From: an uncultured Gemmatimonadota bacterium | GTDB lineage: Bacteria > Gemmatimonadota > Gemmatimonadetes > Gemmatimonadales > Gemmatimonadaceae | Length of the DNA stretch: 64,000 nucleotides | Reading direction: 5' to 3' | Assembly: GCA_903882745.1 (NCBI GenBank) | Contig: CAIRYG010000011.1 | Coordinates: 1 to 64,000, forward strand | In this document: positions 1 to 64,000 of the stretch, one piece after another | How positions within the stretch are numbered: position 1 is the stretch's first letter | Layout: the number at the start of each line of letters is the position of its first letter | The notes under the pieces: generated by a model | Seen by the model: the letters and a program-made list of their open reading frames with translations, nothing else | Databases searched by the model: none | What the model was told of the DNA's origin: nothing | Made by a program: the position numbers and the translations under genes

Positions 1-1411
<1,411 letters not shown>

Positions 1412-1434
1412 TTTACGAAGATTTGATTAGCTCT

Positions 1435-1481
1435 CCGAACAAACACTGTCACGCTATCACTAACGTGACAGCGCTATTCGG
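1435..1481 (-). other. 16S leader hairpin
   Basis: An 8-bp perfect stem (1446-1453 with 1464-1471, CTGTCACG/CGTGACAG) is extended by an outer 5-bp stem (1435-1439 with 1477-1481, CCGAA/TTCGG). It lies in the transcribed leader about 25 bases before the mature 16S 5' end. Such structures usually belong to the rRNA processing stalk or leader folding; the exact role is inferred. Confidence 0.55.
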
Positions 1482-1629
1482 AATCACAAAAATGTTCAGG
1501 TCTATTCTCTCGCCGTGCCCCTGAATGGACTCGGGTCATCGAGATAGCCTCGCACATCCTATGATCTCACACTCAATTTTCAATCAGCGATTTTCTGTTC
1601 TGCTCGCACCCTTTCGGGGGCAGCCTCTC

Positions 1630-1659
1630 AACATACCTAGCGTGTATCCTGTTCGTCAA
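1630..1659 (-). promoter_or_regulatory. Candidate rRNA operon promoter
   Basis: On the minus strand a -35 box TTGACG (1659-1654) is separated by 18 bases from a -10 box TATGTT (1635-1630). The start would fall near 1623, giving a leader of about 210 bases before 16S. A second TTGACC lies a few bases upstream (complement near 1663-1668), so the -35 assignment is not unique. Confidence 0.55.
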
Positions 1660-1899
1660 GGGGGTCAAGCAACTTTCTTCAAACTTCTTTTTCCCCTCGC
1701 TCCCGGAGACACAAACCGGGCCGTGCAGGCCCGGTAGGCAGCTTTTCCGCCCCGTGTTCTGGGGCAGAAAGGAATAGTAACAACGTCAACGCATTCGCGC
1801 AAGGGGTGCGTCACACATAAATCACAGTTCCGTTACGGTCCCGCCACCCCCTCCACTCCTCGACCCCAATCACGGCCCCCAGCTGCTACCGCTCCCCCC
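1660..1899. other. Non-coding spacer between matB-like gene and rRNA promoter, with hairpins
   Basis: No convincing gene. Two inverted repeats are visible: 1715-1722 with 1728-1735 (8-bp stem, 5-base loop) and 1744-1753 with 1761-1770 (stem with one mismatch, 7-base loop). Read on the minus strand they sit downstream of the acyl-CoA synthetase stop and could terminate it before the rRNA promoter; neither has a long T-run, so this is tentative. Together with the leader this accounts for the gene-free stretch 1412-1899. Confidence 0.4.
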
Positions 1900-3423
1900 T
1901 CAGCCGGCCGACCACGGGGGCAACAAATGACGCTGCACCTTCCCCAACGCCGTGCGCGGCAACGCACTCACTCTAACAAACGCGCGTGGCGCCTTGAAAC
2001 TCGCAAGATTCGCCGCACACAACGCCCGCAGTGCGTCGTCGCTCACACTGGCATCCGCCACGAGATACGCAATCGGTACCTCACCGCGACGGGGATCATT
2101 GGCGCCAACTACCGCGACCTCATGCACCCCAGGCGCATCGAGCAGGAGCTCCTCAATCTCGCGAGGATACAAGTTGAATCCGCCACTGATAATCAGATCG
2201 CTCGCGCGACCGCGCAGCGTGTAATACCCGTCACTCGCCTGCTCGGCCATATCGCCAGTCCGAAACCAGCCGTCGCGAAACGCCTTCTCCGTCGCCTCCG
2301 GATTGCGCCAGTAGCCAAGAAAGACGTTCGGTCCACGCACTTCTAACTGTGCGACGGTATCCACCGCCACCGCCTGGCCCGCGTCGTCGACAATCCGCGC
2401 TTCCACATCACGGAACGGAAGGCCAACCGAGCCGGGACGACGCTCCCCATCGTACGGATTGCCAATGTTCATGAGCGTCTCGCTCATGCCGTACCGCTCG
2501 AGGATCGTGTGTCCAAAGCGCGCAAGAAACTGCTCGTGAATCGGCGCAGGGAGCGGCGCTGACCCCGACACAAAGAGCCGCATCCCCTGCCCCATCGCTG
2601 TGGTGGTCGCAGCGGGCAGCTCGAGCAAGCGCACGTAGATCGTCGGGACGCCGAACATCAACGTCGGGCGGAACTCCTCAAACCACTCCACGACGCGCGC
2701 GTGATCAAACCGCTCCACCAGCATCATCGTACAGCCGGTCGCGAGCCACGCGCAGATGCCGTTGCCAAGTCCGTGCACATGGAAGAGCGGGAGCACGGCG
2801 AGATACCGATCAGCCGCGGTGATCCGCCAGGCCTCAACGAGATGCCGACTATTCGCCACCAGGTTGCCGTGCGATAGCACCGCCCCCTTGGCACGACCGG
2901 TCGTCCCGGATGTGTAGATGATGACGGCAGGGGTCTCGGCCGACGCGCTCGGATAGTCCGGACGCTGCGCCGTATGAGCGTCAGCGTGCTCACGCTCCAT
3001 CAGCTCGCGCGCCATCAGCTCACGCTCGACCACAATCGCCTCGACGGTGCACACGGTGGCATCATCCGCAAAGAGCGCGCGATGCTCCGCCGCCGTGATG
3101 ATCAGCGACGGTGCGGCGTCGGTGGCGATATGCGAGAGTTCCCGGTCACGATAGAGCACATTGACGGGAACGAAGATCACGCCGAGTCGGAGACAGGCGA
3201 GAAAGAGTTCGATGAACTCAATCCGATTCGCGAGGTGGACCACGCAGCGATCTCCGCTCGTGAGCCCGTGCGCCGCGAGTACCGCGGCAGTGTGATCCAC
3301 GTGCCGATCCAACTCGGCGAAGGTGCGCGTCGTGCGCGTTCCGTCGGCGGCGAGGTACCGGAGCGCTGCGTCAGGACGACCAGAATCGAAGGCGTTGCGG
3401 AACAGTGTGTTGAGATCGTTCAT
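1900..3423 (-). CDS. matB: Malonyl-CoA synthetase-like acyl-CoA ligase (ANL superfamily)
   Basis: The 507-residue protein is an AMP-forming acyl-CoA ligase. Visible family motifs are the phosphate-binding loop YTSGTTGRAKGAVLSHGNL in the first third, ERYGMSETLMNIGNPYDGER in the middle, the hinge region GRASDLIISGGFNLYPREIE, and a C-terminal catalytic lysine in RTALGKVQ. The MSE(T)xMN..NPYDGERRPG stretch and overall length resemble MatB malonyl/methylmalonyl-CoA synthetases more than long-chain enzymes, so malonate is the best guess, although other short acids are possible. It would act in the cytosol and supply malonyl-CoA. It lies 47 bases downstream of a secreted alpha/beta hydrolase on the same strand. 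The start is ATG at 3423. Confidence 0.8.
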   Translation of the reverse strand: MNDLNTLFRNAFDSGRPDAALRYLAADGTRTTRTFAELDRHVDHTAAVLAAHGLTSGDRCVVHLANRIEFIELFLACLRLGVIFVPVNVLYRDRELSHIATDAAPSLIITAAEHRALFADDATVCTVEAIVVERELMARELMEREHADAHTAQRPDYPSASAETPAVIIYTSGTTGRAKGAVLSHGNLVANSRHLVEAWRITAADRYLAVLPLFHVHGLGNGICAWLATGCTMMLVERFDHARVVEWFEEFRPTLMFGVPTIYVRLLELPAATTTAMGQGMRLFVSGSAPLPAPIHEQFLARFGHTILERYGMSETLMNIGNPYDGERRPGSVGLPFRDVEARIVDDAGQAVAVDTVAQLEVRGPNVFLGYWRNPEATEKAFRDGWFRTGDMAEQASDGYYTLRGRASDLIISGGFNLYPREIEELLLDAPGVHEVAVVGANDPRRGEVPIAYLVADASVSDDALRALCAANLASFKAPRAFVRVSALPRTALGKVQRHLLPPWSAG

Positions 3424-3470
3424 GCGTGTGGGGATGTGTACCGATGTAGAGGATTCTCAACCCGCGCGTG

Positions 3471-4403
3471 TTAGCGCCCCGCGAGGAACGCTTCGATTGC
3501 CTCTCGGAGTTCCGTGGGGCGTTCCACCATCGGCCAGTGACCTGCGCCCTTGATGATCGCCATCTGACTGCCGGGGATCGAGGCCGCCCATTCGCGCGCA
3601 GCCTCGAGCGGAATGGGATCGCCATCGCCGTGGAGCACGAGCACCCGAACGGTGGTCTGCGCGAGAAGACCGCGCCAGTCCCAGTTGCCGAGTGGCCCCA
3701 GCGTCCAGGCATTCACGCGATTCGAGAGAGAGGCCGGCGGATTGTCGCAGACGTCGCTGCGCATGCGGCGAATGGCGCTGGTGTCGGCATAGTAGCCGAC
3801 GATGAACAGACGCCAGTACGCGCGGCAGGCCGCGACCGGATCCGCAGCGTTGCGCTGCGCTCTGCTGAGCGTGTTGATGGACACCTTGGTAGCACTGTCG
3901 GCCCAGGCGGTGAGCCGCGCACTGAACTGCGCCATGTAGGGCACACGACGTGGCGGGATGCTGGAGCCAAGGATCGCGCGACGGACGGTCGCTGGGTGCT
4001 CGGCAACATAGAGCGCGACCAACCCCGCACCCCACGAATGCCCGTAGAGATTGGCGTGCGCGATATGAAAGTGCCGCAACAGCGCGTCGAGATCCGCGAC
4101 GTGGAGCGCTGCACTGACTTTGGTGGAATCGGTGATGAGTGTGGACCGACCCGAGCCGCGCTGATCGTAGAGAATGACCGTATGTCTGGTGGTCAAGAAG
4201 TCGAGATCGCGCTCGAGGTAGGACGAACTGAGCCCGGGACCGCCATGCACGAGCACGATCGTGTCGCGCTGCGCTCCACCCTGCACGTTGTAGTACAGCT
4301 GGATGCCAGCATCCACGGTAACGTGGCCGGTGTCGGCGGCGGCGATGGGTGCGGGCGCCGCTGAGAGGGCGACCGTGGCTGCGAAGAGCAGAGGAAGCAG
4401 CAT
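3471..4403 (-). CDS. Secreted alpha/beta hydrolase, proline iminopeptidase-like
   Basis: The protein has about 310 residues. The start chosen is ATG at 4403 because GGAG lies 6 bases upstream and the product then begins with a clean signal peptide (MLLPLLFAATVALSAAPAPI). A longer frame from 4487 would bury the signal. The fold is shown by the oxyanion region LVHGGPGLSSSYLERDL, the Asp-Gln-Arg-Gly segment YDQRGSGRS, the nucleophile elbow GHSWGAG, a late Asp in HGDGDPI and the catalytic His in GAGHWPMVE. These match the S33/proline iminopeptidase group. The substrate cannot be inferred; it is likely periplasmic or secreted. It precedes the matB-like gene. Confidence 0.8.
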   Translation of the reverse strand: MLLPLLFAATVALSAAPAPIAAADTGHVTVDAGIQLYYNVQGGAQRDTIVLVHGGPGLSSSYLERDLDFLTTRHTVILYDQRGSGRSTLITDSTKVSAALHVADLDALLRHFHIAHANLYGHSWGAGLVALYVAEHPATVRRAILGSSIPPRRVPYMAQFSARLTAWADSATKVSINTLSRAQRNAADPVAACRAYWRLFIVGYYADTSAIRRMRSDVCDNPPASLSNRVNAWTLGPLGNWDWRGLLAQTTVRVLVLHGDGDPIPLEAAREWAASIPGSQMAIIKGAGHWPMVERPTELREAIEAFLAGR

Positions 4404-4457
4404 AATTGACTCCGGTAAAAGAACCGCGTGAGACGCGCGAACTCCCAGAAACGACGA

Positions 4458-4477
4458 AACCGCCTTTGGGGGCGGTT
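4458..4477 (-). terminator. Hairpin downstream of tRNA cluster
   Basis: A 7-bp stem (4458-4464 with 4471-4477) with a 6-base loop lies 30 bases past the 3' end of tRNA-Lys. On the minus strand it is followed by only a short T-run, so termination is plausible but weak. Confidence 0.4.
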
Positions 4478-4506
4478 CCGGCAACACTGTGGAGATTAGC
4501 GAGCGA

Positions 4507-4579
4507 TGCGCCCTGAAGGAATCGAACCTTCAACCTAGTGATTAAGAGTCACTTGCTCTGCCAATTGAGCTAAGGGCGC
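4507..4579 (-). tRNA. tRNA-Lys (CTT)
   Basis: A 73-base cloverleaf on the minus strand: 7-bp acceptor GCGCCCT/AGGGCGC, anticodon stem AGTGA/TCACT around loop CTCTTAA (anticodon CTT), T arm GAAGG-TTCGATT-CCTTC. CCA is not encoded. It is last in a cluster of three tRNAs. Confidence 0.95.
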
Positions 4580-4641
4580 CTACCGTGTCCTTCGTCTTCT
4601 GGTCCAACCCATCTTTGGTACCGCTGCACTGCCTCGCAAGG

Positions 4642-4715
4642 CGCGCCAGGGAGGAATCGAACCCCCGACCTGGAGCTTAGAAGGCTCCCGCTCTATCCAA
4701 CTGAGCTACTGGCGC
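4642..4715 (-). tRNA. tRNA-Arg (TCT)
   Basis: A 74-base cloverleaf on the minus strand: acceptor GCGCCAG/CTGGCGC, anticodon stem GGAGC/GCTCC with loop CTTCTAA (anticodon TCT), T loop TTCGATT. CCA is not encoded. Middle member of the cluster. Confidence 0.95.
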
Positions 4716-4760
4716 CTCTGAAGAGAACCAAACATCTGACTCTACTGCCTCGCGACCGAA

Positions 4761-4834
4761 TCGGGGCGGCCGGATTCGAACCGGCGACCTCCTGCTCCCA
4801 AAGCAGGCGCGATACCGGGCTACGCTACGCCCCG
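4761..4834 (-). tRNA. tRNA-Pro (TGG)
   Basis: A 74-base cloverleaf on the minus strand: acceptor CGGGGCG/CGCCCCG, anticodon stem CCTGC/GCAGG with loop TTTGGGA (anticodon TGG), T arm GCCGG-TTCGAAT-CCGGC. CCA is not encoded. First in the cluster, just after the promoter at 4850-4878. Confidence 0.95.
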
Positions 4835-4849
4835 CGAACCGAAGCAGGA

Positions 4850-4878
4850 AACGTAGCGAGCATCACACACAAGGTCAA
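4850..4878 (-). promoter_or_regulatory. Promoter of the tRNA Pro-Arg-Lys cluster
   Basis: TTGACC (4878-4873), a 17-base spacer and TACGTT (4855-4850) predict a start near 4843, nine bases before tRNA-Pro. The -35 box overlaps the rdgB stop codon. Confidence 0.6.
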
Positions 4879-5549
4879 CTGTCGGCCAATGTTTTGTTGT
4901 GCGCGTGTTCTGCCCACTGCTGACAGGCCGCACGCACGGCGCGCGCGCGGTGGCTGACGCGAGCTTTTTCCTCTCGTGTCGCGATGCCGAACGCTTTCCC
5001 GAGATCGTCGCTGACGAAATACGGATCGTAGCCGAAGCCGTTGCTGCCCTGCGGCTCCCGCGCGATCACGCCACGGGTCTCACCGCGCGCCCAGTGCACA
5101 CTGCGCTCACGGTCCACACGGTGCACATCACGCGGCGAGCGCGAACCTTCGTGCGCGATTGCGGCCACACAGACGTAGGCAGCGCCGCGGGCCGCGCCGT
5201 CGCACGAGCCGAGCTCGGCGAGCAACTTGGCGTTGTTGTCATCGTCGAGCGCTTGACCGGACGCACGGCTCCCGGCCCAGCGCTTACTCAACACGCCGGG
5301 GGCGCCGCCGAGTGAATCCACGCACAGGCCGGAGTCATCGGCGAGCACGAGTCGTCCCCCGCTCCGCTCGGCGAAGTAGCGCGCCTTCGCGCACGCATTC
5401 TCCTCGAATGTGTCGAAGCACTCGATGTCGTTCTCCTCTGGCTGTTCGGCGATTCCCGCATCATCGAGCGATATGGCGCGATACCCGAACTCCGCGAGCA
5501 ACGGCACGAGTTCGCGCAGCTTTCCCGCGCTGCGCGTTGCGACGAGGAT
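4875..5549 (-). CDS. rdgB: XTP/dITP pyrophosphatase (RdgB/HAM1)
   Basis: The enzyme cleaves non-canonical purine triphosphates such as dITP, XTP and dHapTP to monophosphates, keeping them out of nucleic acids. The motif FEENACAKARYFAERSG and the catalytic stretch ADDSGLCVDSLGGAPGV, with SNGFGYDPYF and later SHRARAV, are diagnostic. The conserved N-terminal strand and nucleotide-binding loop (ILVATRSAGKLREL) is encoded upstream of the first GTG (5507), and there is no ATG, GTG or TTG in frame between it and the rph stop. I therefore extend to the ATC at 5549; ATT at 5564, overlapping the rph stop, is the alternative. The usual Asn of the TxNxxK loop is Ser here. It is downstream of rph and probably translationally coupled to it. 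Confidence 0.85.
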   Translation of the reverse strand: MLVATRSAGKLRELVPLLAEFGYRAISLDDAGIAEQPEENDIECFDTFEENACAKARYFAERSGGRLVLADDSGLCVDSLGGAPGVLSKRWAGSRASGQALDDDNNAKLLAELGSCDGAARGAAYVCVAAIAHEGSRSPRDVHRVDRERSVHWARGETRGVIAREPQGSNGFGYDPYFVSDDLGKAFGIATREEKARVSHRARAVRAACQQWAEHAHNKTLADS

Positions 5550-5563
5550 TTCTTGCGGGGGAA

Positions 5564-6298
5564 TCAGCCGAGGATTCCGAGGACGCGACGCTGGTGGGCG
5601 TCGAGTTCGGCGATGGCCGCGACCGATTGATCGAGGAGAATGTTGAGCTGCGCGCGATCGAAGGTGCCGTGTTCGCCGGTGCCCTGCACTTCCACAAACT
5701 GTCCGGCGCTGCTCATGACGACGTTCATGTCGACTTCGGCGCGGACATCCTCGGTGTACTCGAGGTCCACGCGCGGGGATCCGTCGATGACGCCAACACT
5801 CACGGCGGCGACGCGACGCTTGACCGGACTCTGCTTAATGCGCCCCGTCTTCACCATCCAGTCGAAGGCGTCGTGCACGGCAACGCAGGCACCCGTGATG
5901 CTTGCGGTGCGCGTGCCACCATCGGCTTGCAGGACATCGCAATCCACCTTGAGCGTGAACTCGCCCCACTTGAAGTCATCGATCATGGCGCGGACGCTGC
6001 GGCCGATGAGTCGCTGAATTTCCTGTGTGCGACCGCCGACCTGGGAGCGCTCGCGCGCACTCCGCGTATGCGTGGCGCGAGGGAGCATGGCGTATTCCGC
6101 GGTGAGCCATCCCTCGCCCTTCCCCTTCTTCCATCCCGGGACGCCATCTTCGACACTCGCCGTGCAGAGCACCCGCGTGTTTCCGAAGGAGATGATGCAG
6201 GAGCCCTCGGCGTAGGAGGAGGCACCGCGCTCAATGGAGACTGGGCGCAGGGAGGATTCGGGGCGTCCGTTCGGACGTGGTTCAGCGGTCTTAGCCAC
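5564..6298 (-). CDS. rph: Ribonuclease PH
   Basis: A 244-residue phosphorolytic 3'-to-5' exoribonuclease that trims tRNA 3' ends, usually as a hexamer. The hallmark segments are [55 protein letters not shown], the [19 protein letters not shown] phosphate-site region, and the C-terminal [13 protein letters not shown]. Length matches the family. The GTG start at 6298 overlaps the stop of the upstream adenylyltransferase by 8 bases, so translation is coupled. rdgB follows, as in many bacteria that pair rph and rdgB. Confidence 0.96.
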
Positions 6299-6782
6299 GG
6301 AGTTTGTTGACAGTGTTGGTGGTGGAGTGCCCCGGGGTGAGTGGAATCACCACCACGCGGCCGCCGCGTGCGCGGACTTCCGCAGCACCGACGATTGTAT
6401 CGGGATTGTAGTCGCCGCCTTTGACGATGACATCTGGCTGCACGGCGGTCACCAGTTCGAGCGGGGTATCTTCGTCAAAGATCACAACAGCGCTCACCAT
6501 CTCGAGCGCCGCGAGGACATAGGCGCGCTCCATCTCGCTGCGGATAGGACGCTCGGGGCCTTTGTTCAAGCGACGCACCGACGCGTCGCTGTTCACGCCG
6601 ACGATCAGGTGCGCCCCCTCGGCGCGCGCACCGAGGAGCACGTCGATATGGCCTGGATGCAGCAGATCGAAGACGCCATTGGTGAACACCAGATCACCAG
6701 TGAGGGAGCGACGCCAGGTGGCGGCGCTGTCACGGGTGTGGATCTTTCGATGCGGATCGAGCGGTCGCTGCGGGTTTACCAC
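6291..6782 (-). CDS. rfaE2: D-glycero-beta-D-manno-heptose 1-phosphate adenylyltransferase
   Basis: A 163-residue nucleotidyltransferase equivalent to the C-terminal domain of HldE. The core is [17 protein letters not shown] (HxGH signature), [28 protein letters not shown] and [13 protein letters not shown]. It forms ADP-heptose, the precursor of LPS inner-core heptose, in the cytosol. The kinase domain is not present here, so it is the stand-alone form. The GTG start at 6782 overlaps the end of the LptE-like gene by 7 bases, consistent with shared use in outer-membrane biogenesis. Confidence 0.93.
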
Positions 6783-7270
6783 TGTGATTGCGCTCCCTCG
6801 ATGACTTCGGTCACGATCTTTTCAATGGCTGCTTTTCGTCCCTGCGCTTCGGCGTTCTCGGCGTAGGCGCCGAAGGCCGCGAGTCCCTTCTTGCTCCAGA
6901 TTGTCTTGCCCGTGGTCTGGTCGATGATCTCGACGTCGACGACGACTTGGAGTCGGCGTCGAGCGGACAGCGCCTGATTCGGGTTTGAGCTGAAGGCTTC
7001 GGGGACGTCGATTTCATAGCGGACGATGGTGCCGCGGACGACCGCGTGCGCTTTGTCTTCGGTGGCTTCGCGCAGCCCCAGTCGTGAGGCGAGGTTCTTG
7101 CGGAGCTCTTCGTTGAGTTCGCGCTGGAGTTCGGGGGTTGGCGTCTCGTTCTCGAATGGCAGGACGGCCATCGTCTTGATGTGCTCGGGGAGTCCGCCGC
7201 CATTGAAGTGGTAGGGCAGATACCGGCACGCCCCGGCAAGCAACACCAAGGCGAGCACTGCGAAGCGCAT
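6776..7270 (-). CDS. LptE-like outer-membrane lipoprotein
   Basis: From ATG 7270 the product is a 164-residue lipoprotein with signal MRFAVLALVLLAGAC and a lipobox LAGAC. The body (YLPYHFNGGGLPEHIKTMAV, LPFENETPTPELQRELNEEL, then the segment about alternating strands VVVDVEIIDQTTGKTIWSKKG) fits the LptE/LPS-assembly lipoprotein family, which plugs the LptD translocon. It sits just before rfaE2, a heptose gene, which supports an LPS role. No clear ribosome site marks the start; in-frame starts at 7330 (ATG) and 7366 (TTG, overlapping the upstream stop) are possible. Confidence 0.75.
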   Translation of the reverse strand: MRFAVLALVLLAGACRYLPYHFNGGGLPEHIKTMAVLPFENETPTPELQRELNEELRKNLASRLGLREATEDKAHAVVRGTIVRYEIDVPEAFSSNPNQALSARRRLQVVVDVEIIDQTTGKTIWSKKGLAAFGAYAENAEAQGRKAAIEKIVTEVIEGAQSQW

Positions 7271-7362
7271 GCGCGCGCGCGCGGTCGTGCGCACGGGATG
7301 GGCGAGTCGGCGAGCGGACGGTGCGGGCATATGATGCAATGTCGGATTGAACGTGGCCGGCG

Positions 7363-7782
7363 TCAACGCGCGGGTGGGGCTTCGCGCATTGCGTTGAGCC
7401 GTTCGCGTATGGCCGCGGGGAGCCGAATCGGGCGTCCGTTTGGGGCAATGGCGATCAGCGAGGTGGCGGCCGTCACGAGGAGCTCCCCTGACGCGGCGAG
7501 GGTCATGCGGTATTCGTAGGTGACGCTGCGCGACTGCACTTCGGTCAGGTAGGTGTCGATTCGGACGAGGTCGTCGTAGCGCGCGGAGCGATGGTAGCGG
7601 ATCCGGGCATCAGAGACCGCGAGCGCGAACCCCTGCTCCTCCCATTCGCGGTACGAGTCCCCTTGCTGGCGGATGGACTCCGTGCGGGAGACCTCGCACC
7701 AGACCAGATAGTTGGCGTAGTACACGACGCCCATCTTGTCGGTTTCAGAGTAACGGACGCGGAGCTCGGTGGTGGTTGGCAC
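7363..7782 (-). CDS. Acyl-CoA thioesterase, YbgC/4HBT hot-dog family
   Basis: From GTG 7782 this is a 139-residue hot-dog fold protein, the usual YbgC length. The motif RYSETDKMGVVYYANYLVW contains the catalytic Asp (TDKMG), and RYDDLVRIDTYL and TAATSLIAI follow the family pattern. It would hydrolyse acyl-CoA or acyl-ACP thioesters in the cytosol; the acyl group is unknown. The open frame runs further upstream to 7968, but that extension overlaps the divergent lpxH-like gene and is low-complexity Arg/Pro, so I exclude it. The LptE-like gene follows directly. Confidence 0.85.
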   Translation of the reverse strand: MPTTTELRVRYSETDKMGVVYYANYLVWCEVSRTESIRQQGDSYREWEEQGFALAVSDARIRYHRSARYDDLVRIDTYLTEVQSRSVTYEYRMTLAASGELLVTAATSLIAIAPNGRPIRLPAAIRERLNAMREAPPAR

Positions 7783-7850
7783 TGGCGGGGCTCGGAGGGG
7801 GCCTCCCGTCGGACGGGGGGCCTGGAGGTTCGGGCCGTCGCCGGCCCACT

Positions 7851-7880
7851 TTGGAAAGATAATGCGCGCCGCGTTAGCTT
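7851..7880 (+). promoter_or_regulatory. Candidate leaderless promoter for lpxH-like gene
   Basis: TTGGAA (7851-7856), an 18-base spacer and TAGCTT (7875-7880) would start transcription at or next to the ATG at 7887. No Shine-Dalgarno is seen. The -10 match is moderate. Confidence 0.4.
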
Positions 7881-7886
7881 CTTGGG

Positions 7887-8648
7887 ATGTTCCCCGCCCC
7901 CTGTTTCGTGCTGGGTGACGCCCACGTGGGCGCCGCGCCTGCCGACGTCGAGGAGACGTTGCTGGCACTGCTCGAGCGCGCCCGCCGCGAGGCGGGGAGC
8001 GTCGTGCTCAATGGCGACGTGTTCGATTTCTACTTTGAGTGGGCGCACAGTGTGACGCGTCCCAGTGTGCGGGTGCTCGCGGCCATCGCGCGGGTCGTGG
8101 CATCGGGGGTTCCGGTGTTGTACATCGTCGGGAACCATGACTGCTGGGGCGGCGACATCCTGACCAAGGATGTGGGGGCGACCTACGTGCTTGGACCGTG
8201 GCGCGGCGAACTCGCCGGCTGGACAACGCTGATTGAGCACGGTGACGGGTTGCGTGGCAAGGCCGACGCGCCGTACCGGGTGCTGAAGGCGTTTGTCCGG
8301 CACCCGATCGTGACCACGCTCTTCAGCTGGCTGCCGCCGAACTTCGCGGTGTGGTTGGCGACCCGGTCGTCCACGACCAGCCGGAGCGCCCGTCCGAAGG
8401 ACGGCGGCAAGGCCCTGTACGATGTGGCGCAGGGCCGCCTAGCGGGCGATTTGGGGCTCGATCTGTATGTGTTTGGACATACGCACGCCCGGGTTGTGGA
8501 GCGAACGCCAAGCGGCGGCGTGCTCGCGAATCCGGGGGCGTGGCTCGATGAGCCGTCGTTTCTGGTGGTGACCCCGGACGCGGTCGAGCTCCGGCGGATG
8601 TCGCCGAACGGCCCCGACGAAACGCTCACCCGGTTCGAGAAGCGCTAG
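7887..8648 (+). CDS. lpxH: UDP-2,3-diacylglucosamine pyrophosphatase-like metallophosphatase
   Basis: A 253-residue calcineurin-like phosphoesterase. All metal-binding blocks are present: GDAHVG near the N terminus, NGDVFDFYFEW, GNHD, EHGDG and the late GHTHAR. The GDVFDFYFEW block and length resemble LpxH, which cleaves UDP-diacylglucosamine to lipid X in lipid A synthesis, but LpxH paralogues with other lipid targets exist, so the symbol is provisional. It is transcribed away from the thioesterase-LptE-heptose operon, from a promoter very close to its start codon. Confidence 0.72.
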   Translation: MFPAPCFVLGDAHVGAAPADVEETLLALLERARREAGSVVLNGDVFDFYFEWAHSVTRPSVRVLAAIARVVASGVPVLYIVGNHDCWGGDILTKDVGATYVLGPWRGELAGWTTLIEHGDGLRGKADAPYRVLKAFVRHPIVTTLFSWLPPNFAVWLATRSSTTSRSARPKDGGKALYDVAQGRLAGDLGLDLYVFGHTHARVVERTPSGGVLANPGAWLDEPSFLVVTPDAVELRRMSPNGPDETLTRFEKR

Positions 8649-8667
8649 GCGCTCTGCCTGGAGCGCC
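8648..8667 (+). terminator. Hairpin between convergent genes
   Basis: A 7-bp stem (8648-8654 with 8661-8667, GGCGCTC/GAGCGCC) with a 6-base loop directly follows the lpxH-like stop, facing the convergent DUF5683-type gene. No T-run. Confidence 0.35.
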
Positions 8668-8693
8668 GCTCGAAAGGTGTGGCGCGCTTGGAA

Positions 8694-9332
8694 CTACCGG
8701 AACGACAGCTTGAAGCCGTAGCCGGTGGCGCCGCTTCGGAGCGGCACGGCGCGGAACTTCACGCGCTGGGGCAGATCCCAGAGTTGTGCGGCCACGAATG
8801 CGTCGGCGCCCGAGAAGAGATGATTGAAGATGATGATGGCCATCCAGTCTTCGTACTGCAGACGGCGCGCTTCCACGAGCGCGGTGGGATAGCTACTCAC
8901 CTTCCAACTGTCGACCACCGGTAGTCCTGTGGAGCTGAGCTGCACGGCCCCGGTCGATGCATCGACTTTGTAGCTCGACGGCACCGAGTCGGCTTTAAAG
9001 GCGCGCGCCGCGCGGACATCGGCAGCCGTCCGATTGGCCATCGCAACAGCGGTCACTTCGAGCAGAAAGAAAAAGGCGCCGTAGTTCGGGCGATCGAGCT
9101 TGGCTTGCCCGAGCCCCGGAATCGCGGCCGAGTAGAAAAAGGCACGACTCGGCGAGATGGGCGCGCGTTCGACAACCGGTGCGACGCGACGCGGCCGTGC
9201 GTTCGAATCTGGCAGGGTGACCTTGGCCGTATCAGCACCCTGTGCACGCACCGTCTGCGGCGTGGCGAACAACGCCGTGGCCGTGACGAGCGTGGAGAGT
9301 GCGATGGCAAGGGAGCTGCGCCGAGAGAGCAT
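8694..9332 (-). CDS. DUF5683-type secreted/membrane protein
   Basis: A 212-residue protein from ATG 9332 with an N-terminal signal sequence (MLSRRSSLAIALSTLVTATA onward, AQG cleavage). The block PSRAFFYSAAIPGLGQAKLD followed by NYGAFFFLLEVTAVAMANRT matches the small membrane-associated domain named DUF5683, in which a glycine-rich helix pair spans or touches the membrane. The remainder contains an EDWMAIIIFNHLFSGADAFV helix and a C-terminal beta segment ending GYGFKLSFR, which looks like an outer-membrane strand. Function is unknown. A TATTCT box 7 bases before the ATG suggests a leaderless transcript. Confidence 0.72.
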   Translation of the reverse strand: MLSRRSSLAIALSTLVTATALFATPQTVRAQGADTAKVTLPDSNARPRRVAPVVERAPISPSRAFFYSAAIPGLGQAKLDRPNYGAFFFLLEVTAVAMANRTAADVRAARAFKADSVPSSYKVDASTGAVQLSSTGLPVVDSWKVSSYPTALVEARRLQYEDWMAIIIFNHLFSGADAFVAAQLWDLPQRVKFRAVPLRSGATGYGFKLSFR

Positions 9333-9366
9333 ATCAGAAGAATACCGCACAGTGGGCAAAAAGTGT

Positions 9367-9399
9367 CAGGGGCGGAGCGCCGTTGGCGCCCCGCCCCTG
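9367..9399 (-). terminator. Intrinsic terminator after the propeller-like gene
   Basis: A long GC-rich stem (9367-9381 with 9385-9399, one A-C mismatch, 3-base loop) is followed on the minus strand by a TTTTT run a few bases later. It lies just past the stop at 9434. Confidence 0.65.
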
Positions 9400-9433
9400 C
9401 CCTTCGTGCAGTCCGTGGTTCGCCGACGACGAT

Positions 9434-10816
9434 TTAGCGAACCTTGGCCTTCTCGAGACGAACAGCCTTGCCGTCGCTGACGCCCATGTAGACCCAGCCA
9501 CCTGCGCCGAAGCCCGCGAGGAAGCGGAACGCGGGAAGTTGGACGCGATCGATGAGCTCGCCCTTGGCGTTGATCACGTCGTACACCGGGCCGCCATTCA
9601 CATTCTTGCTCGTGCGCACCCAGAGGTTGCCGTCGGCGTCACCGCGAGCGGCGCCGGCCTGGAACGGGGGCATGTAGTCGGGCAACTCGGAGGGCTGCAC
9701 GAAGTTGAGGGGCGGAATTGAGATCTGCTGCTGGCCACCCTGCGCAGGTGCGCCGGCGCGGGCCGGGGCCTCGCCGTCCATACGCATCGAGAAGACCATC
9801 GCTCCACCGGCGGGCATTCCGCCGCCAACGGTCACGGGGCCACCGGCGGCACCAGGGCTCGCACTCGGGCTCGCGCCCATTCGCGCGGTGGCCTCGGTGC
9901 GCATCTTTTCCATGACCACTTTTGAGCTGTCGAGGAAGGCCGTCTTGGACGAGTCGTTCAAGCGCTGCCAGTCGAAGGGGAGCTTTGGCGTGGTGGTGAC
10001 TTTCCCATCGGGAGACACATACTCCACGTGATAGTCGCGCGCGCGCAGCACGGCCACGCGTCCGTCGGACAGGAGCGCCCAGTCGTCGACCTGCTGGAGC
10101 GGATTGAGCATAGTGGTCACGGTCATGCGACCATTCTCGTCCTGCGACATATTGATCTTCTGCTTCGAGATCTTGACCGTCGCGAGTGTGTCGAGTTTGC
10201 GCGTAGCGAGATCGACACGAACGATCACGGCCGAATCGGGCATCTCCGGCAACTTGATCTGCCCATTGACGAACGTCGGGCGGAAGTTCGGCGCGGCGCG
10301 ATACACGAGCCGTCCCTGGCCGTCAAACCCCGGCGTGCCGTTCGCCCCACCGATGAGCTGATTGGCTTCCTGCGGACGCGGCACAGACATGACGCGCCCC
10401 ATCTTGCCGGCCGGATCGATGAGCATCATCGAGAGCGACTGCGGATCGACGAAGAGCGTGGAGTCGCCCGAGTACGGAATCAGTCCGGCGGCGCGCGAGC
10501 TGTAGGCGTTGCCGGTTGCCGCGGTGGAGTCGGCAATCACAGTGAACGCCGACAAGTCCGCATCGAATAACATCAGCTTGCGTTCGTTGATGTCATTGAC
10601 GAGCACCTTGCCGTTCGGCAGCTGCCGTGCGGCGGAGACGGCACCGAGTCCTTCCTTGGACACGGCGACGACGGCGCCCAGCGGGCGTACCGGGGGCAGT
10701 TGCTGCGCGCCGGCATCGGCAACGACCAACGAGAGCAGCGCGAGGGGTGCGAGTATGGTGAGGTTCGAACGCATTCGATTCATCGGAGCAGTTGGGATAA
10801 AGGAGACGCGTGTCAT
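9434..10816 (-). CDS. Secreted beta-propeller-like protein of unknown function
   Basis: The 460-residue product starts with a signal peptide (residues about 15-38, ending ADAGAQQ) and contains repeated strand-turn units such as LPNGKVLVND, DGQGRLVYR, LSDGRVAVLR, GDADGNLWVR and KGELIDRVQL, typical of NHL/six-bladed propeller proteins. A low-complexity Gly/Ala/Pro/Met insert lies between about residues 310 and 370. I recognise no enzyme. The ATG at 10816 overlaps the stop of the upstream TonB receptor (TAATG), so they are co-translated and perhaps work together at the cell surface; ATG at 10783 is another possible start. Confidence 0.7.
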   Translation of the reverse strand: MTRVSFIPTAPMNRMRSNLTILAPLALLSLVVADAGAQQLPPVRPLGAVVAVSKEGLGAVSAARQLPNGKVLVNDINERKLMLFDADLSAFTVIADSTAATGNAYSSRAAGLIPYSGDSTLFVDPQSLSMMLIDPAGKMGRVMSVPRPQEANQLIGGANGTPGFDGQGRLVYRAAPNFRPTFVNGQIKLPEMPDSAVIVRVDLATRKLDTLATVKISKQKINMSQDENGRMTVTTMLNPLQQVDDWALLSDGRVAVLRARDYHVEYVSPDGKVTTTPKLPFDWQRLNDSSKTAFLDSSKVVMEKMRTEATARMGASPSASPGAAGGPVTVGGGMPAGGAMVFSMRMDGEAPARAGAPAQGGQQQISIPPLNFVQPSELPDYMPPFQAGAARGDADGNLWVRTSKNVNGGPVYDVINAKGELIDRVQLPAFRFLAGFGAGGWVYMGVSDGKAVRLEKAKVR

Positions 10817-13800
10817 TATCGGACGATTGTAAATGTGGAACCCGACATGACGGTCGTGGTGCCGACAGCGCCGGCCCCGAAGGTGTTCCCGCCGGCGCCT
10901 GCGGTACCGGAGCGAATGGACGAGAGATACTGCACATCGAGATAGCTCACGATGTACGAGGGCAGCTTGCGCAACTGTTCGGCGGTGAGCAGCCGCTTCA
11001 TCTCTGGGGCGAGCTTGATCAACATGTCGACCGTTGCCTGACGCGCCTTGATGTAGCGGGCGTACGCCTCATCTGGGTCGTACTTGTCAGGGAGATTGCC
11101 CACATACTTGGCAAATGGGGTCCAGATGGAATCGACGCGAATCGAATACCAGCGATTGACCGTCGCGAGGCTGTCGGCCTGCTTCTGGGACAAGCGCAGC
11201 GAGTCGGACTGCCGCAGAATGGTGGCGACCGGATTTACGAGACCACCGTTCTGGTACATCGCGCGAATCATCGGTTCGGCGGCCTTCGTGCCATTCGTGC
11301 GGCGCCCGCGATCGATCTGCTGCGTGAGCATCTGGCGTTCGCGCGTTGGCGCGAGGTCATAGCGCAGCATCGCGGTGACCACCACGGGCTGACGCACGGG
11401 CGAGAAGGCGGGGTTGGTGGAGCCGAAACGCTGATTGACTTCGTACTTGAAGCGCTGCGTGGTGGCGTCAAAGCCCCGCACGTACAGCAGGTTGGCGTCA
11501 GGGAATGGCGTCTGTCCCCATCCCTTGAGATTCTTTTCGCCATTCAGCAGCAGGTCGGCCGCGCCGAGCGGGTTCGAGATGCTGAGTGAGAAGGTGGCCC
11601 GCTGCGGCAGCTTGATCTTGAGCGGATTGAACGACACCGACATACTCGCCGTGTGCGTCCAGGGGCCTTCGCAGCTGTTGCGCTCGGCGAGGCGCCCGAG
11701 CTGGCTGGTGAGGCAGGCTTTGGCATTGCCGGTCGCGCTATTGAGCAGCGCCTGCATCGAGGCCGCGACACTCGGGTCGGTGGCCGTCGACGGATTGAAA
11801 ATGAAGGCGCGATCGTTGGAGTAGCCGTCGCCGTTGACGTCGCCGGCGATCTGCGGCGTGTAGGGTGAGCCCGAGCGAATGTTGCCGAACCAGCCCACAC
11901 GCACGACGTCGAAGAAGTTGTAGTTGAGCGAATACTGGAGCTGGTGACGCGAGTCGAAGGTGGAGCGTGCCCACTCGATGTCGAGCGGATTACCCACCGT
12001 GCTCGTGAACCCGCGCACCTTCTCGCGGTTGCTGCTCCAGACGTACGAGAGATTCCACGTCAGGTTGGTGGAGAATGTCGTGGGCGAAATGCTGACCTTG
12101 AGCTGCTGACTCTCCGACTGCAGATCGGAGCGCGTCTCACTCACCCGGTTATACGCTTGGGTGACACGCGCGTCGCGGGCGGCAATGGCTCCCGACGCGG
12201 GATCGATGCTCGTTGGCATTACGAAGATGGGACGATTGCCTTCGGACGTCAGGGTGAACTTCTGAATCGGCGCGAAGTTGAGATCCACCGCCGCGGCCTG
12301 ATTCATATTCAGCGAATAGGTCCCTTCGAACGACGCGTTGAACAGGTTGTTCAGAATCGGTCCGCCCCACTGCAAGTTCGAGCGGAGACTGCGCGGCGCG
12401 TTGAAGTCCTTGGCGAACATGCTGACATTTGGTGCCGTGCTGGAGAACACGGAGCTCGTGGTACCGGTCGCGCACTGCGAGGGGATCAGCGCGGCGTTCG
12501 TGGCCCATGACGCCCAATCGACAATCGGCGTGGCGATGCCGACGCAGGTCAGCTGCTGCAGGCCCGTGGAGAGGCCGGTGTTGTCGACCGCGCCGCCGAG
12601 CGTGGTGCTCCCGGGCATGTTCTGAAAGAGGCCGATGCCACCGCGCACCACTGCACGGGGGCCGCGCACGGCGCCCTCAAAGCCTGCCACCTGCGGGGCT
12701 TCCCCGTACTGCCACGAGAATCCGACGCGCGGACTCGCATAGACCTTGTTCGGGGCGTTGTCGTTGCGCACGCCAAAGAGGGCGTCAACCTGCGGATTGT
12801 AGGTCGGCGTTCCAACGAACTGATTGCCATCGAGGCGCAGTCCGTATTGCATCTGGAAATCTGAGCTCACCTTCCAGGAATCGCCGAGCGAGAGCGCGGC
12901 GACATACTCGCCACCGGCGCGCGTGCGCGGGGAGAGCTGACGACTGAAGGTCGACGCGCGACCCGCCGAGAGATCCGCGAGTGAGTTGAAGCTCAGCGAG
13001 CCGAGCTGATTGATGCTTTGATCAAGGGTGTAGTCGTCGCGGCGGAGCTCTGAGGTGAACTTCACGCGATGCTTGTTGTTGAGCGAGAACCAGCTGATCT
13101 GATTAGTGTAGCCGAGGCTCGTGCTCCCTTGGCTTGTCGCGAGGGCTGGGCTGCCACCGAAGGCGACGGTCTTTACGCCGTTTGTGCCGTCCGTGAGCGT
13201 GGAGTTGATGCGCACATTGCCACTCGGGAGCACCAGATACGGGGTGCCGAAGTTGCGCGAATCGCTCAGGCTCAGCGTCGTTTCGGTGAGGAAGTTCCCG
13301 ATGTAGGCGCTGTGGCGCCCTTGGAGCGAGGTGCTCCAGCTCGTGCGATCGCCGGAGTGCGCCGGCATCTCGCTGAGGAGCGACGACGATGCGGGCGACT
13401 GCTTGTTCCAGGAGCCTGTCATCGTGAAGTTGTAGGCCGCGCCGCTCTTGGAGGATGGCGGCGCGATATCAAAGGCCGCCAGGACAGACCCCTGATCGCT
13501 CAGGCGCTGGCTCGGCACTTTCCCGACCGCAGCGGGGATCTTGAGCGTGTTCAGAATATTCAACAGGCGCGTGACAGAATCAGGCGCGATGCCGGAGGTT
13601 TGGAGCCCGAGCGCATCGGTGTTGAGCAGCGTGGCGAGATCGTTGGAGCGACGTCCCAACTGATACGACACGTTGTAGAACGCGACGTCGGTGGTGACCG
13701 GCCCCGTGAGCGAGCCGCCGAGCGAGAGATTGCTGTACTGCTGACCCGTGGCTTGGGCGGCTTTGTCGGTCCACTGCAGCTTGGGTGAGTCGATGTTCAA

Positions 13801-14550
13801 GCTGAGCGCATTGCCGATGAAGTTGGTCCCTGGGCGGGTGCGGATGCTGAACTGCCCGCCGCTGAAGCCACCGCGTGACACGTCGTACGGCGCGGTGACC
13901 AGGGAGCTCGAGACGGCCGCGTCGCGCGGGAGATTGGAGCCGCCAAAGTTCGCGCCGTTGAGCGTCGAGTTGTTCTGATCCTGACCAAGCCCAAGCACGG
14001 AGAAGCCGGAGGGATCGCCGTCCGCACCGGGGATCAGCGTGACGCCGGGGAGCGAGGCGGCCATAGCGGCCAGGTCGCCCATCTGCGCGGCGGTAAGCCC
14101 CGAGGTGTTGATGGTTTTTTCTGTGCCGCCGACGTCTGCGGGATTGTCGCCGCGCGCGACTTTGTCACGAGGGGCGGTCACCTTGACGGCGTCGAGGGTC
14201 GAGGCCTGCTGCTGCAGCTTGGCATCGGCGACCAAGATGTCCTGGTCGGCGGTACGCTTGACCTCAAAGCGGCGCGGCGCGTAGCCGATGGCTGCGAAGT
14301 TGACGAAGTAGTCCCCTTCTCCACCCGGGAAGGTCACGGTGAAGCGGCCGCCGCGATCCGAGCGGGTGGCCCGATTCACATTGCCGGAGAGCGAGGTGAC
14401 GGTAATCTGGACCCCTTCGAGGGGTTTATCATCGGGGCCGGTCACTCGGCCGCGGATCACATCGACGCCCTGGGCGACGGCGTGGGTCGCGGCCGGGGGA
14501 GCGACGAGTAGGGCGAGGGCAGCGGACAGCACGAAAAACACACGACGCAT
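10816..14550 (-). CDS. TonB-dependent receptor with N-terminal carboxypeptidase-regulatory-like domain
   Basis: From ATG 14550 the protein has 1244 residues, with a signal peptide (MRRVFFVLSAALALLVAPPA). Residues about 30-110 form a CarboxypepD_reg-like/CNA-B domain (IRGRVTGPDDKPLEGVQITV), followed by a plug region (TAAQMGDLAAMAASLPGVTL, GGSNLPRDAAVSSS, RGGFSGGQFSIRTRPGT) and a very long beta-barrel with alternating strands. It belongs to the OAR/SusC-like receptors that import large ligands through the outer membrane. The C-terminal about 200 residues form an unusual helical, charged tail after the barrel (KYDPDEAYARYIKARQATVD), so the end is not the usual terminal aromatic strand. The substrate is unknown. 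Upstream frames to 14676 are excluded because they precede the signal peptide. Confidence 0.85.
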   Translation of the reverse strand: MRRVFFVLSAALALLVAPPAATHAVAQGVDVIRGRVTGPDDKPLEGVQITVTSLSGNVNRATRSDRGGRFTVTFPGGEGDYFVNFAAIGYAPRRFEVKRTADQDILVADAKLQQQASTLDAVKVTAPRDKVARGDNPADVGGTEKTINTSGLTAAQMGDLAAMAASLPGVTLIPGADGDPSGFSVLGLGQDQNNSTLNGANFGGSNLPRDAAVSSSLVTAPYDVSRGGFSGGQFSIRTRPGTNFIGNALSLNIDSPKLQWTDKAAQATGQQYSNLSLGGSLTGPVTTDVAFYNVSYQLGRRSNDLATLLNTDALGLQTSGIAPDSVTRLLNILNTLKIPAAVGKVPSQRLSDQGSVLAAFDIAPPSSKSGAAYNFTMTGSWNKQSPASSSLLSEMPAHSGDRTSWSTSLQGRHSAYIGNFLTETTLSLSDSRNFGTPYLVLPSGNVRINSTLTDGTNGVKTVAFGGSPALATSQGSTSLGYTNQISWFSLNNKHRVKFTSELRRDDYTLDQSINQLGSLSFNSLADLSAGRASTFSRQLSPRTRAGGEYVAALSLGDSWKVSSDFQMQYGLRLDGNQFVGTPTYNPQVDALFGVRNDNAPNKVYASPRVGFSWQYGEAPQVAGFEGAVRGPRAVVRGGIGLFQNMPGSTTLGGAVDNTGLSTGLQQLTCVGIATPIVDWASWATNAALIPSQCATGTTSSVFSSTAPNVSMFAKDFNAPRSLRSNLQWGGPILNNLFNASFEGTYSLNMNQAAAVDLNFAPIQKFTLTSEGNRPIFVMPTSIDPASGAIAARDARVTQAYNRVSETRSDLQSESQQLKVSISPTTFSTNLTWNLSYVWSSNREKVRGFTSTVGNPLDIEWARSTFDSRHQLQYSLNYNFFDVVRVGWFGNIRSGSPYTPQIAGDVNGDGYSNDRAFIFNPSTATDPSVAASMQALLNSATGNAKACLTSQLGRLAERNSCEGPWTHTASMSVSFNPLKIKLPQRATFSLSISNPLGAADLLLNGEKNLKGWGQTPFPDANLLYVRGFDATTQRFKYEVNQRFGSTNPAFSPVRQPVVVTAMLRYDLAPTRERQMLTQQIDRGRRTNGTKAAEPMIRAMYQNGGLVNPVATILRQSDSLRLSQKQADSLATVNRWYSIRVDSIWTPFAKYVGNLPDKYDPDEAYARYIKARQATVDMLIKLAPEMKRLLTAEQLRKLPSYIVSYLDVQYLSSIRSGTAGAGGNTFGAGAVGTTTVMSGSTFTIVR

Positions 14551-14585
14551 CAGGCTCACGAAATCGAGGGGATCGACTGGGGTGA

Positions 14586-15377
14586 TCAGTCGGCAGGTGG
14601 TACGAAGACGAGCTCGGGGCGTTTCGCCACGCGTCCGTCTCCGGATGAGCGCCCTCTCGCGCGCCGCCACAGCCACGGGACCAAATAGCTCCGCAACCAG
14701 GCGACATCGCGAGCGATGCTCTGCGTTATAGTAAGCGCGCGAGCCTCTAAAAGTTGCAACTGCCAGTCTGCGCCATGCCCGGGGAGCCCGACCGCCTGGG
14801 CCAAAGCGGCCGCGATTCGCGTGTGGCCGAGGGTGTTGGCATGCAGGCGGTCCTCGCTCCAGAGGCGTGGGTCAGAGGCGACGGGGTACTGCGCCAGGTC
14901 CACCAAAATCGTCCCAGTACGCGCGCTGCACGCGCGGAGCCCCTCGTTGAGGCGCTCCACACGGGGGGCGAATCGCGCGGCGAGCGGCATTACGGCCGCC
15001 AGGTCCGGGAGGGTAATGGTCAGCACCGTTGCGCCGGCGCTCCGCAGCGCGGCTTGCATGGTTTCGATGTCGGCCAGGACTTGGGCGAGGTCAACCTGGC
15101 GGCGCACAACATCGTTGGTCCCAGAGAAGACCGTGGCGATGTCGGGGCGCATGGCGAGCGCGGGGGCAAGCTGCTGCTCAAGGATCTGCCGAGTTTTGCG
15201 GCCGCGCACGGCAAGGTTGGCATACTGAATGCCGCCGTTGGCGCGTGCGAGATGGTCGGCGAAGCGGTCGGCCCAGCCGCGGAATCCACCGCGGCCATCG
15301 GGATCGTCGAGTCCTTCGGTGGAGCTGTCGCCCAGCGCGACGTAACGGGTGAAGCGGGGCGAGGTGTCGGTGTGCAT
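14586..15377 (-). CDS. SGNH/GDSL hydrolase
   Basis: A 263-residue esterase/lipase-like protein from ATG 15377. Block I is YVALGDSSTEGL (nucleophile Ser), Gly appears in AVRGRKT, Asn in FSGTNDVVRRQ and the catalytic Asp/His pair in SEDRLHANTLGHTRIA, which is the complete SGNH tetrad. No signal peptide is seen, so it is probably cytosolic. The C-terminal 60 residues are Arg-rich. Its ATG overlaps the TAA of the PH-domain gene (TAATG). The natural ester substrate is unknown. Confidence 0.87.
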   Translation of the reverse strand: MHTDTSPRFTRYVALGDSSTEGLDDPDGRGGFRGWADRFADHLARANGGIQYANLAVRGRKTRQILEQQLAPALAMRPDIATVFSGTNDVVRRQVDLAQVLADIETMQAALRSAGATVLTITLPDLAAVMPLAARFAPRVERLNEGLRACSARTGTILVDLAQYPVASDPRLWSEDRLHANTLGHTRIAAALAQAVGLPGHGADWQLQLLEARALTITQSIARDVAWLRSYLVPWLWRRARGRSSGDGRVAKRPELVFVPPAD

Positions 15378-15838
15378 TATGGTCGGCGACGCACGTCTTC
15401 GAGTCCCTCGAAGGTGACGTGCGGGCAACGCTGCTCAATAGCCGCGATGAACGCGGCTTTGTTGTCGGGGGAGATCAGGACCGTTTTGAAGCGGTCGTAG
15501 CTGATTTCGAGTCGATCGAACGAGAAGGCGGGGGCCGACAGGAGGCTGTGACTCGCGCGCACCACACGAATCTGCGCGAGAGGTACCGTCGCGTTCACGA
15601 TGCCGCCGCGAACCACGAGATTCACGTCGTCGATCACGTACTCGGTGACGCGATACAGGACCGCAATCAGGATGGCAGGAACCGTCATGAAGCCGAGCAC
15701 TTGCGGCAGTTCGCTGACGGGGATCTTCCCCTTCCAGACGTCGAATCCGACGAGGACCGGGCCGAGCAGCATCGAGAACGTGATGAGCGCAAAAAAGCTA
15801 CGTCCGACGGCGGATTTGAATCGGAGTGTTTCAGTCAT
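15377..15838 (-). CDS. PH-domain membrane protein (bPH_4-like)
   Basis: A 153-residue protein with two transmembrane helices (about residues 13-32 and 48-65) followed by a small PH-like domain: EYVIDDVNLVVRGGIVNATV, ASHSLLSAPAFSFDRLEISY and VLISPDNKAAFIAAIEQRCP. The SAPAFSFDRLEIxY and SPDNKxxFI elements are characteristic of the bPH_4 family found in Gram-positive and other bacteria. Function unknown. It is coupled at both ends, ATGA with the upstream small CxxC protein and TAATG with the SGNH hydrolase. Confidence 0.8.
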   Translation of the reverse strand: MTETLRFKSAVGRSFFALITFSMLLGPVLVGFDVWKGKIPVSELPQVLGFMTVPAILIAVLYRVTEYVIDDVNLVVRGGIVNATVPLAQIRVVRASHSLLSAPAFSFDRLEISYDRFKTVLISPDNKAAFIAAIEQRCPHVTFEGLEDVRRRP

Positions 15839-16155
15839 CGGGTGGCGACAAGTGCGTTGGTCGGGATCGTGAGCCCGTAGCCGACGAGTGTCGCGCGCGC
15901 CCAGCGGAGCGCATCCGCGGCATAGCGCTCCGCCGAGAAGTCAGCGAGCGTCGCGATGGTGACGCCGAACCCGGGGGACGCCACGGCTCGGCCGGGGAAC
16001 TCGGGTGCGAACCACCGGGCATCGGTGCCATGGGCCTTCCGAAGGCCTTGAGAGACGGCGACCGGGCCGTCGTCCGGTGACGGGTACGACGCCCCGCACT
16101 CCGCGCAGTGGTGTGCGGTAAGCGACGCAGTGTTCGCGTGGTCGGCTAAGGTCAT
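15835..16155 (-). CDS. Small CxxC protein of unknown function
   Basis: A 106-residue protein from ATG 16155. The N terminus has a His/Cys pair typical of a metal site (HHCAECGASYPSPDD). The rest has no recognised domain; it is Ala-rich with short helices. It overlaps the PH-domain gene (ATGA), arguing that it is real and first in the operon. A TATCTT box 6 bases before the ATG may be its -10 element, although no convincing -35 box is present. Its gene order with PH-domain and SGNH genes is the only functional hint. Confidence 0.62.
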   Translation of the reverse strand: MTLADHANTASLTAHHCAECGASYPSPDDGPVAVSQGLRKAHGTDARWFAPEFPGRAVASPGFGVTIATLADFSAERYAADALRWARATLVGYGLTIPTNALVATR

Positions 16156-16229
16156 GGTCTGAAGATATCGCGGACGATGCGGCCTACGCACCCAGACCGA
16201 CGCCCAAAAGGCGTGCTACGAGCGCGCAC

Positions 16230-16258
16230 TTGTCTTAGCGCTAAGATTCACATAAGTT
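16230..16258 (+). promoter_or_regulatory. Promoter of the Old Yellow Enzyme gene
   Basis: TTGTCT (16230-16235), a 17-base spacer and TAAGTT (16253-16258) place the start near 16265, about 53 bases before the ATG. The palindrome at 16234-16245 overlaps it. Confidence 0.5.
16234..16245. promoter_or_regulatory. Palindromic operator candidate
   Basis: CTTAGCGCTAAG is a perfect 12-base palindrome overlapping the -35 box and spacer of the OYE promoter, the position expected of a repressor site. Old Yellow Enzymes are often controlled by TetR or MarR-type repressors that sense electrophiles; no regulator gene is adjacent, so the binding protein is unknown. Confidence 0.45.
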
Positions 16259-16317
16259 AAATACAGCACGTCTGCTGATTTTCTTTCACGCGGCGCACCG
16301 CCGCAGGATGCCTTGCC

Positions 16318-17397
16318 ATGCTGTTCGACGCTTTCTCTCTGGGACCGATCACACTCAAAAACCGCATCGTGATGGCGCCGTTGACGCGCAATCGTGCCGA
16401 TGCTGACCATATCCCGACGCCGATCATGGCGGAGTATTACGCGCAGCGCGCGACCGTGGGCCTGATCGTCACCGAGGGGACCTCCCCCTCCCCGAATGGA
16501 CTCGGCTACCCACGCATGCCGGGGCTGTTCGACGCGCGTCACGTGGCCGCCTGGCGCCTGATCACCGACGCCGTGCACGCGCAGGGTGGGAAAATCTTCG
16601 TGCAGTTGATGCACACGGGGCGTGCCTCGCATTCGGTGAACATGCCGGCGGGCGCCGAAGTTGTGAGCTCCACCGGTGCAGCGCTGGCGGGTGACATGTG
16701 GACCGATGCGCTCGGGATGCAGGCGCCAACGGCGCCGCGTGCAATGACCGACGCCGACATCACCGCGGCGATCGCCGAGCATGTGCGTGCGGCGACGCTT
16801 GCCATTGAGGCCGGCTTTGATGGCGTGGAGTTGCACGGCGCCAATGGCTATTTGATTGAGCAGTTCTTGAATGCGAATGTGAACACGCGGACCGATGCCT
16901 GGGGCGGAAGCGCCGAGGCGCGCAATCGTTTTGCGCTCGAGGTCGCGAAGGCGACGGTCACGGCGATTGGCGCCGATCGTGTGGGGATTCGGTTGTCACC
17001 GTTTGGGGCGTTCAACGGAACGGGGCCGTTCGACGGCGTTGACGCGCAGTACGTAGCACTCGCGACGGCACTCGGCGCGCTGAAGCTCGCGTATCTGCAT
17101 TTGGTGGATCACTCGTCGATGGGCGCGCCGGTGGTTCCGGCCGAGTTCAAGCGTGCGGTGCGTGCGGCGTTCGGTGGGGCGTTGATTGCGTCGGGCGGTT
17201 TTGACAAGGCGCGCGCGGAACAGGTGCTCGCGGCAGGCGAGGCGGACTTGGTGGCGTTCGGCCGCCCCGCGCTTGCCAATCCTGACTTGGTGGCGCGCAT
17301 GGCGAGTGACTTGCCGTTGAACCCGCCGGACTTTACGACGTTCTACACGCCGGGCGAGAAGGGATACACCGATTATGCAGTGTCCGCGGCGGGCTGA
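16318..17397 (+). CDS. Old Yellow Enzyme-family alkene reductase (NADH:flavin oxidoreductase)
   Basis: A 359-residue FMN-dependent TIM-barrel enzyme. The signatures are MAPLTRNRA, EGTSPSPNGLGYPRMPGL, QLMHTGRASH, GFDGVELHGANGYLIEQFLN, NTRTDAWGGSAEARNRFALE, and the phosphate-binding ASGGFD and VAFGRPALANPD. His/Asn of the HGANGYL region would bind the carbonyl or nitro group of the substrate. The length and motifs place it with NemA/OPR-type enzymes that reduce activated alkenes, N-ethylmaleimide-like electrophiles or nitro compounds using NAD(P)H in the cytosol. It is a single-gene unit with its own promoter, operator candidate and terminator. Confidence 0.93.
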   Translation: MLFDAFSLGPITLKNRIVMAPLTRNRADADHIPTPIMAEYYAQRATVGLIVTEGTSPSPNGLGYPRMPGLFDARHVAAWRLITDAVHAQGGKIFVQLMHTGRASHSVNMPAGAEVVSSTGAALAGDMWTDALGMQAPTAPRAMTDADITAAIAEHVRAATLAIEAGFDGVELHGANGYLIEQFLNANVNTRTDAWGGSAEARNRFALEVAKATVTAIGADRVGIRLSPFGAFNGTGPFDGVDAQYVALATALGALKLAYLHLVDHSSMGAPVVPAEFKRAVRAAFGGALIASGGFDKARAEQVLAAGEADLVAFGRPALANPDLVARMASDLPLNPPDFTTFYTPGEKGYTDYAVSAAG

Positions 17398-17455
17398 GGT
17401 GGAGCGGTAGCAGTGCGATCGCGGTGCGACGTGAGCACCGCAGTAGGGTAATCGA

Positions 17456-17490
17456 CGAGGCCCCCGCGAATGTTTTTCGTGGGGGCCTCG
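17456..17490. terminator. Strong hairpin between OYE and defence operon
   Basis: A 15-bp stem (17456-17470 with 17476-17490, one G-T pair) with a 5-base loop lies between two convergent genes and can work in either direction. There is no long T-run on either side. Confidence 0.6.
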
Positions 17491-17578
17491 TTGCGACTCA
17501 TACGCCTCCTCCATCTTAGCATGCCAGGATAGCGCGAGTCACGATGATTGCACGCCGATCGAGGCTGTTGTGGTGCTG

Positions 17579-19678
17579 CTAGTACATCACCAACGCCGCA
17601 GCCCGCTTCGCCCGCGTCAGCGCCACATACAGCAGCTTGCGCTCATTGACGGTCTTCTCTGGGGCTTCGAGAAACCCGACCGGCGCCAGCACCAGCACCA
17701 GCACCTGATCGAACTCGAGGCCTTTTGCGCGGTGCATGGTCGAGAAGCGCACCGCCGCCGAATCCGAGCTATCACGTTTGTTCGCCTCAACGACATGCGT
17801 ACTGATGCCGGCCTCGCTGAATATCTTCGCAGCGCTATCACGCACCGCTCGGCTGTGAGCTATGACACAGGTCGTTATCGGCGGAGAGCCGGCGGGGGAC
17901 GCCCACGCCGTGACAATCTCCCGAGCACGCATCAATGCGGTGTCCAAGTTCGATTCAGTCACTACCACCGGCACTCCGCCGTGTGACAGCGACTTATACC
18001 GGCGTGTCTCATCGTGACCATCATCAAGGTCATCGACCTCACATCCCTCCAGTAGCGCAACCGCCTGACGGCGGATTTCCTCCGTCGTGCGGTAGTTCAG
18101 GTACAGCTTTCTTGACCGCCCACGTATCTCAATGCCGCAGCGGCTCATCGCGGCCCGATTGCGACTGTAGATCCGCTGGTGCCCGTCGCCGACAAAGAAG
18201 AGGTCGTTACTCGCTGCAGGTACAATGGCTCGCAGAAGTCGTAGCGCCTGCGGCCCGAAGTCCTGCGTCTCGTCGACGACGACTGCGCTGTATGCCCCCT
18301 CCACGCCAGCGCGGTTCTGCGAAAGCAACGCCGCCGCATCCCGGTAGGCGTCATCCACTTCCTTGAGTTTGCGGCTCGCGAGTTGCGCGCGATACTCCTC
18401 AAACACGGGCCACACCGCATCGCGCTTGCTGCGCGTCAGCTGGACGCCCCGCCCTGCGCGCCGCGCTGCCCTGTACTCGTCTCTGGACGTCACGCCCTGA
18501 GCCAGGATGATGGACTCAAGCTCCTGCTCGTAGAACTCGTCTGGCAGATCCAACGCCGCGTCCTTCACCGCAAGAGCATGCTGCCAGGCGTCCTGTGCCT
18601 CCTTCCGGCGGTCATAGACAATCGTGTGCTCGTACCGCTGGGACCGGAGGTAGCCGTGCACCCAGGCGTCGAGGTTGCGCACCTCGATCTTCTTCATCGT
18701 CGCCGACGAACAGAACGAGCTGAGGTTGTCCTCGATATCGAACGCGAGATTCCGCGTGAATGTCGTGAAGAGGACCTTCTGCCCCTCAGGCGTCCGATTC
18801 TCGGCCAGCCACTTGGCGCGATGCATGGCCAGCACAGTCTTGCCGGTACCGGCACCGCCCAGCACCCGCACGGGGCCGTTGCGGTCGCCAGCGGCAAGCT
18901 GCCGCTGGCTGGGGTGCAAGAACACGCGCCACTGCGCCAACGGCGCATTCATGATCGCGGTCAACTCTTCGTCCCCGTCCACAACCACAAACCGCGCCTG
19001 CGATTCGGGGGTCTCCAGTGAGCCCGAGAAGTCCGTCACATCCACCACGCGGTCCGTGGGCGTCTCCCGGGCTTTCAGGACTTGCTCTACCGAGTCGCCG
19101 GCTGCCACGAGGAAGAGTCCTTCAAACGCCTCAACCGGCAGGGATGATTCAAGGCGATCGAGGTCTTCTTCGGACCTGACGGTCCTGATGCGCTCGACCA
19201 GTTCTTCTGGCGCCCCGAGACTCATGAGTTCGTGGTCGCTCAACGCTCCGAATAGCGGAGGCGTTGGCGGCGGTGCCTTGGACGCGTTCCTGGGAGCAGC
19301 CTGGACGGCGTCTTCCACCACCTCCTGCAGCACCACCACCTGCATCGCACCTGTCACCGGGTTGATCGCGAGCTTCCGGTTTTCCGCCCACCGGTAGGCG
19401 TCCTGGTGGTTCGCTACGTACAGCAACACGTACACGTCGCCCTTGCTGGGCTTGAATACGACACCGCGCCAATCCTGATCGATGCGCACCGACCTGAGAT
19501 TCGGGTCGCGCGCTGCCTTGATCTTCTCGTAGTTGATGGCTGATGACGAGGGGTCACTTTGGAACCGGATCGCCCATTTCAGCACCTTGCTGTGAATGGC
19601 CGATGGCAACTGCGCCAACGTCAGCAGGAAGTCCTGCGACAATGCCACTTTCGGCTTCAAGCCTACTGCCTCGCTCAT
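17579..19678 (-). CDS. UvrD/Rep-type helicase with N-terminal RelE/ParE-like domain
   Basis: The 699-residue protein is last in the defence operon. Residues about 10-115 have the RelE/HigB pattern: FLLTLAQLPSAIHSKVLKWA, then LRSVRIDQDWRGVVF, YVLLYVANHQDAYRWAENRK (Arg-Ser-Val-Arg and His-x-x-Ala-Tyr-x-Trp-Ala are typical of that fold). After a linker the superfamily-1 helicase begins, with Walker A GGAGTGKT at 274-281, VVDETQDFGPQALRLLRA in the middle, GDGHQRIYSRN, LNYRTTEEIR, and STMHRAKGLEFDQVLVL followed by YVALTRAKRA. Its ATG overlaps the stop of the upstream helicase-nuclease gene (ATGA). A role in processing or sensing foreign DNA is inferred; whether the RelE-like part is an active RNase is unknown, as no antitoxin gene is nearby. 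Confidence 0.85.
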   Translation of the reverse strand: MSEAVGLKPKVALSQDFLLTLAQLPSAIHSKVLKWAIRFQSDPSSSAINYEKIKAARDPNLRSVRIDQDWRGVVFKPSKGDVYVLLYVANHQDAYRWAENRKLAINPVTGAMQVVVLQEVVEDAVQAAPRNASKAPPPTPPLFGALSDHELMSLGAPEELVERIRTVRSEEDLDRLESSLPVEAFEGLFLVAAGDSVEQVLKARETPTDRVVDVTDFSGSLETPESQARFVVVDGDEELTAIMNAPLAQWRVFLHPSQRQLAAGDRNGPVRVLGGAGTGKTVLAMHRAKWLAENRTPEGQKVLFTTFTRNLAFDIEDNLSSFCSSATMKKIEVRNLDAWVHGYLRSQRYEHTIVYDRRKEAQDAWQHALAVKDAALDLPDEFYEQELESIILAQGVTSRDEYRAARRAGRGVQLTRSKRDAVWPVFEEYRAQLASRKLKEVDDAYRDAAALLSQNRAGVEGAYSAVVVDETQDFGPQALRLLRAIVPAASNDLFFVGDGHQRIYSRNRAAMSRCGIEIRGRSRKLYLNYRTTEEIRRQAVALLEGCEVDDLDDGHDETRRYKSLSHGGVPVVVTESNLDTALMRAREIVTAWASPAGSPPITTCVIAHSRAVRDSAAKIFSEAGISTHVVEANKRDSSDSAAVRFSTMHRAKGLEFDQVLVLVLAPVGFLEAPEKTVNERKLLYVALTRAKRAAALVMY

Positions 19679-22600
19679 GACGATGCTCCCTTCTCAAGGT
19701 CAAGCTGGGCGCGCACTGAATCGGCCCAACCCTCTGACGCTTCAATCGCCTTCCATCCGGCCGCCACCCACACGGGCTCGTACTCCGACTGTGACTCGAG
19801 AAGGACAGCCACCTTTGCTGCGGGCCAGGCCAGCTCCGCTTCCGCAACCACTTGATGTCGCCCGTCCGCATGCTCGTAGCCCACCACCGGGGGCTCCGCC
19901 CCAGCTGCTTCCAGCGATACCAGGCCCGCCCTCACCGAGGCCACCGCGAGCTCGAGCGCGGCCGCCCAGGCCGCCGCCTCGGCTGACCCCGTCCCAGCCG
20001 TTGCTTCAGAAGGATGCGTCGCAGGCGAGAGCAACTCGCAGTCCCCACCGTCTATCCCCTCCCGCGTGGCCAGCAGGAAACCCGGCAAGACCTGCATCGT
20101 GTTGAATAGCGCCAGCCAACGCCTCCACCGCTGATGCTGCGTCGCCTCGTCGGTCTCATTTTGGTCGTCAATCAACAGCACGCCCGGCGTCAAACTCACA
20201 TCCGGTGCCTTCACAGCGAACTGCGCCGGCCACCAGTAGGTCAACGACGGCGTCGCACCATCACGGCTAACTGCAGCCGCACTTGGCGTCGGCATGTCGT
20301 GCATCCACTCGGGCAACGCGGCCAGCAGTGTGCTCGCTTGCGTCCGTACTGCCTCGACGTCTGCCGTCCCCGGCGTGGGCACCATCAGGAACGTGGCCCA
20401 CCCGGCGTTCCGCCGCAGCTGTTCCGTTCCGGCATCACCCTGCACGCCGGGCTCCGTCGCGAGCAATCGCAGAAGCTGGGCCACCGCATTTCGGCCAAAG
20501 GCCTGCTGCTCGGCGCGTGGCATGCTCTCCGGCGCCATGGTGCCACTGTGCCTATTCATCGTGGTCAGCGGTGAGTCCAGGTCAGTCACGACGTCCCCGT
20601 CCAACGCGGCCTTGACGTCGTCGTGTGTCACCGACCATACCCAGAAGCTGCCGCTGGATACGAGCGCGCTGCGCTTTGCCGCATCGGCGCGCATGCTGTC
20701 CTTGTGATACGCCCATCCATCGCAGAATACGGCGATCGGTCGCCTGGCCGACTTGCTCTGCGCTGGCCACAAGGTGAAGTCCGGCCGGCTCGCGATCGCC
20801 ACGCCATCCGACGGCCCCAGGTCTCGCTGGGGCTCGACCCAGTACCGCTGTGACCCGACCTCAAGAAGGAACCCAGACTTTCCGTAGACTATCTCCTGCA
20901 CCAGCTTGACCGGCGGCAGGCCATCGATTCCACCGAGCCTCCGAAGGCTCTCAATGAATCGGGCCTCCAACACCGAGTCGAAGTTCGGATTGATAAAGAT
21001 GTCCGAAATCGTCGCCACCTTCTGCAGCTGGCCGAGTGCCTCGACCAGCTCGGTCAAGACCTCGCGAGCGCGGTTGCGCGACACAAGCTCCATCTTGCGC
21101 CCTAGCCGATACTGAAAGAGGCAGCGATAGCAGCCGTCTTTCTCGGGATCCGCATTGCATCGGCAGCCGTTGATCGCCGTCAGCGCCATACGCAGCACGT
21201 CGGCCAGCGTTCCGGCATCCTGCGTCAGCAGCTGGTGCAGGTACCCCGTGCCACCGGGCACGGAGTCGTAGAGCATCACGAACTGGCGCCGCGGTCCTTC
21301 GTCGTGCCCAGGTTCATCCTGCAGCACCATGCGCAAATGGTCAACTCGGCCCCCAAAACGGATCTTCAGTCCCAATTGCAGCGCTGCCATGAACGACTGG
21401 ATGACTTCCGCGTCCATTCCCGAGCGCGTGTAGGGCACGAGTATGCGGAGTGCCTCGGAGCTGAACTCGCGGTACAGGTAGAGGCAGTCGACGAGATCGG
21501 CCGGATCTTCCGACTTGCGCTTCGCGCACTCGAAGGAATGCTGTTGAACCGGTCCCTTGTCCTGATGGCGCGGCGGCGTCTGCACCTTGCCGCAATGCCG
21601 GCACAACTTGAAACCCGGCCGGGCCGTCTCCTGATCGGCAACCTTGAACGTATCGCCAGGCTTGCTGAGTTCCCCGAAGTTCACGTCACGAAACGTCACA
21701 TGTGAGATGAACTCGAAGCCAAATGGGAGCTCCGCCGTGTCCAGCCGCCACGCCTCCTTGATATCCGTAGCGGTAAAGTCGGCCAACAACTGCCTAACGT
21801 AGAACTTCGGTTCACGATCATCGGCGCTATCATCGATGCGCACCTTGGTATCGTCGCTGTTGGCAATCGCCTGCTTGAATCGCAATAACTGTCGACGTTG
21901 CGCCTGATCCGACCACATGGCGTCTCCGCAGCGAGGGCAGGCGCCCAGCGCATCCGCGTGCACCTCCAGGTTCTGCATGTGGTGGCACGATGGACAGAGG
22001 CGCCACGACTCCAACTTGGCGAGCCCCATGTTGATTTGGTCGATTTCGACACGGCGCTGGTTGGCGTAGAACCTGTTCTCCGGCGCAAACTCCGACAACG
22101 CAGAATTCGCCGGTCGTTCGTACTTGATCGCCGGCAAGGCGACATAGGCGCCGTCCCCATGATCATCGGTTCCTTTCCGGCGCCACAACACCGACTTGAG
22201 TTCGATGCCCGCCTCTGGGAATGCGTAGTTAGGAATCAGTCCCGCGTCGGTCAGCGTGTTGAGCAGTTCGCGCTGATTGATTTCCTTGACCAGTACGAGA
22301 GCCTTATCGCGCTCGCACTTGAGCTGGTCGGACTCGTTCTTTGTGGCCTCGTCCTGTGGACCCTTATTTACAGTCGCGATCTGCGCCTTGACTTGCTCTG
22401 CGCGTTTCTTGTGCAGCTTGCGCTCTTCCACCAAGCCTTCAAGCGCCTTCATCAGTCGCACGCGCAGACCATCATCATCTCCGGTTCCGCGCATGAACTG
22501 CGTTAGCCGCTCTGTGACCCGCGCGTCAATGTCCTCACCCAGCAGCTCCACGAATGCCTGCAAGAGGCGGGGTTCGTGCTTCAGCACGTGCTCGGTAAAG

Positions 22601-25600
22601 ATGTATGGAAAACGGCTAACGTCCGCTCGTTCCACCGCGTCGAGAGCCACCGACGTCTTGTCGGGCAGAGCTGTCGCGCTCGTGATGCTTCCAACCCAGT
22701 CGTCTAGACAGAACGCGAACAGCTGGCGACGCAGAACTTCCGCAGCCTTCAGGAAGATCCCTGGAGGGGTAACCTCGCCAGCCAGCATCTCGTGTACTTC
22801 TTCGAAGAAGTACAGGTCATGAGGGCTGCCGCCGTCAGCCAACGTGACGGTTATGGCATTTCCATCACGCCGGCCGGCCCGACCAATGCGCTGGAGGTAA
22901 CTCGCCTGCGTAGGAGGTACCGAACAGAGCAGGACGGAGGAGAGGTCGCCGATGTCTACGCCGAGCTCTAGCGTCGGTGTTGCGGACAGTAGGTTTTCGA
23001 ACCAAGGCTTCGGGTCCTTGCTCTTGAATCGCGTCTCCAGCGCCTCCCGCTCAGGGCGCTCGAGCAGGCCGGTGTGCTCTGACGCAATCACTCGGCGCAG
23101 ATCGCCTTTCGAGAAGCGCTCGATGAACCAACTATCCGGGACCCGGATCTTGTCGTCGTAGACCTCGGCAGTGGCATCTAAACAGGGCATCCCGCTTAGA
23201 GCATCCGCAGCGTCCGCTGGCACGGTCAACTTCCGCTTACCTTGCCCCGAACTCAGCTGTACCACTTCTGTCTGCAGCAGCAGACAGTCGGCGGAGAGCG
23301 CCAACGTGTCCCCTAGATCGCTCGGAGTGCGCACAAAGACACCGCGCGCCTCGAGGTCACTTATGGCCGCTACATAGAGCGACTCAGCCACGTCTTCGCC
23401 GAGCAGCGCCTTACGGCCAAGTGTGGCCGCCGCCCAGTGATCGAACCATGTGAACTGCCTAGGAGACGAGAGCTTGTCGAACTCGGGATGTTTCCCAAGG
23501 CTCAGCAGAACCGGCCTCGGTCCGCGATCGCCCATCGCGGGCATCCACTCGCTGCGACCGGAGAGCCTAGCCAATTCCCAGACTTTCCCGTTCGTTGCGT
23601 ACGTTGCCAACTCCGGATGCCAGACGGCGCCTCGCCGGCGCAGATGCGCAAGAAAGCCCCACACCCACTGAGCCACGTCTCCTTCGCTGAGACCAACCAC
23701 ACCGTACTGCTCACGCAGCACAGGGGCCAGGGACTTTGCCGCTTGGAGAATCAGTTCGATCGGCACGGCCAGCGTGGCCTTGCCGATACGATCGAGGTTT
23801 CGACCGCGATGGCTGAGGTAGGTGAACTCCGACACAGCCTGCCATGCGAGTCGTTTGCGGACGCGGTCTGGAAGGCGACTTTCCTTAGGAAGCGCTCCCT
23901 TGCCCAAGAGCTCATCCACCCAGTCATGCTGCCAAGTCATGTTCGGTCCAATGAACTCGGCAACCAACCGTTCAGCGGTCATCTCCAGGGGCGAGCCGAC
24001 GTCAGTGGTGATCTTCTCGAGGCCGTCAAGGAATCCTGCCCAGGAGATAGTCGGCCTTGCCAGATGATCGATGGCCTTCGCCAGCGCGGTTCGGACCGTG
24101 TTGCCGTACGTCCGGGCGCCAAAGAAGCCCGCACGGTGAGCCGCGTCCTGCACGGAGTCGGAGAAGGCGATCAATTTCTTGTCGTCATTGAACGGACTCG
24201 CCCAGCTGTGTTCGACCACCTGGGCGCCCAGCGTCGCGTTGCGAGCACCGAGCAGGAGCAACCGGTCGCGACCACCGCACGCAGGGCAGGTGGCATCGTG
24301 CCAGGTCATCGCCATCGTTCCATTGGTGCTGCTCTTGGTCCCGGTGGTTTGGAACACGGGTACGAGCGTATTGTCACCACATGCCTGGCACTGCTCGTCG
24401 GCACCTTGCAAGCTGCCACACGACGCGCACAGATGGCGGTCCACGCCATCGACATGAGGCCGCGGGACTCCGTGCCCCGGGTATAGCCGCACCGCCTCAG
24501 GTCGACGGGCAAACCACGTGTTGTAGATCTCCTCGAGCTTATCGGATGCCTTGTTGCTCGCCGGGGCAATGCGCGACAGCCATCCCGTGGTATGGCACTC
24601 ACTGCATTGAACGAGCGGAAGGTACAAAGCCCCCAGTGAGGCGCTCAGGTCCGCAGCCGACCGCAAATCAGCAGACGGCCCATCGGACGTGACTTTGGCC
24701 ACCATGCGGCGCAACTCACGCATCCAGACCTGCACGCGCAATGTCACGAGCGGACGCCCGGCGCCATCCGCTGCTCGCGCCCACGCAGCCAGCACCAGTA
24801 CGGCATCGAGGACTTCACGGATATGAGGCCTGGCCTCCGCGGGCAACGGTCCTTGCATGGACTGCTGAAGTTCTGCGAAGTCGACCACCCCGCCTTTCAT
24901 GAGCTTGAGGAGGTTCACAAACAGCAGATGGCGCTTCAGCCGCTCTCCCAGCTCAACACGCCACGCAGGGTCGCGTACGTCTGGTGGAGCGGGCTGGTCC
25001 GGAAAGAAGACCGCAAACCATGCAGCTACTGCCTCTTCGGGACGCGCATACCGCGTCGCATCGAGCACCTGCGGCAGATCCGTGCGCGGCTGCAACACGT
25101 GCTCGATGGTCGCTTCGCCAATGAACTCAGCCACAGAGAGCCGGTTCTCCGTGACTACGGAGGACGCAGGAAACGGTGAGGCAAACAACTGCCGCGCGTA
25201 CTCGCGCAGCGGCGCGGCGTCCGACGTGCCGCCCAGAGTCGCCGACGTCCCCACACAGACTACGTGGTCCTTCGGCACCTCCAGGCGAGCGCGCAACCGT
25301 CGCAATAGGAGAGCGAGATCGGTGCCCTGCGCACCGTCGAATGTGTGCAACTCATCGACCACCACGTACCGCAGCGTCGTGGGCGTATTGCGGGCCCATA
25401 GCTTCCGGTCCTTCGGCCGCAGGAGCAGGTAGTCCAGCATCTTGTAGTTGGTCAGCAACACATCGGGCGGGTTCTTGCGCAGCGTATCGCGATCTGTGAT
25501 GCACCCGTTCGACGACATCACCATGCCAGAACCCGGCTGCCCGACGTTGCCACCTACAAACAAGCCGACTCGTAGCCCCGCGAAGGCCGGCGTGCCCGCG

Positions 25601-26049
25601 ATGACCTCTGCAAAGCGACGCGCTTGGTCGGTGGCCAGCGCATTCATCGGGTAGATCACCAACGCCTTGATGCCGGGCGCCCCACCGGCCACCCCTCGCG
25701 CGCAATGGTCGAGCACTGGGTACAAGAAGCACTCTGTCTTGCCGCTGCCCGTGCCGGTGGCCACGAGCGTATTCGCCACGTCGCCACGGCTATCGAGTCG
25801 CTGCCAGGCAGCTTCCTGATGCGTGTAGCTCGGGTTCTGCGTTTCGAACCCGTCGAAGAAGCGAGTGCCCGCTGCCCCGCCCCGAAACGGCAGACCCACC
25901 TGCAGGAAGGGCCCCTTCATCCAGGCCGATTCTTTCTCAACGAACCGGCGCATCAGGCCATGGAAGAAGTCGTCTGATGGTTCAAAGCCCGTGATCAGGA
26001 ACTGCTTCAGGCCCTCTTGGATATCGCGCGCGAGCAAGGATGGGAGCAT
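19675..26049 (-). CDS. Fused DrmA-DrmB-like helicase/DUF1998 protein with Vsr/PD-(D/E)XK-like domain
   Basis: One uninterrupted frame encodes 2124 residues. A DEAD/DEAH helicase comes first: ATGTGSGKTE at about 97-106, VDELHTFDGAQGTD near 231, TSATLG near 268, and motif VI YLQRIGRAGRR near 1060. Several Cys pairs look like zinc sites (CASCG, CQACG, CPACGG; later CPSCH, CPRCG, CRHCG). The DUF1998 part is near 1590-1650, with YDSVPGGTGYLHQLL and CRCNADPEKDGCYRC. Residues about 1725-1815 (SRPDFTLWP, PIAVFCDGWAYH, WVWSVTHDDV) resemble Vsr/PD-(D/E)XK nucleases. In DISARM, DrmA (helicase) and DrmB (DUF1998) are normally two interacting proteins; here they are one chain. Phage DNA sensing and restriction is inferred. 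Starts at ATG 26049, 69 bases after the methylase stop. Confidence 0.85.
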   Translation of the reverse strand: MLPSLLARDIQEGLKQFLITGFEPSDDFFHGLMRRFVEKESAWMKGPFLQVGLPFRGGAAGTRFFDGFETQNPSYTHQEAAWQRLDSRGDVANTLVATGTGSGKTECFLYPVLDHCARGVAGGAPGIKALVIYPMNALATDQARRFAEVIAGTPAFAGLRVGLFVGGNVGQPGSGMVMSSNGCITDRDTLRKNPPDVLLTNYKMLDYLLLRPKDRKLWARNTPTTLRYVVVDELHTFDGAQGTDLALLLRRLRARLEVPKDHVVCVGTSATLGGTSDAAPLREYARQLFASPFPASSVVTENRLSVAEFIGEATIEHVLQPRTDLPQVLDATRYARPEEAVAAWFAVFFPDQPAPPDVRDPAWRVELGERLKRHLLFVNLLKLMKGGVVDFAELQQSMQGPLPAEARPHIREVLDAVLVLAAWARAADGAGRPLVTLRVQVWMRELRRMVAKVTSDGPSADLRSAADLSASLGALYLPLVQCSECHTTGWLSRIAPASNKASDKLEEIYNTWFARRPEAVRLYPGHGVPRPHVDGVDRHLCASCGSLQGADEQCQACGDNTLVPVFQTTGTKSSTNGTMAMTWHDATCPACGGRDRLLLLGARNATLGAQVVEHSWASPFNDDKKLIAFSDSVQDAAHRAGFFGARTYGNTVRTALAKAIDHLARPTISWAGFLDGLEKITTDVGSPLEMTAERLVAEFIGPNMTWQHDWVDELLGKGALPKESRLPDRVRKRLAWQAVSEFTYLSHRGRNLDRIGKATLAVPIELILQAAKSLAPVLREQYGVVGLSEGDVAQWVWGFLAHLRRRGAVWHPELATYATNGKVWELARLSGRSEWMPAMGDRGPRPVLLSLGKHPEFDKLSSPRQFTWFDHWAAATLGRKALLGEDVAESLYVAAISDLEARGVFVRTPSDLGDTLALSADCLLLQTEVVQLSSGQGKRKLTVPADAADALSGMPCLDATAEVYDDKIRVPDSWFIERFSKGDLRRVIASEHTGLLERPEREALETRFKSKDPKPWFENLLSATPTLELGVDIGDLSSVLLCSVPPTQASYLQRIGRAGRRDGNAITVTLADGGSPHDLYFFEEVHEMLAGEVTPPGIFLKAAEVLRRQLFAFCLDDWVGSITSATALPDKTSVALDAVERADVSRFPYIFTEHVLKHEPRLLQAFVELLGEDIDARVTERLTQFMRGTGDDDGLRVRLMKALEGLVEERKLHKKRAEQVKAQIATVNKGPQDEATKNESDQLKCERDKALVLVKEINQRELLNTLTDAGLIPNYAFPEAGIELKSVLWRRKGTDDHGDGAYVALPAIKYERPANSALSEFAPENRFYANQRRVEIDQINMGLAKLESWRLCPSCHHMQNLEVHADALGACPRCGDAMWSDQAQRRQLLRFKQAIANSDDTKVRIDDSADDREPKFYVRQLLADFTATDIKEAWRLDTAELPFGFEFISHVTFRDVNFGELSKPGDTFKVADQETARPGFKLCRHCGKVQTPPRHQDKGPVQQHSFECAKRKSEDPADLVDCLYLYREFSSEALRILVPYTRSGMDAEVIQSFMAALQLGLKIRFGGRVDHLRMVLQDEPGHDEGPRRQFVMLYDSVPGGTGYLHQLLTQDAGTLADVLRMALTAINGCRCNADPEKDGCYRCLFQYRLGRKMELVSRNRAREVLTELVEALGQLQKVATISDIFINPNFDSVLEARFIESLRRLGGIDGLPPVKLVQEIVYGKSGFLLEVGSQRYWVEPQRDLGPSDGVAIASRPDFTLWPAQSKSARRPIAVFCDGWAYHKDSMRADAAKRSALVSSGSFWVWSVTHDDVKAALDGDVVTDLDSPLTTMNRHSGTMAPESMPRAEQQAFGRNAVAQLLRLLATEPGVQGDAGTEQLRRNAGWATFLMVPTPGTADVEAVRTQASTLLAALPEWMHDMPTPSAAAVSRDGATPSLTYWWPAQFAVKAPDVSLTPGVLLIDDQNETDEATQHQRWRRWLALFNTMQVLPGFLLATREGIDGGDCELLSPATHPSEATAGTGSAEAAAWAAALELAVASVRAGLVSLEAAGAEPPVVGYEHADGRHQVVAEAELAWPAAKVAVLLESQSEYEPVWVAAGWKAIEASEGWADSVRAQLDLEKGASS

Positions 26050-26118
26050 GAACTACTCAACCTCTTGGTGAATCGTCAGTCAGAGTCGCGCACTCGCCAC
26101 CGCGCCGCTGCACGCCAC

Positions 26119-29100
26119 TCACTTACGTTCCTCGAAAACCTTCCATGCAGTTCGATAGTCGTTTTCGCGGCTCGCACGGGTGAAAGGCGCGATCCAGTAT
26201 TGAGTCCTCCTTGTTGGGCCGCTCGGCAGCGTGTCGTCCATAACTTCCCGCTCGATTCGACTTCCAGCGGCGAACGCCCCTGACGACACCATTGAACAGA
26301 TATCATCCCAACCCCACGCGCCGGCGCGACGCTTACCGTCCACTGTAATGATCACGACCTGCTCTGCCGCCTTCCCCTTGCGGGGCAGACCAACACCCAC
26401 GAGGCCCTTGCTATTCGTGAAGATGATTCGGCCTCCTGCGTCATACCACGTATCTCGCTCGTAACCTTGCATTACGGGGAACTGTACGCGATAGACGAGC
26501 AACAGCTCCTCAAGGCTCAAGCCGATCGCTTGTGCCATCAGCACATCAAGTTCCACGAGCGCCATGCGCCGTGCGTAGTCCGTTCGTAGTGCGCACTCAC
26601 GCGTCCACTCGCCTGGGAGATCCGCGAAGAACTCTTGCGGTAGGATCGGATTCTCTATCTGGCTCCACGTCTGTTCCGTGAACGCCGGATCAAACACCTC
26701 GCGCCACAGCGCCGCGTAATGCGTCGTAAGACAGTTTAGGGCAAGGAGCCGCACTACGGCCGCGGGGGGCGGTTCGATCCATGGCAGCTGCAGCCAGGTA
26801 CTGTGGAGATTACCACGTCCGAGAGACTTGATATACCAGTCACTCACGAGCGCCGATACAACGCAGCCCGCAGCAAGTAGTCTGGCGGACGTGGCAAACG
26901 CACTCGTCTGTACGCCGTTGATATGAGCCACTTCAGGCGGCACTACCGCAGCAGTAAGAGTGCGTTCGTTCGCGCCAGAAATCATTGCGCGCAGCGCCAG
27001 GCGGAAGTATGCCGTGACAGGTTTCGGCCCTGCCTCACCCGCTTCCACCCAGCTCACCCGAGGAACGCGCAGAGCATACTCGCTTCGGTTGGCCGTCGGA
27101 TGGTAGTTCGTTCGCGGTAGATAATCATCCGGCAAAACTTCGAGATCGATGGCGTCGTAGTGGCCGTTGGCCGTGCAGACGCGCCGCGGGGTCTTGTTGA
27201 ACGGATTCGCCAGGTAAAAGTGCGGACCCGACAACACCAGCTCGCTCGGGTGGGCGGCAAAGCCATTGTCGCTGTTCGCGCGCCGGCTGAGCAAGCCGGT
27301 ACGTTGCGAGTTCGTTTCGTCGAACATTTCCGTCTTTACAAAGTCATCACCAATAGCGGCCAGTCGTCGCGGACATGCGGCCAGTCTTCGCAGTACATCG
27401 GTCAATGCGCCAGCATGCAGCGCCGGCATGCGCGCGCGCCGTGCCGAAGTACCCGGCTCTTCGTATAGTTCTGCGAAAACCGCTAGCGCATCATCGTCCA
27501 CGCACACGATGCGATCGCGATGACCCGCGATATTCCAGCGACCATCTGCATCCTTGATTCCTCCTACTGGCTCATCTCCTGTGTGCGCGTAACACGCTTC
27601 GACAGATGATGGCGCGAAGAGATTTGCGATGCTATCAAACGCAACGACCGATCTACGCGCGGCGTAGATATGCAACCCGAACCGCATGCGCCCGTGGTCG
27701 TTTGTGCCCGTGAACAGTTGAAACTCGTTTTGAAACTGAAAATGTGCCCTTAGCCGCAGGTACACCTCCTCTCGCAAGGCGCCTCCCTTCGGATCATCGT
27801 ATGGACCTTCAGGGTGCACGAATGCTGTTACGCCATTGTTGCCCGCAAGGCGCCAGCCGACTGGCAAGAAGCATTTATAGAGATTCGACTGCGAGCCTCT
27901 GAGCAGCGGATAGTTTTGCGCTGCGTTGACATAGTTCTGCGTACCCTCCGATTCCTCTAGCTCACCCGTCCAAAGACCTTGTAGATCCGCAAAGCGCTCA
28001 AACGCCTCCGCACGAAGATGGGTCAAGTCCGAGGCGCCAATCTTGCGTATGGCGAATAACGGATTCCTTTCACCCAGGATGCCCGCCTCGTTCCACGTGA
28101 CCTTCAGCCACGGTGGATTACCGAGCACGAGGTCAAAACCGCCACTCCGAGCAAACACATCAGCGAAGAACAGCTCCCAGTGCATGAACCGCCGCTTGGC
28201 GGCAGTCGCCTCCACCTCGCCGATTCTTGGGAATTGTTGACGCAGCTTGCTTACGCGCAATTGACCGAACCTATCGTGGAGTTTGGGTGCACTTGCATCG
28301 TCTGCCAGAGAAAGCTGTGCCTCGAAGCCAGCAAACACTGGCGAAGCGTCAAGAACCAGCTGTTTCGACGCCGCCTTCGCTACGAAGTCCAAGTGAGTCT
28401 GCGATTCGAGGTCAACGATGTTGCCTTCCAGTACCGCTCCCACTTCCATCCACCATTGTTCGCGACTTGGTAGATTCGCGCTGCTCTGAATCGGCCAGAA
28501 CCACAGCGCACACCAGTAGTCCATTACGAGCTTGAGGCGACGGAACGGCGTAGCAAGCTCGGCGTCTTGATTGAAGAGACCTTGAGCACGAATGGTTTCC
28601 TTCACCTCGCGCGGGATGTTCGGCGCATCACTTTCGGCGGAAGGCCAGACCGTCAGAGCATCCTCGGTCCGCGCGCGATCACGTGACAGCCATTGCTCAT
28701 GCTCAGCCCACAGTTCGTCAATGCGCGCGCTTAATTGTTGCAGTCGTGCAAGTTCGTGACGCTCAAGCGGGCGGCAGAAGTCCTTCCGCCACACCTTGAG
28801 TCGTTGGAAGTCGCCTGCGTAGAGAGCCTTCGCAACTTTGTCGGTATACTGCGCCATCCCAGGATCGGGTAGCAGAAAGTGATAGATCTCATCGGCGGCG
28901 CGATCGGGCTGCTTCGCATTCAGACGCCTAGGTTCTTCCTCGTGCCACGCGGGGTTTGCGCCTTTTAGCAGTGCACTGGCACGGAACACCTCGCGTCTTC
29001 CTCCGATGAGGCTATTTCCGGCAAACAGCTGGTAACCGAACCATGGCACACGCGCGGGTCGAGGGGCGATCGGAGTCCCGTCAGCAGCTATCACTGCCTG

Positions 29101-31134
29101 GCCATAGATCGCATTGAGCCAGAGCGACACCTCCGCCAGCTCAACTGCAACAGGATTCAAGTCCACTCCGAATACGTTCTTGTCGGCCAGCACCAGACGG
29201 ACACGCTGAAGCTCCCGGGGGTACTCGTCGTGGGGAATGCGGATTCTGAGTTCCAACTGCTTGCGTTCTAGGTAGGCTTCCGCAAGCTGATTGACCGCCT
29301 CGTTCAAGAACGCGGCGCTGCCCATCGCAGGCTCGCAGACGGTGAGGTCCAGTATCTCGTCGGCGGTCTTGTCCTTTAGCAGCTCGCGCAGGGCGTACTT
29401 GACTAGACAACGCGTGAGCACCTGAGGAGTGTAGTAGCTGGCGCTCCTCTCCCTGTCGCGACCGGCGAGACGGTAAATGAAGGTGCCCTTGGCGTACTGG
29501 CGCAGCTTGCGGTGACCGGATTCGTCAACGTCCCAGACACGTTCACTTGGTTTGAATTCCTCTATTCGACTGGCGGGGACGAACCAGGCATTGTCAAGCA
29601 TGTCGGTACCTGACGAACCTGCAGCGGCTTCATCCTCGTTGTCCGCAAACTCCCCGTCATCGTCGCCGGAGGCGGCTGATTTCTTCGGTTCCGGCACTAC
29701 CTCGTACAGATCCTCTGAGGCGAAGAAGCCGCGATACGACAGGAGTGCCTCATATACCGCACCCAACTGGTTGATGGACAGCAGTTGGTAGCTGACACGC
29801 CCCTTTCGCTTGCCCTTCGCGCCCGACAGCGACATTGAACGAATGACGCGCTGCCACACTTCATTTGGGAACCGCACGCGGTTCAAGAGCGGTGTGGCCG
29901 CCGGATCAAACAAACGGCTATCGAGCGGAGCAAGAACAAACACGTCTTTGCCTACCGCGAGCGGCAACTGACTGCCGAACCCGCATCCTTCGGCGACCAG
30001 GCTAAATAGCCGACGCATAGTCTCGTCGAAATACAGCCCGTCGCGGGCGTGGGGCGTCGTGAGCGGTACCAGCTCCAGGTCTCGCAACGACTCGAGGCTG
30101 TAACCCTTCAGGTAGACGTCGCTCTTTTGAATGGGCACATAGCCGAGCTCCGGACGAGCCTCGATGTAAAACATGAACAACAGCCTGTAAACAAGCCGAA
30201 GGCATTCGAGGCTCAGGTCAGCCTCGTTGATTTCATATTCGCCGGAAAAGACGCTCTTCTTCATGTCCGTGGCCTGCTGTCGCAACTGACGCACGGCCTC
30301 GTTTCCCAGCGCCTCAATCGCCTCACGGATGGCGTATTTCAGTTCCTCGCTGACTCCGAACGCGTGCTTGTGAGCGTTCTCGTCTAGCGCATCCAACAGG
30401 CTCGCGCCGCTGCCTGGCGCCAAGCTGTCTTTATGCAGCAAGACGGCAGCGGCCTGCAGAGTGGCAGCGGCCTTCCGATCGAGAATCTCATCCCAGTCGA
30501 AGCGCAGGACGCGGTTATTCGGCCACCTGTAGCGATCGAGCAACAACCATTCGTGAAGTCCCACAAGGATCACGTAGCGGGGCGGGGCCTCTGCTCCGAA
30601 GATTGCGTCAGAGACTACACTGGCCCACGTCTCCGCGTGCAGGTCAAAAGGCACCGGGAGACCACCGTAATGAACAGTCGCAAGTTGCTGGTCGAGAACA
30701 TCTTCGCCCTCCTGCCCCGGATTGTAGGCAGGAACTACAACCAGCTGTGGCGCCTTGTGCGGTTCACCCAGCACTTCCCATACGGGCAGCGGCAACCCGG
30801 GCACAAAGGACTGGCGCCCTGTCGCCGTTGACAGATCGACGCTATGGCCGAGCGCCTTCAGCAGGCCGAGCTGCAGTTCGCCAAAGAGCGCGAGCTTGAC
30901 TTGCACGTCCCGCTCTCGGCCCAAGTCATTGCGCAGGGCAAACCAGCGCGCCGACAGGCTCGCCAGTTGTTTGAATGGCGCTCGGTTCGTCGGGTCCAAC
31001 TCCTCAGCCTGCACCCACGAGTCCAGTCGGGCCTTGATATCGCCCTTGAAGACTTCAGCCAGGTAATGGTGGCTGTAGAACTCGTTCTCGTTGGAAATGC
31101 CGGCGAAGGTCTGTACTGCGTCGATAACAGGCAT
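26119..31134 (-). CDS. drmMI: Eco57I-class N6-adenine DNA methyltransferase, DrmMI-like
   Basis: A 1671-residue methylase. Motif I is TVCEPAMGSAAFLNEAVNQ near 600, followed by FGVDLNPVAVELAEVSLWLN near 665, and the catalytic motif IV is FDLVLGNPPWLKV near 1003 (NPPW, the N6-adenine type). An acidic low-complexity linker (GDDDGEFADNEDEA) lies near 495-515. The N-terminal 480 residues resemble the head of large type IIG-like enzymes, and the C-terminal 450 probably hold target recognition. In class 1 DISARM such an enzyme marks host DNA as self. It lies 21 bases after the SNF2 gene. Base composition is AT-richer than neighbouring housekeeping genes, suggesting transfer. The exact recognition site cannot be read from sequence. 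Confidence 0.87.
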   Translation of the reverse strand: MPVIDAVQTFAGISNENEFYSHHYLAEVFKGDIKARLDSWVQAEELDPTNRAPFKQLASLSARWFALRNDLGRERDVQVKLALFGELQLGLLKALGHSVDLSTATGRQSFVPGLPLPVWEVLGEPHKAPQLVVVPAYNPGQEGEDVLDQQLATVHYGGLPVPFDLHAETWASVVSDAIFGAEAPPRYVILVGLHEWLLLDRYRWPNNRVLRFDWDEILDRKAAATLQAAAVLLHKDSLAPGSGASLLDALDENAHKHAFGVSEELKYAIREAIEALGNEAVRQLRQQATDMKKSVFSGEYEINEADLSLECLRLVYRLLFMFYIEARPELGYVPIQKSDVYLKGYSLESLRDLELVPLTTPHARDGLYFDETMRRLFSLVAEGCGFGSQLPLAVGKDVFVLAPLDSRLFDPAATPLLNRVRFPNEVWQRVIRSMSLSGAKGKRKGRVSYQLLSINQLGAVYEALLSYRGFFASEDLYEVVPEPKKSAASGDDDGEFADNEDEAAAGSSGTDMLDNAWFVPASRIEEFKPSERVWDVDESGHRKLRQYAKGTFIYRLAGRDRERSASYYTPQVLTRCLVKYALRELLKDKTADEILDLTVCEPAMGSAAFLNEAVNQLAEAYLERKQLELRIRIPHDEYPRELQRVRLVLADKNVFGVDLNPVAVELAEVSLWLNAIYGQAVIAADGTPIAPRPARVPWFGYQLFAGNSLIGGRREVFRASALLKGANPAWHEEEPRRLNAKQPDRAADEIYHFLLPDPGMAQYTDKVAKALYAGDFQRLKVWRKDFCRPLERHELARLQQLSARIDELWAEHEQWLSRDRARTEDALTVWPSAESDAPNIPREVKETIRAQGLFNQDAELATPFRRLKLVMDYWCALWFWPIQSSANLPSREQWWMEVGAVLEGNIVDLESQTHLDFVAKAASKQLVLDASPVFAGFEAQLSLADDASAPKLHDRFGQLRVSKLRQQFPRIGEVEATAAKRRFMHWELFFADVFARSGGFDLVLGNPPWLKVTWNEAGILGERNPLFAIRKIGASDLTHLRAEAFERFADLQGLWTGELEESEGTQNYVNAAQNYPLLRGSQSNLYKCFLPVGWRLAGNNGVTAFVHPEGPYDDPKGGALREEVYLRLRAHFQFQNEFQLFTGTNDHGRMRFGLHIYAARRSVVAFDSIANLFAPSSVEACYAHTGDEPVGGIKDADGRWNIAGHRDRIVCVDDDALAVFAELYEEPGTSARRARMPALHAGALTDVLRRLAACPRRLAAIGDDFVKTEMFDETNSQRTGLLSRRANSDNGFAAHPSELVLSGPHFYLANPFNKTPRRVCTANGHYDAIDLEVLPDDYLPRTNYHPTANRSEYALRVPRVSWVEAGEAGPKPVTAYFRLALRAMISGANERTLTAAVVPPEVAHINGVQTSAFATSARLLAAGCVVSALVSDWYIKSLGRGNLHSTWLQLPWIEPPPAAVVRLLALNCLTTHYAALWREVFDPAFTEQTWSQIENPILPQEFFADLPGEWTRECALRTDYARRMALVELDVLMAQAIGLSLEELLLVYRVQFPVMQGYERDTWYDAGGRIIFTNSKGLVGVGLPRKGKAAEQVVIITVDGKRRAGAWGWDDICSMVSSGAFAAGSRIEREVMDDTLPSGPTRRTQYWIAPFTRASRENDYRTAWKVFEERK

Positions 31135-31155
31135 GGAGATATCTCGTTGGCCCGC

Positions 31156-34059
31156 TCAGCCGCAGACGGCCGCAAGCACCTGAATGTAGGGCTGCGGCTC
31201 TGTGGTGAGGGTTTCTTCAACCCACTTTCGGTAGTCGTCGAACACGTGGTGGATTTGCCTGCTCCGTCGTTCGAAACGTGAGCGCTTGACTCCCTCAAGC
31301 ACTCCCTCCAACTGCAGTGTCAGCTGCTCCAGCTGCCTGGCCTGCAGTCGTTCGAGGTCCGCTAGGGTGCCCACAAGACGAGTGTGCATTCCGGCAGCGA
31401 AAGCGGCCTGTCGCGCTACCATGTGTGCATGCATCGCAGCCACCGCAATTGGCAGCGCAGCCTGCAGGTCGTTGAACGGGAGCTTACGTCCGCTATTCGG
31501 CAGGGCGCCCGCCTTGAGGCCTGCGCGGTCGATGAAGGTGTCGAACGGTTCCAGGGCGAAGGCTGCCGCATCGCCGGTTCGACTCGCGACCTGCCACTCC
31601 ACCAGCAGAGGTTGGCCCCTTCTGTTCGGCACCACACTCATGAGGACAAACGCTTGCTCGTCGGTCGCGAGGCCCGGGATCTGCAGCACCGGTGCCTTGT
31701 GCCGGCCGAAGCCTGTGAGCACGCGGTCACCGAGCCACTCCACGATGGGGTGTTGCGGCCAGAGGTAATGCAGCTGAGGCCACGTTGCCTCTTCTGCGCG
31801 CGCTTGGCGAGCCTCCTCAATGGCCTTTGCCATGCGCACGCTATCGGCGCAGAGTTCGTAGCGATCATCCTGCGCCTGCACCTCACGCGGGAGCTGCCGC
31901 AGCCGTTCTTGCAGGTCGCGCGGAGCGGTGATGGCAATCGTTTGCCCTGCATCGTCCGAAGTCCACTGCGCAATGGGGTCCGGCTGAGAGAGCTGGGTCA
32001 GGGCTGTCTTGGCGAACTGGTACTCGCTGGCGAATAGAGATCTCGGAGCATCGATGCGCTCGAGACTTGAAGGTCGCGATGGCGCGGCATCGGCACGGTC
32101 GCCGGCCGGGCTTTCGCCTCCGAAGAGCTTGAGCAGCCAGTCGCCTTCGTTCGGCTCCTCTGTTCGCACCCCTGCGTCGAGGCGAGCCTCCACCTGTTCC
32201 TGGCTCAAGCCATCAGCCATGAACGCCGATACCTTCTCGGCTTCCCGTTCGGTGTCATACACATTGAGGAAGGAGGCCGGGTCGCCGAGGTTGCGGTTGG
32301 CCTGCTCGTCCTTCTGCTGGAGGATTTCGAGAATCCGCAGGTCGCCACGGATCTTCTCGACGTCGGTCTCCGTGAACAGATAGATCGTCTGCGGTTGGTG
32401 CTTCTGCCCATAGCGATCGACCCGTCCGTTGCGCTGCTGGAACACCATCAGCGACCACGGTAGGTCAAAGTGCACCAGGCGATGGCAGAAGAAGTGGAGG
32501 TTCAGGCCTTCGGAGGCAACGTCAGAACAGAGCAACACGCGCAGCGGGTCATCCTGACGGCCGAACCGATCCACAAGCTCTTGCTGCTCGGTGTCATTCA
32601 TCTGGCCGTGCAACGTGGCCATCTGATTGGGCTTCAGGCCAAGGTCAGCCGTGAGTTGCTCCGACAGCCAGCGCAGCGTCTCGATGCGTTCAGAGAAGAT
32701 CACCAACCGGTCGGCCGTGTTGCTGGTGGTCCAGCCAAATTCGGCGTCTTTCAACTGTTTCAACAGGCGCTGATACTTGCTGAAGACGGGCGTGCCGATA
32801 GCACGCAGGGTCTCGGCAAAGGCGTCCAGACCGCGGACCTCGCTGGCTTCGTCGGCGGTCGCCTCAGACTTGCCATCCAGCAGCGCGATGCGCTTGAGCG
32901 TCGATTCGAGTGCGGCGGCCGGGCTGGAGAACAGCGCCTTCTGCATGCCGACTCGCTGCAGTTCTTGTTGTTTGCCTGCGTGGTGCTGACCGTTCTGGGT
33001 GAAGGGAATGTCCAGCAGCGCCCGGTACGCAGCCTCCTCCTCTGCGCTGGCGTGCTGGCGCAGGCAGGTGGTGATGCGCTCCTGAAAGTCATTCGCGACC
33101 TGGTCGCGAATGTCCTTCTTGAAACGACGGATGACGAGACCCTTGTCCCGAAAGTCCTCGGGCGTGTAGTCGTCAGGATCGCTGATCGCCGTGGGGTCGA
33201 GCAGGCTCATTAGCGACGCGAAGCTGCGAGCAGAGCCGTCGTGAGGCGTCGCGGACAGAAGCATCAACGTGTCCGATCGCGTGGCGAGCATTCGTGCAAG
33301 CCGAGCACGACGCGAGAGACCTTCCTCCCCCGCTCGCGCGGCGACGTTCTGGCACTCGTCAATGACGATGATATCCCACCACGCATTCTCGAGGTAGTTC
33401 CGGTACTCGAGATTACTCTTTAGCGTATCAATTGAGATGATGCTGCGGTCGAAGTGGTTGAATGGGTTGTGGTTCGCCGGGATCCGGCTACGCACGCGTG
33501 CCAAGCCCACTGAATCGAGTCGCACAAGTGGAATGGAAAAGCGCGACCACCACTCCTTCTGGAACTGGGTAAGCATGCTTTTCAGCGCGACCACCAGAAT
33601 CCGCTTTCCACGCCCGCGCTGGATGAGCTCGGTGGCGAGAATGCCCGCTTCGAGCGTCTTGCCAAGGCCCGTCGAGTCAGCGATCAGGATGCGGGCACGT
33701 GGCTGGCGAAGTGCCTGGAGCGCCGGGTCGAGCTGGTAGGGCACCAGGTTCATCACCCCGCGATGGCCAAGATGGATCGCGTCATCGTTCGGGGTCGTAC
33801 GTCGTCGCTGGCTTTCGAGGTAGAGCAACGCGGCGTTGTACGTGCGGCTTGTGTCGGCCACCAGTTCCGTACTCGCTGGATCCAGAACCTCGATGTTGCC
33901 TTCGAGGTGGGTCAGGAACAGCGCCGACTTGCCGCGCACGAGATCTGAAACGCCGTCGCATGCGAGAAGATGCCCCCCATCGCTGGACGGATCGACGCGG
34001 AGAATGAGCCATTCTTCGTCGCGTATGACAACGCGACATCCTGGGGCGAGCACTGCCAT
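31156..34059 (-). CDS. drmD: SNF2-family helicase, DrmD-like
   Basis: First gene of the defence operon. From ATG 34059 it has 967 residues and begins with the PGCRVVIRDEEWLILRVDPS domain seen at the head of DISARM DrmD proteins. Helicase motifs are DSTGLGKTLEAGI near 130, VIDECQNVA near 230, SATPHDGSARSF, and the C-terminal lobe with SDVASEGLNL and QQRNGRVDRYGQ near 540, characteristic of SNF2 ATPases with an Asp-Glu-Cys-Gln box. The last 350 residues are helical and Arg/Gln-rich. The frame is open up to 34233, but that extension reads like untranslated DNA and coincides with the promoter, so I place the start at 34059. Probably translocates on or remodels incoming DNA. Confidence 0.83.
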   Translation of the reverse strand: MAVLAPGCRVVIRDEEWLILRVDPSSDGGHLLACDGVSDLVRGKSALFLTHLEGNIEVLDPASTELVADTSRTYNAALLYLESQRRRTTPNDDAIHLGHRGVMNLVPYQLDPALQALRQPRARILIADSTGLGKTLEAGILATELIQRGRGKRILVVALKSMLTQFQKEWWSRFSIPLVRLDSVGLARVRSRIPANHNPFNHFDRSIISIDTLKSNLEYRNYLENAWWDIIVIDECQNVAARAGEEGLSRRARLARMLATRSDTLMLLSATPHDGSARSFASLMSLLDPTAISDPDDYTPEDFRDKGLVIRRFKKDIRDQVANDFQERITTCLRQHASAEEEAAYRALLDIPFTQNGQHHAGKQQELQRVGMQKALFSSPAAALESTLKRIALLDGKSEATADEASEVRGLDAFAETLRAIGTPVFSKYQRLLKQLKDAEFGWTTSNTADRLVIFSERIETLRWLSEQLTADLGLKPNQMATLHGQMNDTEQQELVDRFGRQDDPLRVLLCSDVASEGLNLHFFCHRLVHFDLPWSLMVFQQRNGRVDRYGQKHQPQTIYLFTETDVEKIRGDLRILEILQQKDEQANRNLGDPASFLNVYDTEREAEKVSAFMADGLSQEQVEARLDAGVRTEEPNEGDWLLKLFGGESPAGDRADAAPSRPSSLERIDAPRSLFASEYQFAKTALTQLSQPDPIAQWTSDDAGQTIAITAPRDLQERLRQLPREVQAQDDRYELCADSVRMAKAIEEARQARAEEATWPQLHYLWPQHPIVEWLGDRVLTGFGRHKAPVLQIPGLATDEQAFVLMSVVPNRRGQPLLVEWQVASRTGDAAAFALEPFDTFIDRAGLKAGALPNSGRKLPFNDLQAALPIAVAAMHAHMVARQAAFAAGMHTRLVGTLADLERLQARQLEQLTLQLEGVLEGVKRSRFERRSRQIHHVFDDYRKWVEETLTTEPQPYIQVLAAVCG

Positions 34060-34204
34060 TGCGTTGGTGCTGGATTTCAGGTGAAATGCATCGGCCCAAT
34101 CGTACCGCTCGGCACTGACAATAGGAAGACCGACTCGAGCACCGCTACACGGGGGAATATCCGAGACGGGGCAATCTCGCTGCCGCCGGTTCGCCTTCGT
34201 GAAC

Positions 34205-34233
34205 ATAATAGTTGGCTTCGCCTCAGGCTTCAA
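34205..34233 (-). promoter_or_regulatory. Promoter of the four-gene defence operon
   Basis: TTGAAG (34233-34228), a 17-base spacer and TATTAT (34210-34205) predict a start near 34198, about 140 bases before the drmD start at 34059. It is the best promoter in the interval between selC and drmD; the rest of 34060-34339 contains no other feature that I see. Confidence 0.55.
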
Positions 34234-34339
34234 ACCGAGCAGATCCAGCGCGGCGATACCCCTTCTGTGCGCGCCAGCAAGTTGTGCAAAGCTGAAGCAC
34301 TCTTATCGCCTTGTCCTGAATGGACTTGCGATTCTTCCG

Positions 34340-34436
34340 TGGCGGAAGCGTATGGGAATCGAACCCACCCAAGCCGACATCGTCAGCTCGCACCGGTTTT
34401 GAAGACCGGACCCGGCACCAGCCAGGACACGCTTCC
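34340..34436 (-). tRNA. selC: tRNA-Sec (TCA), selC
   Basis: 97 bases including an encoded CCA. The 8-bp acceptor stem GGAAGCGT/ACGCTTCC, the long variable arm and anticodon loop CTTCAAA (anticodon TCA) identify selenocysteine tRNA. G1 is the base immediately following the selD stop codon, so the two are co-transcribed with zero spacing. The 3' end borders the defence island. Confidence 0.96.
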
Positions 34437-35477
34437 CTACACGATCACAATCGCTCGTTCACCGCGCGACACGACCTCCCCAATCACCGCCGAGCCGGGG
34501 ACGCGCGCGAGGTAGTCCTGCGCTTTCTCCACTGGCACGGCAACGAACAATCCACCACTGGTCTGCGGATCCACGAGCACCGCGCGCTCCGCATCGGTCG
34601 CGCGGCCGTACTCCACGAGCGGCTCGAGATAGCTCCGATTGCGCGCCGCGCCGCCGGTGAGCATTCCGCTCTCAATGGCGCCATCCACGCCGGCAAGCGT
34701 CGGCACCGTGGCCATCTCGATCCGCAACGTCACATTGCTCGCGCGCGCGATATGACTGGCGTGGCCGAGTAATCCGAATCCGGTCACATCGGTCGCACAC
34801 TTCAGCGCGAGTGCCACCGCGGCGCGGCTCGCGACCGCGTTGAGCGTTGTCATGGACTTCACCAACCCGGCAATCTCGTCGGCGCCCAACTGATCGCGCT
34901 TGGCGGCAGTCGAGAGAATTCCGGTGCCGATCCCCTTGGTGAGGATCAGCACATCACCCGGTTCCGCGCCGGCGTTGCTCAGAATCTTGGCGGGGTGAAT
35001 CGTGCCGGTCACACTCAGTCCGTACTTGAGCTCTTCGTCGGTGATGGTATGCCCACCCACGAGATGCGCGCCGGCCTCATGCACCGCGTCGAGTCCACCG
35101 CGCAGCACCTCCGTGAGCACGGAGAGGGGCAACTGCCCCACCGGGAACCCGACAATGTTCATGGCCGTGAGCGGCTCGCCGCCCATCGCGAACACATCGC
35201 TTAGCGCATTTGTGGCCGCCACTCGACCGAAATCGTACGGGTCGTCCACAATGGGCGCGAAAAAGTCGAGCGTTTGCACGAGCGCGAGCTCGTCGCTCAA
35301 CTTGAACACCCCGGCATCGTCAAACGTCTCGCGTCCCACGAGGAGTCGCGGATCGCTCCGCAACTCCAGTGGGGCGAGCACGGCGGAGAGGTCGGCAGGG
35401 CCCATTTTAGCAGCGCAGCCGGCACACTTCGCCCACTGCGTGAGCCGCACGACCTCGTCCCGCGTGGCCATCGTCAT
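34437..35477 (-). CDS. selD: Selenide, water dikinase
   Basis: A 346-residue enzyme that makes selenophosphate from selenide and ATP, the selenium donor for selenocysteyl-tRNA. The N-terminal glycine/cysteine loop WAKCAGCAAKMG holds the catalytic residue as Cys rather than selenocysteine. Others are TFDDAGVFKL, VDDPYDFGRVAATNALSDV, GGHTITDEELKYGLSVTG and the C-terminal VDPQTSGGLFVAV. The start is ATG at 35477, 7 bases after the ridA stop; a second ATG at 35471 is possible. Its TAG stop touches tRNA-Sec, giving a compact selenium unit. No selA or selB lies in this window. Confidence 0.94.
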   Translation of the reverse strand: MTMATRDEVVRLTQWAKCAGCAAKMGPADLSAVLAPLELRSDPRLLVGRETFDDAGVFKLSDELALVQTLDFFAPIVDDPYDFGRVAATNALSDVFAMGGEPLTAMNIVGFPVGQLPLSVLTEVLRGGLDAVHEAGAHLVGGHTITDEELKYGLSVTGTIHPAKILSNAGAEPGDVLILTKGIGTGILSTAAKRDQLGADEIAGLVKSMTTLNAVASRAAVALALKCATDVTGFGLLGHASHIARASNVTLRIEMATVPTLAGVDGAIESGMLTGGAARNRSYLEPLVEYGRATDAERAVLVDPQTSGGLFVAVPVEKAQDYLARVPGSAVIGEVVSRGERAIVIV

Positions 35478-35484
35478 ACCGAGA

Positions 35485-35868
35485 TCAACCAACCTTGGCG
35501 ATGCACTCGATCTCCACGCGCACACCGCGCGGGAGCCCAGCGACCGCGACGGTCGAACGCGCGGGACGCGAGTTGCCGAGGTGCTTGGTGTAGACCTCGT
35601 TCACTTTGGCAAAGTCCGCCATGTCGGCCAAGAAGATCGTGGTCTTGGCGACTTCGCCCCAGCTGCAGCCGGCGTTGGACAGCACGGCGGTGAGGTTCGT
35701 CATCACCTGTTCCGCCTGCGCGCTCACGTCGCCCTCGACGACCTGCATGGTCTTGGGGTCGAGCGGAATCTGTCCCGCCGTAAAGAGAAAGCCGCCGACC
35801 ACGGTGGCCTGCGAATAGGGGCCAATCGCCTCGGGGGCGTCAACAGTGTGCAGGTAGCGTACGCTCAT
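35485..35868 (-). CDS. ridA: RidA family enamine/imine deaminase
   Basis: A 127-residue YjgF/YER057c/UK114 protein. It hydrolyses reactive 2-aminoacrylate and related enamines released by PLP enzymes. Diagnostic parts are APEAIGPYSQATVVGGFLFT, GQIPLDPKTMQVVEGDV, and NSRPARSTVAVAGLPRGVRV followed by EIECIA, including the conserved Arg before Ser-Thr. Length fits a trimeric subunit. The ATG overlaps the tatD stop (ATGA), and selD follows 7 bases downstream. Confidence 0.95.
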   Translation of the reverse strand: MSVRYLHTVDAPEAIGPYSQATVVGGFLFTAGQIPLDPKTMQVVEGDVSAQAEQVMTNLTAVLSNAGCSWGEVAKTTIFLADMADFAKVNEVYTKHLGNSRPARSTVAVAGLPRGVRVEIECIAKVG

Positions 35869-36659
35869 ACAGAGACCTCTGAAGAAAGCAGTGGAAGACT
35901 AAATAACCGTAGGGCGTTTGCGGTCACGAGGGCACCCATCGCCTCGGGGGTCACACCACGCGCGGCAGCCAGTCGCTCAACCGTGCGGGCGACCCACGCC
36001 GGTTCGTTGCGCTTTCCGCGGTTGGGGACCGGCGCCAAATACGGGGCGTCAGACTCGGCCAGCACACGGTCGTCGGGGACGAGCCGGAGCAGCGCCTCAT
36101 CTTCCCACGTCTTGAAGGTGACGATGCCGCTGAACGAAATGTACCACCCTGCCTCCAACGCAGTGTGGGCCAACTGATGCCCTCCCGTGTAGCAGTGCAG
36201 CACCCCGCCGATCCCAGCGGCCCCCGCCTCGCGCACCATTGCCGCGGTATCGTCCTCGGCCTGCCGAGTATGCACGATCACCGGGCGCCCCATCTCGGCG
36301 GCTAGGGCGAGCTGGTCGGCAAAGGCGCGACGCTGCTGCACGGGGGTGGAGGTGTCGTAGGAATAGTCGAGCCCGCACTCACCAACGGCCACTGCCCCCT
36401 GCTCTACCTCGGCCCGGATCGCGGGGATGTCGCGCAGGGAGTCGAAACGGGCGGCGTCAAAGGGGTGTACGCCGGCCGTATGGTACACGAAGCCCCTACA
36501 CCGCTCGACGATCGCCCGAGCCCGTCCTGCGGCCTCCAGGGACTCGCCAATGGCCACGAGGGCCACGGCTCCGGCCTCGCGGGCACGGGCAATGACCTCG
36601 TCCACGTCGTCGGTGAACTTGGGGTCGGCAAGATGGGTGTGCGAGTCTATGAATCGCAA
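35865..36659 (-). CDS. tatD: TatD family metal-dependent deoxyribonuclease
   Basis: A 264-residue TIM-barrel hydrolase, probably a 3'-5' DNase or D-aminoacyl-tRNA-type repair enzyme. Metal ligands are visible in FIDSHTHLAD, GECGLDYSYD, IVHTRQAEDD, HCYTGG and ESDAPYLAPVPNRGK. I choose the TTG at 36659 because GGAG sits 8 bases upstream and the product begins LRFIDSHTH as in relatives. The frame stays open to 37229, but that part overlaps secF and is not real. ridA overlaps its end. Confidence 0.9.
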   Translation of the reverse strand: MRFIDSHTHLADPKFTDDVDEVIARAREAGAVALVAIGESLEAAGRARAIVERCRGFVYHTAGVHPFDAARFDSLRDIPAIRAEVEQGAVAVGECGLDYSYDTSTPVQQRRAFADQLALAAEMGRPVIVHTRQAEDDTAAMVREAGAAGIGGVLHCYTGGHQLAHTALEAGWYISFSGIVTFKTWEDEALLRLVPDDRVLAESDAPYLAPVPNRGKRNEPAWVARTVERLAAARGVTPEAMGALVTANALRLFSLPLLSSEVSV

Positions 36660-36686
36660 GGCAATGGCTCCGAGAGTCTCAACGCA

Positions 36687-36717
36687 AGAACGCCTCGGCG
36701 TGTTGCCGAGGCGTTCT
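36687..36717 (-). terminator. Hairpin after secF
   Basis: A perfect 13-bp stem (36687-36699 with 36705-36717) with a 5-base loop lies between the secF stop and the tatD start. There is no T-run, so it may also be a leader structure for tatD. Confidence 0.5.
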
Positions 36718-36736
36718 GTGTCGTGATGTGCAATAC

Positions 36737-37720
36737 TTAGCCGCGAGCAGGTGCTGCGGTCGGCTTGGACATGGACGGCTTGCCGGCCGGCTGGGCCTTG
36801 CCGTCGATGGAACGGGGCCAGCGCTGCTCGATGTAGAGCAGGATTGGCGACGCCACGTAGACGGAGCTGAAGGTACCGGTGAAGATACCGAAGGCCATCA
36901 CCCAGGCGAACGGACGGATGACTTCGCCCGCGAAGAAGAGCAGCGCGAGCGTTGCGGCCAGCGCGGTGGCGTGCGTGAGGATCGAGCGGGGCAACGTTTC
37001 GTTGACCGAGCGGTTCAGCACGTCGTACAGCGCTTCCTTGCGGTTCTTGCGGAGGTTCTCGCGGACACGATCGAAGATGATGATGGTGTCGTTCAGCGAG
37101 TAGCCGAGCACGGTGAGGAGCGCGGCGACGACGGTGAGCGAGATCTCGAGGTGGAGCAGCTTCATGAAGGCGATCGTCGTCAGGATGTCGTGCGCTGTGG
37201 CGATCACAGCGGCGAGACCGAAACGCCATTCAAAGCGCCACGCCAGGTACAGCATGGTGACGAAGAACGAGATCAGGATGGCCAGATAGGCGCCGCGCGC
37301 AAGTTCAGCGCCGACGCGCGGACCCACCGCCTCAGTACGGACGATGCTGAACGCACCGGCACCGACCGCCTTGGTGAGATCAGATTCGATAGCGCGCGAG
37401 GTGACTTCGGCGCCAGCCGAACCGGCGGCGTTCTGCGCACGGATGGTGAAGTCGCGGGCTGATCCAAACTGCTGGATCTCCGCGCCCTTCGCGCCACCGC
37501 TCTCGAGCACGGTACGGAGCTTGGCGACATCCGCCGAGCTCTGATCCTGCGTGAAGGCGACCTGCATGAGCGTGCCGCCGGTGAACTCAATGCTGTACTG
37601 GAAGCCGCCCAAGAAGGCGACGGCGCCGATGCCAAGGGCGATGAAGGCTGCGGTCAAGATCGCCGCGGTCTTCCACCACTTGATGAAGTCGTACTTGGTG
37701 TCGTGTAGGATGCGCAGCAT
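36737..37720 (-). CDS. secF: Protein translocase subunit SecF
   Basis: A 327-residue inner-membrane protein with six predicted transmembrane segments. Residues IEFTGGTLMQV are the SecF signature after the first helix, and RVGAELARGAYLAILISFFV, LTVVAALLTVLGYSLNDTII and FDRVRENLRKNRKE are in the conserved C-terminal half. With SecD and YajC it uses proton motive force to drive protein release at SecYEG. The start overlaps the secD stop (TAATG). It ends with a short, Lys/Pro-rich tail. Confidence 0.97.
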   Translation of the reverse strand: MLRILHDTKYDFIKWWKTAAILTAAFIALGIGAVAFLGGFQYSIEFTGGTLMQVAFTQDQSSADVAKLRTVLESGGAKGAEIQQFGSARDFTIRAQNAAGSAGAEVTSRAIESDLTKAVGAGAFSIVRTEAVGPRVGAELARGAYLAILISFFVTMLYLAWRFEWRFGLAAVIATAHDILTTIAFMKLLHLEISLTVVAALLTVLGYSLNDTIIIFDRVRENLRKNRKEALYDVLNRSVNETLPRSILTHATALAATLALLFFAGEVIRPFAWVMAFGIFTGTFSSVYVASPILLYIEQRWPRSIDGKAQPAGKPSMSKPTAAPARG

Positions 37721-39354
37721 TAGATACTCAGCGCCTCAGCGGTGCGGTTGCGATTGAGCCAGACAAGGAAGAAGGTCTTCACGACGAAGATCGAGGTGAT
37801 CATGGACGCCGCGATACCCGCGAGGAGCGTGACGGCAAAGCCCTTCACCGGGCCGGTGCCGTACTGGTAGAGCACAAGCGCGGTGAGCGCCGTGGAGACG
37901 TTGGAGTCCACGATGGCGGACATCGCGTGACGGAAGCCCTCGTCGATGGCGGTGCGCAACGACTTGCCGTGCACGATCTCTTCGCGAATACGCTCGAAGA
38001 TCAGCACGTTGGCGTCGACCGCGATACCGATGGAGAGCACGAAGCCCGCCAAGCCCGGCAGCGTGAGCACGGCGTTGAAGCCCGCGAGCGCGGCCAGCGT
38101 GTAGAGGATGTACAGGATCAGGCCGGCCACGGCGAGCATGCCGGAGAAGCGATAGTAGCCGATCATGATGAACACCACGAGACCGACGGCGATCAAGCCG
38201 GCCGTGATGCTCTTGGTGATCGAGTCCTGGCCCAAGCTGGCGCCGATGTTGCGGATTTCCGCGACCTTGAGCGGCACGGGGAGCGAGCCGGCCTTGAGCA
38301 CGACGGCGAGATCCTGCGCCGCGGCGAGGTCCTTGCCACCCATCGTGATCTGGCCACGGGTGCCGATGGCGCTCTGAATGATCGGGGCGCTCATGACGCG
38401 ATCGTCGAGGACGATGGCCATGTAGTCCTTGACGTGCTTGCCCGTTTCGTTCTTGAAGCGACGGCCACCTTCGTTATTGAGCTGGAACTCGACCACCGTG
38501 CCTTCGATCGGCACCGAGTTCGGCTTGGCATCGGTGATATAGTCGCCGGTGATGATCGGCCGCGAGTCGAGCACGTACATCGACTTGAGCACGCGACCAC
38601 TGGCGACGATCGAGTCGGCGCCCCAGCGCACGACCTTGCCCGGCGGGAGCGCGGCCTTGATGTCCTCGTTCTCGAGATAGCCCGAGAGTTCGGCTTCATC
38701 GGTGGCAGCGACCGTGTACATGCCGGGGTAGCCCGACGCGACGACGAGACGTTGGAAGGGACCGGTCGAGGCGGTCGCGGCGGTGTCCGCTGCGCCCTTC
38801 TTGGCCGAGTCCGCGCCTGCGAAGAGTGACTTCAGCCCGTTGCCCTTCGCCGTGTCGCCACGGACGTCAGGGGCAGCGGCCTTGGCCAGCTTCTTGTCGC
38901 GGACGATCGCGTCGAGACGCGGCGCCACGGCTTCGAACGCCTTGGTCTTGTCGGTGATCTGGAACTGGAGGAACGCGGCCTGCTGCACCACGTCAGTGGC
39001 GCGCTTGGCGTCCTCAAGTCCCGGAAGCTCGACGATGAGCCGATCCGTCCCCAGCTTCTGGACGACCGGCTCGGCGACGCCGAACTGGTCGATACGGGTG
39101 CGGACGACCTTGAGGGCGCGATCCAACGCGCCACTCTTGTCAGCGATAGCGCCCTTGGATTCGTCGACCTCGAGGGTGAGATGCATTCCCCCTTGGAGAT
39201 CGAGTCCACGCTTGAGCGGCACACGCTTGACGGTGTCATACACGAAGACGCCGTTACGGCGGGTACGTTCGACGATAGACCGCGGATAGAGCGCGGCGGC
39301 GGACGCGACGACCAAGAGGACGATCGCGAGAAGCCGGTACTTCAAGTTCGACAT
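37720..39354 (-). CDS. secD: Protein translocase subunit SecD
   Basis: A 544-residue partner of SecF. The N-terminal helix is followed by [19 protein letters not shown], the large periplasmic P1 region includes [20 protein letters not shown], and the membrane half has [37 protein letters not shown] and [14 protein letters not shown]. The insertion between P1 halves (about residues 160-200, Ala/Lys-rich) is longer than in E. coli. It is transcribed with secF from the promoter candidate at 39403-39431. Confidence 0.97.
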
Positions 39355-39402
39355 TCCGATGCCGGGAATGAGGGGAATAAGACGGTTTTTCGTAAGCCTA
39401 GA

Positions 39403-39431
39403 AGCTTAGCCGTCTGCTCACGGTGGGTCAA
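39403..39431 (-). promoter_or_regulatory. Candidate promoter of secDF
   Basis: TTGACC (39431-39426), a 17-base spacer and TAAGCT (39408-39403) predict a start near 39396. An inverted repeat (AAGC/GCTT within a larger AGACGG/CCGTCT stem, 39380-39415) overlaps the -10 box and could equally be a terminator for ribF. Confidence 0.4.
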
Positions 39432-39465
39432 GCGATGTTCGCTAGGGACAAGGGGTTGTGATTCC

Positions 39466-40389
39466 CTAGTACAGCCCAATTCCGCGGGCGACCGACACCC
39501 GCGCCATCTCGGCGTCCTGACGGAGCTGGGCCACGAGCGCGGCCGGACTGTCAAACCGCTGCGTATCGCGCAGCCGCCGGATGAATCCGACCTCGACCTC
39601 TTGGCCGTACCAGTCCCCCTCGGCGTCAAAGAGGTGAACCTCGAGCTGGATGCTCGGGTCGCCGAAGGTCGGGCGAGGACCGAGGTTCATCATGGCGGCA
39701 AAGCGCTGGCCACCAACGCTGGCCGTGACAGCGTAGACCCCTTCCGGTGGGAGGAGCTTGCGCGACTCCACCGGCTCGAGGTTCAGCGTACGGAATCCGA
39801 GGGTGCGTCCCCGCCCGTCGCCGTGAACGACGCGGCTGGTGAGGCTATAGGGGCGCCCAAGGCCATCGGCGGCACCGGCAAGGTCACCGGCGGCAACCGC
39901 CTGGCGGATGCGGGTGGAGGAGAGAGGCGTGCCGTCACGACCCTGTACCGGCGGGACGTCGATGACGTCGAAGCCGCGGACCGCCCCGAGCTCGCGCAAC
40001 ACTTTGGCGTGTCCGCTCCGGTCGCGGCCAAAGCCGTGATCGTAGCCGACTAAGAGCTCACCCATTCCGAAGCGCGCACGAAGGATTTCGTCGACGAACT
40101 GCGTGGCGTCGAAGCGCGCGAGTTCAGGGGTGAACGGCAGCACCTCGACGCGATCAATCCCGCAGCTGCGGAGCGCCTGCTCCTTTTCGTAGGCGGTGGT
40201 CAGATGTGGCGGCGCCGATTCGGGGCGCACCACGTCGAGGGGGTGCGGCGTGAAGGTCACGAGCAAACTTTCGAGACCGCGCGCACGACCGCGTTCGGCG
40301 AGTCGCTGGAGCACCAGCCGGTGGCCGCGGTGGACGCCGTCGAAGGTGCCGACGGTGATCACGGCGCGTGTGGTGGCGGCGGTACTCAT
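39466..40389 (-). CDS. ribF: Bifunctional riboflavin kinase/FAD synthetase
   Basis: A 307-residue flavin enzyme producing FMN and FAD. The N-terminal adenylyltransferase shows TVGTFDGVHRGHRLVLQRL and YDHGFGRDRSGHAKVLRELG, with the linker LSSTRIRQAVAAGDLAGAAD; the C-terminal kinase shows VHGDGRGRTLGFRTLNLEP and MNLGPRPTFGDPSIQLEVHL. It overlaps truB by 4 bases (ATGA), a neighbourhood common to many bacteria. FAD and FMN made here could serve the OYE enzyme among others. Confidence 0.95.
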   Translation of the reverse strand: MSTAATTRAVITVGTFDGVHRGHRLVLQRLAERGRARGLESLLVTFTPHPLDVVRPESAPPHLTTAYEKEQALRSCGIDRVEVLPFTPELARFDATQFVDEILRARFGMGELLVGYDHGFGRDRSGHAKVLRELGAVRGFDVIDVPPVQGRDGTPLSSTRIRQAVAAGDLAGAADGLGRPYSLTSRVVHGDGRGRTLGFRTLNLEPVESRKLLPPEGVYAVTASVGGQRFAAMMNLGPRPTFGDPSIQLEVHLFDAEGDWYGQEVEVGFIRRLRDTQRFDSPAALVAQLRQDAEMARVSVARGIGLY

Positions 40390-41318
40390 ATGGACGCCTC
40401 ACGCATCACCACACGGGGCTGAAAGCGATCGCCCGATTCGGCAATGCGGCGCTCGGCGAATGCGACGAGTATCGGCGCCAGGTCTGCTGTGACGCTCGCG
40501 GTGATCAGTGCGGCAAAGGGACCGTCGATGGTTGCCGCGACGTCGATCCCGCGCACGACACCGGCGAGTTCGGCGTCGGTGAGCGCCTGTTGTGGGTAGC
40601 CCGCGAGCGCATCGAGTGCAGGGCGCACCACCCCTTGGCCGGCGCGGAGTTGATCGACCGTCACGGCATCGACTACGCGGAACGATCCGGCGTCGGTGCG
40701 GCGTAGCTGCGTGAGGTGCGCCGCACTTCCACAGGCGCGCGCGAGATCACGGGCAATGCTTCGGATGTAGGTGCCGCTTCCACAGCGCACGCGCATCTGG
40801 CACTGCTCGACCTTTCCATCGGCATCGACGGTGAAGTCACGCAGCGTGAGTTCTGCGATTTCAATATCGACGGGCGCGAGTTCGACATCGTGCCCTGCGC
40901 GCGCGAGGGCGTAGGCACGCTGTCCGTCTACGCGTTTCGCGGAGTATGCCGGCGGCACCTGCGAGATGGTGCCGACAAAGTTCGGTCGCGCGAGCTCAAG
41001 CGCCTCGCGCGTGGGGCGTGGCGCCTCGAGGACGACCGTGCCGAGGAGATCTTCGGTGTCGGTCTCTGCGCCGAAGCGCACGGTGGCGTCGTACACTTTG
41101 GGGGTGTCGTGCAGGTACTGCAGCAACCGCGTCGCGCGCCCGAGCAGAAGCACGAGAAGCCCGGTGGCGAAGGGATCGAGCGTGCCGCCATGCCCGATGC
41201 GCGACTCACCAGTGACGCGTCGCGCAGCGGCAACGACGTCGTGGGAGGAGATCCCCGCGGGTTTATCGACGAGCAGGAGCCCGTCAGTTCCCGCGCTCGT
41301 CCTCTTCCGTCGCGGCAT
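40386..41318 (-). CDS. truB: tRNA pseudouridine(55) synthase
   Basis: A 310-residue enzyme making pseudouridine 55 in the T loop. The family core is LLLVDKPAGISSHDVVAAAR, then the catalytic Asp in RIGHGGTLDPFATGLLVLLL, followed by YDATVRFGAETDTEDLLG and RVRCGSGTYIRSIARDLARA. The C-terminal PUA-like end is short. Its start lies 35 bases inside the rbfA coding end, and the two are in different frames. It is followed by ribF (ATGA). Confidence 0.95.
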   Translation of the reverse strand: MPRRKRTSAGTDGLLLVDKPAGISSHDVVAAARRVTGESRIGHGGTLDPFATGLLVLLLGRATRLLQYLHDTPKVYDATVRFGAETDTEDLLGTVVLEAPRPTREALELARPNFVGTISQVPPAYSAKRVDGQRAYALARAGHDVELAPVDIEIAELTLRDFTVDADGKVEQCQMRVRCGSGTYIRSIARDLARACGSAAHLTQLRRTDAGSFRVVDAVTVDQLRAGQGVVRPALDALAGYPQQALTDAELAGVVRGIDVAATIDGPFAALITASVTADLAPILVAFAERRIAESGDRFQPRVVMREASI

Positions 41319-41706
41319 CGTCAGGAGCGGCGGGCGGCGGCGTCACGCCGTCTGGAGCGGGCTTGATGCTCGCGAGGAGAGTTTCGATGCGTGTGGCACG
41401 CGCGAAGCTCTCGTCGAACTTGAAGTGGATCGACGGCGCGAGGCGTAACCGCAACGCGCGGCCCACACGACCACGAAGCGACGGCGCGACCGCGTCGAGC
41501 CCTTCCATGGTCTCTTCGCGCTCACGGTCCGTGCCGTAGACGCTCACGTACACGGTTGCGTGGCCGAGGTCGCGGGACATCTCGACGCCGGTCACGGTTA
41601 CCAGCGCACTGACACGGGGATCTTTGACGCCGCCAGCGAGCAAGGCAGCGATTTCCTCTCGTACCGCTTCTGCGACACGATCGGGCCTGCGTGTATCACG
41701 AGGCAT
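41284..41706 (-). CDS. rbfA: Ribosome-binding factor A
   Basis: A 140-residue KH-type 30S maturation factor. RRPDRVAEAVREEIAALLAG, GVKDPRVSALVTVTGVEMSR, LGHATVYVSVYG and RGRVGRALRLRLAPSIHFKF are classical. The C-terminal 30 residues are acidic and Pro-rich and run into truB, overlapping it by 35 bases. It follows infB by 77 bases. Confidence 0.94.
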   Translation of the reverse strand: MPRDTRRPDRVAEAVREEIAALLAGGVKDPRVSALVTVTGVEMSRDLGHATVYVSVYGTDREREETMEGLDAVAPSLRGRVGRALRLRLAPSIHFKFDESFARATRIETLLASIKPAPDGVTPPPAAPDDAATEEDERGN

Positions 41707-41783
41707 AGGTCACCTCCAGGTGACGCGGTGGCACGAGCAGCGAAACGGTGCGGGAGCCGACGACGCCGGCCCCCGCCCCGCGC

Positions 41784-44700
41784 TTACTCCGATGCCGACG
41801 AGGCGAGGGTACGAGCGACGGTCTCTGTGCGATAGCACTCGAACATGTCGCCAACCTTCACATCGTTGAAGTTCTCGATCCCGATACCGCACTCGAACCC
41901 GTCCTTGACTTCCTTGACGTCGTCCTTGAAGCGACGGAGCGAGCCGATGGTACCTTCGTACACTTCCTTGCCGTCGCGAAGGACGCGCACACGCCCCGCG
42001 CGGCTGATGTTGCCCGTGCGGACAATGCAACCGGCGATAGTGCCGATCTTCGAGACCTTGAAGACCTCGCGGACCTCCGCCTCGCCGAAGACGACTTCCT
42101 TCGAATCGGGACGCAGCATGCCTTCCAACGCGAGCTTCACGTCGGCCACGGCCTCGTAGATGATCTTATAGAGCTTGATCTCGACCCCTTCACGATCAGC
42201 CGCCGAGCGCGCCTTGTTGTCCGGGCGCACGTGGAAGCCGATGATGATGGCGCCCGACGCCTTGGCGAGCAGGATGTCGCCTTCGGTGATTGCACCAACG
42301 CTGCGCTGAATGACCTCGACCTCGACTTCGGCGTTGGACATCTGCGCGAGCGCGTCGGCGAGGGCTTCGGCCGGACCGCCCTGGTCGGCCTTGATGAGCA
42401 ACTTCAGGCTGCGGCGCTCGCCTTCGGCGGCGTGTGCCATGAAATCTTCGAGCGACACGGCGCCCTTGCTGGTGCGACGGCTCTTGGCTTCGCGGTCAAG
42501 ACGCTCACGGCGCTGTGCAATCTCACGCGCTTCGGAGGAGTCTTCGACCACCAAGAACTGATCGCCGGCCATCGGAACGCCAACCATACCGAGCACCTGC
42601 ACCGGAATGGCGGGCCCCGCTTCCTTGACGGCCTTGCCACGCTCGTCGAGCAGCGCACGCACACGACCGGAGAAGAGACCGCAGATAAAGTCATCGCCCA
42701 CACGGAGGGTGCCGGCCTGCACGAGAATCGTGGCCACCGGTCCCTTGCCTGCGTCGAGCTGTGCTTCGACCACGGAACCCGTGGCCCGACGATCCGGATT
42801 CGCCTTGAGATCGAGGATTTCGCTCTGCAGGAGGATCTGATCGATAAGCTCGGAGACGCCGGTTCCCTTCTTGGCCGAGATTTCCGAATGCAGGGTCTGA
42901 CCGCCGAACTCCTCGAGCACGACGCCGTGCTGGAGCAGTTCCTGCTTGACCTTCATTGGGTTCGCGGCTGGGAGATCGCACTTGTTGATGGCGACGATGA
43001 TCGGGACGCCGGCGTTCTTGGCGTGCGAAATGGCTTCGATCGTTTGGGGCATGATCGAGTCATCGGCAGCGACAACAAGGATGACGATGTCCGTGACCTG
43101 GGCACCGCGCGCACGCATGGCCGTGAAGGCTTCGTGACCCGGGGTGTCGAGGAAGGTGACCATCTTGCCGCTCGGCGTGGTGACGTGGTACGCGCCGATG
43201 TGCTGCGTGATGCCGCCGGCTTCGCCCGCGACAACATTGGCCTTGCGGACATAGTCGAGCAGCGACGTCTTGCCATGGTCAACGTGACCCATGATCGTGA
43301 CGACGGGGGGACGGAACTTGAGTGTTTCGGGCGCGTCCTTGACCGTCTCGACCGCGGAAGCTGCGTAATCCTCTTCGCGCTCAGCGACAAATCCGAATTC
43401 GCTGGCGATGAGTTCGATCTGATCGAAGTCCATGCGCTGGTTGATGGTGACCATCAACCCGAGATGCTTGAAGGCAAACGAGACGATCTGCGTGGCCGGC
43501 ACCTTGAGGATGTCCGCCAGCTCGCTGACCGTAATGAACTCGTTGACGCGCACCAGCTTCTTCTCGCGCTCGGCGATTTCGGCGCGGATTGCTTCGAGCT
43601 CCTCGCGTCCGGAATCGTCACGCTGACCACGACGACGTGGGGCCGGGCCGCCCATCTGGCGCATGGTGCGCGAGATGTTGGCCGACACCGCCTCTTGATC
43701 CACCGCGCCGCGCTTCCCCTTTTTGCGACGAGGACCCGAGGTTGGCGACCCGCTGAGTCCGCCACCCGTGCCGGTGTTGCCACCGCTCGGCGGACCGCCG
43801 CCGGGGCGACGATCATCACGACGGGCACCACCGCCCGGTCCGCCGCCTGGGGTCGCTGAGGCGACGGGGCGCGGGGGGAAGTTGCCACCACGCCCACCGC
43901 TGGCAGCCGGTCGCGGGCGCGGAGCGCCTGGGACGATCGGACGCGGGCGGGGACGATCGGGCATCTGATGCGAGGTGTGACCGGAATCGCTTGAGTACGT
44001 GCTCTGGACCAGCGGCTGGGACGGCGGCGCGACGCGCGGAACAACGCGTGGAGCGGGCGGCGCGACCGGCTCGGCCGGCGAAACGGGCGCGGCCGTAGCC
44101 GCGGGAGCTGCGGGAGCTGCGGGAGCTGCGGGAGCTGCGGGAGCTGCGGGAGCTGCGGGAGCTGCGGGAGCTGCGGGAGCTGCGGCTGCCTCGCTCTCGA
44201 CCTTGGTCTGAACCGGAGTCGCTGCGGCTGCCGGCTCTGGCGCTGGTGCAACGGGCGTTGGTTCAGTTGCGGTTGCACTCGCGGGCGCAGCGCTCGGGGT
44301 CTCGACGACCTCGACGTGCGCGACAGGTGCGGCCACCACTGGGGCCGGTGCTGGCGGCGCTGTCGGTGCGGCCACAACCGGCGCCGTGACGACGACCGGC
44401 GCTTCGACGACTGGCTCGGGCTCGGGCGGAAGATCGGCCGCGCGGCGACGGCGTGTTGCGGCCGCCTTCGGGGCTTCGACCACCGGCTCGGGCTCGGCGA
44501 CCTTCGCCTTGCTCTTGGCCTTGGGCTTGGCTTCTGCCTTCGGGGCCGCCTCGTCTGCGGCGTCGGCAGGAGCAGCCGAGTCAGCGGGGGCGGCATCGGC
44601 CGCCTTCCGGCGCCGTGCGGGCGCGGCGGCAGGAGCGGCGGCCTTCGCCGCGCGCTCGCGCTTTACGCGTTCCCAGCGGGCACGCACGCGCGCCGCCTGG

Positions 44701-44822
44701 TCGTCTGTCAGCGGCGCACTGGGCGCACGCACGACGACCTCAAGCGATCGGAGCATCCCGAGGACGTCGTCCGTCGAGATGCCAAGATCTGCTGCCAGGT
44801 CCGTCACCGAAAACTTGCTCAA
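41784..44822 (-). CDS. infB: Translation initiation factor IF-2
   Basis: A 1012-residue GTPase that brings initiator tRNA to the 30S subunit. The N terminus ([20 protein letters not shown]) is the IF2_N helix domain, followed by a long disordered Ala/Pro/Glu-rich segment containing nine AAP units (44103-44183) and a Gly/Arg/Pro-rich segment. The G domain starts near 510: [47 protein letters not shown]. Domains II, III and IV follow to the C terminus ([20 protein letters not shown]). The N-terminal length is greater than in most species. Confidence 0.97.
44103..44183 (-). repeat. 9-bp tandem repeat (nine units) inside infB
   Basis: Nine perfect copies of GGGAGCTGC (plus strand) encode an Ala-Ala-Pro run on the minus strand. 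The repeat is in frame and would change length in units of three residues. It lies in the disordered N-terminal linker of IF-2. Confidence 0.95.
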
Positions 44823-44841
44823 GCCAACCTCCTCGTTGCGC

Positions 44842-45168
44842 TCACGCGCCCACAGCGTCGACGACGCCGCGAATTCCCTTCGCCAGATTCGCGTCGACGA
44901 TGCCGATCACCGCCGTCGCTTCCTTCCCAGCCGCCCCACCAAGGGCAGCGGCCGAAATCCCTTCGATCATGCGCACGCCCTTCGCCCGCAGGAGTGGCAC
45001 GACCTTGTCCAGACTGTTCTCTGACGCATCCATTCCCACCAGCGCCAGCTCCAACGTGCCCTTCTGTGCTGCTTCCCTCACCCGATCCACGCCGAGCACC
45101 GCCAGTCGTCCGCGGAGCCCGAGTCCGACAAGCCCCAGCACCCGCTTGGCGGTGGCGTCGTCGATCAC
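44842..45168 (-). CDS. L7Ae/L30e-family YlxQ-like RNA-binding protein
   Basis: A 108-residue protein between nusA and infB, where Firmicutes and others carry ylxQ. LRGRLAVLGVDRVREAAQKG, LELALVGMDASENSLDKVVP and GISAAALGGAAGKEATAVIG match the L7Ae fold that binds kink-turn RNA. The ylxR gene usually found beside it is absent. It overlaps nusA by 4 bases (ATGA). Role probably in ribosome assembly or RNA binding; not known here. Confidence 0.78.
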   Translation of the reverse strand: MIDDATAKRVLGLVGLGLRGRLAVLGVDRVREAAQKGTLELALVGMDASENSLDKVVPLLRAKGVRMIEGISAAALGGAAGKEATAVIGIVDANLAKGIRGVVDAVGA

Positions 45169-46490
45169 GCCGAGGCCGTGGTCCCTTCGCCGTCGGATCC
45201 GTCGAAGGTCAACTCATCGATCAACTTCATGATGCGGTCGGCCTCTTCTGGCGCGATGCCCGGGAGCTTGAGGAAATCGTCGCGATCGAGGTCGAGAATG
45301 TCATTGAGCGTGCCGTAGCCGCCCGCTTCGAGCACTGCGACCGTCGCCGGCGGCAGTCCTTCGAGATCGGACAGCTTGACGTCGCCGCCTTCGTCGCCCT
45401 CTTCTGGGAGCGGAGCGAAGAGTGGCATTTCACCGCCGCGCTCCAGCCACTCGCGGCTCGAGTAGAGGTCGATCTTCCACTCGGTGAGTTCGGAGGCGAG
45501 GCGCACGTTCTGGCCGTTGCGGCCGATGGCCAGCGAGAGCTGATCCTCGTCCACGACCGCCTGAATGGTCTTGGTCGCGGGGTCGCTGAACACGCGGGCG
45601 ACCTTGGCCGGCGCGAGCGCCAGCTTGGCAAAGCGCTCCGGATCGGTGCTCCACGGCACGATGTCGATGCGCTCGCCGCCGAGTTCCTGCACGACCGCCT
45701 GCACGCGCGAGCCCTTGAGCCCGACGCATGCGCCCACCGGATCGATCGAATCGTCCTTGGAGAAGACGGCGATCTTGGTGCGGCTGCCGACTTCGCGAGC
45801 GGCGGCGCGAATCTCGACGATCCCCTGCTGCATTTCGGGGACTTCGAGCTTGAAGAGCGCCTTCACGAACATGGCATCGCCACGCGAGAGCACGAGACGC
45901 GGCCCCTTGGGGGTGTCCTCGAGCTTCTTGAGCACGGCGCGGATGGGCTCGCCCTGCTTGTAGTCCTCACGATGGTTCTGCTCGCGGTACGGAATGATGG
46001 CTTCCGCTTCGCGGAACTTATTGAGCATGACGACGATCTTCCCGCGCTCAATCTGCTGGATCTCACCCGAGAGGAGATCGCCGACGCGCGAGGTGAACTC
46101 GTGCTTGATCTTATTGCGCTCGCCTTCACGGACGCGCTGAACGATGCGCTGCTTGGCCGCCTGCACCGCCGCACGGCCGAACTCCGCGAAGTCCACGGGG
46201 ACTTCCATAACGTCGCCGATTTGGTATTCGGGGTCCTCGAAGCGCGCTTCTTCGAGCTGCATCTCGCGCGCGGGGTCCTCGACCGTCTCCACGACGTTCT
46301 TCAGGAGGATGATTTTGATTTCCCCCCGATCTTCGTCGATGTCGACCTCAGCCTGGACCGTTGGTCCGTGCTTCTTGGCCAGAGCGGCATTGATGCCGTC
46401 CTGCAACATTTCATGGAGCTCTGCGCGCTCAATCTGCTTGAGGTTCGCGAGCTCACGAATCGCATTCAAGATTTCCGTCGAACCGGCCAT
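45165..46490 (-). CDS. nusA: Transcription termination/antitermination factor NusA
   Basis: A 441-residue RNA polymerase-associated factor. It has the N-terminal domain (LNAIRELANLKQIERAELHE), S1 domain (LLSGEIQQIERGKIVVMLNK), KH1 and KH2 (CVGLKGSRVQAVVQELGGER; LSLAIGRNGQNVRLASELTE) and one C-terminal helix-hairpin-helix region (LPPATVAVLEAGGYGTLNDI). It modulates pausing, intrinsic termination and rRNA antitermination. It lies 9 bases after rimP in an operon with a terminator in its leader. Confidence 0.97.
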   Translation of the reverse strand: MAGSTEILNAIRELANLKQIERAELHEMLQDGINAALAKKHGPTVQAEVDIDEDRGEIKIILLKNVVETVEDPAREMQLEEARFEDPEYQIGDVMEVPVDFAEFGRAAVQAAKQRIVQRVREGERNKIKHEFTSRVGDLLSGEIQQIERGKIVVMLNKFREAEAIIPYREQNHREDYKQGEPIRAVLKKLEDTPKGPRLVLSRGDAMFVKALFKLEVPEMQQGIVEIRAAAREVGSRTKIAVFSKDDSIDPVGACVGLKGSRVQAVVQELGGERIDIVPWSTDPERFAKLALAPAKVARVFSDPATKTIQAVVDEDQLSLAIGRNGQNVRLASELTEWKIDLYSSREWLERGGEMPLFAPLPEEGDEGGDVKLSDLEGLPPATVAVLEAGGYGTLNDILDLDRDDFLKLPGIAPEEADRIMKLIDELTFDGSDGEGTTASA

Positions 46491-46499
46491 TCCGGACTC

Positions 46500-46976
46500 C
46501 TACGGTTTCCAGTGAAACGCTAAGCGGGCCTCGGAAATCTCCGCCAGCGTCATTGCATACATGTTCCCCTTCTGGTCCTTCACGGAGATCCGCGCCTCGG
46601 CGTCTTCCCCGTCTACTCCCACAATCTCTACCTCAGCACGCCCGCCGATGGCCGCGAGCACGGTGCTCGTGATCATCGCCCTGCGTCCTGTGAAGCGCCG
46701 CCAATGTGCGATGGTGCGCAACGGCCGCTCCATGCCCGGCGACGACACTTCCAATACATACCGACCGTCGATGAGGTCGGGCATGGTGTCGAGACGAGCC
46801 TCAATGGCCCGCGACGCCCGCTCGCAATCACCAACCTGTACTTTCTGGCCATCCAATCGATCGATGCGGATGTCCAGCACTGGGCGACTTTTCGTCCCCC
46901 CGACACGAAACTCCGCCAACTCGTATTCGAGCGGCGTAACTTCCTGTGCGACAACTGCTTCCAACTCGTGCTTCAC
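46500..46976 (-). CDS. rimP: Ribosome maturation factor RimP
   Basis: A 158-residue 30S assembly factor from GTG 46976, the usual length. LEAVVAQEVTPLEYELAEFR, IDRLDGQKVQVGDCERASRA, DGRYVLEVSSPGMERPLRT and the C-terminal SH3-like region NMYAMTLAEISEARLAF are diagnostic. The frame is open upstream to 47165, but that includes the promoter and terminator, so the GTG is preferred; a weak GAG lies about 8 bases before it. Confidence 0.92.
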   Translation of the reverse strand: MKHELEAVVAQEVTPLEYELAEFRVGGTKSRPVLDIRIDRLDGQKVQVGDCERASRAIEARLDTMPDLIDGRYVLEVSSPGMERPLRTIAHWRRFTGRRAMITSTVLAAIGGRAEVEIVGVDGEDAEARISVKDQKGNMYAMTLAEISEARLAFHWKP

Positions 46977-47002
46977 GTTGATTCTCGGCAGCGTCCAAAG
47001 AC

Positions 47003-47032
47003 AAAAAAATGTGGGGAGACCTTCCCCCACAT
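47003..47032 (-). terminator. Intrinsic terminator/attenuator in the rimP-nusA leader
   Basis: An 8-bp stem (47032-47025 with 47016-47009) and an 8-base loop are followed by seven Ts on the minus strand (47009-47003). It comes about 30 bases after the predicted start of the promoter at 47068-47096 and 26 bases before the rimP GTG. It can also end transcripts from pgeF. Confidence 0.85.
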
Positions 47033-47067
47033 CACGCCGACGGTCCCGTGCGCCGTTCAGCTTCTGG

Positions 47068-47096
47068 ATTATAGATGGAAAACCGCTGACAGTCAA
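47068..47096 (-). promoter_or_regulatory. Promoter of the rimP-nusA-infB operon
   Basis: TTGACT (47096-47091), a 17-base spacer and a perfect TATAAT (47073-47068) form the best sigma-70-type promoter in the window. The -35 box contains the pgeF stop codon. The start is expected near 47061. Confidence 0.85.
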
Positions 47097-47791
47097 GACA
47101 GGATGACTGCCACCTGCCGCTGGGCGTCGCCGCACCGATGGGAGAAGAACTGCGTATTGTCGCACCGGGTGCAGTGCGGGCTGACCGAAAGATGCTGCAC
47201 CCCCGCCTCGCGTCCCTGCTCCGCCAGCAGGGCCCGCAGGTCGACATTTCGCTTCCTGGTGGTCGTCCAGCCGGTGAGCTGCTCAAAGACGTCGGGGCCC
47301 ACTTCATAGCATCGGCCACAGATGGCGGGCCCGAGGTGCATACGGAGCTCCCCGACGGCCAGCCCCGCGCGGGTAAACTGGGAAATCCCCTCCGCGAGAA
47401 TCCGGCCGGCGGTCCCCCTCCAGCCGGCATGTAGCATAGCCACGGCCCCTGCCGGGTGCGCCAGAAAGACGGGGACACAGTCGGCGACGATAATCGCCAG
47501 GGCTGTTCCGGCGCTCTGGGTGAAGTGCCCGTCGGCCTGGTCGGCGCGGCGCCAGCCGGAGAAGTCGGCTCCCTGGGTCAGCACCTTGGCCCCGTGGACC
47601 TGCTTAGCGCTGGCCAGGCGCGCCGCCCGAGGGGCGATCTCCTGCGCCAGTTGCTCCCACCGCGCGACCCCCACGGGCAGCGGATCGCCGTCGCCGAGCG
47701 CGAAGTCGCCCGCGGCGCGCGTGGTGGTGAAGGCCGTCACCCCAATTGCCTCAAACGAGGCGATCGCTTCGCGTGGCGGCAACGTACCCAC
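47093..47791 (-). CDS. pgeF: Polyphenol oxidase family protein, purine nucleoside phosphorylase-like (YfiH/PgeF)
   Basis: A 232-residue copper/zinc-dependent laccase-fold protein. HAGWRGTAGRILAEG, ADCVPVFLAHPAGAVAML, ASAKQVHGAKVL and LGPAICGRCYEVGPDVFEQL are typical, and the His/Cys residues are kept. Members act on purine nucleosides or edit peptidoglycan precursors. The GTG start at 47791 overlaps the murA stop (TAGTG); coupling with a peptidoglycan gene supports a cell-wall role. The open frame to 47911 overlaps murA and is not used. Confidence 0.87.
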   Translation of the reverse strand: MGTLPPREAIASFEAIGVTAFTTTRAAGDFALGDGDPLPVGVARWEQLAQEIAPRAARLASAKQVHGAKVLTQGADFSGWRRADQADGHFTQSAGTALAIIVADCVPVFLAHPAGAVAMLHAGWRGTAGRILAEGISQFTRAGLAVGELRMHLGPAICGRCYEVGPDVFEQLTGWTTTRKRNVDLRALLAEQGREAGVQHLSVSPHCTRCDNTQFFSHRCGDAQRQVAVILS

Positions 47792-49083
47792 TACGCGCCG
47801 ATCTCCACGCGCTGGATGTTCGCGCCGAGGGCGTTGAGCCGTTCGTGAATGCGCTCGTAGCCGCGTTCGATCTGGCCGACGTTGTTGATCGTGCTCTTTC
47901 CCGACGCACACAGCGCGGCAATGAGCATAGCCATACCGGCGCGAATATCGGGGCTCTCGACCGTGGCGCCGCGGAGCGGGCTTGGCCCAGACACCAAGGC
48001 ACGGTGCGGATCGCAGAGCACGATGCGAGCGCCCATTCCCACGAGCTTGTCGACGAAGAACATGCGCGACTCAAACATCTTTTCATGCATCAGTATGAGG
48101 CCGTCGCACTGCGTGGCCGTGACAATCGCAATCGACATGACGTCGGCGGGAAAGGCGGGCCAGGGCTGATCCTCAAGCTTCGGCACATGCCCACCCAGGT
48201 CGCTCTGGATCGCGCGGCGCTGCTCGGCGGGGACAATCAGATTGTCGCCGTCGGCGATTGTGGTGATGCCGAGGCGCTCGAAGCCCATGCGGGTGGAGCG
48301 CAGGTGCTCGACGCCGGCATTCTCGATGGTAATGGTCGAGCGTGTGACGGCGGCGAGCCCGATGAAGGATCCGACTTCGATGTGATCGGGTCCGATCGAG
48401 TGGGTGCCCCCGCCGAGTGGGGTGCCGCCGTGGATCGTGAGGAAGTTGCTGCCAATGCCTTCGATCTTGGCACCGAGGGTGACCAGGAAGTGGCAGAGGT
48501 CCTGCACGTGCGGCTCGCAGGCGGCGTTGCGGAGGGTGGTTGTTCCTTTCGCGGCGACAGCGGCCATCACGGCGTTCTCGGTGCCCGTCACGCTCGGCTC
48601 GTCGAGAAAGACATCGGCGCCGCGGAGGCCGGTGGTTTTGAAGGCGATGCGGTCGTCAAACGCGTGCGTGGCCCCCAGCTGCTGAAGCGCCAGGAAATGC
48701 GTGTCGAGGCGACGGCGCCCGATGACGTCACCGCCCGGCGGGGAGAGTTCGACCTGACCGCACCGGGCAAGGAGCGGCGCCGCCAGAAGGATCGACGCGC
48801 GAATTCGGGTGCACATCGCGGGGTCGAGCTTGGTGGCGCTGATGTTTTTGGCGTGAACCTGGAGCGTGTTCTGCGCGGTCCACTCGATCGACGCCCCCGT
48901 GGTGCGCACGAGGTCGACGAGGGTTTCGAGGTCGCGGATGCGCGGCACGTTGTGCAGCGTCACCGGCTGATCGGTGAGAAGGGTGGCCGCGACAATCGGG
49001 AGCGCGGCGTTCTTGTTTCCGCTTGGGCGAATGGAGCCCGACAGCGTAAGACCACCTTCGACGATGAACTGGACGGCAGACAT
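47791..49083 (-). CDS. murA: UDP-N-acetylglucosamine 1-carboxyvinyltransferase, Asp in place of catalytic Cys
   Basis: A 430-residue enzyme making the first committed peptidoglycan precursor by adding enolpyruvate to UDP-GlcNAc. [20 protein letters not shown] (Lys22 equivalent), [33 protein letters not shown], and [17 protein letters not shown] are conserved. The loop that has Cys115 in E. coli (PGGCTIG) reads PGGDVIG, so the fosfomycin-alkylated Cys is Asp, as in mycobacteria and chlamydiae. The start is ATG 49083; a longer open frame to 50094 opposes another gene and is rejected. pgeF follows (TAGTG). Confidence 0.95.
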
Positions 49084-49150
49084 GCGGAGACCTGAGTGGG
49101 GGGCGCGCGTGGAACCGAACGATTGGGTAACCCGCCGCGGGACGGCTTGC

Positions 49151-49179
49151 TTGCCCGACTCTGCGACGTTCCCTAGGAT
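49151..49179 (+). promoter_or_regulatory. Candidate leaderless promoter of the phospholipase C-like gene
   Basis: TTGCCC (49151-49156), a 17-base spacer and TAGGAT (49174-49179) place the start at the ATG (49186) itself. No Shine-Dalgarno is visible. The rest of 49084-49185 is the divergent spacer with murA. Confidence 0.5.
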
Positions 49180-49185
49180 GCAGAT

Positions 49186-50160
49186 ATGACGATTCAGGGG
49201 GCATCTGCGACACGGGACCACACCTCGCGCGGGCCATGGGCGCGTTGGTTGCCCTGTGCTGCGGTCGCGTGGCTCTTGGTGGCCCTGCTCCCGAGCCAGG
49301 CGTGGGCGTGGGGGCCGGGCACGCACATCTTTCTCGGGGATGCGGTGCTGCGGAACCTCGCGCTGCTCCCCGGCGCGGTCGCGGCCCTCTTGCAGGCGCA
49401 CCCGAAAGACTTCCTCTACGGGTCGATTGCCGCCGACACGAGCATCGCCAAGAAGTACGCACGGTTCGGGCGACATTGCCACTCGTGGAACGTGGGATTT
49501 GAGATTCTTGAGAAGGCGCGCGACGAGCCGCTGCAGGCGTTTGCCTACGGCTATCTGGCACACTTGGCGGCCGATTCCGTGGCGCACAACTGTTTCGTGC
49601 CGCATCAGCTGGCGATCACCGCGAGCACCAGTGCGCTCGGCCATAGCTACTGGGAGAGTCGCCTCGAATCCCACTTGGGGGAGCGGTTCCCACGCAAAGC
49701 ACGCCAGCTCATTGAGATCGACCACTCGCGAAGTGACGGACATCTCGACCTGATCCTTAGCCCGACCATCTTCAGCACGCCCACCAATCGGCGAATTTTT
49801 CGCGGCATGGTGGTGGTCAACGACAACGAGAGCTGGCAGCGCGTGTTCGCGCTGATGGTCGACAACAGTCGGTGGGACCTCACCGAGCCTGCGGTGGGGA
49901 GCTACCTCGAGACGTCGTACGATTTCGTGATGGATTTTCTGTCGCGCGATGCGCGTTCGGTGCCGTTCGGCTACGACCCGTCGGGCGAGCACGCGCTCCG
50001 TCGCGCGAAGCATGTACGACGCGCCGCCCTGCGCGCTGGAGGCGACGAGGCGGCGCGTGTTGACGCGCAGCGTGAGTTCGGACTGCCGGCGCACGGGCTG
50101 ACGTTCGCCCGTACGCTCCCTGCCCCGCTTTATCCGCCGGCGCGCTTGCCCAGCATCTGA
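49186..50160 (+). CDS. Secreted zinc-dependent phospholipase C-like protein
   Basis: A 324-residue protein. A signal peptide ([21 protein letters not shown]) ends right before [14 protein letters not shown], so the mature chain would begin with Trp, the residue whose main-chain groups bind zinc in Bacillus phospholipase C. Further ligands fit in [29 protein letters not shown] and [20 protein letters not shown] (Asp-His pairs). It is likely to cleave phospholipids or related phosphodiesters outside the membrane; the true substrate is unknown. The 3' end overlaps the convergent gatB by 31 bases. Confidence 0.75.
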
Positions 50161-51566
50161 GCGAGCTTCTTCGGGTCGGCTCGGCCGCCCGATTTTTTCA
50201 TCACCGCACCAATGAGCACGCCTTGCAGCTTCCGCTCGCCGGCCGCAAAACGGGCGGCCTCGCCGGGGAGCTCGGCCATGACTTCGTCAATCCAACTTTC
50301 GAGCGCGGAATCATCACCGACTTGCAGCAGTCCGAGTGTCTCGGCGATGGCTTTGGGTTCGCCCCCGTCCTTGACCATGGCGACGAAGACTTTCCTTCCC
50401 GCGGTGGTGCTGATGGCGTCGGCTTTGATCATCGCGATCAAATCCCCGAGCTGCGAGGGAGCCACCGGGAACTCCGCAATGTGGCCACCGCTCTCGTTCA
50501 GCGTGGCCAGCACATCGCCCATCACCCAGTTCGCCGCGAGCTTACCGTCGCCGCAGCGCGCGACGACCGCCTCGAACCAGTCCCCGACGGCGCGGGTGGC
50601 GGTGAGGACTTCGACGTCGCCGGCGGCAAGACCAAACGACGACGTGTAGCGCGCACGGCGTGAGGACGGAAACTCCGGCAACGCGTCCTTGATGCCCTGG
50701 ACGAAGCTCTCACTCAGCACGAGCGGGGGCAGATCGGGCTCGGGGAAGTAGCGATAGTCGTGACTCCCCTCTTTGGAACGTGCGGCGCGCACTTGATCCG
50801 CCGCGGCATCGAACAGCATGGTCTGCTGGATGACCGTGCCGCCCTCGTCGTGCACCGCGCAGTGACGCGCGAACTCAAGTTCGAGCGCGCGCTCCACGTT
50901 CGAGAACGAGTTGACGTTCTTGACCTCGGTGCGGGTATTGAACTCCGCCTGGCCGTACGGGCGGGCGCTCACGTTGGCGTCAACGCGAAGGCTTCCCTCC
51001 TCCATGGAGCAATCCGAGACTTCGGCGAAGAGCAGGATTTCCTTGAGGGCGCGGAGGTATGCACCGGCATCGGCACTCGAACGCAGCTCAGGCTCACTCA
51101 CAATTTCGATGAGCGGAACGCCGGCACGATTGAGGTCGATTGCGGTGAACCCTTCGTAGCGATCATGCACAGACTTTCCCGCGTCTTCTTCCATGTGGAT
51201 GCGGGTGAGCGCGATCCGCCGACCATCCGGGAGGGCGACACTGCCCTGCAGCGCCAAGGGCTGATCCGCCTGCGAGATCTGATAACCTTTGGGGAGATCG
51301 GGATAGAAATAATTCTTTCGCGCGAAAATCGACCGATGATTGACGACGCACCCGAGCGAGAGCGCTGCGCGCACGGCCAGATCCACTGCGCGTGCATTGA
51401 GCACGGGGAGCGCGCCCGGGAGCGCGAGGCACACCGGGCAGGTGTTGCTGTTGGGCGAATCGCCGAAGTTGGTGGAGCAGCGGCAGAAGGCCTTGGTGTT
51501 CGTCTTGAGCTGCACGTGCACCTCTAGGCCAATCACCATCTCGTAGCGCTCGTGGAAATCGCTCAT
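50130..51566 (-). CDS. gatB: Aspartyl/glutamyl-tRNA amidotransferase subunit B
   Basis: A 478-residue kinase/tRNA-binding subunit. [66 protein letters not shown] and [18 protein letters not shown] are hallmark blocks, and the C-terminal YqeY-like region ends MLGKRAGG. It phosphorylates Glu or Asp on mischarged tRNA for amidation by GatA. It overlaps gatA by 4 bases (ATGA). Confidence 0.97.
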
Positions 51567-53008
51567 CGGTGTGCCTCCACGCCAAGCTCCGTCTCAAGTG
51601 CGTAGGCCACGCGGAACATGTCGGCCTCGCCGAACTTTGGTGCAATGATCTGCCCTCCCACCGGCAACCCCTGGACGCGCCCGATCGGCACCGACATCGC
51701 TGGCACCTCGGCGAGATTGGCGCTCACGGTAAAGAGATCGCAGAGATACATCTCGTAGGGATCGCTGATGGCCCCGATTTGGAAGGCTGGGCTCGCGGTG
51801 GTCGGGGTGAAGAGCGCATGCACGCCAGACGCCCAGACATCGGTAAAGTCTTTGCTGATCAGCGCACGCACTTCCATCGCCTTGCGATAGTAGGCGTCGT
51901 AGTAGCCCGCCGAGAGGACGTAGGTGCCCAGGAGAATACGGCGCGTGACTTCGGCGCCGAAGCCCTTGGAGCGCGTGGCTTCGTACATCCCGCGAAGCCC
52001 GTCGCCGGCGATGCGCATGCCGTATCGCACGCCGTCGAAGCGGGCGAGATTCGCCGAGCATTCGGCCGGGGCGATGATGTAGTAGACCGGGAGCGCGAGA
52101 TCGGTGTGCGGGAGGGAGACGTCGCGAAAGGTGGCACCGCGTGCCTTGAGCGCATCGATCGCGCGATCGCATTGCTCGCGCATAGGCGCGGGGAGCGACT
52201 CGGGGAAATATTCGCGTGGCTTGCCGATGACCACGCCGGTGAGGTCGCGGGAGTCGGTGCGGAAGGTGGGCGCGGGGCGCGGCGCTGAGGTGGCGTCGCG
52301 CGTGGTGTCGTCGCCGGCGAGCACCTGCATGGCGAGCGCGGAATCGTCGACCGTGCGCCCGAAGACGCCGATGTTGTCGAGCGACGAAGCGAAGGCCACG
52401 AGTCCGAAGCGACTAATCAGGCCGTAGGTCGGCTTGACGCCAACGATGCCACAGAAGGCGGCCGGCTGACGCACCGAGCCACCTGTCTCGGAGCCGAGGG
52501 CGATTGGCGCGAGCCCGGCGGCAACGGCCGTTGCTGATCCGCCGGACGAACCACCCGGGACGCGGCTGGTGTCGATCGGATTTCGCGCGGCGCCGTAGGC
52601 ACTGAACTCGGTGGAGGAGCCCATGGCGAACTCATCCATGTTCGCCTTTCCCACGAGGATCGCGCCGGCCTGCTGCAACGTGGTTGCCACCGTCGCGTTG
52701 AATGGACTGGTATAGCCTTCGAGGATCTTGGAGCCGCAGCTCGTGGTGAGCGTCGTGGTGGCGATGTTGTCTTTGAGCACCACGGGGACGCCCGCGAGTG
52801 CGCCGCCGACCGGATGCGACTCCGCGGCGCGCAGGCTGGAGTCGCGATCGGACGACAGGATGCAGTTGAGGCCATCGGCGCCGGCCTTTACCGAAGCGGC
52901 ACGATCGAAGCTTTCGCGCACGAGTTCGGTGGCGCTGACTTTGCCCTCACGCACAGCGGCGGCGATGGACGCGGCGCCGGCGGGGATCCATTCACGAGGG
53001 GCGCTCAC
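51563..53008 (-). CDS. gatA: Aspartyl/glutamyl-tRNA amidotransferase subunit A
   Basis: A 481-residue amidase that releases ammonia from glutamine. The catalytic Lys-Ser-Ser triad appears in VVLKDNIATTTLTTSCGS, RVPGGSSGGSATAVAAGLAP and ALGSETGGSVRQPAAFCG. The GVKPTYGLISRFGLVAFASS block is characteristic. Together with gatB and gatC it makes Gln-tRNA or Asn-tRNA; order is gatC-gatA-gatB with ATGA overlaps. Confidence 0.97.
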   Translation of the reverse strand: MSAPREWIPAGAASIAAAVREGKVSATELVRESFDRAASVKAGADGLNCILSSDRDSSLRAAESHPVGGALAGVPVVLKDNIATTTLTTSCGSKILEGYTSPFNATVATTLQQAGAILVGKANMDEFAMGSSTEFSAYGAARNPIDTSRVPGGSSGGSATAVAAGLAPIALGSETGGSVRQPAAFCGIVGVKPTYGLISRFGLVAFASSLDNIGVFGRTVDDSALAMQVLAGDDTTRDATSAPRPAPTFRTDSRDLTGVVIGKPREYFPESLPAPMREQCDRAIDALKARGATFRDVSLPHTDLALPVYYIIAPAECSANLARFDGVRYGMRIAGDGLRGMYEATRSKGFGAEVTRRILLGTYVLSAGYYDAYYRKAMEVRALISKDFTDVWASGVHALFTPTTASPAFQIGAISDPYEMYLCDLFTVSANLAEVPAMSVPIGRVQGLPVGGQIIAPKFGEADMFRVAYALETELGVEAHR

Positions 53009-53316
53009 GATTGCTCTCCCGCGTCGTCGTGCGTGGCGAGACGTGGCACGAGGAAAAATCCGTCGCGCATCAGCGGAGCGAACTGGTCGCGCGGCCGCTC
53101 GAGCGGCACCGAGGTGCGCTCGTCAGCACCGAGCGGCATTCCTGCGCGCGCGGCATCGGCCTGCTCCGCAATCCCGGTGTTGGGCACGCGTTCGAGCGCG
53201 TCCATGTGCTTCAGGATGCCGTTGAGCTCCGTGACCAACCCGTCGAGTCGTTCCTCAGGCACACCCACTCGGGCGAGCCCGGCGATGTGACGCACGTCGT
53301 CCTTGGAAACCGCCAT
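53005..53316 (-). CDS. gatC: Aspartyl/glutamyl-tRNA amidotransferase subunit C
   Basis: A 103-residue wrapping subunit that stabilises GatA-GatB. VSKDDVRHIAGLARVGVPEE, LDGLVTELNGILKHMDALER and RDQFAPLMRDGFFLVPRL match. It starts at the pcrA stop (TGATG) and overlaps gatA by 4 bases. Confidence 0.95.
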   Translation of the reverse strand: MAVSKDDVRHIAGLARVGVPEERLDGLVTELNGILKHMDALERVPNTGIAEQADAARAGMPLGADERTSVPLERPRDQFAPLMRDGFFLVPRLATHDDAGEQS

Positions 53317-55580
53317 CAGTCGAAGTCCCGTTCGAGTCCAGCGAAAGCGACCACTAGGCGCTTTCGTCCCACTGCTTCATCATCGAAATCTATCGTCACC
53401 TTGGCGTCGCGCCCGGTCCCGGAGGCCTCGGCGATGGTTCCGCTGCCGAACGTCTTGTGCTTGACGCGCGCGCCCTTGGTGAGCACTGGCTGGTCTTGCG
53501 ACTGATCTTCGATCTCGACCGCCTTCTCGCGGGCCGGATTCCGGCGCCAGGTGCCCGGCGACTCGTCGTCCCAGCTCGAGGGGCCACGCACCGCCGGTGT
53601 CATAGCGGCACGACCGCTCGCGCGCAGACGAATGGTCGGCTGCGGTACGAGCAACTTCTGGGCGGTGGCATTGACGAATCGCGAGAGAATCGACGGCATG
53701 GTCTCGCCATTCCGGCGACGGCTTCGCGCCCAACTCAGATAGAGCTTTCGCTCGGCGCGGGTGATGCCCACGTAGAACAGACGGCGCTCCTCTTCGAGCA
53801 TATCGGGATCGTCGGAGGCACGACTCAGCGGGAATAGACCGTCCTCCATGCCAGCGACAAAGACCACAGGAAACTCGAGTCCCTTGGCCGTATGCAAGGT
53901 CATCATCGTGACCGCATCGGCGTCGGGACCGAGTTGGTCGAGACCGGCGACCAGGGTGGCCTGCTGCAGAAAGTGGTCGAGAGGGCGGAGTCCGATTTCG
54001 CCACCGTGTTCGATCACGGTTTCGGCGGCACCCCGAATGAACTCGGCGACGTTGTCGAGCCGTTCGAGCCCTTCCGGTCCTTCGGCACGAAGTGCGGCGT
54101 CGTATCCGATGTGCGTCACCAGCTCGACGATCAGTGCATCCACGCTGGCTTCAGTCGCCATTGCGTGAAAGCGATCGACCGACTCCACAAAATCGGCCAT
54201 AGCGGACTTCGTCGCGGGACGCGCGCCGACCATGAGATCTGGCCGAGCCGCCGCGGCGAGCAATGGGATGCCGGCATCACGAGCACCGGAGGCGAGCAGC
54301 TCTACCGTGGTCTCGCCGATGCCGCGTTTGGGCACGCCAATGGCGCGCCGGAAGGCCTCGTCGTCGGCGGGGTTGGCGATCAAGCGCAACCACGACACGA
54401 GGTCCTTGATCTCACGCCGATCGTAAAAGCGCACCGCGCCCACCATGCGATACGGGATCTGACGGCGGCGGAACGACTCTTCAAAGCCGCGGCTCTGCGC
54501 GTTGGTGCGATACAGAATGGCGATATCAGAAAACTTGTCGCCCATGCGCTTACGGCGTGCTTCGATCTCCTCGGCAATCGCGTCGGATTCGTCGCGATCA
54601 TCGAGGGCGCCGATGAGCGTGACGGGGTCGCCACCTGGCTGCGTGGAGCGGAGCGTCTTGCCGCGGCGTCCAGTGTTCTCGGCGATCACCACATTGGCGA
54701 GGTCAAGAATCGCGGAGGTGGAACGATAGTTTTCCTCGAGGCGCACGACCTTGGCGCTTGGATAATCGCGCTCGAAGTCGAGGATGTTTCGGATGTCCGC
54801 GCCACGCCAGCCATAAATCGCTTGGTCGTCGTCGCCGACGACCGCGACGTTGCCATTGCGTGCACCCATCAGGCGTATGAGTTCGTACTGCGCGCGGTTG
54901 GTGTCCTGATACTCGTCGACGAGGATGTACTTGAATCTGTTCTCATAGCGCTCGCGCACGTCGGCGTGGCGCTGGAGCAACTCAACGGGGAGCCAGAGCA
55001 AGTCGTCGAAGGAGACGGCGTTCGCCCCGCGGAAGGCGAGATCCCAGTCGTTGTAGATCGGGGCCACGGCTTTTGCGAGCGGCGTCATCGCGAGCTTCGC
55101 AAAATCAACGGGATCCACGAGCGCGTTGCGCGCCTCGGAGATCGCGCTCGAGATGGCGCGCGGCGTCCACGTTTTGGGAGAGACGCGATGCCGTTCCATC
55201 AGACGTTTCACGATCGCGAGGGTGTCATCCTCGTCGTAGATCGTGAAGGCGTTGGTGCGGGCGACTTTTTCTGGGTCGCGGCGCAACATGCGCGCACCGA
55301 TCGCGTGGAAGGTACCGATCCACATGCCTGCCGGCGGCTCGCCGAGTGCGCGTGCGACGCGCTCTTTCATTTCGCCGGCGGCCTTATTGGTGAAGGTGAC
55401 CGCGAGGATTTGATCGGCGCGGGCGTGCCCTTCAGCAATCAGGCGCGCGATGCGCGAGGTAAGGACGCGTGTTTTGCCGGAGCCTGCACCGGCGAGCACG
55501 AGCATGGGGCCGTTGTTGTGCTCGACCGCTTCGCGCTGGGCGGGGTTGAGCGAAGCGTTGGGGGTAGCAGATGCCGTCAT
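53316..55580 (-). CDS. pcrA: ATP-dependent DNA helicase PcrA/UvrD
   Basis: A 754-residue superfamily 1A helicase for repair and replication-conflict clearing. LNPAQREAVEHNNGPMLVLA, GAGSGKTRVLTSRIARLI, VDEYQDTNRAQYELIRLM, GDDDQAIYGWRGADIRNIL, EENYRSTSAI, MTLHTAKGLEFPVVFVAGM and RLFYVGITRAERKLYLSWA are complete. The C-terminal about 60 residues form a Tudor-like RNA polymerase-binding region. Distinct from the island-encoded UvrD relative, which lacks this layout. Transcribed between serS and gatC. Confidence 0.95.
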   Translation of the reverse strand: MTASATPNASLNPAQREAVEHNNGPMLVLAGAGSGKTRVLTSRIARLIAEGHARADQILAVTFTNKAAGEMKERVARALGEPPAGMWIGTFHAIGARMLRRDPEKVARTNAFTIYDEDDTLAIVKRLMERHRVSPKTWTPRAISSAISEARNALVDPVDFAKLAMTPLAKAVAPIYNDWDLAFRGANAVSFDDLLWLPVELLQRHADVRERYENRFKYILVDEYQDTNRAQYELIRLMGARNGNVAVVGDDDQAIYGWRGADIRNILDFERDYPSAKVVRLEENYRSTSAILDLANVVIAENTGRRGKTLRSTQPGGDPVTLIGALDDRDESDAIAEEIEARRKRMGDKFSDIAILYRTNAQSRGFEESFRRRQIPYRMVGAVRFYDRREIKDLVSWLRLIANPADDEAFRRAIGVPKRGIGETTVELLASGARDAGIPLLAAAARPDLMVGARPATKSAMADFVESVDRFHAMATEASVDALIVELVTHIGYDAALRAEGPEGLERLDNVAEFIRGAAETVIEHGGEIGLRPLDHFLQQATLVAGLDQLGPDADAVTMMTLHTAKGLEFPVVFVAGMEDGLFPLSRASDDPDMLEEERRLFYVGITRAERKLYLSWARSRRRNGETMPSILSRFVNATAQKLLVPQPTIRLRASGRAAMTPAVRGPSSWDDESPGTWRRNPAREKAVEIEDQSQDQPVLTKGARVKHKTFGSGTIAEASGTGRDAKVTIDFDDEAVGRKRLVVAFAGLERDFD

Positions 55581-55624
55581 CGGTGAAAGTTAGCCACCGT
55601 CACGTGCTCCGTCACCGCGCTGGT

Positions 55625-56899
55625 TTAGCCGATGCGGTCAGTGCCCAGATAGGGGCGCAGCGCCTCGGGAACGAGCACGGTTCCGTCTGGCTGCTGATAC
55701 TGCTCCAAGAGCGACGCCACGATGCGCGGCAGGGCGAGTCCGGAGCCGTTGATGGTGTGCACGAACCGCGGCTTCTCACCCGCGGCGGGGCGATAGCGGA
55801 TGTTCGCACGCCGCGCCTGGAAGTCGCCGAAGTTCGAGCAGGAGGAGACCTCGAGCCACTTCCCGACCCCGGGTGCGAACACCTCAAGATCGTAGGTCTT
55901 GGCGCTCGAGAACCCGGTGTCGCCCGCGGCCAGGAGGAGCACCCGATACGGGAGCCCGAGCAGCTGCAGCACCTTTTCGGCGTGGCTGGTCAGCAGTTCG
56001 TGCTGCGCCGCTGAGTCCTCGGGGGCGCAGAAGCGCACGAGCTCGACTTTGTCGAACTGGTGCACCCGCAGCAGGCCGCGTGTGTCCTTTCCGGCCGAGC
56101 CCGCTTCGCGGCGGAAGCAGGAGCTGAAGGCGGTGATCGCGTGCGGCAACGCAGCGCCGTCGAGGATCTCTTCGCCGAACAGGTTTGTGAGCGGGACTTC
56201 GGCGGTCGGAATCGCAAAGAGGGCGTCGTCGCGGAGCGCGTACATGTCCTCTTCGAACTTCGGCAGCTGGCCCGTGCCCAGCATGGACGTGCGATTTACG
56301 AAGAGCGGGACCCAGGCTTCCTCGTACCCGTGCTGCTGGGTGTGCAGGTCGAGCATGAGGTTGAGCAATGCACGTTGGAGCCGCGCGCCCATGCCACGAT
56401 ACACGATGAATCCCGATCCGGAAATCTTGGCGCCACGGGGGAGGTCGATGAGGCCGAGGGCTTCGCCGATCTCCCAATGGGGCCGGACGGTTCCGGCGGC
56501 CATCGGCGTGCCCCAGCTCCGGGCGACGAAGTTGGCGGTCTCGTCGCCTTCTGGGACGTCGGGCGCCGTGATGTTGGGGAACTCGAGCAGGATCGCGTCG
56601 AGCTCGCCCTGCGAGGTCGCCAGCTCGGACTCCAGTCGAGTGATTTCCTCGCCCAGTGCCCGCGTGCTTGCCATGAGCTCGTCGGCGTTCTCGCCAGCCT
56701 TCTTGCGGCGCCCGACCTCTTGGCTCGCCGAGTTCCGCGCGGCTTTCCGCTCCTCGACCGCCTGGATGGTGGCGCGCCGCTCGCGATCGAGCTCCTGGGC
56801 ACGGTCAACGAGGGGAGCGAACTGCTCGAGCTTGCCGCGGCGGCGCATTCCCTCGCGCAACGCGTCGGCGTTCTCACGCACCATCCGGATGTCGTGCAC
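55625..56899 (-). CDS. serS: Seryl-tRNA synthetase
   Basis: A 424-residue class II synthetase charging tRNA-Ser (and tRNA-Sec). A coiled-coil arm occupies residues about 30-105 (rich in Arg/Glu/Lys). Motif 2 is SCFRREAGSAGKDTRGLLRV and motif 3 is THTINGSGLALPRIVASLLE in spirit (HTINGSGLALPRIVASLLEQ). The start is GTG 56899, 3 bases after the stop of the upstream lipoprotein. Charging of selC here would also feed selenocysteine synthesis. Confidence 0.96.
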   Translation of the reverse strand: MHDIRMVRENADALREGMRRRGKLEQFAPLVDRAQELDRERRATIQAVEERKAARNSASQEVGRRKKAGENADELMASTRALGEEITRLESELATSQGELDAILLEFPNITAPDVPEGDETANFVARSWGTPMAAGTVRPHWEIGEALGLIDLPRGAKISGSGFIVYRGMGARLQRALLNLMLDLHTQQHGYEEAWVPLFVNRTSMLGTGQLPKFEEDMYALRDDALFAIPTAEVPLTNLFGEEILDGAALPHAITAFSSCFRREAGSAGKDTRGLLRVHQFDKVELVRFCAPEDSAAQHELLTSHAEKVLQLLGLPYRVLLLAAGDTGFSSAKTYDLEVFAPGVGKWLEVSSCSNFGDFQARRANIRYRPAAGEKPRFVHTINGSGLALPRIVASLLEQYQQPDGTVLVPEALRPYLGTDRIG

Positions 56900-56902
56900 C
56901 GA

Positions 56903-57508
56903 TCAGTACGTCGGAATTCCGTCGCGCAACGAGCGGAATCCGCAGTTGATGTTGATCACCGCGTGCCCGAGGAGGGTACGCTTGGTGAGATCGACAGAAT
57001 CAACCACGGCCTTCGCATACATGTACGGCGTGAGCGACGCACCGCACGCTGTTTGCTGCGACTTGATCACAAAGGCCTGCCCGACACTGACCACCGTGAC
57101 CGAGTCGAAGGTGTAGCCGCCGAGCGGCGCTTCGAGGATGGTGGAATAGCTGCCGAGGTTGGTGGCGACACCGACCGGACGAGCGCCGTTCGTGTTTTGG
57201 CCGACCACGTTGGCGGGAATCACCACAATCTTGCCGGCGGAGTTGATGTCGAACGCCACGTCGAAGGCAAAGGCGCCGTCGACCCGCGTGACCGACTTGA
57301 CCGACAACAAGAGCGCGGACGACAGGTTTGTGGCCGTTCCAGAGAGGGCGTAGAGCTGGAACGCCTGGCTGCTGTTCTCGTAGTTTGCCTTGACGGTGTT
57401 CGGGTCATCACAGGCCGCGACAGCGAACATCGCGGCGAGGAGGGCACCGAGGGGCAAACGCCGAAGCCCGACGGGCCGGCGAAACGGAAGCAGGTTGGTG
57501 AGTTTCAT
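56903..57508 (-). CDS. Putative lipoprotein of unknown function
   Basis: A 201-residue protein with a lipoprotein signal (GALLAAMFAVAAC, lipobox VAAC). The mature part is a beta-rich domain with Ala/Val/Ser/Thr strands such as KSVTRVDGAFAFDVAFDINS and EAPLGGYTFDSVTVVSV; two Cys near the end (QQTACGAS, NINCGF) could form a disulfide. No family recognised. It heads the serS-pcrA-gatCAB operon and is the first gene after the promoter at 57518-57546. Confidence 0.65.
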   Translation of the reverse strand: MKLTNLLPFRRPVGLRRLPLGALLAAMFAVAACDDPNTVKANYENSSQAFQLYALSGTATNLSSALLLSVKSVTRVDGAFAFDVAFDINSAGKIVVIPANVVGQNTNGARPVGVATNLGSYSTILEAPLGGYTFDSVTVVSVGQAFVIKSQQTACGASLTPYMYAKAVVDSVDLTKRTLLGHAVININCGFRSLRDGIPTY

Positions 57509-57517
57509 GCGTGATGA

Positions 57518-57546
57518 ATTGTACGGTGGAGGAGGCCCAAGTTCAA
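57518..57546 (-). promoter_or_regulatory. Nearly leaderless promoter of the lipoprotein-serS-pcrA-gatCAB operon
   Basis: TTGAAC (57546-57541), a 17-base spacer and TACAAT (57523-57518) predict a start near 57511, about three bases from the ATG at 57508. Confidence 0.65.
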
Positions 57547-57559
57547 GCGATGCAGTAGC

Positions 57560-57587
57560 TTGACTTCACTCTGTGCTGGCGTAGACT
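57560..57587 (+). promoter_or_regulatory. Promoter of the roadblock-manC operon
   Basis: TTGACT (57560-57565), a 16-base spacer and TAGACT (57582-57587) predict a start near 57594, with a short leader carrying GGAG 5 bases before the ATG at 57615. Confidence 0.5.
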
Positions 57588-57614
57588 TCCCCTCGACCTT
57601 CCTTTGGAGTCGCC

Positions 57615-57968
57615 ATGTCCACAATTCGCGAGTTGGTAGCCGTCGTGCGCCAGCGCGACGGGGTTGATGCGGCCGTGGTGCTCGGGCGTGACGGCGTGCT
57701 GATTGACGGGGCCGCGGTTCCGCCGATGGATGTGGAACGCGTGGCTGCGTTCGTCCCCGCCGTGGTGCGGTTTGCGCAGGAACTGTCCGATGCAACAGGC
57801 CAAGGCCAGTTGCGCACGGTCCTGCTCGAACACGATGCCGGGATCGCCCTGATTCTGGCGCTGTCCGACGACGCGTTGCTGCTGGTCGTGGCCCAGCCCA
57901 CGGCCTCGCTCGGTGGGTTGCTGTACGAGCTTCGCCGCAACCGCGCCGAACTCCGCGCGCTCGTATAG
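57615..57968 (+). CDS. Roadblock/LC7-domain protein
   Basis: A 117-residue protein consisting of one roadblock fold: IRELVAVVRQRDGVDAAVVL, GRDGVLIDGAAVPPMDVERV and an ALSDDALLLVVAQP strand pair before a C-terminal helix. In bacteria these proteins often partner small Ras-like GTPases (MglA/MglB) or regulate signalling. No MglA-type GTPase is adjacent. It starts an operon with a lone receiver protein, suggesting a signalling role at the cell surface polysaccharide genes that follow. Confidence 0.82.
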   Translation: MSTIRELVAVVRQRDGVDAAVVLGRDGVLIDGAAVPPMDVERVAAFVPAVVRFAQELSDATGQGQLRTVLLEHDAGIALILALSDDALLLVVAQPTASLGGLLYELRRNRAELRALV

Positions 57969-57973
57969 CGCAC

Positions 57974-58402
57974 GTGGAGCAGACGTCCGCTGCCGATCAG
58001 GTCGGTGCCGAGCTGCCGCGGATTCACGTCCTGGTGGCCGACGACGAACCACACATTGGCCGCATCATTCAAACGAAACTCGAACAAGGTCCCTTCCGGG
58101 TCACGTTGGTGTATGACGGCGCCGAAGCGTTGCGCGCCTTGGAACAGTACCCCGATGTGGCCCTCGTGCTCCTTGACCTTATGATGCCAATCTTTAGCGG
58201 ACTCGACGTCCTCGGCCGGATGCGGGGCGATCTGCGCTGGAAAGCCCTGCCCTGCGTGATCCTGACGGCCGCCGGCCAGGACCAGCGGTACGAGTCGGCC
58301 ATGGCCCTGGGTGTCTCGGACTACATCACCAAACCCTTCAGTCCGCGGCAGTTGTACGCGCGGGTCGTAGAGCTGACAACAACCGGCCCGGTGACCTCAT
58401 GA
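57974..58402 (+). CDS. Single-domain response regulator
   Basis: A 142-residue CheY-like receiver with the acidic pocket DDEP, the phospho-acceptor in VALVLLDLMMPIFSGLDVLG, Thr in CVILTAAGQD and the Lys in SDYITKPFSPRQLYARVVEL. There is no output domain. The GTG start follows the roadblock stop by 5 bases; the end overlaps manC (ATGA). The cognate kinase is not in the window. Confidence 0.9.
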   Translation: MEQTSAADQVGAELPRIHVLVADDEPHIGRIIQTKLEQGPFRVTLVYDGAEALRALEQYPDVALVLLDLMMPIFSGLDVLGRMRGDLRWKALPCVILTAAGQDQRYESAMALGVSDYITKPFSPRQLYARVVELTTTGPVTS

Positions 58403-59436
58403 GTGGCAATACCTGGATTGTGGTGCTGGCCGGAGGGGTTGGCTCTCGCTTTTGGCCGATGAGCACCCCTCGGCGTCCCAAGCAACTGCTGCCGCTCCTC
58501 TCCGAGCAGCCCATGTTGCTCGACACGCTGGACCGGCTCACCCCGGTCGCGCCGCTGCACCACGCGCTGGTGCTGACGAACGCAGAATTGGCCACGGCCG
58601 TGCGGGAACTCCTGCCCGACCTACCCCCGGAGAATGTGATCGCAGAGCCCCGTCCTGCGGGTACCGCTGCGGCGCTGACCTGGGCTGCCCACGAAATCGC
58701 GCGACGTGGCTCGAGCGACGATGTGATGATCTCGGTGCACGCCGACTGGGCGATTGCCGATGTTCCGGGGTTTCAGCGTGCGCTGCTCGATGCCGCGGAC
58801 GCCGCGCGCCGCGAGCATGCACTCGTGACTGTTGGCATTGTGCCGCTCCGCCCCGATCCGGGACTTGGCTATATCGAGCCCGGTGCGGTGGTCGCTGAGC
58901 CGCTGCGTCGGGTGTCACGATTTGTTGAAAAGCCGTCCGTTGAGCGGGCCACGGCACTGATTGCCGCTGGGGGGCTCTGGAACTCCGGCATTTTTGCGTG
59001 GCGTGTGGGTGACCTGCTTGCCGAAGTTCGGGCACTGTGCCCTGAAGTCTCGGGAGCGCTCGATGCGCACCCCGATGACCTCCCGGCATTTTTCGCTGCC
59101 GTTACTCCGGTCGCGATTGACACCGGCGTGCTCGAACGCAGCGGGCGCGTGATGGTGCTCCCGGGCGCGTTCGGCTGGAGCGATGTTGGCACGTGGGCCG
59201 CGTTGCGCGACGTGCGCCCCCGCGACGCCGAGGGGAACGCGGTCGGTGGTACGGCATTCCTGAAGGATGCGCGTGCAAACGTGGTTCACGCTGAGGGGCA
59301 GACGGTGGTGCTGTACGGGGTGGAGGATCTCGTGGTGGTGGCGCAAGACGGACTCACGCTGGTGACGACCGTCGACCGCGCACGCCAGTTGAAACCGTTG
59401 CTCGACGCGTTGCCCGCAGCGATTCGCGTACGATGA
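58399..59436 (+). CDS. manC: Mannose-1-phosphate guanylyltransferase
   Basis: A 345-residue nucleotidyltransferase making GDP-mannose for surface polysaccharides. VVLAGGVGSRFWPMSTPRRP (pyrophosphorylase loop with PKQLLPLL), ENVIAEPRPAGTAAALTWAA, SVHADWAIADVPGFQRALLD (normally PADH), FVEKPSVERATALI, WNSGIFAWRVGDLLAEV and WSDVGTWAALRDV match ManC. The typical PADH is SVHADW here. Only the guanylyltransferase domain is present. It overlaps the next gene by 4 bases. Confidence 0.9.
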   Translation: MSGNTWIVVLAGGVGSRFWPMSTPRRPKQLLPLLSEQPMLLDTLDRLTPVAPLHHALVLTNAELATAVRELLPDLPPENVIAEPRPAGTAAALTWAAHEIARRGSSDDVMISVHADWAIADVPGFQRALLDAADAARREHALVTVGIVPLRPDPGLGYIEPGAVVAEPLRRVSRFVEKPSVERATALIAAGGLWNSGIFAWRVGDLLAEVRALCPEVSGALDAHPDDLPAFFAAVTPVAIDTGVLERSGRVMVLPGAFGWSDVGTWAALRDVRPRDAEGNAVGGTAFLKDARANVVHAEGQTVVLYGVEDLVVVAQDGLTLVTTVDRARQLKPLLDALPAAIRVR

Positions 59437-60650
59437 CGGCGAGCGTCGCGGGATTCATCTCGTACGACGACGCCCGCGCCCGGGCGTTGCAGCCGTTCGC
59501 CCTCACGCGCCCTACGTCAGAGCTTCGCGCGGGCGCATTACTCGTGCGCGAGCGCTGGGCGCAGATCACGGGGGCGCCGTCCGGCGGATTCGTCGGCGCG
59601 CCTCACGTGCGCACGTTTGAAGAAGGGGATGCCCCGCCCTGCACGAGCGGCCTGATCGCTGCCGGTACGATCCTGGTCAACAGCCGGTGCGCTCCGGCCC
59701 TCGACGCGCACCTCGCGCCCGATGCATCGCACTGGCGCTGCGACGGGCGGGTCGCCGCGGTGCGGCTTGCGCAGGCGCTACCCGTCGAACGTCTCGATGA
59801 GGGATCGCTCGACCTCGACACGCTGGTGCCGGATGGCACACCTAGCGCGACCATCGCGGGCTGGTGGATGGACGATGTGTGGGATCTGGTCCGCCACCTG
59901 CAGGCGATGTTGGCGCACGACATCCCGATCCTTGGGCGCGGGATGGACGCCGCGCCGTCGCACCTCACGGTGCTCGGCGCACACGACTGCTACGTTGCGC
60001 GCGGCGCATATATCGAGCCCATGGTTCTTGCCGACACCACGGCGGGGCCGATCTACATCGCCGAGGGGGCACGTATCTCGGCGTTTACGCGGTTGGTGGG
60101 TCCCTGTGCGATTGGTCGCGACACACTCATCGCCGGTGGTCGCGTCGCGGGATGCGCGATTGGTGACCACTGCCGCGTGCACGGCGAGATCAGCGCGAGC
60201 ATCGTGATCGGCCACGCGAACAAGTCGCACGACGGCTTTGTGGGGCATTCGATACTTGGGCGGTGGAGCAACCTCGGCGCCGGGACCACGACGAGCAATC
60301 TCAAGAACAGCTACGGCGTTGTCTCGCTGTGGACGGAACACGGGATCGCACCCACCGGGTTGCAGTTCTTGGGGACCATGTTTGGTGATCACGCGAAGAC
60401 CGCCATCGGGACGCGATTGAACACGGGCACCGTGATTGGTGCGGGCGCCAATGTGTTTGGGAGCGCGATGCCCCCGAAGTTCGTGCCCCCGTTTGCCTGG
60501 GGCGACGTGCCGCCGTACGAGACGTTCGGCGTGGACAAGTTTCTCGAGGTCGCCGAGCACGTGATGTCGCGTCGATCGGTGCCGCTCTCCAGCGGTCAGC
60601 GCGCGATGCTCCGGGCAGCCTGGGATCTGCGGTCATCGTTGCGTCCGTGA
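59433..60650 (+). CDS. Sugar nucleotidyltransferase-like protein with left-handed beta-helix
   Basis: A 405-residue protein. The N-terminal part (ALQPFALTRPTSELRAGALL) matches the NTP_transf_4 group, a degenerate GlmU-like family. From about residue 190 hexapeptide-type turns give a left-handed beta-helix (YIAEGARISAFTRLVGPCAI, IGDHCRVHGEISASIVIGHA) with NLKNSYGVVSLWTEH later. Role in making or modifying an activated amino sugar is inferred from manC next to it. Stop is 7 bases before the MBL hydrolase start. Confidence 0.78.
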   Translation: MTASVAGFISYDDARARALQPFALTRPTSELRAGALLVRERWAQITGAPSGGFVGAPHVRTFEEGDAPPCTSGLIAAGTILVNSRCAPALDAHLAPDASHWRCDGRVAAVRLAQALPVERLDEGSLDLDTLVPDGTPSATIAGWWMDDVWDLVRHLQAMLAHDIPILGRGMDAAPSHLTVLGAHDCYVARGAYIEPMVLADTTAGPIYIAEGARISAFTRLVGPCAIGRDTLIAGGRVAGCAIGDHCRVHGEISASIVIGHANKSHDGFVGHSILGRWSNLGAGTTTSNLKNSYGVVSLWTEHGIAPTGLQFLGTMFGDHAKTAIGTRLNTGTVIGAGANVFGSAMPPKFVPPFAWGDVPPYETFGVDKFLEVAEHVMSRRSVPLSSGQRAMLRAAWDLRSSLRP

Positions 60651-60657
60651 GGACTTC

Positions 60658-61458
60658 GTGAGGGCCTGGACCCTCGGCAGCGGCAGTAAAGGCAACGCGA
60701 TCCTACTTGAGGGCTCGGGAACGCGTGTGCTCGTGGACTGCGGCTACTCGCCGCGCACGATGACGCAGCGACTCGCCCCATTTGGCATTGTGCCGGAATC
60801 GATTGACGCCGTGGTGTTGACGCACGAGCACATTGACCACACCAAGGGGATTCTCTCCGCGCACAAAAAGTTTGGGTGGCAGGTGTATGGGAGCGTCGGT
60901 ACGTTGACCGCGCTGCGCGAACTCCCCGCCGGGGCGCGTCAGGTGCTCGCGCCGGGCGCGACTACCTCGATCGGCAATCTGGATATCGTGCTCCTCAGAG
61001 TACCACACGATGCGGCGGAACCCACCGCCGTGCTCGCGACCGATCGCACGACTGGGTTCCGCACCGGAATCGCGCATGATTTGGGGGAAGTGCCCGAGCC
61101 CGTCGCGCAGACGTTTGAGCGCCTCGACCTCGCGTTGATCGAGTCGAATCATGATGAAGAGATGCTCCGCAATGGTCCGTATCCGGGGTATCTCAAGGAT
61201 CGGGTCGCGAGCCGGAACGGGCATTTGAGCAATCGGCAATCTGGGCAATGGATTGCGCGTCTCTGGCATCCGTGGCTGCGCGGGGTGGTGCTGCTGCATC
61301 TCAGCGAAACCAACAACACCCCGGCGATCGCGACGGCCGCGGCGCGCGCAGTGATGCGAAAGTGTGGGTCGTCACTCGTCCCCGCCGCGGCACCGCAGAG
61401 CGAGGCGGCGGGGCCCTTTGGGTTGCCCGTCACCACGCAACTCGCGCTCGGACTCTAG
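60658..61458 (+). CDS. MBL-fold hydrolase, YycJ/WalJ-like
   Basis: A 266-residue metallo-beta-lactamase-fold protein from GTG 60658, with GAGG upstream. LGSGSKGNAILLEGSGTRVL, VVLTHEHIDHTKGILSAHKK (HxHxDH) and LALIESNHDEEMLRNGPYPG, and a final HLSETNNTP agree with the YycJ group, which has nuclease or hydrolase activity linked to DNA repair. Substrate unknown. It is last of the plus-strand operon; the last 60 residues are variable. Confidence 0.82.
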   Translation: MRAWTLGSGSKGNAILLEGSGTRVLVDCGYSPRTMTQRLAPFGIVPESIDAVVLTHEHIDHTKGILSAHKKFGWQVYGSVGTLTALRELPAGARQVLAPGATTSIGNLDIVLLRVPHDAAEPTAVLATDRTTGFRTGIAHDLGEVPEPVAQTFERLDLALIESNHDEEMLRNGPYPGYLKDRVASRNGHLSNRQSGQWIARLWHPWLRGVVLLHLSETNNTPAIATAAARAVMRKCGSSLVPAAAPQSEAAGPFGLPVTTQLALGL

Positions 61459-61558
61459 CGTCGGGCGGTGGGCGCGGTACGCGTGCAATAGCCCCCCCTC
61501 ACGCCAATCCGGTTACCATCCCCTATTTTTCGGGGTCTCCCTGCATGCGAGTGATTTT

Positions 61559-62188
61559 GTGAAAGACCTTCAGCGACTGCTCGACAATAACCGCCGCTGG
61601 GCAGAGCTGAATGCCCAGCAGGACCCCCAGTTTTTCGCGTCACGCGCCCAAGGCCAAGAGCCCAAGTTCTTGGCGATTGGCTGTTCTGATAGTCGCGTGC
61701 CGCTCGAGATGCTCACGGGTGCTGAGCCGGGCGAGATGTTTGTGCATCGCAATATCGCGAACCAGGTGTATCCCTCGGACCTAAATGCGCTCTCGGTGCT
61801 GCAGTACGCCGTCGAGGCGCTCAAGGTGCCGAACGTGCTCGTGCTCGGGCACTATGGGTGTGGTGGTGTCGCGGCCGCGATGGGCGAGACGCCGTTCGGC
61901 TTGGTCGACAACTGGCTTGGCGACATCCGTGACGTGCGTCGACGCCACGCGCATGAGATCGATGCCCTGCCCGACGAGTCGGCGCGCTTGGATCGTTTGG
62001 TCGAACTCAACGTGATGCACCAGGTGCTGAACCTGGCGCGTACGCCAGTCATTCAGATGGCGTGGCGTCAGGGCCGCCGTCCGATGATCCACGGCGCGGT
62101 GTTTGGCGTGCGCGATGGCTTGCTCCGCACGCTCGTGACTGAGGTGTGCACGAACGCCCAGGCCGACGAACTGATTCCGCTGGTGTAG
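61559..62188 (+). CDS. Beta-class carbonic anhydrase
   Basis: A 209-residue zinc enzyme hydrating CO2. Zinc ligands are in IGCSDSRVPLEML (Cys), LGHYGCGGVAAAM (His and Cys). EMFVHRNIANQVYPSDLNAL and SVLQYAVEALKVPNVLVLGH are typical. I start at GTG 61559 because conserved helix DLQRLLDNNRRWAE follows at once; the longer frame to 61364 overlaps the MBL gene and is unrelated sequence. Its stop codon lies in the first unit of an 11-bp tandem repeat. Confidence 0.92.
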   Translation: MKDLQRLLDNNRRWAELNAQQDPQFFASRAQGQEPKFLAIGCSDSRVPLEMLTGAEPGEMFVHRNIANQVYPSDLNALSVLQYAVEALKVPNVLVLGHYGCGGVAAAMGETPFGLVDNWLGDIRDVRRRHAHEIDALPDESARLDRLVELNVMHQVLNLARTPVIQMAWRQGRRPMIHGAVFGVRDGLLRTLVTEVCTNAQADELIPLV

Positions 62189-62237
62189 CAGCGGTGTAGC
62201 AGCGGTGTAGCAGCGGTGTAGCAGCGGTGTAGCGGCG
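62183..62237 (+). repeat. 11-bp tandem repeat (five units) at the carbonic anhydrase stop
   Basis: Five copies of GTGTAGCAGCG (the last with one change). Every unit has TAG, and since 11 is not a multiple of three, the units put a stop in each reading frame. The first unit supplies the actual stop codon (62186-62188). Confidence 0.95.
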
Positions 62238-62300
62238 ACCGCTGCGGCGGCGGCGATGACGGGTGATCGCCGCGGGCTTTCTGCGGAACGGTATGTGAAA

Positions 62301-62331
62301 CGGGGGGCGTGGCCAGTGGCCACGCCCCCCG
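62301..62331. terminator. Bidirectional terminator between carbonic anhydrase and groL
   Basis: A near-perfect inverted repeat with 15 bp arms (62301-62315 with 62317-62331) around one central base, GC-rich, between convergent genes. On the minus strand a short TTT follows. Confidence 0.65.
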
Positions 62332-62352
62332 CTCCGTTGCAGCTGTTGGAGC

Positions 62353-63996
<1,644 letters not shown>

Positions 63997-64000
63997 CTAT

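Follow-up and report, generated by a model that had tools for sequence, protein, structure and literature searches.

An ARMADA type II defence operon inserted at the selC gene of an uncultured Gemmatimonadota bacterium

The window analysed here, a stretch of 64,000 nucleotides from an uncultured Gemmatimonadota bacterium, carries on its minus strand (34059 to 17579) four large co-oriented genes directly downstream of selC. This operon is ARMADA type II (armABCD), which others have already named, classified and tested experimentally, with E. coli NCTC 12900 and ATCC 8739 as the described examples (Bell et al., 2025, preprint, PMC12458937). We are highly confident that the ARMADA type II anti-phage system of the window is complete and looks intact, and that it arrived by horizontal transfer and was placed at the 3′ end of selC. 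The original prediction, made from the letters alone, had seen in these genes a DISARM-related defence operon whose exact layout might or might not have been described before; the layout is not new, and the window adds one copy to the described system. The features on which the analysis rests are as follows.

17495 to 34339, no strand assigned: inserted segment with the operon, 16,845 bp, beginning immediately behind the selC CCA end
17497 to 17513, minus strand: degenerate inverted copy of the selC 3′ end, 14 of 17 bases matching, at the edge of the insert away from selC
17579 to 19678, minus strand: armD, RelE-like domain fused to a UvrD/GajB-like helicase, 699 aa
19331 to 19657, minus strand: RelE-like domain of ArmD, residues 8–116, from an AlphaFold2 model (pLDDT 92) and Foldseek
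19675 to 26049, minus strand: armC, YprA-family (DUF1998/MZB) helicase with a putative C-terminal nuclease, 2124 aa
19690 to 19950, minus strand: second nuclease-like domain of ArmC, at its C-terminal end (residues 2034–2120), weak structural match to PvuRts1I-type nucleases (Z about 6)
20599 to 20976, minus strand: candidate Vsr-like PD-(D/E)xK nuclease domain of ArmC, approximately residues 1692–1817, from a conserved core and a weak structural match
21118 to 21390, minus strand: MZB (DUF1998) domain of ArmC, residues 1554–1644, Pfam PF09369, E 3.4e-12
26050 to 26118, no strand assigned: armB–armC junction, 69 bp, without an accessory gene here
26119 to 31134, minus strand: armB, PglX/YeeA-like adenine-specific DNA methylase, 1671 aa
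31156 to 34059, minus strand: armA, SNF2/RapA/BrxHII-like helicase, 967 aa from the ATG at 34059
34205 to 34233, minus strand: promoter candidate TTGAAG-17-TATTAT, sigma-70-like, 9 of 12 positions matching
34340 to 34436, minus strand: tRNA-Sec gene (selC), the insertion site, from ARAGORN and Rfam RF01852

ORF calling agrees exactly with the predicted arrangement of four co-oriented genes, separated by 21 bp and 69 bp and then joined by a 4-bp overlap. Neither the ORF calls nor the comparison with the empty site revealed a further gene in the insert besides armABCD. All four long frames are open, and the operon is, as judged from its sequence, complete and intact-looking. The single promoter proposed for it was located at 34233 to 34205, and it is a weak candidate because 0.5 matches of this quality (9/12) are expected by chance. 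The ORF called for armA spans 31156–34233 and would encode 1025 aa from a TTG; translation probably starts instead at the ATG at 34059, because the −35 element of the promoter candidate overlaps the TTG at 34233, homology begins only around residue 59–63, and in 30 of 34 relatives there is room for fewer than 25 extra aa upstream of that point.

The gene classes that had been read from the translations (SNF2 helicase, Eco57I-class methylase, DEAD-DUF1998 helicase and UvrD helicase) are also those that Pfam assigns. ArmA carries SNF2 and Helicase_C domains and is DrmD/BrxHII-like by PADLOC and NCBIfam profiles, ArmB carries Eco57I/N6_Mtase domains, and ArmD has a UvrD domain together with matches to GajB models in PADLOC. 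MZB is the MrfA zinc-binding domain, or DUF1998. DEAD, Helicase_C and MZB domains all lie within the single 2124-aa ArmC, so that the predicted fusion of drmA- and drmB-like parts is borne out. The proposed RelE/UvrD fusion also holds at the level of structural models, in which the N-terminus of ArmD has a RelE fold with RelE, YoeB and YafQ toxins as its best Foldseek matches. A PDB profile search with this domain placed RelE and YoeB at E about 0.1, below unrelated chains, and Pfam found nothing significant in the isolated RelE and Vsr domains. The nuclease-like domain predicted in ArmC finds support in a core of E1695, Q1741, D1757, D1777 and H1782, which is invariant in 55 relatives, and in weak structural matches of the Vsr-like domain model to I-Bth0305I, a homing nuclease, and BsoBI, a restriction enzyme. 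The second nuclease-like domain is probably inactive; with the ArmC C-terminus, Foldseek returned nothing significant and a PDB profile search only repeat-protein noise. The description of the ArmC C-terminal nuclease in the ARMADA type II study agrees with the models of the window protein (PMC12458937).

The assignment to ARMADA type II draws on order, sequence, critical residues and phylogeny. The published gene order is an SNF2/BrxHII-like ArmA, a PglX-like ArmB, a YprA/DUF1998 helicase–nuclease ArmC and a RelE-UvrD ArmD (PMC12458937), and the window operon shares with the E. coli system its four proteins and their order, the RelE-UvrD fusion, a candidate C-terminal nuclease and the insertion at the 3′ end of a tRNA gene. 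Identity to the proteins of E. coli O157:H7 Sakai is 49% for ArmA, 50% for ArmB, 37% for ArmC and 43% for ArmD. The numbering of the Sakai operon agrees exactly with the published mutated residues (PMC12458937), and in alignment with it all eight residues mutated in E. coli are conserved in the window proteins.

ArmA: Walker A K134 and Walker B D234 in the window; K136 and D236 in Sakai
ArmB: G605 and NPPW N1006 in the window; G605 and N971 in Sakai
ArmC: K104 and D232 in the window; K110 and D234 in Sakai
ArmD: K280 and D469 in the window; K266 and D454 in Sakai

As a positive control, the Sakai ARMADA proteins gave the same PADLOC profile pattern as those of the window. In an ArmC tree built by a quick method with few outgroups, the window copy groups with all 24 type II entries at a support of 100, apart from DruE III and from a type I-like helicase of Deinococcus; its neighbours there are betaproteobacterial, acidobacterial and verrucomicrobial copies. 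ARMADA type I differs in generally placing the YprA gene first and in lacking the RelE-UvrD gene (PMC12458937), and the Deinococcus plasmid locus shows this YprA-first order. From E. coli ARMADA type II the window operon is set apart by its host lineage, with about 37–50% identity, by its position at selC rather than at tRNA-Phe or tRNA-Leu (PMC12458937), and by the lack of a neighbouring Druantia III, Zorya II or integrase.

The predicted location next to selC is upheld by both ARAGORN and Rfam. A congener (G014) carries selD, selC, an OYE-family oxidoreductase gene and further genes without the operon, its flanks showing about 96% DNA identity to those of the window, and because this sister genome displays the empty site, the 16,845 bp can be recognized as an insertion. 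The insert replaces 11 bp of the empty site; its selC-side edge is exact, and its far edge is certain to a few bases only. No ArmC match was found in 60 relatives, 17 of them of the same genus. Within the insert there is no integrase gene, and no direct selC repeat of at least 12 bases, of the kind expected for a classical integrase island, lies at its far edge, two 12-base matches being located elsewhere; the inverted 17-base copy of selC is the only non-self match with at most three mismatches in the 64 kb, where 0.28 would be expected. By these genome comparisons, the operon was acquired horizontally through a clean insertion at selC, and the sampled relatives are without it.

The original prediction interpreted the genes as a new subtype of DISARM class 1, in which drmA and drmB are fused, drmC is replaced and methylation marks self. 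Kinship with DISARM is real: ArmA has its best profiles in DrmD (327.6 bits in PADLOC, 342.5 bits in NCBIfam), the DrmMI match of ArmB reaches 149 bits, and class 1 DISARM indeed contains a related SNF2 helicase, DrmD, and a related methylase, DrmMI (Ofir et al., 2018). The profile search for Drm proteins thus yielded DrmD, DrmMI and weak DrmA matches; however, the 342.5 bits for DrmD fall far under the curated equivalog cut-off of 610, ArmB reaches 824 bits with type IIG models versus 149 with DrmMI, ArmC reaches 336 bits with DruE versus 52.6 with DrmA, the matches listed for the four proteins include neither a DrmB nor a DrmC model, and validated E. coli ARMADA gives the same profile pattern. 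The architectures differ as well: DISARM class 1 splits its YprA-type helicase between DrmA and DrmB, whereas the window operon has helicase and DUF1998 in one protein, an extra RelE-UvrD protein and no DrmC phospholipase D. The absence of drmC had been noted correctly, as Pfam detects no PLD domain in the four proteins and the insert contains no further gene. With DrmD below the cut-off and neither DrmB nor DrmC among the listed matches, membership in DISARM is rejected and a new subtype of it is extremely unlikely; the kinship stands. A Druantia-type system is likewise extremely unlikely. The best PADLOC profiles of ArmC are DruE1 (336 bits) and DruE3 (321 bits), and DruE of Druantia type III, a helicase with a C-terminal nuclease, is its nearest mechanistically studied relative (PMC13192584). 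However, neither DruH nor a DruABCD partner is among the matches listed for the four proteins, the tree sets two DruE III proteins apart in a group of their own with full support, and DruE profiles pick up the validated E. coli ArmC as well, DruE being simply the nearest model because no ARMADA model is among the PADLOC 2.0.0 matches listed. Druantia type III also has a DruH partner, a phospholipase-D-type nuclease and no methylase, whereas the window operon has a methylase.

BREX offers a further comparison, with PglX and BrxHII being relatives of ArmB and ArmA and with a likely similar, methylase-dependent defence logic; unlike in BREX, none of the four window genes is BrxA, BrxB, BrxC, BrxL or PglZ. 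A stand-alone type IIG restriction–modification system, in which one protein combines methylase and nuclease and acts by itself, was also considered. The top PADLOC model of ArmB is REase_MTase_IIG, as it is for E. coli ArmB, which needs three partners. Alternatively, the segment could be a decayed or non-functional ARMADA type II island that was retained by chance after insertion, a reading to which the missing integrase and direct repeat, an ArmD C-terminus about 20 residues shorter than in relatives and an ArmA motif II of DECQ instead of DEAH would lend themselves. Against it stand the four open long frames, the retention of the eight critical residues and of the tight spacings, and the fact that ARMADA islands of E. 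coli are likewise often immobilized, and we regard decay as very unlikely.

The conservation of the four-gene order in other genomes, by which the original prediction proposed to judge the operon, was found on a broad scale. Scanning genome contigs with ArmC alone recovered 80 related loci, 33 of which have four co-oriented genes, all in the order A-B-C-D and spread over many phyla. This co-directional order holds in 33 of the 34 complete loci, the remaining one having the A–B pair divergent to the C–D pair, and no other gene order occurs among the complete loci of the 80 recovered; the other loci are incomplete, in most cases through the end of the contig or of the flank. As order and spacing recur across many phyla, the layout of the operon is not a product of chance. 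The same order is carried by plasmids of Nostoc, Microvirga, Haematobacter, Pseudanabaena and Streptomyces and by a Tsukamurella plasmid, in which armC is annotated in two pieces, and in E. coli most of the operon is present in 513 of 5426 genomes.

The related loci also differ at one particular junction. A gap of more than 600 bp separates armB from armC in 31 of 52 loci, compared with none of 37 at armA–armB and one of 69 at armC–armD, and 76 of the 84 ORFs in this slot (mechanical ORFs, two from plasmid loci) read in the direction of the operon. The cargo often consists of known defence systems. A complete Zorya II occupies the slot in Amphritea and Luteimonas and a complete MkoA-MkoB (Mokosh) in Simplicispira; other slot genes include LeoA, TmtA, PsyrT, AbiEii and AbiLi-like, SIR2/ThsA-like and YhcG-like genes. 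The slot of the window, with only 69 bp, is empty. These patterns raise the possibility, which we judge to be evenly balanced, that armB–armC is a specific cargo slot that takes up and exchanges entire, unrelated defence systems, so that the operon would act as a loadable chassis on which layers of immunity are stacked and possibly cooperate; the window copy would be the empty form of this chassis. The main text of PMC12458937 makes no mention of accessory or nested genes, and a literature search on nested defence systems returned nothing on an armB–armC slot; the slot may be novel.

By analogy with the E. coli homologue and with DruE, the operon most likely provides non-abortive, DNA-targeting defence against phages. 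In E. coli, ARMADA type II guards against a variety of phages without cell suicide and requires all four genes as well as the ATPase motifs in both ArmA and ArmC, the Walker A motif of ArmD and the NPPW motif of the methylase, with Walker B of ArmD and the SAM motif of ArmB needed only partly (PMC12458937). Once loaded onto DNA that has 3′ single strands, DruE assembles and cuts (PMC13192584). On this basis, ArmB may recognize or modify DNA at specific sites, similar to PglX in BREX, and ArmA may contribute DNA remodelling or translocation. ArmC would load on infection-associated, partly single-stranded DNA as DruE does and could be the DNA-cutting effector, using its putative Vsr-like nuclease where DruE uses a phospholipase-D-type nuclease. 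ArmD would then unwind or process nucleic acid as an accessory motor like ArmA, and its RelE-like domain may cut RNA. In E. coli, protection disappears when ArmB is lost, so the simple model in which methylation marks self is not the most economical one, though it may still hold; the need for armB and its NPPW motif there fits BREX-like systems and not a merely protective methylase.

The operon extends a recently described and experimentally supported defence family to another lineage, and it presents a clean case of acquisition at selC, for which a close relative still shows the empty site. The broader survey points to a nesting rule for defence systems that can be tested, namely that inserts enter at one junction only.

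Extra genes lie at the armB-armC junction in more than half of the related ARMADA II operons, many of these genes being other defence systems, and interruption of the armA-armB and armC-armD junctions is almost never seen. Loci carrying such additions (handles denote related loci) include L010, L012, L017, L020, L021, L024, L025, L027, L037, L039, L042, L076, L079, L083 and L085, among others, with a complete Zorya II in L037 and L076 and MkoA-MkoB in L012. In L069 (Lujinxingia vulgaris), and in this related locus alone, armA-armB is divergent from armC-armD.

The window copy shows two further features. Motif II of its SNF2/BrxHII-like helicase ArmA (gene 31156-34059, residues 234-237) reads DECQ, as against DEAH in all six relatives compared. 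At the far edge of the operon-bearing insert, 17497-17513 holds an inverted, degenerate copy (14/17) of the 3' end of selC, whereas integrase islands are expected to leave a direct repeat.

Three betaproteobacterial loci share a recurrent protein of ~240-258 aa, encoded directly before armC:

L020, 2244-3017, recurrent pre-armC protein
L024, 8936-9664, recurrent pre-armC protein
L029, 7025-7744, recurrent pre-armC protein

Pfam returned no match for this protein in the three loci, and it may represent an optional fifth component of the operon.
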